DNA from: Chlorobiota bacterium
GTDB taxonomy: Bacteria > Bacteroidota > Ignavibacteria > OLB7
DNA length: 41,910 nucleotides
Direction of reading: 5' to 3'
Assembly: GCA_021296135.1 (NCBI GenBank)
Contig: JAGWAZ010000036.1
Span: 1 to 41,910, forward strand
Part shown: piece after piece, positions 1 to 41,910 of the stretch
Position numbering within the stretch: position 1 is the stretch's first letter
Layout: each line of letters begins with the position of its first letter
The notes under the pieces: generated by a model
Seen by the model: only the letters and a program-made list of their open reading frames with translations
What the model was told of the DNA's origin: nothing
Databases searched by the model: none
Made by a program: the position numbers and the translations under genes

Positions 1-54
1 ATCATCCCTGCATCCTGATAATCCTTTCATCTTGATAATCCTGATTCAGACGAT
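1..54. repeat. Short AT-rich intergenic repeat after the methylase gene
   Basis: The decamer TGATAATCCT occurs at 16-25 and again at 33-42, with further partial copies (ATCCTG, CTGATTCAGAC) around them. On the minus strand the block begins directly after the methylase stop codon and reads as a run of imperfect GGATTATCA-type units. It resembles short dispersed repeats common in intergenic DNA of repeat-rich bacterial genomes, which is inference from memory. No coding potential is seen. Confidence 0.5.
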
Positions 55-3000
55 TTATTCCTCCACAATCGCAACTTCTTCAGCGGTTAAGTTGTATAAC
101 GAGTATACCTGTTGGTCAATCTCATCTTCAAGGGTGGATACGTCCGCGTCCGGGTCAGCGCGTTTGGCGTCAAGGATTTGATCGACGATTTTGCTGATAA
201 GTGCCTTCTGCACTGGCTTGATATTGGGAATAGGGATTTGAGACACATACTGGGCAATAAATCTTACAAACCCACCCCGAATCTGTGTGCTTGTCTTTGT
301 GTAAAACCAGAAAACGGCTTTGCTGTTGAGCAAACCGAGAAGCCACATTTCCTTCGTTGGTAAGAGATACAAAGTATTTCCCAAAAAATAACCGTCATCA
401 TCAAAGGAAAACTCCGTTCCTTGCACTATATCAGGATAAACAATCTTCGGTTGCTCAAACTCTTGCCAATACGCACATGCCCGCAACTCCCAGAAGTATT
501 TCCCCTGATCGTATCGTTTAATCAGTCGCTCCCGAAAGGGTTCAAAGTGCGCGTGAATTGCAGGATAAGTATTGGCGAAGATCTGCTCCGCTTCTCCCGC
601 AGATTGCCCCGACCACGGATGCGCCCGATTTTCCGACGATTCAATTGTGATCAGGTACTGCTCGGCGAAATTCACCTGCCAACGCTTCACATCGCGCCCA
701 CGCAGAAACGGCTTTAATACTTCAGCGGACGATGGGTGTTCCGCAATGAGTGTATCCCGCGTCTCTCTGTCCACGACAAATGCTTCGTTCAAACCTGTTT
801 TGATACCGGAATAAAACCGTCCCTTGACGTATTCGCCCAGCGGTTTGCCGGCGTTGCGGAGTTTCTCCAGCAGATTCAACATAGCGGGAGATGTGAGCCG
901 CCAACCGTCAGCGGTTAAGGCATTTTGCGGCATGGTGAAACTGTTCGTCCGAAAAATCGTCCCGAATTCGTCAATTGACGGGCCTGGCTCCCAATTCAGG
1001 GCGCGAAGGTGGTTCCCTTCAGTGTGGGTTTTGGACACTGTGATAATGCTCGGATACGCAATTGACGTGAAAACAGGCGCGTCGCCAAAATCAATGAGTT
1101 GAGACACGGTGGACTGACGGGCGAGGAAATCGCGAAGTTTCTTTCCGTAGGCTGACCGGAAATACTTGTTTGAAGAGATATAGGTCAAGACGCCATCGTT
1201 CCGTAGCATCTGAAAACCGCGCTCATAGAAATAGACGTAGAGATCGGCTGTGCCGGTGTAACAGGCGTATTGCTTCTTCAGCGTTGGCTTGAGCGTTTTG
1301 ATTTTCTCTTGGCGAACATACGGCGGATTCCCAATCACCACATCAAACCCCTCCCCAACCCCAAACATCCACTCCGGGTCGAACCAATCCGCACTTGCGC
1401 TCTGGTCGTAAAGGTCCCAATGGGCGATTTTTTCCGCATCATCGGCGGGCATGCCGACACTTTTTAATTCCGCTGCCAACTCCTCCCGCAATACTTGGTC
1501 CTTTTTCTTGCACTCCAGTTTTTGGCGGCGGGTGGTCGCGTGAAAATATCGCTCGCGGTTGTCGCTCAGTTCGCGCTCTAAATCTCGTGCTTTTGGGCTT
1601 GTCAGCATTCGCTCGCCTTCGAGACCGAGTAGCGTGTTCGCCGCGATAAAGCGCGTCTCCAGATTCGGAAGTGGCTTGACCCCCAAGTTCTCGGCTGTCG
1701 TGTCCGGTTCCTGCTCGATTGTCAGTGAGATGAAGAAGCGGAGTTTGGCAATCTGGCAGGCGATGGACTGAATGTCTACACCGAAGATGCTGTTTTGGAT
1801 CAGGTACAACTTCCGCCCGAAGTCTGAATCCCGATACCGCTTGAAAGTTGCGTCGATTTCGAGGAGTTCTTCGCGCCGTGTTTCGTCATCTTTCGTATCG
1901 AACGCGGCTTCCGTCCGTTGTATCGCACGTTCCTTTTGCAACTGTTCCCAACGGCTGTTGTCCGGGTCAAGCCGGCGCAGTGCGAGGGCCAGCTTGTGTA
2001 GCACACCCATCGGAAATGCACCGGAACCGACCGCCGGATCGAGTATCTTGAGTTCGGAAATCGCCCGCACAATCCCGTCGAGCTCATCGTCATCGAACCA
2101 GACGCTGGCGTCGTCGAAAACCTTCGCATAGTCGAGCAGATAATGTAGCCGCTCGTCCCAAAATTTTGCGTCGCCGTCCGTTGGTTGCACCTGTCCTGCC
2201 AGCGTCGCCACCAACCCTTCCTCCACCATGTAGTCCACGATAACACGCGGGGTGTAATATGACCCGGTCTGCTTACGGGCAGTCGCGCCGGTTTCGGGGT
2301 TGTATGCCGCCAGCAGGTTTTCAAAGACTTTGCCGAGCAGTTCCGGGTCGAGCGCGACCTCCTGCTCGATCGGCGTGTTCTCTTCGACTGTGAATTTGTA
2401 GTGGTCGAGCAGGGGAAACAGACCGCGGGCTTCGTCAAAAAAGAGACGGTCGGGAACGCTCGACTTCTTGTAATCGACATCGGAAAAGCAGTCAATACGG
2501 TAGCCTCCAGATCCGTTTGCCTCCACGCTGTCCAAGCAATCGAACAAGCCACCGTTGATGAAGGGCGTTTGGGCAAACAGAGCCAGCAGCGTGTCCGGAT
2601 CGCGCATCTCGTCTTTGTAGCGGTAACATGAGAAATCGCGGTGTTTGGCGTTTGTTCGGGTGCTAAACCGACGCTCGTTTATCTCGGTGTTCAGCGTGGT
2701 GAAAAACAGGTTTTGTAGCACGGCGCGGTAATAGGAATCGCCGCTGCCGCGGTCGAAGTTTTTCAACAGGCCCTCGATCTGCTTGTCGTCGAACAGGTCG
2801 GCGGCAACCAGCTTTTTCTCTTTGATAAACCAGATGAACAGCAGGCGTGTGATTAACCGGATAACGTGTTCTTGCGGACTTAACGTCCTTTTTTCCTTTG
2901 TCGGGAATCTTGCCTGAGACACCGCCCATTCAAACCAGTCGAACAACTTCCGATAAAATTCCTTATTGAGTGCTTCGGTGTCGAGCGTCTCCTTCCACAC

Positions 3001-3639
3001 CTGATGAAGCTCAGGGAAATTCGTGAAGCGGTGCTGACGAGACAGTTCGCTGAGCGACAGGTCGAACAGGATTTCGATGTGCGCCCGGTGGGGTTCGCTG
3101 AAATTGATGTCCTTAATCAGCGTCACCTTTTCGAGGACATCGCGGGATTCGTCGCGTTTGTGCAAACGGCGGTCAATAATGGCGAAGGTCAAGGTCGACC
3201 CGTGCTGGAAAATGACCAGCGCGGGCATCGCCGTCAGCTTGTTGAGTTCGCGGGTGATGGTGGAGAGTTGGGTGCGGGCGTAATCGCTACGCCGTAGCTT
3301 CAGGACGAAAAAGAGGTAGGATTGATAAAGTTGCTGATCGACTTCGCTGTTGCCGAAGTCCATCGTGACCGAACCGTTGCCGGTGATCTCTTCTTCGGTC
3401 AGTTGAAACAGGAAATCGATCGATTCCCATTCATCGACCTGCGCCCGCTCCGGGTTCATCTTGCCATTTGGATCGAACGCCCCGACAAAGCCGTCGGCGG
3501 TGTTCGGTTCAAGGGCTATCGTTCGTGTGCTCCGGTAGTCGAGTGTGTTGAGCAGGTTTCGGGCGTTTTCGGCGAGGTTGGTATTTCCGAAGCGTTTTAG
3601 GGCTTGGGTGATTGCTTCTTTGTGTTGTATATCGTTCAT
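55..3639 (-). CDS. Eco57I-type N6-adenine DNA methylase with TaqI-like specificity domain
   Basis: A 1194-residue protein of the large Eco57I/type IIG-like methylase family, expected to methylate adenine in a specific DNA target. SAM-binding motif I is DPAVGSGAFPMG (about residue 533) and the catalytic adenine-methylase motif is NPPYVRQE (about 768). The C-terminal region carries the TaqI-like target-recognition pattern, including GNTLYLLP and IPIPNIKPVQ followed by a short helical tail. True type IIG enzymes carry a PD-(D/E)XK nuclease near the N-terminus; I see no clear one here, so cleavage may depend on a partner. The PLD/SNF2 helicase gene upstream on the same strand is the obvious candidate, 245 nt away across a palindromic repeat. 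The ATG is preceded by CGGAGAAT, a fair ribosome-binding site. It could also be a BREX PglX-like enzyme, but no other BREX gene is present. Confidence 0.9.
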   Translation of the reverse strand: MNDIQHKEAITQALKRFGNTNLAENARNLLNTLDYRSTRTIALEPNTADGFVGAFDPNGKMNPERAQVDEWESIDFLFQLTEEEITGNGSVTMDFGNSEVDQQLYQSYLFFVLKLRRSDYARTQLSTITRELNKLTAMPALVIFQHGSTLTFAIIDRRLHKRDESRDVLEKVTLIKDINFSEPHRAHIEILFDLSLSELSRQHRFTNFPELHQVWKETLDTEALNKEFYRKLFDWFEWAVSQARFPTKEKRTLSPQEHVIRLITRLLFIWFIKEKKLVAADLFDDKQIEGLLKNFDRGSGDSYYRAVLQNLFFTTLNTEINERRFSTRTNAKHRDFSCYRYKDEMRDPDTLLALFAQTPFINGGLFDCLDSVEANGSGGYRIDCFSDVDYKKSSVPDRLFFDEARGLFPLLDHYKFTVEENTPIEQEVALDPELLGKVFENLLAAYNPETGATARKQTGSYYTPRVIVDYMVEEGLVATLAGQVQPTDGDAKFWDERLHYLLDYAKVFDDASVWFDDDELDGIVRAISELKILDPAVGSGAFPMGVLHKLALALRRLDPDNSRWEQLQKERAIQRTEAAFDTKDDETRREELLEIDATFKRYRDSDFGRKLYLIQNSIFGVDIQSIACQIAKLRFFISLTIEQEPDTTAENLGVKPLPNLETRFIAANTLLGLEGERMLTSPKARDLERELSDNRERYFHATTRRQKLECKKKDQVLREELAAELKSVGMPADDAEKIAHWDLYDQSASADWFDPEWMFGVGEGFDVVIGNPPYVRQEKIKTLKPTLKKQYACYTGTADLYVYFYERGFQMLRNDGVLTYISSNKYFRSAYGKKLRDFLARQSTVSQLIDFGDAPVFTSIAYPSIITVSKTHTEGNHLRALNWEPGPSIDEFGTIFRTNSFTMPQNALTADGWRLTSPAMLNLLEKLRNAGKPLGEYVKGRFYSGIKTGLNEAFVVDRETRDTLIAEHPSSAEVLKPFLRGRDVKRWQVNFAEQYLITIESSENRAHPWSGQSAGEAEQIFANTYPAIHAHFEPFRERLIKRYDQGKYFWELRACAYWQEFEQPKIVYPDIVQGTEFSFDDDGYFLGNTLYLLPTKEMWLLGLLNSKAVFWFYTKTSTQIRGGFVRFIAQYVSQIPIPNIKPVQKALISKIVDQILDAKRADPDADVSTLEDEIDQQVYSLYNLTAEEVAIVEE

Positions 3640-3683
3640 CTTTTATTCTCCGAACGGTGCTTGTGGTTTCTTAATTTAACGGT

Positions 3684-3862
3684 GTAGGTTGGGTTGAGGG
3701 CGGTCAATCGACTGCACCGGCAAGTGAGGCGCATGCCGAGCGCGGTAGTTCCTCTTGCATTTGTTGCGTTTCACTGTCAATGAAGCCCTTGACGTTATTT
3801 TTGAACCGAAACCCAACGTGAGAGTCAATGGCTTTTGTGCCACACCGTTCAACCCGACCTAC
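3684..3862. repeat. Intergenic palindromic repeat between helicase and methylase genes
   Basis: GTAGGTTGGGTTGA at 3684-3697 faces TCAACCCGACCTAC at 3849-3862, an inverted pair matching at 13 of 14 positions. A further AACCCAAC at 3810-3817 is complementary to 3688-3695. The GTAGGTTGGGTT...AACCCAAC pattern resembles dispersed palindromic intergenic elements seen in many bacteria. The 245-nt gap contains no gene I can support. It separates two genes that probably work together, so it may be a later insertion or a structured spacer. Confidence 0.55.
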
Positions 3863-3884
3863 GGGCTTTGCTCCTGCTCGTTAT

Positions 3885-6800
3885 TCATGACTGCGGGTTT
3901 GCGATGATCAGCCAAGTGACCAACTCGAAATCGCTGGCGTCTCTGGGGGCTTCGGATTCGAGAGGCAGTTTGAAGTCGCGTGTGCCGCCAATTCCCAGAT
4001 TTTTGATCTGTGTCCTTGTATGTGCCCTGCTGACGTGGGCGATGACCGCCTGCAACAATTTATCATAACGCGCCATGTCCGCGCCGTTTTGGGTTTCTCG
4101 GTCAAACTGGATGCACAGTTTTTGCAACGGTTCGGTCTTTCCGACAGCCGCCGCTTCAAACAGATCTAGCACCTGTCTGGTGTTCGTGCAACCGTAGCGA
4201 ATGTCGCCGTTATTGCGGATATAGACCGCGTAACAGGGATGAATCGGGCTGGCGGCTTTTCCGCCTTTATCCGTGCTGGCGTTCCGCTGGCGCAGAAAAA
4301 AGATGACGCCGGTTTCAGCGGGATTGTTTCTGGTGTCGGTGACCGCATACGCCCCGTCGGGAGTCGCATCCAATTCCGCCCTGTTTCTTTCGAGATACCG
4401 CAACAACTGGTCGAAGAAGTAATCGAGCGTAAAATCACTCAGGACGACGCCATCGGACAGTTCATCTAGGTCCAGCATATCTTCGCGCAGTTGCTTCAAT
4501 TGCTGGTCACGGAAATTTAGCTCCATCTGGGCCTGTTCAGGGGTAAATTCGTTCAACGGGTCGTCGTCGCCGCTTGCCGCCGCGTCCGCGAGTGCCATGC
4601 GAGACTCGACACGACTTCGCAAGCGCAAATAGACATCCATGTCTTCGGTCGGCCAGTAGTTAATCATCCGCACCGACAGGTTGTGGCTACCGATGCGGTC
4701 AATGCGCCCGAAGCGTTGGATGATACGCACTGGATTCCAGTGGATGTCGTAATTCAACACCGTGTCGCAGTCCTGTAGGTTCTGCCCCTCCGAGATGCAG
4801 TCGGTCGCAATCAGCAGATCGATTTCGTCGCGGGTGTCGTCGTCGCGTTTCCGCGCCAGTGGCGCGAAATTGGTCAGGATGGCGTTGAAATTGTTGTCGC
4901 CGAATTCGGTTTGTGTCGCGTCGCCGGAGACCAGGCCCATGTTCAGGCCTAGACCGCCCGCCAGCTCCGACAAGTTTCGATAAAGGTACACTGCCGTGTC
5001 CTTGAAGGTGGTGAACACCAGTAGCTTGCGGTTGGTTTTGCCGTCCTTGTCGGTCGTCGGGTTTTGTGCCTTGTTCCGAATATGCGTCTTGATCGCTTCG
5101 AGCTTGCCGTCCCGTTCCGGCGTGATTGCTTTGACCTTGTCCCGAGCCGCGGTCAAGGTCAGTTTGTCCTTTATGAGCTCGTCCTTCCAGCGGGGGCAAT
5201 CCAATTCCCGCAGGTGATAAGGGTTGCGCCCCCGATTCACCAGAAACTCTTCATCATCCTCGTCGTCGTCCGGCAGGATGTCGGCTTCCGCTTCCGGCAT
5301 GTGTCGGTTTTGTTGAAAGCGGTCGATCTTTTCCAGCAATTCGTCAATCTTGCCGATGGTGCGTCCGAGCGTTTCTGCAAGGGAGTACGCCGAACTCTCC
5401 AAACGCTTCAGGAAGTTTGTCCGCATCATCCCGATCAGGAAACGCTCGCGGTCCTCCTGATTGAACCGCAGTTCTTGTTTCTCTTGTGCCAACCGCCGCC
5501 TTGCCTCCGCGTCGATAACGTAGCTGGACGGCTTATAGATGGACAGGGCGAATTTCTCTATCTGCTCGGACAGATCTTTATAGGAGAGTGTGCCGGTCGA
5601 GTCGGTCGGCGGGTGAAAGTTTTCCGGTTTCAGTTGTTTGGGAAACTCGCCGATTCGACTCATTTCGTCGGCGTAGAATTTCTCAATCTGACGCCGGGAA
5701 CGGGCGATAGAAACGCCGCCCAGCAACTGGAAAAAATCGGCACCCAATGTCGCCAGCAACTTTGACTTGTCTCTTCTGCCGCCGTCGTCCGGGCTCTCCT
5801 CCCACGCCTTAAACGCCTTTTGCGCCCGCCTCAGCAAAGCGTCGATATTGCTGATTCCCAAACTTTTCTGGAAGACATCCGTGCGCTTTTCGGTCATCAG
5901 GTAAATCTGATTCCGCAAGTCGATGAGCGAGGTGTTCACCGGCGTCGCCGAAAGCATCAGCACCTTCGTTTTGGCACCTTCCTTGATAACCTCCTCCAAC
6001 AGGCGTGTGTAGCGACTGTGGCGGATCTTGCCGTCGTCGTCTATGCGGGGTTTGGTGTCGTTGCGGAAGTTGTGCGATTCATCGATCACCACTACGTCGA
6101 AATTGCGCCAATTGAAACTCTCCAAATCAATGTCCCCGGACTTGCCGCTGTCGCGGGACAGGTCGGTATGGGACAGGAGTGTGTACCCGAAGCGGTCATC
6201 GAGGAAAAGATTGTTGCGATGGGCATTATAGGCCGGATACAGTGCCCAGTTTTCGCGCAGTTTTTTGGGACACAACACCAGCACACGCTCGTTTCTCGAT
6301 TCAAAGAACTTGATAACCGCCAGCGTCGTGTAGGTTTTCCCCAATCCCACGCTGTCGGCGAGGATGCAGCCGTTGTGCCGCAACAGGCGGGCGATGACGC
6401 TTTTTACGCCCTCTTTCTGGAAGTCGTACAACGTATTCCAGATTTTGGTGTCGTACAGGTGCGTGTCTGCCAGTTTCTGGTCGCTGTCCCTTCTGGCTTC
6501 GATGTCGTCACGGAACAGCTCGTAGAGTGTCTTGTAATAAATGAACTCTGGCGCGTGGTCTTTCCCTAGCCGGTCGAGCGTGGCAAGCACTTCCGCTTTT
6601 ACATCTTCGACCCGGTCTTCGTCATCCCATATTTCATCAAACCACGCTTTTAGGTCCTGGAGATCTCGATTGCTGTCAACCACCAAATTGAGTTCAATGT
6701 TATTGTCCGTCGGACTCAGGCCCAGTCCGCGCACGGTAAAATTGGAGCTGCCGATAATTGCCTTCTCCACGCCGTTAGTGGCGATGTGATACATTTTCCC

Positions 6801-7175
6801 GTGAAGTAGGTTCGATTCCCGAATCGAGCGAACCTGCACTTTTTCTCTGATCCAATCGGCGCATTCTCTAGCAACCGGCTTCTGCCGAAGTTGCTCACGA
6901 AGCTGCAAGCCCTCGTCCACAATCTTGAAGGCTTTCTTCCCGGTGCCATCCGGGTCGAGGCCTTTGATAAAGTTGGGTTCACCGAAAAGAAACCGAAGTC
7001 CCTCGATCCCGTTCAGAGACGCTTTCAGGGCGTCAAAAGCGTGAATCGTAAAATAGGCCGACACGATCGAGAGGGCTGAACCTTCTTCGATTTTGGACTT
7101 CAGGAAATCGCCAACCGTTCCCCGGTCGCGGTTGTCGCGGATTCCAGACGGAAGCAGTAGGTTGTTACTTGGCAT
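3885..7175 (-). CDS. Phospholipase D-like/SNF2-type DNA helicase
   Basis: A 1096-residue superfamily 2 helicase with an N-terminal PLD-like domain. The PLD half-motif is HGKMYH at 125-130 followed by GSSNFT at 142-147; the usual aspartate seven residues after the histidine is alanine (132). The helicase core has Walker A DSVGLGKT (274-281), DESH (365-368), LSATP (408-412), and late motifs ATDCISEGQNLQ and QRFGRIDRIG in the second RecA fold. Such proteins move along DNA and in defence loci act with methylases in restriction. The ATG is preceded by ATAGGAGTC. The gene lies just downstream of a broken transposase and upstream of the Eco57I-type methylase. It resembles the role of DrmD in class 1 DISARM, but the fused PLD domain and missing DISARM partners argue against a plain assignment. 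Confidence 0.9.
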   Translation of the reverse strand: MPSNNLLLPSGIRDNRDRGTVGDFLKSKIEEGSALSIVSAYFTIHAFDALKASLNGIEGLRFLFGEPNFIKGLDPDGTGKKAFKIVDEGLQLREQLRQKPVARECADWIREKVQVRSIRESNLLHGKMYHIATNGVEKAIIGSSNFTVRGLGLSPTDNNIELNLVVDSNRDLQDLKAWFDEIWDDEDRVEDVKAEVLATLDRLGKDHAPEFIYYKTLYELFRDDIEARRDSDQKLADTHLYDTKIWNTLYDFQKEGVKSVIARLLRHNGCILADSVGLGKTYTTLAVIKFFESRNERVLVLCPKKLRENWALYPAYNAHRNNLFLDDRFGYTLLSHTDLSRDSGKSGDIDLESFNWRNFDVVVIDESHNFRNDTKPRIDDDGKIRHSRYTRLLEEVIKEGAKTKVLMLSATPVNTSLIDLRNQIYLMTEKRTDVFQKSLGISNIDALLRRAQKAFKAWEESPDDGGRRDKSKLLATLGADFFQLLGGVSIARSRRQIEKFYADEMSRIGEFPKQLKPENFHPPTDSTGTLSYKDLSEQIEKFALSIYKPSSYVIDAEARRRLAQEKQELRFNQEDRERFLIGMMRTNFLKRLESSAYSLAETLGRTIGKIDELLEKIDRFQQNRHMPEAEADILPDDDEDDEEFLVNRGRNPYHLRELDCPRWKDELIKDKLTLTAARDKVKAITPERDGKLEAIKTHIRNKAQNPTTDKDGKTNRKLLVFTTFKDTAVYLYRNLSELAGGLGLNMGLVSGDATQTEFGDNNFNAILTNFAPLARKRDDDTRDEIDLLIATDCISEGQNLQDCDTVLNYDIHWNPVRIIQRFGRIDRIGSHNLSVRMINYWPTEDMDVYLRLRSRVESRMALADAAASGDDDPLNEFTPEQAQMELNFRDQQLKQLREDMLDLDELSDGVVLSDFTLDYFFDQLLRYLERNRAELDATPDGAYAVTDTRNNPAETGVIFFLRQRNASTDKGGKAASPIHPCYAVYIRNNGDIRYGCTNTRQVLDLFEAAAVGKTEPLQKLCIQFDRETQNGADMARYDKLLQAVIAHVSRAHTRTQIKNLGIGGTRDFKLPLESEAPRDASDFELVTWLIIANPQS

Positions 7176-7203
7176 GATTGACTCCTATCGGTTTTCGCTC
7201 ATC

Positions 7204-7822
7204 TCAAGAGCGTGTGTAAAGCTGCTGAGAGCGACCCTTCGGCTGAGCATGGAGAGTGCTACCAGCAAGGATAACGCCTGTAGAGAGCAAAACGATACGA
7301 AAGAGTCTTGCTACAAGGCTTCCTTGTGGAAAAAAACATGGTGTTTGTGCTGTTCCGGTCGCACGCACCGCCGATAGGTTCGATACAGTCAGCATTGTAC
7401 TTTTACGATTAGGTGAATGAACAGGTCCTGTCGTGTTTTTTACGACCTTCGCCTCGATCTTTCCCGTAGTTCTGTCCTTTGCGCCGACTACTGCGGCCTT
7501 GCCCACGGTTCCACGTCCGGCATTTTGCTTCTTGTTAGAATGCTTGTCGCCCTCTTTGCCGCCGATATAGGTTTCGTCCACTTCGACCGGCCCTGCGAAC
7601 CTCTTCGGAATAGAAGAAACCGACCCCTCTCCGATACGCTGAAGCATAAACATTCGAACTTCCGCACCGGAGACATGCCTTAACGTCATCGGGCCAGTGA
7701 ACGGTCTCGAACCACTTTTGGGCAGTGGCTTCGTCAGGGATAAGGTTCGTCAGTTCCAATACCGTAATTCCTTTTCTGTATTTAGGCCTCCTTGTATTTC
7801 CGCCAGTAGGATACCATGTCAC
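7204..7822 (-). pseudogene. Internally deleted, frameshifted IS1595-family transposase
   Basis: Two pieces of an ISXO2/IS1595-type transposase overlap in different frames. The first (from 7822, GTG overlapping the ParA stop) holds the N-terminal part with the zinc-finger half CLRCGSSNV. The second holds MFMLQRIGEG and the catalytic stretch GPVEVDETYIGGKEGDKH, ending near KVVKNTTG. The roughly 100 residues that normally lie between them are missing, and the two frames meet around TGTTTATG near 7640-7650. After about 7430 the resemblance to transposase stops. The remaining codons read LFRIVLLSTGVILAGSTLHA, which looks like a secretion signal and may come from another gene. No functional product is expected. 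Confidence 0.8.
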
Positions 7823-8835
7823 GCTTCCCCGAGCTCGATCCGTGCCACTATCTTCTCAGCCAAAACCTTAAAATCTTGGTACGCTGCGGTGGCTGCGGTG
7901 GCGTGGCCACCGATAGCACCGTCGGCCGTCGTGAGGTAGAAAATGGGCTTGCGCGCTTCCTGCGCCATGGGCACCAGGCTCCGATAGTGCTTAACAGTGG
8001 CGAGGGCGTGTTCTTCATCTTGCGCCGGCATCGCCGGGTACGGTCCTTCGTTATCGTCGTGCAGGTTGCGGGCGTATTCTTCCGGTATTCGATTGACCCA
8101 CTTGTCGTACGCCTTGACGGGGCGATCCAGGCGGACGCCGTACTGTTGCACCACATAGCCGATGGGTTGCATGTCTCCATTCGGCAGTGGAAAGTCAGGT
8201 TTCGCCCAGTTGTCTCTTCGTTGCCGCCAGTCTTTCCGCCACAGATTCAGCGTCGGGCCGAGGTTCCGCAGGCCCTGGAGCGAGAACAGATCGGCGCCTA
8301 ACGGAACGACGATGTGATCGGTGGCAATCAGCGCGGAGCGATTAATCGCACCGAGATTGGGGCCGACATCGGCCAGAATGACCGAGGCCTCCATTTGCGT
8401 TGCCCCGGACTGCATCACGGTCGAGAAGGCAGTCAAAATGCGGAAGGGGCGGTACAACTCGCTAGTAGAACCACCCAATGCTTTAGGCCATTCTGATGAC
8501 AGGGTATCTTCAAATCCGGCCAGGGCCAAGTCTCCCGGTATCAGGTTCAGCGTAGATGTAATTTTCGCGAGCGTCGGGTCTTTGATGTCCCCCACTTTCG
8601 CCAGAGGTCGGACGCATTGCAGGATAGTCTGCCCGGATGCGTCATTGCCTTGGTTCCACCGCTTTTCCAACTGCTCTTCATCGAGAAATGCGGCGGTAAG
8701 ATTCGCCTGCGGATCGAGGTCGCAGGCCAGCACCCGATAACCGATCTCGGAGAGCATCCACGCCAGATGATAGACCAAGGAAGTTTTGCCGACACCGCCC
8801 TTGTTATTAAAGAAAGTCAAAACGGGAACAGACAT
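7819..8835 (-). CDS. ParA/Soj-type P-loop ATPase
   Basis: A 338-residue ParA/MinD-superfamily ATPase. The deviant Walker A NNKGGVGKTS lies at residues 10-19, the DLDPQAN switch motif near 41-47, and a Walker B-like ILADVGPN later. Family members form ATP-dependent dimers on DNA or membranes and move plasmids, chromosomes or protein complexes. No parB gene or parS-like repeat array is visible nearby, so a plasmid-partition role here is doubtful. It starts 2 nt after the stop of the AlbA/Schlafen-type gene, with GAGGATAT before the ATG, so the two are almost certainly co-translated and perhaps co-functional. A relic of an integrated plasmid is the alternative. The family call is firm; the role is not. 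Confidence 0.9.
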   Translation of the reverse strand: MSVPVLTFFNNKGGVGKTSLVYHLAWMLSEIGYRVLACDLDPQANLTAAFLDEEQLEKRWNQGNDASGQTILQCVRPLAKVGDIKDPTLAKITSTLNLIPGDLALAGFEDTLSSEWPKALGGSTSELYRPFRILTAFSTVMQSGATQMEASVILADVGPNLGAINRSALIATDHIVVPLGADLFSLQGLRNLGPTLNLWRKDWRQRRDNWAKPDFPLPNGDMQPIGYVVQQYGVRLDRPVKAYDKWVNRIPEEYARNLHDDNEGPYPAMPAQDEEHALATVKHYRSLVPMAQEARKPIFYLTTADGAIGGHATAATAAYQDFKVLAEKIVARIELGEA

Positions 8836-8837
8836 TG

Positions 8838-10076
8838 TTATATCCTCTCAGAATCGAGCACCGTTTTTATCGTGGCCAGCACATAACTGCTGTTAACCTC
8901 AAATTTCGGTTCCGGATGCCCCGCTTTTTTCAGCAGCTTTCTCGCTGTCGATATCCCTACGCCAAAACGCTGAACATAGCCCAGAGTTTTCATAGCTTCC
9001 GCCAGATTGGGGTTACGATAATCGGTAAATCTGTCCTCGCCGAAATTCTGGGCGGTTACTGTCCCGAACGCGCCACCGGGACTCAGGACCTCAATGCGGT
9101 CATTGAACCAAGTAATACGGACGGGAGCATTGGTTCCTTCATAAGTCCTGTGCATAACCGCATTCCGGGTAATCTGCTGCATCGCTACTATGGGGTAAAG
9201 TTCAGTTCGTTGTTCGATGTCGCTTTTTGTGAATTCTACCGCTATGCGATTATGGGCTTTCAGCTTATCGTCCAGACGGCGAAGCAGGTCCGGAACTGCG
9301 CCGCCGATTTCCTCGCTGTCAAGAATATCATCCGTTAGCTCGCGGCCGCCAATTTTGAGGAATTGCACATAAGCGCCGGGCAGGAAATCCTGAGGGTTCT
9401 TCCCGATAGTGAGGATCCCCGACACAGTCGCCGTAGGTTGGTCGTCGGCAACAACGATCATTTTTGTCGCGGCCAGTCGCTCATTCAGGCTGCGGTCATT
9501 CGCAGCCAATATCTCGTCGGAAAATGCTCGGCGCAAGTATTCGTTCTCAAACCGGGTCAGGTTAAGGTCCGGCAAGCCGGCCGTGGGAACCGGCTGGATG
9601 TCGAAGGGGGAGTCGCCGTGCCGTCGCTTTTCATTGAGCATCCTTTCATCTTGTGCCGTGGCGGTGCCGCGGCGCGGGCCATTGCGGACATAGATGACAC
9701 CTTTGCAGCGAACCGGTGGCGAGTCGGAGGGTTGCACCGTGACAACCGCAACCTCCTTGCCTTGCAGGACACGCTTTTCCACCGTCAGCGATGGCGGCGG
9801 CACGGTATTGCCGTCGGTTTTCATATCAGCTAACTTTCGGAGCAATTCGTCTGTGACCGATAGATCCCCGATAGTTCTGTCATCCCTCACTCCCACGATA
9901 ACGAGACCCGGTTTTCTGTGGTCGGGCAGATCGTTGGCAAAGGCGCAGATGGCTTCCCTGATTTTTTCGGCGGTGCTGTTGGACAAAGACTCCTTGAACT
10001 CGACGCAGTCGGATTCGCCTTCTTGGATGATCTGTAGCAACTCTTCGTCTGTAAAATCTGGCATCGCGATTCCCAT
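8838..10076 (-). CDS. Schlafen/AlbA_2-type ATP-binding protein with C-terminal HATPase fold
   Basis: A 412-residue protein of the COG2865-like family. The N-terminal AlbA_2 (Schlafen-like) domain shows ESDCVEFKESLSNS near residues 16-29 and GLVIVGVRDD near 57-66. The C-terminal part has the GHKL-like ATP-binding pattern ITRNAVMHRTYEG, then DRIEVLSPGG and QRFGVGISTARKLL. Family members are often called transcriptional regulators or tRNA/DNA-binding factors and many lie in defence islands; the biochemical role is mostly inferred. ATG codons at 10076 and 10064 are both possible; GGGA sits just before the second. It precedes the ParA-type gene by 2 nt, forming an apparent operon. Confidence 0.85.
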   Translation of the reverse strand: MGIAMPDFTDEELLQIIQEGESDCVEFKESLSNSTAEKIREAICAFANDLPDHRKPGLVIVGVRDDRTIGDLSVTDELLRKLADMKTDGNTVPPPSLTVEKRVLQGKEVAVVTVQPSDSPPVRCKGVIYVRNGPRRGTATAQDERMLNEKRRHGDSPFDIQPVPTAGLPDLNLTRFENEYLRRAFSDEILAANDRSLNERLAATKMIVVADDQPTATVSGILTIGKNPQDFLPGAYVQFLKIGGRELTDDILDSEEIGGAVPDLLRRLDDKLKAHNRIAVEFTKSDIEQRTELYPIVAMQQITRNAVMHRTYEGTNAPVRITWFNDRIEVLSPGGAFGTVTAQNFGEDRFTDYRNPNLAEAMKTLGYVQRFGVGISTARKLLKKAGHPEPKFEVNSSYVLATIKTVLDSERI

Positions 10077-10105
10077 TGATTTTGATTGTATGTTATCAGT
10101 GGTAT

Positions 10106-10330
10106 TTATCGAATCCTTTCTTCCCTGGCTAAGAGCGTTCCGACTCTCTGTAAAACCGCATCCACTCTCTCTGTATGCAATTCAGACATCTTCCACTGCC
10201 GCAACTTCCTCCTTTGTTCGGGAGCTTTGCCCGTCAGGATGCTATCGACTAGGTGGATGAACGGACGCTGCTTCGCGACGGCGATTTTGGGGATGGGGAT
10301 GATTTCAATATCAATCTTCAAAATCGATTC
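10106..10330 (-). pseudogene. Remnant of a TaqI/Eco57I-type specificity domain C-terminus
   Basis: Starting where the upstream giant gene ends, this frame reads IIPIPKIAVAKQRPFIHLVD followed by SILTGK. This parallels IPIPNIKPVQ...KIVDQILDAK at the C-terminus of the methylase at 55-3639. The remainder of a methylase is absent, and the last 35 or so codons do not continue the usual tail. It is best read as the leftover 3' end of a second methylase or specificity gene lost by recombination. The final codons from MSELHTER onward could be an unrelated very short gene, preceded at a distance by GGAGG. Confidence 0.55.
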
Positions 10331-13300
10331 CGCTTGAATCACGTTCCGCCTGTTGCTCATAGTCCTCCGCAAGCTTGCGCATTTCGGTTGCAAATCTCGA
10401 ATAACATTTCTTCTCAAGGGCCTCTGCCTTTTCGCGATTCAGTTGTGCCAATTCTCGCTCTTCTTTCCCAGCAGTGTGGTAGTAGGCTCCTCGTTGCTCG
10501 AGAAGCTTCACTATAAATCCGGAGCGCATTGCTCCCGCGTCTCTTGCGTTCAACGCAGACGCGACCTCCTGATGAATCCACAGGCCATCGGGGTCTGGTG
10601 GCGCATGTGTCAATACATGGCCGACCTGTGTCTGGGCAGCTTCACTGTGCCCAGTCTCTTTCGTAATCCGCTTCTCCTCCTCCAGCCATTTCCTGAAAGC
10701 ATCTGAATCAAAGGAGCCATCAGGAAGTTTACCGGGACAGATTCTCCATTTGCTTAGGAGTCTGTAGGTTGGGATCCAGTAGGGATTCCGGTCCAGATTC
10801 CTTCTTTGTTCACTCGGTTCGTCGCCGCTTTCGTCCTCGTTCTTTGAAGGAAAAACGAGGGCTACGACCTCAGCGAAGAAGGCGGGGTCCGAGGCTAGAC
10901 GTTTTTCAAGTGTCACTGGTGATCCTGATCCCTCATCAGGATCGAGCAACGGATCGAGCAACGGATCGAGCAACCAAAGAAAGTTCCATTCAATCTTGAA
11001 AAGAGCGTCTGATTCAGCGGTAGGCGATTCCTGCAGGCGCTTTATTACCTCGACGGTCAGATCGTGGTCCAGTCGATTACCCGTGTCGGGCGTCTCCAGC
11101 ACGGCAAGAAGTGCTCGAATTGCAAGGTCTTCATTAAATCTCTTTTCGTCTTGGATCGTGAGATAGACACAAGAGACAGCTTCGGGAGCCCGCCCGAATT
11201 CGATGAATTTCTCGATTGCTAAAGTCAGGTCTTGATCTTGCTCAAACCGATCTACGTCGGCCTTCATCCAATAGAGCCTCTCATTCGCTTCGCCGAGATG
11301 GTCCTTTACTCGACTCCGAACGCCCTCATTGAATGGAAGCAGGATCAGGAATGCGCTTTTATGAATGTCATTCCAATCATTCCCGAGAACCTGATCAACC
11401 CAAGCCCAATTCAATTTTATAAATCGTTCCCAAACGAACCCGGATACAACTCGATTCTCAGTTTCGTCTTCAGTATTAAGCAGGGACGGAAGAATTTCCA
11501 CCTCGACCTCTTCACTTTCGATACTACCCAGAGCACGTCCAACTTCATAAGGTGCAGCAACACTCTGAGCGAAAGTCAAAGCAGCACGCACACCTTCTGT
11601 GTCAAGAATCGTTTGCACAGCATCCTGACGATCCTTATCACGGCGCTTTCGCTGACCACTGAAGAGGTAACGATATTTCAGATGTGGGGTCTCGGGAGCC
11701 AAGGTTTTTGCCACACCCTTAATCTCTCTGACTGTCTCTTCCGGCATTGCCCCCTTAGTATACGAAAATCTCCGGTGTTTGCGTACTAGACTATCCAACC
11801 TTTCCCAGATCACCAGGCGCTCAGCCTCAGGCAAAGCTACGACCTCTTCCGAAGCTAAATGTTCCAGAAGATTCTCGCGTGCTCGCTCGGGCAAATCGGG
11901 TAGACGATTAATCAACTCCTCGAGTTTCTCAGTGCTTGTCTTTGCGAGTCCAACTGCCAACTCTGTATAAATCGTTATTTGTTTCCAATACTCTGACCTC
12001 GGGACACTGTCCTTCCAATCTCTCGGAATGTAGTTCCGCCAAGTCGGTCGACGGCGCTCAATGGTGGAATTGTGATAGCGCGGCAATAGACTTAGAATTA
12101 ACTCCCAACCTACTTTCGGCTGCTCGCGGAGAACGGTTTCGACAGCCGCCTTCCGCTTCTCGAGTGAGGCGCATGTCTGCACACGCCAAGGTAAAAAGAT
12201 AGCTACGAGGGAGTTTGACGGGCGGTTTGCCCAGTTTCCTCCAGGAGGATCGATCGAGGCAAGGTCGGATAGAATCACGGCTACCCGAGAAAGGAAATCT
12301 GGATGCCATGCAAGTGTTTCCAGTGCCCACAATAGGCCGCTCATGTAGTTTCGCCCTCCCACGCCTCCACTAAAAAGCTCGCGAAACGGAGATCGGTCCA
12401 AGTCTTCTAACGCTAACTCGACGGCGTCGAGGAACGCCTCAGGAGCCGCTTCAGCCAGGAGCGGCAACAGCGAATCCAAACTCGCCCGGCGGTCCCAGTT
12501 CGCATTTTCCAAAAGTCCTCGGACTGTGAGAATTGCCGTATTTTCGGGTTTGCCATGCGAACACGAGGAAAGTGCTTTCGAGCGACTTCCAACGAGTGCG
12601 AGTGTTTCTGCCAGACCTTCACGAAGAAAACAGGAATGTTTCAGTGGTTTATCGTGAATACTTGCCGCTGTCTCTTGGAGCCGATCGAGATCCTCATCCG
12701 TTATGCTGTTACCCAACGCGTTCCACCCTTCATCTCGTGGGACAAATCGCCATTTTTCATCGAGTTGAGTTAGGGGAGAGTCACAGCTAAGCGCGTCAGG
12801 TCTCAGTGTCTCGATCCACTCCCCATATCCTTTTCCCGACAACCTCTCCAAAGCAGCCCGGTCTGCCGGGTTCTTGCCGTCCCATTTTCCTGCAAGCATG
12901 GCTTGCGCAATGAGCCTCGCATTATCCCATTTTGCGTAAGGAGGCAGCAGACCCTGCAAATGCCTGCGTAACGCGGAAATTCGATCACCTCCAATCCTCG
13001 CTAGCTCTCGGGAACGGACGTCTGAGTAACCTGTCTCTTTAAGGACCGTCTCTATCTGGGATTGGGACGGACTTCGTAGTTCGATGATTTCATGACTTCC
13101 CCCTGCCCCTGCACCGCAAAGCGGAACGACCACCGCATGTCCTTTTTGCGTGGCCCTTGTTCGGAGGTCAGCTCGTTCCTGCGTCTCCAAACCGAGCCGG
13201 GGATCGGCTACTAAAACATCTACTAAAACATGTGGTCTCCGCATCGCCACGACCGAACGCCAAGCATCCTCTTCGGAAACGTACAGGCATCGGGAGGCGT

Positions 13301-14063
13301 AGTTCCGCGCGGTCTCCTCATCAAGTGTCTCGATATAAGCTGAAACGAAGTCGGCGACATCAATCGAGCTTTCTGCAAACAGCTGCAACTTTTGTGATGT
13401 GCCTTCGAACAGCTCCTGTAAAGCATTGCAGGCATTGCTGCGCCCCTCAGTGAATAGCCTTGGAGGAAGACGAGGGTCGTCTGATGCGGCCGGTGCGCTG
13501 ATGATTTCCCAATGCTCCCTTGGAGTAGAAATCCCTCCTAAGCTTTTTGACGATCCTGTCTTTTGTGCCATCCACCGGCCCACAGCTGGAAACTCTCGCA
13601 ACCAATCGGCGAGTTTAACGCCGTCGATAATTCGGATATCTTTCCAACCCTTATCTTTTTTGCTTTTCCGCCACTTTTCCTGATCCGGCTGACTCCATCC
13701 ACCGGCACCGGCGTAACGGGGAGTCACGAAAACAAACGAAGCCTCGGCCCGATCGGTTTCGGGGAGAGCGTCCGTCCTTTTGTCGAAGTCTGTATCAGCT
13801 TTGGTCTGCGGTTTTGCCCCAGTGCCGATTTCCCAGTACGATCTGCCCTCCGGAACGAACTCAGGAAACGCTGTTTCAGCTTCAACGATCCCATCCCAAC
13901 CCGATTGATTTACAGCGTCTCCATAGGGAATGCGGAACTCAGAAGCGTTGGAGACAGATTGCTTTACAAGCAAGTAGAGCAACTCTGGAATTACGGCTTG
14001 GCTATCTCTGGTATTTGCATATCGTTCAAGCTCGCCGGCCTGAACGATGTGAGTGTGGTCCAT
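10311..14063 (-). CDS. Large putative defence protein: N-terminal PD-(D/E)XK-like nuclease, helical C-terminus
   Basis: A 1250-residue protein without a family name I can give. The N-terminal about 170 residues look like a restriction-endonuclease fold: PYGDAVNQSGWDGIVE (47-61) supplies a candidate metal-binding aspartate (D57) and SYWEIGTG (75-82) a glutamate (E78). The canonical E-x-K lysine is replaced by glycine, so K84 or K88 might substitute. Residues from about 200 to 320 look like a P-loop NTPase fold that has lost its GKS/T loop; RPHVLVDVLVADP resembles a Walker B strand. The rest is mostly alpha-helical, HEAT/TPR-like, and contains three LLDP units. This layout recalls antiviral STAND (Avs-like) sensors with a nuclease effector, which is inference. 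TAGGAG precedes the ATG. It is the first gene of the island. Confidence 0.7.
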   Translation of the reverse strand: MDHTHIVQAGELERYANTRDSQAVIPELLYLLVKQSVSNASEFRIPYGDAVNQSGWDGIVEAETAFPEFVPEGRSYWEIGTGAKPQTKADTDFDKRTDALPETDRAEASFVFVTPRYAGAGGWSQPDQEKWRKSKKDKGWKDIRIIDGVKLADWLREFPAVGRWMAQKTGSSKSLGGISTPREHWEIISAPAASDDPRLPPRLFTEGRSNACNALQELFEGTSQKLQLFAESSIDVADFVSAYIETLDEETARNYASRCLYVSEEDAWRSVVAMRRPHVLVDVLVADPRLGLETQERADLRTRATQKGHAVVVPLCGAGAGGSHEIIELRSPSQSQIETVLKETGYSDVRSRELARIGGDRISALRRHLQGLLPPYAKWDNARLIAQAMLAGKWDGKNPADRAALERLSGKGYGEWIETLRPDALSCDSPLTQLDEKWRFVPRDEGWNALGNSITDEDLDRLQETAASIHDKPLKHSCFLREGLAETLALVGSRSKALSSCSHGKPENTAILTVRGLLENANWDRRASLDSLLPLLAEAAPEAFLDAVELALEDLDRSPFRELFSGGVGGRNYMSGLLWALETLAWHPDFLSRVAVILSDLASIDPPGGNWANRPSNSLVAIFLPWRVQTCASLEKRKAAVETVLREQPKVGWELILSLLPRYHNSTIERRRPTWRNYIPRDWKDSVPRSEYWKQITIYTELAVGLAKTSTEKLEELINRLPDLPERARENLLEHLASEEVVALPEAERLVIWERLDSLVRKHRRFSYTKGAMPEETVREIKGVAKTLAPETPHLKYRYLFSGQRKRRDKDRQDAVQTILDTEGVRAALTFAQSVAAPYEVGRALGSIESEEVEVEILPSLLNTEDETENRVVSGFVWERFIKLNWAWVDQVLGNDWNDIHKSAFLILLPFNEGVRSRVKDHLGEANERLYWMKADVDRFEQDQDLTLAIEKFIEFGRAPEAVSCVYLTIQDEKRFNEDLAIRALLAVLETPDTGNRLDHDLTVEVIKRLQESPTAESDALFKIEWNFLWLLDPLLDPLLDPDEGSGSPVTLEKRLASDPAFFAEVVALVFPSKNEDESGDEPSEQRRNLDRNPYWIPTYRLLSKWRICPGKLPDGSFDSDAFRKWLEEEKRITKETGHSEAAQTQVGHVLTHAPPDPDGLWIHQEVASALNARDAGAMRSGFIVKLLEQRGAYYHTAGKEERELAQLNREKAEALEKKCYSRFATEMRKLAEDYEQQAERDSSGIDFED
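10939..10974. repeat. Three perfect 12-bp tandem units inside the giant gene
   Basis: GGATCGAGCAAC is repeated three times without change at 10939-10950, 10951-10962 and 10963-10974. On the coding (minus) strand it specifies consecutive LLDP units. Because 12 is a multiple of three, slippage would change protein length without breaking the frame. Confidence 0.85.
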
Positions 14064-14265
14064 ATTGCACTCCTATAAAGTTTCCGCCGATATGGAACGG
14101 ACGGCTTGTTGTAAAAATATCAATGGCGGCGCCGGGTGCGATTCCCACGGAGTGGAAAGGCCTTCGGCTAATAATGAACTAAAATCAAAATACAATGCAG
14201 GAGATAGCAATGTCAAGAGCAGGCTCCGAATTGCCGATCTGTGAGGCAGTCCTTACTCTTATACC
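14064..14265. other. Intergenic junction between the defence island and core genes
   Basis: About 200 nt separate the start of the first island gene from the stop of the outer-membrane protein gene; both are on the minus strand. The part next to 14063 contains the ribosome-binding site TAGGAG and presumably the island promoter, although no convincing promoter boxes are seen. No tRNA, integrase or long direct repeat marks the boundary. Confidence 0.4.
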
Positions 14266-15711
14266 TTACTTCACATTCCATCGAAATGCAACCGTTGGAA
14301 TAGGACGTTCATAGAGGTAGAACGTCGGATAATGTTTGTCCAGATTCATTCCTTTGTTTGAAGCAGAGAAAAGAAGAGAGAAGTTCCTGACTGGCTCCCA
14401 CCCGACACCAGCCTCATAAAACGGATAGAGAAATGATTCCTCATGCTCGGGAACGATGTAGTTGAGATCGAGCAGAGCGTACAGAATAAATCGGCCATAA
14501 AAGAACCACTTTCCTTTAGCGTAGAGCGTCCAGGCAGTCACATCCTTTAGGTCTTGGTATTCAGTCATTACCGGCCACTGCATAAACCGACGATCAAACA
14601 GCGAGAGTGGATAGAGATGGGGTCCAACTGTATTTCCCCAGTCCTCCGTTTCCTCTGGGTCACGGTAATAGACATCGACATTGCGATAGCCGTGGTTGAA
14701 CAGGCCTCCGAAATAGCGATATTCCCCTTGACCATGAAGTTGAAACCGCGTATCGTCGATTGCAAAACTCCCACCAGCGAGAAGGGCTGATCTGTTCATA
14801 AGAAATCCTGAGCCTCCTCGCAATCCATATTGTGCATAAAGCGCACCACGATTATCTATCGAGTCGACTCTCCCCGACATACCGACTCCATAATCCTGTA
14901 GATCGGCTTCACTAAGCAATTGTTGTCGAGGTGATTCAAGTTGATATATTTCCCCTCTGCTATCTATATCAGTAAAGACAAACCAATTGAGCCCAAGGGT
15001 TCCTCGCGAATCAAACGGTAGGTTGAAGTCAGACAAAGTAATCGCCTGAAAATCTGCATCGTTGATGTTCAGTCCAAGTCCTGCAAACGCATCGCCTACT
15101 TTCCAGTGTCGATAGGCAAGATTATTCCACTCGAATCGAACCATTGCTCCCTGTATATCGGCATTGGCAAAGAACAGGCCTTCATCAATTGTCGTATCCC
15201 TGAAATCACCGGCATATATTTTCACGTTCAACGACTCATCGCCAAACTTCAGGGTTGTATCTATTCCAAGTTGGTAGCGAGGCAGAACGATATTGTTCCG
15301 TGTGTCTCTGAGACCATACGAGATTCCTCTGTTCTCCATGGTCAAACCTGCAAGAATTGATATTCCAGGAATCGGTTTGAAGAGAGCATCGATATCTATA
15401 TATGCAGCGCCATGATATTGTGGGTTATCGAGAATCGTGTGCGAGTCAAGAAACCAGTTCAGAACACGGGTCTTGTTTTCAAGAAGAAGGTTACGTGTGG
15501 CCTCAGGCTCATCAGCATGAAGATCGGGTCCTCCCGGGGTACCCAGGAAGAAGGCTGTGCGAACATCTATGGTCGGAGTCCAATCAACAACGTTGTTCGT
15601 TGAGTCTCGATCATCGTCTGTAGTTCCTTCATCCCTTTCCTGTGCTTTCAGGATCAGCGATGTAGTGAAGAGTAGCCCTACAGCTATGAAGAGAATCGCC
15701 TGTAATGTCAT
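14266..15711 (-). CDS. Predicted outer-membrane beta-barrel protein of unknown function
   Basis: The chosen ATG at 15711 gives 481 residues beginning with a clear signal peptide (MTLQAILFIAVGLLFTTSLI, then LKAQ); a longer upstream frame adds 46 residues that overlap the preceding gene and lack sense. The mature part is rich in alternating hydrophobic/aromatic strands such as ARFIL-type and GKWFFYGRFILYALLDLNY segments, typical of a large beta barrel, and it ends near FRWNVK. No substrate-specific domain is recognised. The start lies one base after the TAA of the upstream lipoprotein gene (TAAGATG), so the two are translationally coupled and probably act together in the envelope. Confidence 0.7.
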   Translation of the reverse strand: MTLQAILFIAVGLLFTTSLILKAQERDEGTTDDDRDSTNNVVDWTPTIDVRTAFFLGTPGGPDLHADEPEATRNLLLENKTRVLNWFLDSHTILDNPQYHGAAYIDIDALFKPIPGISILAGLTMENRGISYGLRDTRNNIVLPRYQLGIDTTLKFGDESLNVKIYAGDFRDTTIDEGLFFANADIQGAMVRFEWNNLAYRHWKVGDAFAGLGLNINDADFQAITLSDFNLPFDSRGTLGLNWFVFTDIDSRGEIYQLESPRQQLLSEADLQDYGVGMSGRVDSIDNRGALYAQYGLRGGSGFLMNRSALLAGGSFAIDDTRFQLHGQGEYRYFGGLFNHGYRNVDVYYRDPEETEDWGNTVGPHLYPLSLFDRRFMQWPVMTEYQDLKDVTAWTLYAKGKWFFYGRFILYALLDLNYIVPEHEESFLYPFYEAGVGWEPVRNFSLLFSASNKGMNLDKHYPTFYLYERPIPTVAFRWNVK

Positions 15712-15712
15712 C

Positions 15713-16456
15713 TTAGTCGATGTAAACTTGGTATCGATCCTGCCTCGTATAGTCGGCCATGATGTGATATCCATTCGACAAGAAGTTCGATATATAAGAT
15801 TGATAAATTGAGAGTGCAAGGTTAGTTGAGTGAACCTCATGTTCAGCAAGCAACGCAGCAGGAATAATCACTTCATTTTCGGCTTCGCGAGTTATCGTAT
15901 ATACCCAGAATTCCCCGTTCTTTTCTGTCCGAGCAATAATTTCAAAACTTGAAAGACCTTCCGGTGCATCGTTGAAGGTTAAACGAATATCCTCTCCTGA
16001 TTGCACGGTATCGTCAGGTTGTAGAGAAAGAGGTATAAGAAAGGAAGAGGGAGTTTGAAGCTCCTCCTTTAGAAGAATTTCACCATTAAGTGCAATCTGC
16101 CACGCGTTCGGTTGACCGGCTGGGGGAAGCTCCGAAAGCTCTTGAACAAATCGAGAGATATGAGTACGATTATCTCTTATTGTATTGACAAGCCGGGTCT
16201 CATTAACAGTTACTACATACGGCACCCTATTTCTATTTCTCATCACCAGCTTGGAGCGTTCCCGGATCGTAACGTCTGCCGAATAGTTTGTGTGAGTTGA
16301 ATCTCTGTTGTGTCTTGTCCTCTCAACAAGCTGCAGACTATAGTCAACCGGCAAACACTCGATAGTCTCGCAATCACCTGGATCGGTCCCGAGCGAACAG
16401 GAAAGGAGAATAAATGGGAGAAGAAACAATCCGACGATATTCGTTTTATGGTTCAT
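15713..16456 (-). CDS. Predicted lipoprotein of unknown function
   Basis: Starting at the ATG at 16456 gives 247 residues with a type II signal peptide; the lipobox is LLSC (PFILLSCSLG). The mature sequence has CETIECLP early on and then a mixed alpha/beta pattern without a family I recognise. Acidic, Ser/Thr-rich segments alternate with short hydrophobic strands, suggesting a periplasm-facing or outer-membrane-anchored beta-rich protein. Its stop codon is one base from the start of the barrel gene, so it may be an accessory or assembly partner of that barrel. It is transcribed away from dnaE; the 237-nt gap should contain both promoters. Confidence 0.7.
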   Translation of the reverse strand: MNHKTNIVGLFLLPFILLSCSLGTDPGDCETIECLPVDYSLQLVERTRHNRDSTHTNYSADVTIRERSKLVMRNRNRVPYVVTVNETRLVNTIRDNRTHISRFVQELSELPPAGQPNAWQIALNGEILLKEELQTPSSFLIPLSLQPDDTVQSGEDIRLTFNDAPEGLSSFEIIARTEKNGEFWVYTITREAENEVIIPAALLAEHEVHSTNLALSIYQSYISNFLSNGYHIMADYTRQDRYQVYID

Positions 16457-16693
16457 GGTCTTTGGTATGTGGAGGAGCAAACAGCTGTTTTGTATCTACA
16501 CATCTATATCGTTTGATTGTTTGGTATGTTGTGGGTTTGATTGCAATAACGGTCTTATACTGCTCTCTTTCAACATAAACTAATACTACGACACATCATT
16601 TCACCTCGCAATACCGTTCTGCATTCCACTCCTCTTTCTTACCTTCCTTCCGAACTAATTTTTAAGTCAAACAGTAGTTTCTGCTCATCATCT
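16457..16693. other. Divergent intergenic region between lipoprotein gene and dnaE
   Basis: An AT-rich 237-nt gap between divergent genes. It must hold promoters for both directions, but no canonical -35/-10 pair stands out. There is no purine-rich Shine-Dalgarno sequence immediately before the dnaE ATG. No structured RNA or small gene is visible. Confidence 0.4.
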
Positions 16694-19600
16694 ATGCCAG
16701 AATTTGTCCATCTTCACAATCATACTCACTACTCCCTGCTGGACGGCGCATGCTCCGTCGATGGACTGATTGAAGCCGCTGTTGAGAACAAGATGCCGGC
16801 TGTCGGTCTTACCGACCACGGCGTCAATTTCGGTTTGCTTGAATTCTATCAGAAGGCTCGGAAGGCTGGTATCAAGCCCATACTCGGATGCGAGGTCTAC
16901 GTAGCAGATAGTGACAGGTTCGACAAATCTGCACTGAAACAGGAAGGGAACCGACGTCGTCGAAACTACTTCCACCTCATACTTCTTGCAAAGAACTCCC
17001 AAGGATATAAAACGCTCAATAAGCTGACCAGCCGTGCCCACACAGAGGGCTTTTACTACAAACCTCGTATTGACCGTACGCTACTCCAGGAGAACCACGA
17101 AGGCCTCGTATGTCTTTCAGCATGTGCCGGAGGCGTTGTCTCAGCACACCTGGTCAACAACGATTTTGAGCGGGCACGTGAAGCAGCCATCTGGTATCGC
17201 GAACTCTTCGGTGAAGACTTCTATCTTGAGATTCAGAATCATAGTATCCCGGTCGACGGCCCAGTGCTGGAAGGGATGCCCCTTCTCTCTAAAGAGCTTG
17301 GCATCCCACTGATTGCAACAAACGATTGTCATTATATCCGCAAGGAACACGCGACTGCCCATAATGCACTGCTTCACATTCGGGATGCATCGAAGACAGG
17401 AGTTGCCGTAAACATCGAAGAAGAGTTGCGGTACGGCACCGACAACTTCTATTTCAAGTCGGCCGATGAGATGGTTGAGCTGTTTCGAGAGTATCCGGAG
17501 GCTATCGAGCGATCGATCGAGGTTGTGGAAAAATGTAGTCTGGAGATTCCTCAGGAACTCCATATGCCTGAGTTTCCTATCCCGACATCAGCCAAAGCCG
17601 ACAATCTGGATGACTATCTGCGCGAGCTGACATGGGCTGGACTTGAGAAGCGATATGATACTCTCGATAATCAGATCAAGGAACGAGCCGAATTTGAACT
17701 GGACGTAATCACGCGGATAGGGTATGCCAGCTACTTCCTGATTGTTCAAGACTTCATTCGCGCTGCACGCGACCTCGGAGTCCGTGTTGGTCCGGGTCGT
17801 GGTTCAGCTGCCGGTAGTATTGTTGCGTACAGTCTGCGCATCACTGATATAGACCCGCTCAAGTATGACCTTCTCTTTGAACGTTTCCTGAACCCCGACC
17901 GGGTTTCAATGCCCGATATCGATGTTGACTTTGCTGACGACAAACGGGAAGAAGTTATCGAGTATGTCAAGCAGAAGTATGGCCAGGATGCGGTCTCGCA
18001 GATTATTACCTTCTCTACTCTCTCCTCGAGGGCGGTTCTGAAAGATGTTGGAAGAGTGCTCGGCATCCCTCACACTACGATAAACAACATCACAAAACAT
18101 ATCCAGGTCAAGTTCGGCCGTGTGCAGAAGTTGAAAGATGCCTTAGAGAACCCCGAGTTGCGGTGGGTCAAGGAGTCGGCCGACACAACAATCGAGAAGC
18201 TCATTGAATACTCCCTTGTTCTCGAAGGTTTTAGCCGTGCCGCATCGACTCACGCTGCCGGAGTTGTGATTGCACCGGGACCGCTCGAAGATTACATTCC
18301 ACTCTACAAAACTCCCACAACCGGCCTTGCAAGCCAGTACACAATGAAGTATCTGGAAGACGCAGGCCTGCTGAAAATGGACTTCCTCGGCCTGCGCACC
18401 CTCTCAATCATCGAAGATACCCTCGAACTCATACGCGGGCGACATGGCATCGACATCGATATTGATGCAGTTCCAATCGATGATACTGCCACCTACAAGA
18501 TGATCAGCAAGGGTCTGACAACTGCGGTATTCCAGTTCGAGTCCCCCCCTATGCAGAAGTATCTAAAGCAATTGAAGCCGGAACGCCTTGACGACCTGAT
18601 TGCCATGAATGCCCTCTATCGTCCCGGACCCATGGAGAACATCCCGGACTTTATCGAACGACGCCACGGGAGAAAGGAGATTGAATATCTCCATGAAAAG
18701 TTAGAACCGATCCTGGGAACGACATATGGGATCTGTGTATATCAAGAACAGATTATGCAGATTGCCCAGCAACTTGGAAGCTTCACTATTGCCCAGGCTG
18801 ATACACTCCGTCGCGCTATGGGAAAGAAGCAGATACAATACATGGAGGAGATGAAGGGAGACTACTTCGAAGGATGTAGTACCCAGGGAATCGACAAGAA
18901 AACCGCAAGCGAAATCTGGGACATGATGGTAAAGTTCGCAGACTACGGCTTCAACAAATGCCACTCTGCTCCTTACGCTTACATCGCCTATCAGACCGCT
19001 TATCTGAAAGCCCGTTACCCAGCGGAGTTTCTTGCGGCAAACATGACACACGAAGCAAACGACCAGAGCAAGGTCGTGAAGCTGATCGATGAGTGTAGTT
19101 CATTCAACGTGAAGGTTCTCTCGCCTGAGATCAACCAATCAACTGTCAACTTCTCGGTCGATAAAGAGGGCCAGATCATCTTCGGTATGGCAGCAATCAA
19201 AAACGTTGGTCACTCAACGGTTCAAGCTATTCTGGATGAACGACAAAAAGGTGGTCCATTTGTATCGATCTTCGACTTTACAAAGCGGATGGCTGGCAAC
19301 TCCCTAATGAACAAACGGCTTCTTGAACACCTGGTTCTTGCAGGAGCGTTCGATTCCATTCACCCGAACAGACACCAATGTTTTGAAGCGATAGATTCGG
19401 CCATAGGTTATGGTGGAGCATGGGCGGAACAGAAAGCGTCTGGCATGGATTCGCTCTTTGCTCTCGAAGGGGCTGTAGGCGAGGAGGCTATGATACCTGA
19501 ACCGACACTCCCCGATGTAAACGAATGGAATCGCCTCGAGAAATTGAAGCGAGAGAAGAAAATTCTTGATTTTTATGTATCGGGCCACCCACTTGAAGAC

Positions 19601-20173
19601 TATGCTCTTGAGGCTGAATCCTTTGCCGAAATCAAGTTTGGCGAGTTGCCTGAAGAACTCGACACAACTCGGCCATCGAGAGTTTGTGGAGTAGTCTCAT
19701 ATGTCCGCACAAAACTGGACCGCCGCGAAAACCAATTCGCAATTGTCGGTATTGAGGATTTTACCGGCAAGGCCGAATGTATTTTCTGGAATGATTCCTG
19801 GCTTCGAAATGCTTCAATGGTAACCGAAGGCGCGATGGTCTTTGTCACAGGAAGACCTGAGATTGAAGGTGCTGACATGCTTCGGATAGTCTGCGATGAC
19901 GTAATACCCATGAGCGAAGCCCTGCAGAAGTATACTAAAGGCATAGCTGTTAACGTTGTTCTCGATAACATAGGAAGAGAAGCAGCTGAGCAGACCGTGC
20001 AGTTAGTGAAGAGGTTTGAAGGGGACGTTCAATGTATCTTCAGGGCTTACGATAATCAGGGAACCCTAGTTGGTAGGTGGACTGCCCGAAATGCAACCCT
20101 ATCTCCCTCCCGTGAGTTACTCCGTGAACTCTACACAATTTATGGTCGCCAGAATGTTCTCATCGCTGGTTGA
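16694..20173 (+). CDS. dnaE: DNA polymerase III alpha subunit
   Basis: This 1159-residue protein is the replicative C-family polymerase and has the usual length for DnaE1. The N-terminal PHP domain begins HLHNHTHYSLLDGACS (6-21) and continues through GLTDHGVNFG. The palm carries PGRGSAAGS, the catalytic PDIDVDF near residue 406, and the third acidic residue in KMDFLGLRTL near 562. Tandem helix-hairpin-helix sequence (YGFNKCHSAPYAYIAYQTAY) follows near 755. The C-terminal OB fold covers about 995-1040 (RVCGVVSYVRTKL...KAECIFWND). It acts at the replication fork in the cytoplasm with the sliding clamp and loader. The aspartate aminotransferase gene follows after 23 nt, suggesting co-transcription. 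Confidence 0.98.
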   Translation: MPEFVHLHNHTHYSLLDGACSVDGLIEAAVENKMPAVGLTDHGVNFGLLEFYQKARKAGIKPILGCEVYVADSDRFDKSALKQEGNRRRRNYFHLILLAKNSQGYKTLNKLTSRAHTEGFYYKPRIDRTLLQENHEGLVCLSACAGGVVSAHLVNNDFERAREAAIWYRELFGEDFYLEIQNHSIPVDGPVLEGMPLLSKELGIPLIATNDCHYIRKEHATAHNALLHIRDASKTGVAVNIEEELRYGTDNFYFKSADEMVELFREYPEAIERSIEVVEKCSLEIPQELHMPEFPIPTSAKADNLDDYLRELTWAGLEKRYDTLDNQIKERAEFELDVITRIGYASYFLIVQDFIRAARDLGVRVGPGRGSAAGSIVAYSLRITDIDPLKYDLLFERFLNPDRVSMPDIDVDFADDKREEVIEYVKQKYGQDAVSQIITFSTLSSRAVLKDVGRVLGIPHTTINNITKHIQVKFGRVQKLKDALENPELRWVKESADTTIEKLIEYSLVLEGFSRAASTHAAGVVIAPGPLEDYIPLYKTPTTGLASQYTMKYLEDAGLLKMDFLGLRTLSIIEDTLELIRGRHGIDIDIDAVPIDDTATYKMISKGLTTAVFQFESPPMQKYLKQLKPERLDDLIAMNALYRPGPMENIPDFIERRHGRKEIEYLHEKLEPILGTTYGICVYQEQIMQIAQQLGSFTIAQADTLRRAMGKKQIQYMEEMKGDYFEGCSTQGIDKKTASEIWDMMVKFADYGFNKCHSAPYAYIAYQTAYLKARYPAEFLAANMTHEANDQSKVVKLIDECSSFNVKVLSPEINQSTVNFSVDKEGQIIFGMAAIKNVGHSTVQAILDERQKGGPFVSIFDFTKRMAGNSLMNKRLLEHLVLAGAFDSIHPNRHQCFEAIDSAIGYGGAWAEQKASGMDSLFALEGAVGEEAMIPEPTLPDVNEWNRLEKLKREKKILDFYVSGHPLEDYALEAESFAEIKFGELPEELDTTRPSRVCGVVSYVRTKLDRRENQFAIVGIEDFTGKAECIFWNDSWLRNASMVTEGAMVFVTGRPEIEGADMLRIVCDDVIPMSEALQKYTKGIAVNVVLDNIGREAAEQTVQLVKRFEGDVQCIFRAYDNQGTLVGRWTARNATLSPSRELLRELYTIYGRQNVLIAG

Positions 20174-20196
20174 CAAACGAAATAGTTTAAACTTTC

Positions 20197-21396
20197 ATGG
20201 ATATAAGCATTGTATTAAGCGATCGACTCTCCGAGCGGGCATCTCACATTCAACCGGCACAGACTCTTGCTATTGCCGCTCGCGCCAAGCAGATGAAGAA
20301 AGAGGGGATAGATGTCGTTTCGTTTTCAACCGGTGAGCCTGATTTTGACACACCTGAACCGATCAGTGAAGTCGGAGTTGAAGCAATACGATCGGGATTT
20401 ACTCATTACACAGATGCCAAGGGAACTCCCGAATTGCGCAAAGCAGTAGCCAATAAGTTTGTTCGAGAGAACGGACTTCCCTCAACTCCATCAACTGTCC
20501 TTGTATCATCTGGTGGGAAGCACTCCCTTTTCAACACAATGATGGCCATTCTGAACCCTGGAGATGAAGTAATTATCCCTGCTCCTTATTGGGTCAGCTA
20601 TCCAGAGATGGTGAGACTCCTGGGCGGGGTGCCGGTTATTCTTGAGACTTCTGCTGAAGAGCGATACAAGATCACGATTGATCAATTGCTTGCGGCAATC
20701 ACGCCAAACACAAAAGCCCTTATCATTAACTCCCCCTCAAATCCTACTGGAAGCATGTATACCCCTGATCAATTGCGCGAGATCGGAAAGCTGGTTGCGG
20801 ATGTAGGCTTTTATGTTATTTCCGATGAACTTTACGAGAAGATCATTCATGTAGATATCAATCATTTCTCCATCGGCTCCATGCCTGAGTTGGCTACCCT
20901 GGCTATAACAGTCAACGGAGTATCAAAAGCGTGGGCAATGACCGGTTGGCGGATCGGATTCATGACAGGGCCTGAGGATGTGGTCAAAGCAGCCTCCGCA
21001 ATCCAGAGTCAGACAACGTCAAACCCTTGTTCAATAAGCCAGAAGGCAGCGCTGGAGGCCATCTTTAACAGTGCGGATGAGGCCACACGATTGCGAGAAG
21101 CATTTACCAAACGTCGAGAATTTATGGGTTCACTTCTTGCCGATATACCCGATATCAAATATCCGGCTCCGGATGGGGCATTCTACTACTTCATCGATGC
21201 TTCTTCCTATCGCACGGACAGAACTCCGGATAGCATTGCTCTGGCCGAGTACTTGTTGGTGGAACATCATGTTGCGGTTGTGCCGGGAGTAGCCTTTGGT
21301 GATGATCGTGGGTTCAGAATCTCCTATGCCTGCTCCGATGATGATATTCGGAAAGGAGTTGAACGAATTGCACAAGGACTGGCAAACTTGCGATAG
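20197..21396 (+). CDS. aspC: Aspartate aminotransferase (class I, subgroup Ib-like)
   Basis: A 399-residue PLP-dependent enzyme exchanging amino groups between aspartate and 2-oxoglutarate, linking the TCA cycle with amino-acid synthesis. Visible signatures are SFSTGEPDFDTPEP near 44-57, SSGGKHSLFN, the cofactor-contact region NSPSNPTGSMY, ISDELYEKI, and the PLP lysine in NGVSKAWAMTGWRIGF near 246-261, with the substrate-binding arginine near the C-terminus (RGFRISYA). Subgroup Ib enzymes sometimes also use prephenate, which the sequence alone cannot settle. The ATG lies 23 nt after dnaE without an obvious Shine-Dalgarno sequence. A tandem-repeat block follows the stop codon. Confidence 0.93.
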   Translation: MDISIVLSDRLSERASHIQPAQTLAIAARAKQMKKEGIDVVSFSTGEPDFDTPEPISEVGVEAIRSGFTHYTDAKGTPELRKAVANKFVRENGLPSTPSTVLVSSGGKHSLFNTMMAILNPGDEVIIPAPYWVSYPEMVRLLGGVPVILETSAEERYKITIDQLLAAITPNTKALIINSPSNPTGSMYTPDQLREIGKLVADVGFYVISDELYEKIIHVDINHFSIGSMPELATLAITVNGVSKAWAMTGWRIGFMTGPEDVVKAASAIQSQTTSNPCSISQKAALEAIFNSADEATRLREAFTKRREFMGSLLADIPDIKYPAPDGAFYYFIDASSYRTDRTPDSIALAEYLLVEHHVAVVPGVAFGDDRGFRISYACSDDDIRKGVERIAQGLANLR

Positions 21397-21426
21397 TCAA
21401 GCTGAATAAAGTTTCGTAGAGTTGAG

Positions 21427-21486
21427 GAGTCGAAGAGTCATGAGTCGAAGAGTCGCGAGTCGAAGAGTCATGAGTCGAAGAGTCGC
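21427..21486. repeat. 15-bp tandem repeat, four units
   Basis: Four contiguous 15-bp units, GAGTCGAAGAGTC followed alternately by AT or GC, lie at 21427-21441, 21442-21456, 21457-21471 and 21472-21486. The alternation makes a 30-bp higher-order unit present twice. It sits between the convergent aminotransferase and MCE genes. A related sequence appears on the opposite strand at 36862-36896. Confidence 0.9.
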
Positions 21487-21502
21487 GACGGGCTGCAATT
21501 AC

Positions 21503-22456
21503 CTACCATTGTCCCAGCTCTACATTGACATCGATACCCCGTCGATCGATATCTTTCAGTACCATCCGAAGTGTTGAGAGAGCGCTGTCAAGCTGTAGAG
21601 CCAACGATTTGTCGTAGAGTAATCGTGAGAGCGGGCCATGCCCATCGCGAACGTCGCCTGCAATGGAGTCTATACTCACAACAAGTCGATCAATCCGCTG
21701 CAGCACATCCTCCGATTCTCGAAGTGTTCTCGATGCATCTTCAGCGACCGTATGTGCTGATTCAATAATCTTTTTGAGATCATCGGCATTGTTGCCGACG
21801 AAAGCCTGCAGATCATTTGAGAGTCGTTCAACCGAAGCAAGCGTCTCCGACACACGTCCGCGATTCTCACGAAGCAAAGCATTCAGCTGAATCGAAGAGG
21901 CCGCAAACTGATCTGCAGCAGTAGCAATGTTTTGCTGTAACCCTTCATCACCTACGAGAGCTGCCAAGCCTGCAAGAGCAGTAACTGCTCGTCTTAATAC
22001 AGGACTAAGCTCGGTTACAAGGTCCTGTGCAAGGGCCATCATCGCGCCGATATCGGCTTGATTCTTACCAGGCAGTACGATATCATCCACCATCTCTTTT
22101 CCTTCACTTCCCGGGAATAGCTCAACCTTTTTTCCTCCGGTCAATTCCATCACCTGAATTGCAGCCGAAGCATTATTATACAGTTTCACGTCTCGATTCA
22201 CATGAGCCACAACACGAGCACCATGCTCCAGAACTGCAACCTTCTGAACATTTCCGACCTTTACGCCATAGAGATAGACCGGGGTTCTGGTTGAAATACC
22301 TGAAGCATTATCAAATTCGATCACGATCTCCTTACGATCGACGCCAATGCCTTCTCCCCTCCCCCACATAATTCCGGCAATCAACAATCCCAGAGCACAA
22401 AGAGAGATCAGCCCAACGCGGATTTCAAATTTTCTTGATGAGTCTGCCATAAACAC
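21503..22456 (-). CDS. MCE/MlaD-family protein
   Basis: A 317-residue protein with one N-terminal transmembrane helix (VGLISLCALGLLIAGIMW, about 14-31) and a following MCE domain: IVIEFDNASGISTRTPVYLYG-type start, VGNVQKVAVL, and ELTGGKKVELFPGS. A long helical tail with heptad-like spacing ends in a second region near LSTLRMVLKDIDRRG. MCE proteins form periplasmic lipid-binding rings that work with MlaE-type permeases and MlaF-type ATPases; neither gene is nearby, so the transporter partners must be elsewhere. GGGAG lies 8 nt before the GTG at 22456; the ATG at 22450 is an alternative. The broken M15-like gene ends 5 nt upstream, so they were likely one operon. Confidence 0.88.
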   Translation of the reverse strand: MFMADSSRKFEIRVGLISLCALGLLIAGIMWGRGEGIGVDRKEIVIEFDNASGISTRTPVYLYGVKVGNVQKVAVLEHGARVVAHVNRDVKLYNNASAAIQVMELTGGKKVELFPGSEGKEMVDDIVLPGKNQADIGAMMALAQDLVTELSPVLRRAVTALAGLAALVGDEGLQQNIATAADQFAASSIQLNALLRENRGRVSETLASVERLSNDLQAFVGNNADDLKKIIESAHTVAEDASRTLRESEDVLQRIDRLVVSIDSIAGDVRDGHGPLSRLLYDKSLALQLDSALSTLRMVLKDIDRRGIDVNVELGQW

Positions 22457-22461
22457 AACGG

Positions 22462-23333
22462 TTACTCCCTATCCCTTTCTTCAACCTGTTTCATCTCATA
22501 GTTCTCCGCAGATGAATCCAGTTCAGACGAAATATCACCCGGCAGATAATTATAGTGCCAGGGCTCGTTCGGCGCAGAGAGAGGTCCTTCAAACCGGTTA
22601 CTAACGGCAAAGACCGCCTCCTTTAGCTTCTTCGTCCATCCGGCTCTAATCCCACTTTGTCGGGATGGAAGCAGAGTTTGCCCCGGCAATCATACGTCTC
22701 CCTTTCATCACCTTGAAGTCGAAAGCACGTAACTGACCATGCTTGGAAAGTCCCGGAGTAGCCACGGTCGGTACCCGATCTTTATCAAACTCATAGCGTC
22801 GCAGAAATGCCCTGAAGCGTTCAACCTCTATCGAGTCGGGCATAACTTTATAGACTGAATCGGAGAACTCTTGCCGGCAGCTATCGATGAACTCACGAGC
22901 AGTTCTACCAACAGATCGGAGACTATTCCACTTTTGAATCCGGGTCTCAAGGCTGCGAGTGCCAATGTTTACTTTCAGGTAGTAACCAGAATTTCTTTCC
23001 GCAAACTCCTGCTTCACTTTCTCGATCTCAACGAACATACGGGCATATTCATCTGTTTTTTTGTATCCAGTAACCTCTTTTGAAGTCCGGGACCACGCCT
23101 TCCCCAACTCATCCGCCCTTCTGAAGTACACATTGGCAGCTAAGATTTTCCGTGAAAAGTCCGGAATTCGATCCAAGGTCTGCTGCACATGTTCTGGCAA
23201 CTCCTCAACAACGGAATCGAGGTATATCTTAAGAAGTTGATAGCTGAACGTAGCACGATCTGCATAGAGAAGGTTGACTTGGGATGAAGGTCAACAACAA
23301 AATGGCCAGAAGTTCGTGAGGTAGAAATGTCAT
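22462..23333 (-). pseudogene. M15-like D-Ala-D-Ala peptidase gene with two frameshifts
   Basis: Three frame segments on the minus strand make one gene of about 290 codons. An ATG at 23333 opens a secretion-signal-like segment (MTFLPHELLAILLLTFIPSQ). A frame change near 23272 leads to LYADRATFSYQLLKIYLDSV and a long helical region. The M15 zinc-peptidase motif SKHGQLRAFDF matches the family's SxHxxGxAxD spacing. A second frame change at the GGG near 22649-22652 leads to AGWTKKLKEAV and the closing motif NEPWHYNY. Each break would be repaired by removing one base from a short homopolymer (CC to C, GGG to GG on the coding strand). Either the gene is decaying or there are two sequence errors. M15 enzymes trim peptidoglycan stem peptides. 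Confidence 0.7.
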
Positions 23334-23365
23334 GAATTGAGGTTGCGATCGCAGATCATAACATA

Positions 23366-23426
23366 AGGGCTTGCCCCTGTCAATCTACTATCGATTAACA
23401 TAATCTCAAGGACAAGCCCTGTCAAT
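23366..23426. repeat. Inverted and direct repeats in the ssb downstream gap
   Basis: AGGGCTTGCCCCT (23366-23378) is the near reverse complement of AAGGACAAGCCCT (23408-23420), 11 of 13 positions matching, with a 29-nt loop. The decamer CCCTGTCAAT also occurs directly at 23375-23384 and 23417-23426. It may be a degenerate terminator after ssb or a small palindromic element; there is no strong T-run. Confidence 0.5.
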
Positions 23427-23436
23427 AACGGATTAA

Positions 23437-23895
23437 TTAGAACGGAAGATCATCATCTTCACTTTCGCCTTGAGGCGACGTTCCATCGGACGGACCCGAC
23501 GCAGGATTTGAACTTGATGGGAGCTCAGTGCGCAGGGAACTTCCACCACCCTCTTCGCTACTACCACCATCAAGGAAAAGAAAATCAGTGCCAACAATTT
23601 CTGTTGTATACCTTGTCTGTCCATCCTGCTCCCACTGTCGTGTCTGAATCCTCCCTTCAACGTAGATACGCCTTCCCTTCTTCATGTACTGGGCTATCAC
23701 CTCACCGGCCTTTGCCCAGAAGACAATGCGGTGCCACTCCGACCGCTCAACAGTCTCTCCTTCCTTGTTGCGATAGCTTTCGTCGGTAACAATCTTGAAC
23801 GTGCAGACTGCCTGACCGTTTTGGGTGTACCGTAATTCCGGATCATTTGGCTGAATTCTGCCGATGATCATTACTTTGTTCAATGAACGTGCCAT
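23437..23895 (-). CDS. ssb: Single-stranded DNA-binding protein
   Basis: This 152-residue OB-fold protein coats single-stranded DNA during replication, recombination and repair. The OB fold spans about 1-108 with LNKVMIIGRI, SEWHRIVFWAKAGE and GRRIYVEGRIQTRQW. A low-complexity Gly/Ser/Pro linker follows, and the acidic tip DDDLPF recruits partner proteins. The length and tip are typical of bacterial SSB. The ATG is preceded by a strong ribosome-binding site, AGGAGGA (complement at 23899-23905), five or so bases upstream. It is the first gene of its transcription unit; the M15-like remnant lies downstream after 103 nt. Confidence 0.97.
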   Translation of the reverse strand: MARSLNKVMIIGRIQPNDPELRYTQNGQAVCTFKIVTDESYRNKEGETVERSEWHRIVFWAKAGEVIAQYMKKGRRIYVEGRIQTRQWEQDGQTRYTTEIVGTDFLFLDGGSSEEGGGSSLRTELPSSSNPASGPSDGTSPQGESEDDDLPF

Positions 23896-24160
23896 TCTTC
23901 CTCCTAAATGAATTTGATAAGGGTTAAAAATGATATTTAATGATGACGTGCATGTGCACGAACTTTACGTAATATACAGAAGTTTAAACCAACAGCGTTG
24001 ATTCTATTTCGATTGTCCCTCTTTTTTTACCATTTTTCTCTCTCTTGACTGGGTACAACGCAAAAATAAGTTGTCTCGTAGGCCAACGAGCCGTATTTTT
24101 TGCTGTTTCTTGAACAAGTGTGAGATTCAACCACTAAAATTTGTGTAGTTTGGTAGGGCA
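23896..24160. other. Divergent intergenic region between ssb and a membrane-protein gene
   Basis: A 265-nt AT-rich gap. It contains CGTGCATGTGCACG at 23947-23960, a palindrome with 6-bp arms around a 2-nt centre, about 50 nt upstream of the ssb start. It could be an operator for ssb, but this is speculative. No small gene or clear promoter pair is recognised. Confidence 0.4.
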
Positions 24161-25474
24161 TTGGCGGAATTTTCAGAACATGCTCGGGAAATTCATGCTA
24201 CAAAAGAATATCTATTCAATCTAGTATCCACATTAGATCATCGTTTTATGAGTTTAAAAGCCGATCAGTTCAAGTCCAACTGGACCTCTCGCATCATCTT
24301 TCTTGTGATAATGTTCGTGGGCGTACTCTTTTTCCAGTTATTCATTATCACTCCGATTTTCCGTAGTACAATCACCAGCTTCTTTGCGCCCGACGATATC
24401 AAGGCACAGACCCACGAAAACCCGAGCCTTATTATCGAGAACGAATTCATTCTTGATATGACCTCAGAGAGTCGGAGCGTTGGTGATGAGGTTCATGGGG
24501 CGGAGATAACCTATAACAAACCGGGTGGCAGTCTCCTCGGTATGTGGGTCGTTCAGGCTGAGAAGCTTGGAGAAGATCCGATTCTGATTCAGCCGGTCAT
24601 CACGTTTGGTGTCTTTTCTCTTTTCTTTGGCTTTGTTGTGGCAATCTTCATCACTTCTATGTTTCCTCGCTCATATGGTTACATTGCCCAAAAGATCGAA
24701 CGGGAGATTAGGCATACCATCGACCGTATCGATGAGCAAACCGGAGACAAAATTTCTCGTGATGAGATCGAGCGTATTACGGCGGCTGATTCAAAGGATG
24801 ACCTCACTGCAATTGAGAAGGAATTTGGGCCGGTCATTGTTGATGAGATCACGGAAGTCCGAGCAGCAAACGAGTGGAAACAATCACGTTTTCTTGTGTT
24901 CAAAGGCCTACGTCTCTATATGACCCGTCACTTTGCAGAGAAGTACTCCAACAATGTTCAGGGCTTCGCCTATGCAGGTGCTGCTATCCTAATCGTTGTT
25001 ATCGGTATTCGTGGTCTGAAGTTTATTCCACCAACTCAGCCATCGGTTCTTCTTGCAGCCATCACGCTGGAGTTCACAATGCTCATGCTCCTTGCCATCA
25101 CTCTCTTCTACACTGAAGAAGAGCAGCGCATAGACAAACTGATTCGTGATCTCGAGGAGAGCTCTGAAGGTCAGAAGTTCGAGCTTATCAACCTTGTCCG
25201 CACTTCACAGCAACAGCAGCGCGATCTTGCGTCGATGGTTGACTACATTCAGCGCCAGACTGTGGATCTGAAGCGGATGGCTGATGCGTTAACAGGAGCA
25301 AACAAAGAGTATATCGTGCAGGTTGCACAACGTGCAGTTGCCGAATACATTACAAAGGAACGAAGCGAGGAGATTACCGAGAAGGTTATTCGTGAGCGGA
25401 TCGAGACGGCTTTGAAACAGATCTTCAGTGAAGACAGATCGCTTGAAGAATCATCGAATGAGAGCAAAGTCTGA
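24161..25474 (+). CDS. Multi-helix membrane protein of unknown function
   Basis: A 437-residue protein I cannot assign to a family. It has a short cytoplasmic N-terminus, a transmembrane helix at about 45-67 (RIIFLVIMFVGVLFFQLFII), a polar loop of about 80 residues, and a second helix near 148-170 (FGVFSLFFGFVVAIFI). A charged, largely helical cytoplasmic segment follows, then two more helices near 270-286 and 297-318. The C-terminal about 110 residues are a charged coiled-coil tail (EEEQRIDKLIRDLEE, RSEEITEKVIRERIE). The first codon is TTG at 24161 with GTAGGG just before it; the first ATG, at 24248, would shorten the N-terminus by 29 residues. A bidirectional terminator separates it from the convergent miaA. 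Confidence 0.75.
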   Translation: MAEFSEHAREIHATKEYLFNLVSTLDHRFMSLKADQFKSNWTSRIIFLVIMFVGVLFFQLFIITPIFRSTITSFFAPDDIKAQTHENPSLIIENEFILDMTSESRSVGDEVHGAEITYNKPGGSLLGMWVVQAEKLGEDPILIQPVITFGVFSLFFGFVVAIFITSMFPRSYGYIAQKIEREIRHTIDRIDEQTGDKISRDEIERITAADSKDDLTAIEKEFGPVIVDEITEVRAANEWKQSRFLVFKGLRLYMTRHFAEKYSNNVQGFAYAGAAILIVVIGIRGLKFIPPTQPSVLLAAITLEFTMLMLLAITLFYTEEEQRIDKLIRDLEESSEGQKFELINLVRTSQQQQRDLASMVDYIQRQTVDLKRMADALTGANKEYIVQVAQRAVAEYITKERSEEITEKVIRERIETALKQIFSEDRSLEESSNESKV

Positions 25475-25500
25475 CCTTTAGAACAACCATTGTATTGAAC

Positions 25501-25534
25501 AGATGCCTGAGAATCAAGTGGTTCTTAGGCATCT
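25501..25534. terminator. Bidirectional rho-independent terminator
   Basis: AGATGCCTGAGAA (25501-25513) pairs with TTCTTAGGCATCT (25522-25534) through 13 positions, one of them a G-U pair, around an 8-nt loop. It sits between convergent genes. A short T-rich tract follows on the plus strand (GTCTTTC). Confidence 0.8.
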
Positions 25535-25558
25535 GTCTTTCACGGATTTCGATCCTTC

Positions 25559-26518
25559 TCACTCTCTTGGTTCCCTTCTCCTTTCAATCCAGTGAGTGAA
25601 CCACTCCACTCCCTCGGATACCGTCTCAACAGTGACAACTTCGCTATCGAGTTTATTCCTGAACCATGTATACTGCCGTTTGGCGTATCTTCGAGTAGAT
25701 TGCTGAACAGCCGGAATCACTTCGCTTGAATCTATCTTCCCTCCAAACATTTCGATGACCTCTTTGTACCCAACGGTTCTGAGTCCCGGAGCGTTTGCAG
25801 AATAACCGGCCCCAATAAGGGCTTTTGTTTCATCAACTAATCCTTCATCAAACATCTCGATAACACGTTTATTGATACGGTGATAAAGCTGCTTTCGTTC
25901 CGGTAGCATCAGGCAATAGGAAGGGGAAAGATTGCTGGAGTATCGATCCCGATCATAAAACGTGCTGTAGCAAACCCCTGTCTGATGCCAGCACGTCAAT
26001 GCTCGTAGAGTCTTCACGCGACTCTCCTTTGGAAAAAGCCTCGCTGCCTCAGGATCAACTCTCAAAAGCTCGTTGAAGAGACTCTCGTATCCTTCAGTCG
26101 CCAATCGTTTCTCAAGTTCTGCATAGATTTTGCTGTCGGCAGCCGGCGCCGACAATCCCTTAAACAAGGCATGTACGTAGAAACCGGTTCCACCTACCAC
26201 TAACGGAATATTGCCACGAGAAATTATCGACTCGATTGCCTGTGAAGCATTGCGAGCAAACTGGCCGGCAGAATATCGATGGTCAGGGGCGTGAATGTCG
26301 ATCAAATGATGAGGAATACGCTCGCGGATCTCTTTCGAAGGCTTTGCCGTACCAATATCCATGCCGACATAGATCTGGCGCGAATCTGCAGAGATCACCT
26401 CTATCTGTGAATAACGATCGGCAAGTAACGTGGCAAGCTTTGTCTTCCCTGAGGCCGTCGGGCCAACGATACCAGGAACAAAGAGCGTTCTCTCCCGGGA
26501 CTTCGCCTCAACCTCCAT
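25559..26518 (-). CDS. miaA: tRNA dimethylallyltransferase
   Basis: A 319-residue enzyme that transfers a dimethylallyl group from DMAPP to N6 of adenosine 37 in tRNAs reading codons beginning with U. The P-loop GPTASGKTKLA lies near residues 18-28, followed by ISADSRQIYVGMDIGTAKP, the family's substrate-binding region, and LVVGGTGFYVHAL. ATG at 26518 is preferred because GAGG lies about eight bases upstream; a TTG precedes it by one codon. It follows pcm by about 15 nt on the same strand and is probably the last gene of the phoH-cdaA-pcm-miaA cluster, ended by the hairpin at 25501-25534. Confidence 0.96.
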   Translation of the reverse strand: MEVEAKSRERTLFVPGIVGPTASGKTKLATLLADRYSQIEVISADSRQIYVGMDIGTAKPSKEIRERIPHHLIDIHAPDHRYSAGQFARNASQAIESIISRGNIPLVVGGTGFYVHALFKGLSAPAADSKIYAELEKRLATEGYESLFNELLRVDPEAARLFPKESRVKTLRALTCWHQTGVCYSTFYDRDRYSSNLSPSYCLMLPERKQLYHRINKRVIEMFDEGLVDETKALIGAGYSANAPGLRTVGYKEVIEMFGGKIDSSEVIPAVQQSTRRYAKRQYTWFRNKLDSEVVTVETVSEGVEWFTHWIERRREPRE

Positions 26519-26533
26519 CAAGCCACCCTCGTA

Positions 26534-27211
26534 TCATCTCGCTGTCTCATCCCATCCCCTCTTTCCAATCAGAGGAACAAATCGGAATTCTCCATGCTCG
26601 GTAACGTCGAACTCATCATCTGAAAGCCTTCTCACAACAAAGAGTTGTTGTCGTTTCTTTTCACCGACCGGAATCACCAATTGCCCTCCGACAGAGAGTT
26701 GATCCATCAATGATGACGATATCTTTGGAGCACCAGCAGTGACAATAACTCCGTCATATGGTGCAAACTCGTTCCAGCCCACTGAACCATCTCCAAGACG
26801 AGTGGCAATCTTGAATCCGTGCTCCTCAAACCGATTTCTTGCTGTTTCCAACAGTTCCGGCATTCGTTCAATTGACCAGACTTGTGCCCCAAGTAGAGAG
26901 AGAAGAGCGGCCTGATAGCCACTCCCAGTTCCAACTTCAAGGACCTTCATTCCTTCAAAGGGGTTTAAAAGTTGGGTCATTCTTGCAACCGTATAGGGTT
27001 GAGAGATCGTCTGTCCGCAGGCTATTGGCAGAGCCTCGTTATCATAGGCTCGTGTCTTGAATCCTTCCGGAACAAACCATTCTCGTCGAAGGCTGGCTAT
27101 TGCCTTCAGGACCATTTCGTTATCAATTCCCTTGAGTCGAAGTTCTTCTGCAAGATGCTGCGAAGATAATCCGTTGCACGTTCGATGTCTTGCTTGCATC
27201 GGCTTTCCCAT
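26534..27211 (-). CDS. pcm: Protein-L-isoaspartate O-methyltransferase
   Basis: A 225-residue SAM-dependent enzyme that methylates abnormal L-isoaspartyl residues to start their repair. SAM-binding motif I is VLEVGTGSGYQAALL near residue 90, with GQTISQPYTVA (substrate-site region, about 66-76), YDGVIVTAGAP and GGQLVIPVG later. The length is typical of bacterial Pcm. Two ATGs are possible, at 27211 and four codons later; GGGGGTGA lies upstream of the first. It starts 20 nt after cdaA and ends 15 nt before miaA, so it is probably co-transcribed with both. Confidence 0.95.
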   Translation of the reverse strand: MGKPMQARHRTCNGLSSQHLAEELRLKGIDNEMVLKAIASLRREWFVPEGFKTRAYDNEALPIACGQTISQPYTVARMTQLLNPFEGMKVLEVGTGSGYQAALLSLLGAQVWSIERMPELLETARNRFEEHGFKIATRLGDGSVGWNEFAPYDGVIVTAGAPKISSSLMDQLSVGGQLVIPVGEKKRQQLFVVRRLSDDEFDVTEHGEFRFVPLIGKRGWDETAR

Positions 27212-27231
27212 TGATGTAACTGGTCACCCCC

Positions 27232-28068
27232 TCAACTCTGTCGTTTAATTCCCCGAAAGAGAGAACCGATCCGCTTCCACAAAGGTTGCTCTGCTTTCTC
27301 CCTATCCCTTGTCAAGGTACGACGCAGTAAGCTCTTCAGTTCATCAGCAGACTTGTTATAGTAGAGATTCCCTTCCATGGCATAACTTATATACCCCGTC
27401 TCCTCACTGACAATCACCACAAATACATCGGCATGTTCACTGATACCAAGCCCCGCACGGTGGCGTGTACCAAGCTGTTTATCAGGAGTCTTCATGACCG
27501 AACTGAACGGGAGAATAACACGGGCTGATTCAATTCGTTCACCTTCAACAATAACAGCTCCGTCATGTAATGGAGATTTGGGATTAAAGATCGTCAGGAG
27601 CATCTCTTTGGTGAGAGCAGCCCCAATTGAAACTCCGGTATCTACGGTAAAGGTAATATCAGTTGCGCAGGAAACAACAATGAGACCTCCAAAACGGTGC
27701 TTTGATAACTCCTTGGCGGCTCCGACGATCTCGGAAACGACATGCTCAATATCGTATTCACGTATTGAAGTCGCCAGACCTTGGCGTCCAAGGATAAGAA
27801 GTATGCGACGAAGCTCAGGTTGGAAAAGAATGATAAGTGCAATAACCCAGATAGCACTGACAGTTTGAAGCATCCAACTCAAAAGCTTCATCTCCAGGAA
27901 TTGGCTGAGAATACCCGCCCCGATAATCAGGATAAGGCCGACAAAGATCTGGGCTGCAATTGTCCCCCTCATCGCCACATAAAGACGATAGAGGACAAAA
28001 GCAACAATACCGATGTCTATCAGGTCAACAACCCGTATAACAAGGAAATCAATGCGAAAGAGTTCCAA
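27232..28068 (-). CDS. cdaA: Membrane-anchored diadenylate cyclase
   Basis: A 278-residue CdaA-type enzyme that condenses two ATP into cyclic di-AMP, a second messenger often tied to potassium and turgor control. Three transmembrane helices occupy about 10-32, 36-58 and 65-83. The DAC (DisA_N) catalytic domain follows, with the hallmark DGA at 169-171 (SPLHDGAVIV) and RHR at 202-204 (GTRHRAGLG). The apparent start is TTG at 28068; a later start would remove the first helix. CdaR/YbbR, the frequent regulator of CdaA, is not beside it. It lies 78 nt after phoH and 20 nt before pcm on the same strand. Confidence 0.95.
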   Translation of the reverse strand: MELFRIDFLVIRVVDLIDIGIVAFVLYRLYVAMRGTIAAQIFVGLILIIGAGILSQFLEMKLLSWMLQTVSAIWVIALIILFQPELRRILLILGRQGLATSIREYDIEHVVSEIVGAAKELSKHRFGGLIVVSCATDITFTVDTGVSIGAALTKEMLLTIFNPKSPLHDGAVIVEGERIESARVILPFSSVMKTPDKQLGTRHRAGLGISEHADVFVVIVSEETGYISYAMEGNLYYNKSADELKSLLRRTLTRDREKAEQPLWKRIGSLFRGIKRQS

Positions 28069-28146
28069 CGTGGTACCACCCAGAGTTAAGCCTCAGTTCA
28101 ATTGTATAGATCATATTTCAACGTCAACTGAGTAAAGAGCTTCAAG

Positions 28147-29121
28147 CTACAGCCCACCCGATACCCCATGTTCCTCATAGGCCCGGATGATCTCCTTCAC
28201 AAGTTTGTGTCGAACAACGTCCGACTTCTCAAAATGGATGAACTCAATCCCTTCAATTCCTTGTAGAATTGACGTTGCCTGAATCAATCCACTCTCAACA
28301 TTTTTCGGGAGATCCGTCTGGGTAAGATCACCGGTGATGATAGCTCTGCTATTGACCCCCAGACGAGTGAGGAACATTTTCATCTGCAACGTGGTTGTAT
28401 TCTGGGCTTCGTCAAGAATAACAAAAGCATTGTTCAGGGTTCGACCACGCATGAATGCAAGAGGGACAACTTCGATTGAACGACGCTCCCCCATCGACTT
28501 CAGCTTTTCAGGCGGGATCATGTCATCAAGAGCATCATATAACGGACGGAGATAGGGATCGACCTTCTCCTGAAGATCACCTGGCAGGAACCCAAGACTC
28601 TCTCCTGCTTCAACAGCCGGCCGTGTAAGAATGATTTTTGTCACTTCCCTGTTTCGGTAGGCATTCACAGCCATCGCTACAGCCAGGTATGTCTTGCCTG
28701 TTCCAGCCGGGCCAATTGCGAAGACAATATCGTTCTCGCGAACCTTCTGTGTATACTCAAGCTGTCGTGGGCCTTTAGCCTTTATCACACTCTTGTGAGC
28801 AAAGAAAATGACATCCTCAAGTTCCCCCCCTTTCAGTTGTGTACCGAGTGAAGATCTGCCACCTGCCACAACATCGATTATAGTTTCAACATCTGTCTGC
28901 ATCAATGCACCGTTACGTCTGACCATGTAGATCATTTCGTTGATCACACGGCTTAACAGCTCCACATCAGCTTGCCCTCCATGGATAACGACAGAATCTC
29001 CTCTGACAATCGGGACAGCGTCGAATCGGGATTCAAGTATTGTGAGATTAGCATCGTTGAAGCCGAGAAAAGCTAATTGATCGACACCTGTGAGCGAGAT
29101 TATTTGTTCAGTGCTACCCAT
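28147..29121 (-). CDS. phoH: PhoH-like ATPase
   Basis: A 324-residue PhoH-family P-loop ATPase. After an N-terminal KH-like region of about 120 residues comes the ATPase core: Walker A GPAGTGKTYLA near 137-147, TRPAVEAGESLGFLPGD, and Walker B FVILDEAQNTT near 232-242, with TGDLTQTDLP afterwards. Family members are linked to RNA metabolism and stress, often beside ybeY/ybeZ genes; the exact reaction is not settled. It is the first gene of a same-strand cluster with cdaA, pcm and miaA. A hairpin at 29190-29223 lies upstream and terminates the preceding LysM gene. Confidence 0.94.
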   Translation of the reverse strand: MGSTEQIISLTGVDQLAFLGFNDANLTILESRFDAVPIVRGDSVVIHGGQADVELLSRVINEMIYMVRRNGALMQTDVETIIDVVAGGRSSLGTQLKGGELEDVIFFAHKSVIKAKGPRQLEYTQKVRENDIVFAIGPAGTGKTYLAVAMAVNAYRNREVTKIILTRPAVEAGESLGFLPGDLQEKVDPYLRPLYDALDDMIPPEKLKSMGERRSIEVVPLAFMRGRTLNNAFVILDEAQNTTTLQMKMFLTRLGVNSRAIITGDLTQTDLPKNVESGLIQATSILQGIEGIEFIHFEKSDVVRHKLVKEIIRAYEEHGVSGGL

Positions 29122-29189
29122 TCGCCCGAAAATAGCAAATGTTCAAATCGTTGAAAGTTGAATCAAGTCAAAAAGTCTGTCAAAAGAAA

Positions 29190-29223
29190 AAACTCTCCGC
29201 AGAAAAACATCTGCGGAGAGTTT
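29190..29223 (-). terminator. Rho-independent terminator after the LysM gene
   Basis: AAACTCTCCGCAG (29190-29202) and CTGCGGAGAGTTT (29211-29223) form a perfect 13-bp stem around an 8-nt loop. On the minus strand it is followed by a T-run (complement of the A-run at 29184-29190). It closes the gene at 29265-30083. Confidence 0.88.
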
Positions 29224-29264
29224 CATAGGAATTTCACGTTTCCCTGATCTGTCCATAGAAAGCA

Positions 29265-30083
29265 TCAGTTGCCACTTGCAGCATCATCGGTCTCAACCTG
29301 ACGTGTACGACGAGCGGCTGCGGCACGACGAGCAGCTTCACGCTTCTGACGGTAGTAGAGACGCTCGGCTTTCAACTCTTCATCAGATTTTGGTCCTGGA
29401 GGAGGAATGCGAAGTACTTGTCCAGGGAAGATCAAATCAGGATTTCGAATCTGATCGGTGTTTTCCTGCCAGATCTTTGGCCACATAAAGGCGTCGCTAT
29501 AGATATCATCCTTTGCAGCTATGTTCCAGAGACAGTCACGATCTTTCTGCCATGTACCGACAGTATAGGTGTCTCCGCGATAGTTCTGAGCGCGGTCGTA
29601 CAGTGTCTTGATGTTGCGTGCAAGCCCGACCATCTTGTCGTAGAATTCGGGCAGGGCTACAATTTTGTTCTTGCGCAGCTCGTTCAGATCGGCCCAGAGT
29701 TTATCAATCTCGCTGATCCGTTTGGAAAGTTGTTCGTCACTCATCTGCTGCATTTCACGGACTCGTGCCTCAATGCGGCCTAACTGCTCGCGGAATGCGT
29801 TCACATCCTGCTCGGTCGCTCCGATTAAGTCATAAATCGCCTTATTACAGGCGGCCAGCTCGTTTGTCAACGCAGTAAGCTTTGCATTTTCGCTATTGAC
29901 CTGCGTTACCAGCGCATCGTATTGAGACTGAAGGTTAGCGACACGATTGCGGAATTCCCCGATACGAATTTCTGCCTCATCCTTCTTGAGCAGACTGTCC
30001 GGCTTGTTTGGATCGACCATCACCTGAGCGAAGGCCGGAATCGCTAGAAAACCACATGCTAGTACTGCCAGCAAAGTTCTCAT
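29265..30083 (-). CDS. Exported coiled-coil protein with a LysM domain
   Basis: A 272-residue protein with a signal peptide (MRTLLAVLACGFLAIPAFAQ) cleaved near AFAQ. Residues about 30-165 are strongly helical with coiled-coil heptads. A LysM-like domain covers about 190-245 (YTVGTWQKDRDCLWNIAAK ... FPGQVLRIP), expected to bind peptidoglycan glycan. The tail is Arg/Ala-rich (KREAARRAAAARRTRQ). It probably anchors or spaces something at the cell wall. AGGAGATAT precedes the ATG. The small coiled-coil lipoprotein gene lies just upstream with 61 nt between, suggesting an outer-membrane to wall linkage pair. A strong terminator follows. Confidence 0.87.
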   Translation of the reverse strand: MRTLLAVLACGFLAIPAFAQVMVDPNKPDSLLKKDEAEIRIGEFRNRVANLQSQYDALVTQVNSENAKLTALTNELAACNKAIYDLIGATEQDVNAFREQLGRIEARVREMQQMSDEQLSKRISEIDKLWADLNELRKNKIVALPEFYDKMVGLARNIKTLYDRAQNYRGDTYTVGTWQKDRDCLWNIAAKDDIYSDAFMWPKIWQENTDQIRNPDLIFPGQVLRIPPPGPKSDEELKAERLYYRQKREAARRAAAARRTRQVETDDAASGN

Positions 30084-30144
30084 GGTGTTATATCTCCTGA
30101 ATGATTGTTATTGCAGTTTAAAATTTGAAGTCAGTCCGATACTG

Positions 30145-30444
30145 TCAATCTTCCGGGAACAGACCTGCAGGCCAGGCATTTGGCCACTGTGCGAGCTTGC
30201 TCTGGACAAACTGCTTGCGTGAATTACAGTTATCCACCTCTCTTTGGTGCGCACTGACTTCGTTCTTCAGTCGATTCAACTCGTTCTTCTTTGCCTCGAT
30301 GTCCTGCTTCAACTGCGCCTCCTGAGTGCGTAGCTGACGCAGTGTTGCTAACTGCTCTGTGGTAATCTTCGACGAGCAGCTCGCCAGGAATGATAACCCT
30401 GCAACCGTAAGGGCCAGCATTCCAATTCTAATTTTTGCGTTCAT
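30145..30444 (-). CDS. Small coiled-coil lipoprotein
   Basis: A 99-residue lipoprotein: signal peptide with lipobox LASC (SFLASCSSK), then about 45 residues of heptad-patterned helix (LRTQEAQLKQDIEAKKNELN) and a short Trp/Pro-rich end (WPNAWPAGLFPED). The size and layout resemble Lpp-like wall-linking lipoproteins, but there is no C-terminal lysine for covalent linkage. A strong ribosome-binding site, AGGAGG (complement 30453-30458), lies 8 nt before the ATG, consistent with high expression. The LysM protein follows on the same strand and is the likely partner. Confidence 0.85.
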   Translation of the reverse strand: MNAKIRIGMLALTVAGLSFLASCSSKITTEQLATLRQLRTQEAQLKQDIEAKKNELNRLKNEVSAHQREVDNCNSRKQFVQSKLAQWPNAWPAGLFPED

Positions 30445-30507
30445 ACGTGCAACCTCCTGTTTAGGGTTCTAATGACTGTGAAACTGGGAAAGTTGTGTCT
30501 TTATTTA

Positions 30508-30570
30508 TTTCAACGAACCTATCGTTCAAAGAACTCCAGACGGCAAAGAAGCCGTGCGAGTTCGTTGAAA
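30508..30570. repeat. Long inverted repeat with nested hairpin upstream of the lipoprotein gene
   Basis: TTTCAACGAAC (30508-30518) and GTTCGTTGAAA (30560-30570) are perfect 11-bp complements. The 41-nt interior contains CGGC-N6-GCCG (30541-30554) and a competing 6-bp pair GAACTC/GAGTTC (30531-30536/30558-30563). It lies 64-126 nt upstream of the lipoprotein ATG. It could be a terminator of the efflux operon, an untranslated-leader structure, or an operator. Confidence 0.55.
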
Positions 30571-30709
30571 ACCCTCTTAAAGTAACTATTATGCCGGGAA
30601 AGACAATACCTGCTTAGAATACCAAGCGAAAATATTTCTCCAGACATCAGGAGAACGAGTTCACGGATAAAAGTGTTAGCAACAGGTATTTGGGCCAATC
30701 AAGGAGTCT

Positions 30710-31936
30710 CTATTCATACCGTAGAGCATCAATCGGGTCAAGGCGAGCGGCCTGCCAGGCAGGATAGGCGCCAAATCCAACGCCGATTAAAAGACAGATA
30801 CCGGATGAAATCAGGATGCTTGACCAGGGAAAGGCAGGTGTAACATTCAGTAGTAGACCAAGCAGAAGACCAACAAGGCCTCCTGTTACAATCCCGATAA
30901 GGGCACCAAACTGGCAAATAGTTATCGCCTCGATGATAAATTGGGAAATGATATCGCTCCGTTTGGCTCCGACCGCCTTGCGAATCCCTATTTCCTTAGT
31001 CCGCTCTTTCACAGAGACAAGCATGATGTTCATGATGCCAACACCGGCAGCTATCAAGGCGATAATCCCGCAGAACAATCCAAAGAAGGTGAGATATTTC
31101 GTAAAACCACTTACTGTCTCTACAACCTCGGATTGCGAGATTACTTCAAAATCATTCTTCTGATTGGCCTGAAGCCGTCGGATTGCCCGCATATCTGCAA
31201 CTGCTTCGCCCATCGTTTCGTCCAGAAGCTGGCTACTCCGCGCACGTACAACAATATCGACAGATGATCGCCACTCATCGAAAAAGTATTTGGGAGCGCT
31301 CGAGATTGGCACGATGACGAGATTGTCCTGACTCTGTCCCAAAATCGCCCCCTTTGAGCCAAGAATCCCAACAACGACATAACGATGTCCATCAATCTTA
31401 ACTGTGGAGCCAAGATCTTTCTCTTCTATACCGAGACTGCCAGCAACGTCGGCTCCCAACACAACGACATCCCTTCCAAGCCGCACTTCTTCAGGATCGA
31501 GCGCTCTTCCGGAGTTGACTCTGTAGCCAACCAGCAAAGTAAAGGATTCGTCTGCTCCGTACAGGACGATATTCGGGTCGGTCGCCTCATCACCGAACTT
31601 GACGACTTTCCCGGGGGTCTCTATAAAAACACCGATTCGCTCAGCCATTGTCAGACGTTCCTTGAACTTCAAAGCCTGCCTCACCGTAATATTGGATCGT
31701 GCTGATCTGCGTGAGCCATGTCCCACTTTAATGGCCGGGTTTTTCTGAACTACAAAATCATTGCTTCCCAACGCAACAAGTTGCTCGTTTACAGTATTGT
31801 CAAGAGCTCCAACAGCCGCAGCAACGCCCACAATAGCGAATACGCCGATTGCCATCGAAAGAAGGGTCAAGCCGGCCCGCAACTTATTACTGCGTAGCGA
31901 GTTGAACGCCATCCGTATCGACTCAGACCAGTTCAT
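30710..31936 (-). CDS. MacB/FtsX-type ABC transporter permease, last gene of efflux operon
   Basis: A 408-residue inner-membrane permease. A first transmembrane helix (LTLLSMAIGVFAIVGVAAAV, about 22-41) is followed by a large periplasmic MacB_PCD domain with GADVAGSLGI and KIDGHRYVVVGIL. Three C-terminal helices form the FtsX core, with the family signature SVKERTKEIGIRKAVGAKR near 310-328. MacB-type proteins are mechanotransmitters: they use ATP hydrolysis at the inner face to move a periplasmic substrate through TolC. No ATPase domain is fused; it is encoded separately at 33326-34084. A second permease gene precedes it by 93 nt. The substrate is unknown. Confidence 0.92.
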   Translation of the reverse strand: MNWSESIRMAFNSLRSNKLRAGLTLLSMAIGVFAIVGVAAAVGALDNTVNEQLVALGSNDFVVQKNPAIKVGHGSRRSARSNITVRQALKFKERLTMAERIGVFIETPGKVVKFGDEATDPNIVLYGADESFTLLVGYRVNSGRALDPEEVRLGRDVVVLGADVAGSLGIEEKDLGSTVKIDGHRYVVVGILGSKGAILGQSQDNLVIVPISSAPKYFFDEWRSSVDIVVRARSSQLLDETMGEAVADMRAIRRLQANQKNDFEVISQSEVVETVSGFTKYLTFFGLFCGIIALIAAGVGIMNIMLVSVKERTKEIGIRKAVGAKRSDIISQFIIEAITICQFGALIGIVTGGLVGLLLGLLLNVTPAFPWSSILISSGICLLIGVGFGAYPAWQAARLDPIDALRYE

Positions 31937-32005
31937 GAGGTTGGTTGATAGTTCTATAGAGTTGCATAGTTGATTGGTTACTAAATCGGATCCATGACTT
32001 CTGAT

Positions 32006-32033
32006 TTCTAACTTCCTACTTCTAACTTCCTAT
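32006..32033. repeat. 14-bp tandem repeat between the two permease genes
   Basis: TTCTAACTTCCTAC at 32006-32019 is followed by TTCTAACTTCCTAT at 32020-32033, two units differing at the last base. A weaker copy (ACTTCTGAT) lies just before. It fills part of the 93-nt gap within the operon and overlaps the end of the upstream permease gene by a few bases. Confidence 0.8.
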
Positions 32034-33316
32034 TCTGCTCGTAATGCTTCAACCGGATCAAGTCTTGAAGCACGAAACGCCGGTATAATACCGGCCATTA
32101 CTCCGACAACCACTGCAACAACAACAGCAATAAGAATCTGTGTTGCCGGGATTGTTGATGAAAGAAACGAAAGGTTCACGGTAGTATCCGCTTCTGCAAG
32201 ACCAACAAGGCTGAGCAAACTGATCAGGCCACTCACAACCTGATCCTTAAAGCCAGCTATCAAGGAGGTCAGGACCAGACCAATCATCGCACCAAACAGG
32301 CAGAGAAGAATAGACTCAACCAGAAATTGGAGAAGGATGCGACTTCGGGTTGCACCAACAGCCTTCCTAAGACCGATCTCCTTTGTCCGTTCGGCAACAG
32401 ATACAAACATGATATTCATGATACCGATCGAGCCAACAAGGAATGCAAGACCTGTCATGAAGAGACCGATTCCCCAGACGACACCTCTGGTGATGTCGAT
32501 AAACTGACTGAACATTTCCTGAGAATTGACACCAAAGTTATCATCGTCTTCCGGAGCAAGAGAACGAACAGCTCGCATAACGCCGATAGCCTCATACTTC
32601 ATATTTTCCAATTCTTCAGGACTCTTCGCTTTTACATTGATAGTCACGCCCGGACGTGGCCCGTAGATGTTGAAAAACCGTTTGATCGGAATCAACGACA
32701 TGTTGTCTATGAAATCGACCAACATCGTTCCCCTCTTGGGCATAACGCCGATCACAGTAAAAGGCTGCCCTTTAATACGGATCGTGCGTCCAAGGGCATC
32801 CCCTTTTGGAAAAAGATTCTCATGTACATTATGTCCAAGAACAACAACGTTAGTGCCAAGATCATTTTCAGCTTCGGTGAAAAATCTCCCTTCAGCCATC
32901 ACGCCGGAATACATATCTCTGTATTCTGATGTTGTCCCGTAAACCATCGTTCCCTGGAGTTGAAGATCACCATAACGAACATCTGAGGAGAATCTATCGG
33001 CGGTCGGAACTACGTACTCAGCACCAAGCATTCGCTCCTTAAAACGATCATACTGCAGCATATCAATCTTCGGTCGGTTCCGCTGCGACATCCAGTCAGT
33101 TTGACCACTCCAGTCATACTTATCGATATAGAGAATATCATCACCGAAGAAAGCAAACGATTGAGTGAAGGCCTGGTCAAGTCCGTTCAATACCCATCCC
33201 ATCAACAGCACAAAAAAAATGCCAATGACAACGCCGAGCGTAGTTAGCGTTGCACGCATTTTATTAGCAGCCAGTGCCCTGAATGCCGGTCGGATGTTTT
33301 CTCTGAGTTGAACCAT
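32030..33316 (-). CDS. MacB/FtsX-type ABC transporter permease
   Basis: A 428-residue permease of the same family as its downstream neighbour. The first helix is LTTLGVVIGIFFVLLMGWVL (about 25-44). The periplasmic domain contains LGTNVVVLGHNVHENLFPKG and a lipid-accessible loop; the C-terminal part carries SVAERTKEIGLRKAVGATR near 312-330 and three helices ending FRASRLDPVEALRAE. Having two separate permeases with one ATPase suggests a heterodimeric MacB-like complex rather than the usual homodimer; a second, unrelated complex sharing the ATPase is possible. It starts 9 nt after the ATPase gene. Confidence 0.92.
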   Translation of the reverse strand: MVQLRENIRPAFRALAANKMRATLTTLGVVIGIFFVLLMGWVLNGLDQAFTQSFAFFGDDILYIDKYDWSGQTDWMSQRNRPKIDMLQYDRFKERMLGAEYVVPTADRFSSDVRYGDLQLQGTMVYGTTSEYRDMYSGVMAEGRFFTEAENDLGTNVVVLGHNVHENLFPKGDALGRTIRIKGQPFTVIGVMPKRGTMLVDFIDNMSLIPIKRFFNIYGPRPGVTINVKAKSPEELENMKYEAIGVMRAVRSLAPEDDDNFGVNSQEMFSQFIDITRGVVWGIGLFMTGLAFLVGSIGIMNIMFVSVAERTKEIGLRKAVGATRSRILLQFLVESILLCLFGAMIGLVLTSLIAGFKDQVVSGLISLLSLVGLAEADTTVNLSFLSSTIPATQILIAVVVAVVVGVMAGIIPAFRASRLDPVEALRAE

Positions 33317-33325
33317 CGGGCTGCT

Positions 33326-34084
33326 TTATCTTTCCTGAACCGCAAATCTTGAAACCTGTCGATTCGGATTAACAACATCTTCCTCTACCTCTCCATCCCG
33401 AAGCCGAATAATCCGTGCAGCATGGGTTGCGATATCTTCTTCGTGTGTTACGATAATGATGGTGTTCCCTTCTTCCCATAGCGACTCGAAGAGTCCTATA
33501 ATTTCATTGCCCGTCTTGGTATCGAGATTGCCAGTCGGTTCATCAGCGAGAATAATTGACGGTTTTGTAACAAGAGCACGAGCAATTGCGACGCGCTGAC
33601 GTTGCCCGCCTGAGAGTTCATTCGGTTTATGGGTTATCCGATCAGCCATGCTCACATCGGTCAAAGCTTCAATAGCGCGGTCTTCGCGTTTCCTTCTGCT
33701 TTCTCCGGAATAAATAAGAGGCAGCTCAACATTCTGAAGAGCAGTGCTTCTTGGCAGGAGATTAAAGGTTTGAAAAACAAATCCGATTTTGCGATTTCTG
33801 ATCCCGGCAAGTTCACGGTCGTTCATTCGGGAGACCTTTTCACCCTCAAACGAATATGATCCATGGGTCGGCGTGTCGAGACATCCTATAATATTCATCA
33901 ACGTTGACTTCCCGGAACCCGAGGGGCCCATGATCGCAACATATTCGTTTTGACTGAGAGATAGAGAGACCTCACGTAATGCATAGATCGTCTCCTCTCC
34001 CATTCTGTAGAGTCGGGTAATTCCCTTCAGATCAAGAATTGATCCTTCAGACTCGGCCAAGCGATGTTCATCGTTATAGGGCAT
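33326..34084 (-). CDS. ABC transporter ATP-binding protein, MacB/LolD type
   Basis: A 252-residue ATPase. Walker A is [13 protein letters not shown] (about 53-65), the Q-loop [13 protein letters not shown] signature [15 protein letters not shown] near 155-169, Walker [15 protein letters not shown] and the switch histidine in [11 protein letters not shown]. The sequence type ([16 protein letters not shown]) fits the MacB/LolD/FtsE group that energises FtsX-like permeases. It begins 2 nt after the adaptor gene's stop and ends 9 nt before the first permease gene, consistent with translation of a single complex. An N-terminal extension of about 18 residues before the first strand is slightly longer than usual. 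Confidence 0.96.
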
Positions 34085-34086
34085 CC

Positions 34087-35388
34087 TCAGTCCTGCTCGT
34101 CGTCTGTTAACTCTATTTCATTCTTGATCTTGATCTGCATTCCATCCTCCAACTCCTTACTGATAGCCTTGTAGCTTCCGCTCACCACAATATCTCTTTC
34201 TGCCAGACCACTGGTGATCTCTATGTATTGATCATCTCTCAAACCGGTTGTAATCTCTTGCTGCAAAACACTATCCCCATCTACAAGGAAGAGAACCGTT
34301 TTTGGTTTCAGAGCGCTCTTCTCCCGCTCAAGTCGAAGATCTTGCACCTCCTCATCTTTAACTTCTTCATCCAACTTCTCTTCTCGTATCGTCACTGCCT
34401 GGATCGGTACAGAGATAACATTTGTCTTGCTCTGGGTAGTGATAATGCCCGTTGCACTCATGCCTGGTCGGAAGCGAGTATCGGGATCGAGGAAACGTAA
34501 CCTTACTTCAAAATTGATCAATTGATCCTGCGTTCCCATTCCCGACTGTTTCGGTGAGTTGGCTATCCGGCTGACCAGGGCACGAAAGGTTTCGTTTGGC
34601 AGAGCATCGACTTCTACCTCAGCCTCATCTCCGATATCGATGCCAACGACATCAGTCTCAACAACATCTACAACGGCCTCGATCACTGACAGATCGGCAA
34701 TGGTCATTATCTCAGTACCCGTCATTTGGATAGCGCCAACAACCTTTTCACCTTCCTTCACGTTCAATCGAGTGACAACACCGGAAATGGGAGCGATAAT
34801 CGTCGTCTTCTTTACTGATTCCTGGACCTGTCGATAATTGGCCTGAGATTGTCTTACTTGATACTCAGCCGCTTCCAACTGAGCTTCGTTAATCTTCACC
34901 TGCAACTCTGCGGTCTCTATTTCCTGATCGGTGATGAGTTTCTTCTCATGCAATTTCTTCAGTCGCTCGTATTCGCTTTGCGCTTTCAACAGACTTGCAC
35001 TGGCAGAGGAGACCTGCGATTTTGCCGAGAGTATCTGAGCGTTCACCTGTTCCCTCTGGGCAACGATTGACTCAGGATTGATGCGCACCAGGACTTTCCC
35101 CTTGCTGACCCGATCTCCTTCTTCCACTGCAAGGTAGACGATCTCACCACTCACTTCTGAAGAGATTACAATCTGTGTTTCCGGCTCAACGACTCCGGGA
35201 GCAATCACTGTCTCCGTAATCGTTCTAAGACTTGCCTCTGCTACTTCAACAGGGAAACCTTCTTCCTCTCCTCCTCCAAGAGCCATTATCAACCCAACAA
35301 TGACCACAAGCCCAAGAAGAATCAACATCAGGATCAAACCGCTACGTCTCTTCCGTTTTGCAGGTCTGGATCGTTCTTTTGTTGCCAT
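34087..35388 (-). CDS. HlyD/MacA-type periplasmic adaptor protein
   Basis: Starting at ATG 35388 gives 433 residues: a basic N-terminus ([17 protein letters not shown]), one membrane anchor ([20 protein letters not shown]), then barrel-sandwich/lipoyl parts, a long alpha-hairpin (about 100-195, with repeated [16 protein letters not shown]-type coiled coil) and beta-barrel. [18 protein letters not shown] is the classic second lipoyl motif. Adaptors bridge MacB-type permeases and TolC. The upstream nine codons from a TTG look less likely as the start. It is followed 2 nt later by the ATPase gene and preceded by the TolC-family gene. Confidence 0.92.
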
Positions 35389-35450
35389 GAAAGCATCAAT
35401 AGTTAAAATGTGCAATTCAACGATATAATAGTGTCAGCAAAACGTGAGTG

Positions 35451-36785
35451 TTACTGACCAGAGAGATATTCTATTTCATACAGGGCCATGCGATAGTTAA
35501 AGAGCGTATCGATCTGGTTTATTCTTGCCTTGAAAAACTGGGTGTTGGCGGTCAGATAGTCCGAATAATTTTCCAGGCCTACCTTGAATCTCTCATCACT
35601 TACCAACCGACTCTGTCGTGCCGACTTAACGACTTTTTCGGCCGCGCTAAGTGCTCGCTCAGCACCCTCGAGTCGAGCAAAAGCCTGTTGAAGTTCTGAA
35701 CGGGCTTGCAATTCAAGACGACGAAGCTCAATCTGGGCATTGGCATACTCGTTCTCGGCAAGTTGAACGCGTTCATCAGTCCTGAAACCTTCAAAGAGTG
35801 GATACTGCAGATTCAGGCTAAGCGTTCCATCCGAACTATTGATCCCGCCTGATCTGTTCCATCCCCAGCCAAGTGTTGCTGAAACTGTTGGATAGTATCC
35901 TGCTTTAGCAGCCTTAAGGCTGGCTTCGGCAGCTTCAACAGTAGCTCTGGAAGCCACGATATCGCTCCTGCTTTGCAATTGTCTTTCAAAAAGGTCCTCA
36001 AAAGAACCGAGAGCTATCTTTCGACGCACCATTTCGGTTGAATCTATTGTTTCCAACAGGCCGTCAGGAGATACTTCAAAGACATGGACTGGATCGACGT
36101 TCATCAGATTGCTCAAAGAGGTTCGTGCTACCAGATAGTCAGTTCGAGCCTGCTCTAACATAAGCTCGGCATTAGCCACTTCGACCTCTTGAGCATATTG
36201 TGTCGCGATTACCGCAACCGCTCCCTCTACAAGACCTTCAATTCTCAGAAGCTGCTCCTGTGCGGTCTGTAACTCGACTTCGCGGAGATCGACTATCTGT
36301 CTGGCACGCAAGGCGTTCAGGAACCTGTGTCGTACCTGCCATACGACCTGTCGTTTTGCAAAGGTTACCCCCAACTCAGCAGCAGCATAACTATATTGAG
36401 CAGCATTATACGTAGCAGTTCTTCCAAAGCCGTCAAAGAGAAGTATTGAAGCGTTAGCTCCTGCACGGTAGAAATCATCAGGTCGATTTGCTTCTATAGG
36501 CGTCCCTTCAATAACAACACTCCCCTGCGCAATGTATCGTGTATAGCCACCAGAAAGATTAATTGTCGGAAGAAACGTGCCGAAAGCGGATGTCACACGA
36601 GCTTCAGAAGAGCTTACGGAAAGAACGGCTTGTGTAATGCTTGTGTTACGCTCAAGTGCAAGTTCCACAGCATCATGAATCTTTAGTACCACCGGGGGTT
36701 TAACATCAGTTCTCTGCGCAAAGCCTTCCGGCGCTATTATGAAGAAGAGAACCAAAGCAGATATGGAAGCATGGATCAATTTCAT
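35451..36785 (-). CDS. TolC-family outer-membrane efflux protein
   Basis: A 444-residue outer-membrane factor: signal peptide (MKLIHASISALVLFFIIAPE, cleaved after GFAQ), then two homologous halves of long helical hairpins and strands typical of OEP/TolC (AVELALERNTSI; GGYTRYI; ELQTAQEQLLRIEGLVEGA; SLNLQYPLFEGFRTDERV). Trimeric TolC proteins form the exit duct across outer membrane and periplasm. It is the first gene of the five-gene export operon on the minus strand; its promoter must lie in the repeat-containing gap at 36786-36975. Confidence 0.93.
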   Translation of the reverse strand: MKLIHASISALVLFFIIAPEGFAQRTDVKPPVVLKIHDAVELALERNTSITQAVLSVSSSEARVTSAFGTFLPTINLSGGYTRYIAQGSVVIEGTPIEANRPDDFYRAGANASILLFDGFGRTATYNAAQYSYAAAELGVTFAKRQVVWQVRHRFLNALRARQIVDLREVELQTAQEQLLRIEGLVEGAVAVIATQYAQEVEVANAELMLEQARTDYLVARTSLSNLMNVDPVHVFEVSPDGLLETIDSTEMVRRKIALGSFEDLFERQLQSRSDIVASRATVEAAEASLKAAKAGYYPTVSATLGWGWNRSGGINSSDGTLSLNLQYPLFEGFRTDERVQLAENEYANAQIELRRLELQARSELQQAFARLEGAERALSAAEKVVKSARQSRLVSDERFKVGLENYSDYLTANTQFFKARINQIDTLFNYRMALYEIEYLSGQ

Positions 36786-36861
36786 GGTTGAAGCACTACG
36801 GTAGTCATTGATTCAGGTTACAGTTTTCAAATCAAAAGTCTGAAGCCTATGAGTCTTTCAG

Positions 36862-36896
36862 CTCAACTCATGACTCTCAACTCTTCGACTCTCAAC
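36862..36896. repeat. Dispersed repeat related to the 21427 tandem array
   Basis: On the minus strand this block reads GTTGAGAGTCGAAGAGT, then TGAGAGTCATGAGT, sharing GAGTCGAAGAGT and AGTCATGAGT with the array at 21427-21486. It lies in the gap between the terminator of the E1 gene and the TolC-family gene. Confidence 0.7.
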
Positions 36897-36911
36897 TTAC
36901 TATGTACAAAA

Positions 36912-36941
36912 AGACCCGAAGGATATCACTCATTCGGGTCT
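36912..36941 (-). terminator. Rho-independent terminator after the fused E1 gene
   Basis: AGACCCGAA (36912-36920) and TTCGGGTCT (36933-36941) form a perfect 9-bp stem with a 12-nt loop. On the minus strand the hairpin is followed by TTTTTG, as expected of a terminator for the gene ending at 36976. Confidence 0.85.
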
Positions 36942-36975
36942 CTTGATCAAACTCTATATTCAGTATACGGAATAA

Positions 36976-39114
36976 TCAGTACTGACTCAAGGCAAACGCT
37001 TTTTCAAAGATTTGGTCAGCATTAATAAGGATGGCCTTCTCAAGTACTGGCGAGAATCCAATCGGTGTGTTCTTGCTGCCAATACGCATCACAGGGGCAT
37101 CAAGCCATTGGAAACATTCTTCGGTGATAATTGATGCAACTTCACCGCCGATGCCACCAAGCAGATGATCTTCGTGGGCGACAAGAACACGATTGGTCTT
37201 TTTAGCAGCTTCACAAATAGCCTCTTCGTCAATCGGTTTGATCGATCTCAAATCGAGTACCGCTGCATCCAACCCCTTCTGCTCTGCAAGTCGTTTGGCA
37301 GCTTGCAACGCAAAGTGTGTGGCATTGCCATACGTAATAATTGTCATATCGTTTCCTTCACGACGATACCTGGCCTTGCCAAACGGTATTTCATACTCCC
37401 CTGGGACGTTGATCTTTGCCCACGGATGATTATAGAGAAACTTTGGCTCAAGGAACATTGCCATACCACGCGATCGGATACAGGTTCGCAACAGGCCTGC
37501 GGCATCGTCTGCAAATGACGGATAAACGATTCGCATTCCAGGAAGGGTCTGCAGCGTTGCCTCGATTGTCTGTGAGTGATAGAGGCCACCAGTGATATAG
37601 CCTCCGGAAGCGAGGCGGATCGTCACATTTGGCGAGAACTGGCCTTTTGTCCGCCAATACTCGTGTCCCATCTCAACGGTCTGCTCCATCGCAGGCCAGA
37701 AGTAGTCGGCAAACTCCGCCCCCTCAATCACAACACGAATCTTTTCATCGAACCGGCTCATTCCGTTGGCCGATCCAACAATATAGTCTTCAGCAATCGG
37801 TGAGTTATGAACACGATCCCATCCGAACTCCGGCTGCATCCCCTTGGAGACATTGAATATGCCGCCCTTCTCTTTGGTCGCCATATCCTGTCCCCACATG
37901 AACGTGTCAGGATTCGCCCTGAACTCCTCCTTCAACGTTGTGTTGATTGCCTGGAGCATGGACATCACCTCACCCTCGTTTGAGGGATTCTCAATCGCCT
38001 GATATGGTTCAGCTATCAGGTAATCGGTATAGCTCTCGGGCAATGGATCAGGCATTGCTTCAGCCTGATCGGCAGCATTCAGCATCTCTTCGCGATTCTT
38101 CTCCTCAATAGCCTTCAGATCCTCATCCGTGGCAATCTTCTCACTGATTAACAGAGCACGCAACTTCTCGACCGGGTCCTCAGCCTTAACCGCTTCAAGC
38201 TCTTCTTCCGAACGATAGAGTTCGTGGCGATCGGAGTTTGAGTGAGATCCGATTCGTACACAGTCGGCATGAACCATTGCAGCCCCCTCACCCGACTTTA
38301 CGTATGCAATTGCCTCCTGCATTGCATTCCACGAATCTATAACGTCAGTCCCATCACAGTTGATAATCTTCAGGTTACTGAAACCTCGGAAGTTGTCGCT
38401 GACGCGCGGGTTAGCATTGACCTCTTCGATTGGTACTGATATACCATACTTGTTATTCTGAAGCACAAAAATGACCGGGTACTTTCCGGTAGTGGCTCCG
38501 TTAACAGCCTCGTAGAAATATCCTTCAGCCGTTGCCGACTCCCCGTATGAGCAAAAAACAACTGCATCGGCGTCATAATACTTCACTGCCTTTGCAAGCC
38601 CGACAGCTTGAGGAGCCTGGTTACCTGTACAGCTCGAAACGTTCTGGATGTTGATTTCCGGTTTAGCAAAGTGATGCGACATATGCCTGCCACCACCGGC
38701 AACATCGGCATCTTTAGACAGGCCGTTAAGAATGATCTCATAAGGAGAGATACCGGCAGCAAGAGATGTCATCAGGTCTCTGTAATACGGGAAGAGATAA
38801 TCCTGACCTTGCCTGAAGGAATGGCCAAGAGCAAATTGGATCCCCTCATGGCCGGCACATGGGGCGTGATAACTCCATCCCTTTGCCTGCTTCAGATAGT
38901 TTGCAGCCTTTACATCGAGCAAACGCCCTAAGTGTATTTGCGTATACCATTCAAGTAACGTTCCATTATCAGGTCGGTTCTTCGATTGTGATGTCGCACT
39001 CTTCCCCCTTGGAGTTGATGCTCTTTTGGTAGCCGTGGCTCTATTAGTATCGATCTTTTTTGTTGATGAAGCCCGTTTTCTTGTGCTTTCTGTCACAGGT
39101 TTCTTTTCACTCAT
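36976..39114 (-). CDS. 2-oxoacid dehydrogenase E1 component, fused alpha and beta subunits
   Basis: From ATG 39114 the protein has 712 residues. It decarboxylates a 2-oxoacid (branched-chain or pyruvate) with thiamine diphosphate and passes the acyl group to E2. The alpha part contains APCAGHEGIQFALGHS, GGGRHMSHHF, and the TPP motif GESATAEG ... LQNNKYG, where GES replaces the usual GDG. The beta part begins near residue 390 with FMWGQDMATKEKGG and has SPIAEDYIVGSANG and VAHEDHLLGGIGGEVAS. Such alpha-beta fusions are common in Bacteroidota. The first about 45 residues are a Lys/Arg/Ser/Thr-rich tail, unusual for E1. The longer start at 39183 adds residues with no support. A terminator follows; no E2 or E3 gene is next to it. 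Confidence 0.93.
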   Translation of the reverse strand: MSEKKPVTESTRKRASSTKKIDTNRATATKRASTPRGKSATSQSKNRPDNGTLLEWYTQIHLGRLLDVKAANYLKQAKGWSYHAPCAGHEGIQFALGHSFRQGQDYLFPYYRDLMTSLAAGISPYEIILNGLSKDADVAGGGRHMSHHFAKPEINIQNVSSCTGNQAPQAVGLAKAVKYYDADAVVFCSYGESATAEGYFYEAVNGATTGKYPVIFVLQNNKYGISVPIEEVNANPRVSDNFRGFSNLKIINCDGTDVIDSWNAMQEAIAYVKSGEGAAMVHADCVRIGSHSNSDRHELYRSEEELEAVKAEDPVEKLRALLISEKIATDEDLKAIEEKNREEMLNAADQAEAMPDPLPESYTDYLIAEPYQAIENPSNEGEVMSMLQAINTTLKEEFRANPDTFMWGQDMATKEKGGIFNVSKGMQPEFGWDRVHNSPIAEDYIVGSANGMSRFDEKIRVVIEGAEFADYFWPAMEQTVEMGHEYWRTKGQFSPNVTIRLASGGYITGGLYHSQTIEATLQTLPGMRIVYPSFADDAAGLLRTCIRSRGMAMFLEPKFLYNHPWAKINVPGEYEIPFGKARYRREGNDMTIITYGNATHFALQAAKRLAEQKGLDAAVLDLRSIKPIDEEAICEAAKKTNRVLVAHEDHLLGGIGGEVASIITEECFQWLDAPVMRIGSKNTPIGFSPVLEKAILINADQIFEKAFALSQY

Positions 39115-39287
39115 AACTATACCGAGTTGAACAATATCTGGTGACACTTGTGCCTTCATGGAAAGAAGTGATAGCTCAACCACTGCATTTAAGCAGGGAG
39201 GCGATCAGATAATTCTGTAGATTTATGGCAGCCGGTGGCTCTACTAACGTCGCATAACCAAGCTACACATTCTCAAGGACAAAGCCA

Positions 39288-41390
39288 TTGATCTCATGTA
39301 TCGGATATAGACGATTTCTTTTCTCACTCGCATCCCTGGCAACAACTTTGTTGCTGTTATCAAGTTCGGTATCTGCTCAAGAACAACAGTTCTACAGGTT
39401 GTGGTTGACTGACAAAGGAACGCCTGAACGTACTCTTCTGCCATCTGATCCATGGTATGACCTCGCAACGGAACATCTGAGCGAGCGAGCCTTAAGGCGT
39501 AGAGCTAAAGTGTTACCGCAGGATAGTCTGATCTCTACGCGTGATCTGCCAATCTTTTCTGAATATCGTCAGGCTATACTTGATCTGGGTGCTGAAATTC
39601 GCCAGTCATCGCGATGGTTCAATACCTTGATGGTCTACACCGATTCTCTAACACACGAAACACTGAAGTCGTTGCCATTTGTCGATTCTGTTTCATCAAT
39701 GGGGTCATCGAAGAAGATCGAAGCGCCCTTCGAGAAAAGGACTCTTCCCCGGGTAGTTGGTAGATCGGAGACCACAGCAATTGACTTTCAGGCCGGGGGG
39801 TGTATCACAGCACAATATGGATTTGCAGATCGCCACAATCGTGAGGTGCGATTCGATGCGGCTCACAGCGTTGGGATCGCTGGTGAGGGTGTGCTGATTG
39901 GTATACTTGATGCCGGGTTCGACTGGCGATCTCACGAAGTCCTGAAGAACGCCCACGTCGTTGCCGAATATGACTTTGTGAACAACGATAGCAACACATT
40001 CGATGAACCAGATCAGGCCACATCAGAAGCTCATGGAACTTATGTGATGAGTCTCATAGCCGGATATTTACCGGGCGATTTCATCGGTGGCGCACCGCGC
40101 TCTTCGTTTGCGCTGGCAAAGACGGAAGATGTAAGTAGTGAGCGACACATTGAAGAGGATAACTTCGTGGCAGGGCTTGAATGGCTCGAATCGCTCGGAG
40201 TCGATGTTACGAACACTTCACTCGGCTATACAACGTTCGATCCTCCTGAAACATCCCATTCTCTCGAAAGCGATCTCGATGGTAAGACCGCTTTCGGTTC
40301 ACGCGGTGTAAACTACGTTACCAGGCTCGGAATGGTCTGTGTCGTTTCGGCCGGCAATGATTTCACCACGTTTAGATATGTCGGCGTCCCCGGAGAAGCC
40401 GATTCAGCCATTGCAGTAGCTGCTCTCGATACTGCCGGTCAGATTGCTCCTTTCAGCAGCAGAGGTTCAAGTATGAGCACAAGGCTGAAGCCGGATATAG
40501 CGGCACCCGGCACAATCATATACGGCGCCCAGTCTTCAGCACCAAATGCAATTGCACCAAGTCGGGGAACATCTTCAGCGGCACCGATAGTAACCTCACT
40601 TGTAGCTCTTCTTATCTCGTCGAATCCTGATTTGCGACCATGGGAAGTTCGCCAGATTCTCTACGAGTCTTCAGGTTCAGCAGAACATCCCGATACGGCT
40701 GTCGGATATGGCATGGTTAATACCGATAGAGCGCTTTCAGGACTCTCTGGGCTTAGAACAATTACCGGCGAACCAAAACTCCTCACACATAACGGCTCTA
40801 TCTCCGTAGTTGTTTGGATTATCTCCGACGAACCAGACCAGGTCAACGTCTGGAATCAACATATCACAACTCATAGCCTGACGGTGAGAGTAACGAACAG
40901 TAGAACGGGAATCTCGACCAGTTCTGAAGCCCCTCAGCCGGAACTTGGTCTTGCTCGCTGGTTGATTCCGGATGGGGCCGTGGAGCTTGGAATTCTTCCG
41001 GGAGATAGTCTTGCCGTTGAAATCGTTGAATCAGAGAACTCCAAACCTGTGCGGAAGACCATTCTCATAGCTACTGATGCCCTGGTGCTACCTGTGTCTA
41101 CCCTTTGCCAAGACGTCCCCATTCCGGCTACCTCACTGGTAACAGCGCGCCCCAACCCTTTCTATGATGCCACGCGCATAGAGTTTGCTCTCGATCGTGA
41201 GGCGCTCATCTCGCTTGATATTTTCTCAGTCCTCGGCGAACACGTCCTGACACTGGTTCGCGATGATATGCGCTCTCCCGGCTTCTACTCTGAACTACTG
41301 CTTCCAAACAATCTTCCTTCCGGCGCATATTATTACCGCTTGAGAGTCGATGATGATGTATTCTATGAGAAAATGATTCGACTGCTATAA
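39288..41390 (+). CDS. Secreted subtilisin-like serine protease with T9SS sorting domain
   Basis: A 700-residue S8 peptidase. A signal peptide (FLFSLASLATTLLLLSSSVS, cleaved near SAQ) is followed by a propeptide-like region of about 140 residues. The catalytic triad is D in GILDAGFDW (about 206), H in SEAHGTYVMSLIAG (about 250) and S in GTSSAAPIV (about 430), with the oxyanion asparagine in VVSAGNDF. The C-terminal about 80 residues match a type A T9SS domain: ARPNPFYDATRIEFAL, LDIFSVLGEHV, SGAYYYRLRVDD and KMIRLL. The protein is thus expected to cross the outer membrane by type IX secretion and have the tail removed. The start is TTG with AAGGAC upstream. It diverges from the E1 gene. Confidence 0.93.
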   Translation: MISCIGYRRFLFSLASLATTLLLLSSSVSAQEQQFYRLWLTDKGTPERTLLPSDPWYDLATEHLSERALRRRAKVLPQDSLISTRDLPIFSEYRQAILDLGAEIRQSSRWFNTLMVYTDSLTHETLKSLPFVDSVSSMGSSKKIEAPFEKRTLPRVVGRSETTAIDFQAGGCITAQYGFADRHNREVRFDAAHSVGIAGEGVLIGILDAGFDWRSHEVLKNAHVVAEYDFVNNDSNTFDEPDQATSEAHGTYVMSLIAGYLPGDFIGGAPRSSFALAKTEDVSSERHIEEDNFVAGLEWLESLGVDVTNTSLGYTTFDPPETSHSLESDLDGKTAFGSRGVNYVTRLGMVCVVSAGNDFTTFRYVGVPGEADSAIAVAALDTAGQIAPFSSRGSSMSTRLKPDIAAPGTIIYGAQSSAPNAIAPSRGTSSAAPIVTSLVALLISSNPDLRPWEVRQILYESSGSAEHPDTAVGYGMVNTDRALSGLSGLRTITGEPKLLTHNGSISVVVWIISDEPDQVNVWNQHITTHSLTVRVTNSRTGISTSSEAPQPELGLARWLIPDGAVELGILPGDSLAVEIVESENSKPVRKTILIATDALVLPVSTLCQDVPIPATSLVTARPNPFYDATRIEFALDREALISLDIFSVLGEHVLTLVRDDMRSPGFYSELLLPNNLPSGAYYYRLRVDDDVFYEKMIRLL

Positions 41391-41448
41391 CCACTGTTTG
41401 TACTCTATTTGCGCTCTACCTATTCCACTGCGGCCGATAGTGTGTCCT

Positions 41449-41829
41449 CTACCTCCAACAGCCCGTTGAAAAACGCGGTGTTGTGCAAAATGTATCATGT
41501 AGTTTGCCCGATAGGACGGCACCGATCTTCAACCTCCATTTGCAAGGAAACGTCCAGAAAGCACCCTGACCTTTGATAAAGAAATCCAAAACCGATTTCA
41601 GCCCCTTAGTAAAGGCGCAAAAGGACGATAGCAGGCCATCGAGAACCCTCGGAGTCCCCGCGCCGGTGATCTTGCGCATCACCGGCTCGAGGGCGTTTCG
41701 ATCTCTTCGGCCCCGGCCAACCCCTGCAGGTAATCGTTGTAGCCTTCACCGGTATCCCGACGAACGATGCTGCGCAGGGCGGCGTTCGCCTCCAGCCTCG
41801 TGGTATCGACCCCCAACGTCTTCCCCTTG
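41449..41829 (-). pseudogene. Internally deleted IS1182-type transposase
   Basis: Two pieces of an IS1182/IS5-like DDE transposase lie in different frames. The first (41829 to about 41682) reads GKTLGVDTTRLEANAALRSI then VRRDTGEGYNDYLQGLA and IETPS, and stops at 41679. The second (from 41679) starts MRKITGAGTPRVLDGLL, which matches the family's C-terminal region. Most of the catalytic middle is missing. An exact 8-bp inverted repeat, CCGGTGAT/ATCACCGG (41663-41670/41678-41685), sits at the junction. GTTTTTCAACGGGCTGTT (minus strand, about 41460-41475) resembles an insertion-sequence end. The segment 41830-41910 is unassigned. Confidence 0.7.
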
Positions 41830-41910
41830 AGAACCCACATTCAAGTCTGAAGTGCAACAGGTGGAGGAGCTTTACCACAATATACTTCCCAGGGTCTCTT
41901 CCACCCCAGA

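Follow-up and report, generated by a model that had tools for sequence, protein, structure and literature searches.

A PLD-SNF2 helicase and an Eco57I/TaqI-type methylase as a candidate two-gene restriction-modification system

SauUSI is a single protein that carries an SRA recognition domain and depends on modification, and type ISP enzymes (LlaGI-like) hold nuclease, motor, gamma-MTase and target-recognition domain (TRD) in one polypeptide with a PD-(D/E)XK nuclease. Restriction effectors of the PLD-SF2 kind and methylase-guided systems are already known, represented by SauUSI, CglI/NgoAVII, BREX-related type 2 systems and the 'HKD+Snf2' model of PADLOC. SauUSI and BfiI dimerise via their PLD domain (PMC7913695). 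For DISARM type I/class 1, PADLOC requires DrmA, DrmB, DrmC and DrmD together with DrmMI (PMC9252829).

The window considered here, by which we mean the whole stretch of DNA that was analysed, is one entire contig (C46, 41,910 bp) of a 2.86-Mb genome that is 99.8% complete. A sequence-only reading had singled out a methylase and a PLD-SNF2 helicase at one end of it, proposing a minimal restriction system of two genes whose nuclease activity would come from the PLD domain. The whole genome was searched family by family. We think it probable that the pair is a compact ATP-dependent restriction-modification system with the cutter on the motor protein. Observed directly are the domain make-up, catalytic motifs that are intact, a pairing and gene order that are conserved, a hypervariable TRD, and a PLD site that is present in some groups and lost in another. 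The general parts of an ATP-dependent restriction-modification system are all present: an SF2 motor with intact ATPase motifs, a nuclease domain and a cognate methylase. Note that the contig ends 54 bp beyond the methylase stop, and that the sequence left of the methylase is unseen rather than empty.

Two intact genes and their domains

The claimed gene pair is real, with both open reading frames intact on the minus strand. The first (55..3639, 1194 aa) encodes a DNA N6-adenine methylase of the Eco57I/TaqI type with its own TRD in the same chain, matching Eco57I (PF07669, 6.8e-41) and TaqI_C (PF12950, 2.2e-19); its solved relatives are BseCI, a group of site-specific adenine MTases (7lni, 8cxz) and TaqI. 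From N- to C-terminus, and throughout on the minus strand, the protein comprises a DUF4391-like domain (residues 1-230; 2950..3639), a helical linker that is strongly conserved among homologues and that the AF2 model, at declining confidence, shows largely as helix (residues 231-430; 2350..2949), the catalytic core (residues 431-860; 1060..2349) and a hypervariable TaqI_C-type target-recognition region (residues 861-1137, with PF12950 at 976-1137; 229..1059). Within the core, motif I (DPAVGSG, 534-540) comes before NPPY (771-774), the gamma order, and NPP[YFW] is kept in 31 of 32 methylase homologues. That the methylase has these motifs but no obvious nuclease, as had been noted, holds by Pfam and by fold: no nuclease family matched the chain, and comparison of the predicted structure of its N-terminal 440 aa with solved structures gave nothing better than E=0.12 and no hidden nuclease fold, the AF2 model being confident for residues 1-230 and weak beyond about 310.

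The window methylase itself scores 19.8 bits (7.8e-4) against PF14335 (DUF4391), under the curated cut-off of 29.9 bits. The same family is matched by 13 of 20 methylase N-terminal homologues (best 2.3e-6), and hhalign pairs the methylase N-terminal domain with standalone plasmid DUF4391 proteins (prob 92.3, E 5.6e-7). By profile comparison, the methylase begins with a DUF4391-like domain. A fold search with it returned no PDB match, and tblastn of the window's N-terminal domain found it nearly absent from plasmids, with one match in Planktothrix. Our literature search on DUF4391 in defence found no relevant paper; one paper that mentions the domain concerns another subject.

At the other end of the chain, TRD identity within the group of closest methylases is mostly 13-35%, as against 61-89% in residues 431-600. 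Judged by these identities, the TRD is the fast-evolving part of the methylase, which is what one would expect if specificity changes. Longilinea arvoryzae (L029:13276-18833) has a second TRD downstream of the methylase, in inverted orientation, accompanied by a serine recombinase and by inverted repeats of 312 bp (95.5%); a similar arrangement with shorter inverted repeats occurs at L054:13308-18847. From their layout, these second TRDs are probably invertible specificity cassettes. At a further locus (L006:17774-20437) the methylase is directly followed by a TIR-TPR protein with a TaqI_C-type TRD that shares 42% identity with the TRD region of the window methylase; this protein is possibly a TIR effector aimed by DNA sequence.

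The second gene (3885..7175, minus strand, 1096 aa) encodes the PLD(HKD)-SNF2 helicase, for which Pfam reports PLDc_2 (1.5e-10), an NgoFVII-type PLD (1.3e-6), SNF2, ResIII and Helicase_C. It had been described as carrying a PLD domain and full SF2 motifs, and both are there. The motor (4596..6443, minus strand) has Walker A GLGKT (277-281), DESH (365-368) and motif VI QRFGRIDR (820-827). The PLD domain (6606..7175, minus strand) has a BfiI-type site made up of H125, K127, N145 and E161. Both the site (H-x-K, N and E) and the fold are those of BfiI/SauUSI/NgoAVII-fold nucleases; the model matches SauUSI as its top fold match, along with BfiI and the NgoAVII R-protein.

Partners of the helicase and the fate of the PLD site

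A scan of GTDB representatives for the helicase gave 54 loci, spread over Poribacteria, Caldilineaceae, Verrucomicrobia, Cyanobacteria, Gammaproteobacteria and others. Among helicases longer than 900 aa with at least 700 bp of downstream sequence (n=38), 36 are followed by a same-strand protein that carries the methylase N-terminal domain and starts no more than 1.5 kb downstream, often with a 3-4 bp overlap. The partner is usually a methylase, and in cyanobacteria it is a sigma-70 fusion. The two exceptions (L020 and L021) carry the domain at another site in their genomes, apparently on the same contig and upstream. Within the phylum of the window, a sample of 198 genomes contained a helicase relative in 28 and a methylase relative in 32. 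Surveying the neighbourhoods of homologues was the check that had been proposed, and repeated pairing without drmABC is what it returned. At four loci, small antitoxin-like ORFs separate the helicase from the methylase (HI1420-like in L007, L012 and L040, HicB-like in L014), and two cyanobacterial methylases of the same family (L172, L174) have no adjoining helicase and are apparent orphans.

The relatives fall into several arrangements. Group A, to which the window belongs, combines the PLD-SNF2 protein with a chain made of DUF4391-like domain, linker, MTase and TRD. Group B has the PLD-SNF2 protein, a standalone DUF4391 protein and type III Mod and Res, and is found on plasmids of Acinetobacter, E. 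coli, Methanomethylovorans and others, in phage phi1605 and in the window's own phylum. In group C, from Oscillatoriales/Microcoleus, there is no methylase; the helicase gene overlaps a giant fusion gene whose product, of 1,880-2,450 aa, joins a DUF4391-like domain to sigma-70 regions 1.2, 2, 3 and 4 and to AAA_22 (L024:13309-20664, L025:7838-13486, L027 and L044, with L028 and L047 partial). Group D pairs a more distant PLD-SNF2 protein (27-33%) with an Eco57I MTase that has no DUF4391-like domain. Finally, the cyanobacterial group A2 has two genes and a weak N-terminal match, and branches outside A, B and C.

In the phylogenetic tree, B forms a clade (0.999), as do A and C together (0.955), and C (1.0) is nested in A. 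Because of this nesting it appears that sigma-70 took the place of the methylase inside group A. Our literature search found no relevant paper on sigma-70 fusions. A Gemmatimonadota locus has both forms in tandem after the helicase, first a DUF4391-like-sigma-70 fusion of 546 aa (L015:5932-7572) and then a DUF4391-like methylase (8487-11408).

These arrangements differ in the state of the PLD site. All four residues (HKNE) are intact in 41/41 helicases of group A, 7/7 of A2, 6/6 of C and 12/12 of D, that is in 66/66, and are lost in 17/17 of group B. The ATPase motifs are intact in all groups compared, including those without the PLD site. Res of group B carries the PF19778 endonuclease domain in both proteins examined (n=2). 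Since the groups free of Res keep the site, and the group in which a type III Res brings a nuclease has lost it, the most economical interpretation is that the PLD domain probably does the cutting wherever Res is missing. Note that group B is one clade, so that the loss counts as one phylogenetic association and not as 17 independent ones. With recurrent pairing in the absence of drmABC and a PLD site kept in Res-free groups, the comparison of relatives supports the proposed two-gene restriction system with PLD as its nuclease.

Alternative readings of the locus

How many genes does the system need? Upstream of the helicase, on the same minus strand, lie two candidate accessory genes, one for a ParA-like ATPase (7819..8835; PF13614, 9.4e-28) and one for a Schlafen/AlbA_2-RecG_C-like protein (8838..10076; PF04326, PF13749). 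Between them and the helicase is a partial IS1595-type transposase remnant (7204..7689, minus strand; PF12762), which we place outside the system. One might therefore suppose that the core exceeds two genes and that both proteins are essential subunits, interrupted here by the IS remnant. Their conservation in some relatives speaks for this: ParA-like orthologues stand upstream of the pair in L005 (73%), L041 (61%) and L006 (60%), Schlafen/AlbA_2 orthologues occupy the same place in L005 and L006 (71-72% identity), and the order of Schlafen/AlbA_2 and ParA-like genes ahead of the helicase is the same in L005 (71-73% identity for the two) and in L006, with the ParA-like gene alone in L041. However, both genes are missing from most relatives of the pair and so are accessory at most, which makes the larger core unlikely. 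The term minimal consequently fits the core of the family but not every locus, as some close relatives share the two further upstream genes. Three further points count against the compact system proposed above: the sub-cut-off DUF4391 match in the window, the contig end 54 bp past the methylase, which leaves room for a third gene, and the extra genes in some relatives. Further along the window (10311-14063, minus strand) is a 1250-aa protein without Pfam or PADLOC match, whose N-terminus looks by eye like a PD-(D/E)XK-type region; it is possibly another defence gene beside the system.

A less likely scenario still is that the methylase is a type IIG enzyme carrying its own nuclease, with the helicase as an unrelated neighbour. 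The best PADLOC models for the methylase are indeed REase_MTase_IIG, but neither Pfam nor the predicted structure of the N-terminus reveals a nuclease domain. That N-terminus is DUF4391-like and turns up again in proteins that lack a methylase and, on its own, next to the same helicase family. The conserved pairing with the helicase, moreover, argues against an unrelated neighbour. We reject type IIG membership, there being no nuclease in the methylase chain by sequence or fold.

Very little speaks for a truncated or degraded class 1 DISARM, in which the pair would be DrmD and DrmMI, and drmA, drmB and drmC would have been lost or would lie just past the contig end. The contig does end beside the methylase, and PADLOC gives weak profile matches to DrmD (113.8 bits) and DrmMI (100.5 bits). 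Yet the DrmD equivalog score is 139 against a cut-off of 610 bits, the DrmMI match is partial and, at about 100 bits, far under family level, and other models score better (HKD+Snf2 at 360 bits for the helicase, type IIG MTase at 375 bits for the methylase). The resemblance to DrmMI/DrmD that had been suggested comes down to shared SNF2 and MTase superfamilies. None of drmA, drmB and drmC is seen in the window, as the sequence-only reading had it. No MZB/DUF1998 (DrmB/MrfA type) protein is found in the 99.8%-complete genome, and the DrmA model matches only the window helicase and two weak generic helicases there, with no true DrmA. With neither a DrmB-type protein nor a true DrmA in the genome, drmA and drmB are not hidden left of the window. 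The relatives agree: in a PADLOC scan of 101 neighbour proteins no family occurs in more than four, and the 25 commonest families include none of DISARM (the list may omit those seen once or twice). Of 31 relatives' genomes, 14 have MZB proteins, which lie away from the pair by coordinates or contig number; an ambiguous Thiomargarita match on contig C44 was checked at the locus (L050), and no such protein is there. On the absence of DrmB-type protein and true DrmA, and on DrmD and DrmMI scores that are far too low, we reject membership of DISARM class 1.

That the pair belongs to a BREX-related type 2 system (HKD-Swi2/Snf2 helicase, N6-MTase, DUF499 ATPase and DUF3780), which does have the same helicase architecture and an N6-MTase (PMC12839542), is highly improbable given that no DUF499 protein matched in the genome and that the HmaA model gives the window helicase 76 bits only. 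BREX membership as such is rejected on the PglX-type methylase scores (64.5 bits and lower against a cut-off of 500), and PglZ and BrxC were not seen in the window. Type III membership is rejected on the order of motif I before NPPY, on Eco57I/TaqI_C rather than PF01555 and on the PLD nuclease domain, and type I membership on a TRD that lies inside the methylase chain rather than in a separate HsdS.

A proposed mechanism and its place among known systems

Returning to the compact ATP-dependent restriction-modification system, we can imagine it working as follows. The C-terminal TRD of the methylase would recognise the sequence, and what is presumably an adenine would be methylated on host DNA. 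At an unmethylated site the DUF4391-like N-terminal domain would dock the PLD-SNF2 protein, forming a putative complex, and the docked protein may then move along the DNA using ATP. Paired PLD domains would finally cut both strands, by analogy to SauUSI and BfiI. An adaptor role for the DUF4391-like domain is suggested by its position, since it adjoins this helicase family whether standalone or fused to varied partners.

It is tempting, if speculative, to extend this role and see DUF4391 as a general adaptor that might plug the PLD-SNF2 effector into swappable DNA-recognition modules. These would be the TRD methylase, the type III Mod/Res, where the nuclease of the effector is dead, and the cyanobacterial sigma-70-ATPase fusion, which would make a methylation-free system, possibly promoter-triggered.

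If the proposed mechanism is true, it defines a compact two-gene layout of ATP-dependent restriction-modification whose parts currently go by unrelated labels (type IIG methylase, SNF2 helicase), and DUF4391 gains a first hypothesis as to its function. The natural contrast between groups that keep the PLD site in the absence of Res and the group that has lost it in the presence of Res would make the nuclease assignment directly testable, and the sigma-70 variant suggests that something besides methylation may direct the same effector. In the literature searched we found no description of the two-gene layout with a DUF4391-like adaptor, of PLD loss in the Res-bearing clade or of the sigma-70 form, and no relevant paper on PLD-Eco57I systems.

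Which described systems come closest? DISARM class 1 shares an SNF2 helicase and an adenine methylase with the pair, but DrmA and DrmB are absent here. PADLOC C3a139 ('HKD+Snf2') represents the same helicase family, with 360 bits in the window and 402 and 432 bits in groups B and C; it is a protein model only, for which we found no system or mechanism in the literature searched. The type III-linked module (HKD-SNF2, DUF4391, Mod and Res, on plasmids and in the Erysipelothrix phage phi1605) has a homologous helicase (37-42%) with a DUF4391 protein directly after it, but differs in its beta-class Mod and Res nuclease and in a PLD site destroyed in 17/17 examined. CglI and NgoAVII (PMC4267653, PMC5737866) likewise combine a methylase with ATP-dependent cleavage by an R-protein and a helicase-like partner, but with three genes and with nuclease and helicase as separate proteins. 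SauUSI (type IV; PDB 7clg) is alike in fusing an N-terminal PLD dimer to an SF2 motor (PMC7913695), whereas here recognition lies in a separate methylase. Type ISP enzymes, finally, have the same set of activities, which are here divided over two genes and include a PLD nuclease domain.
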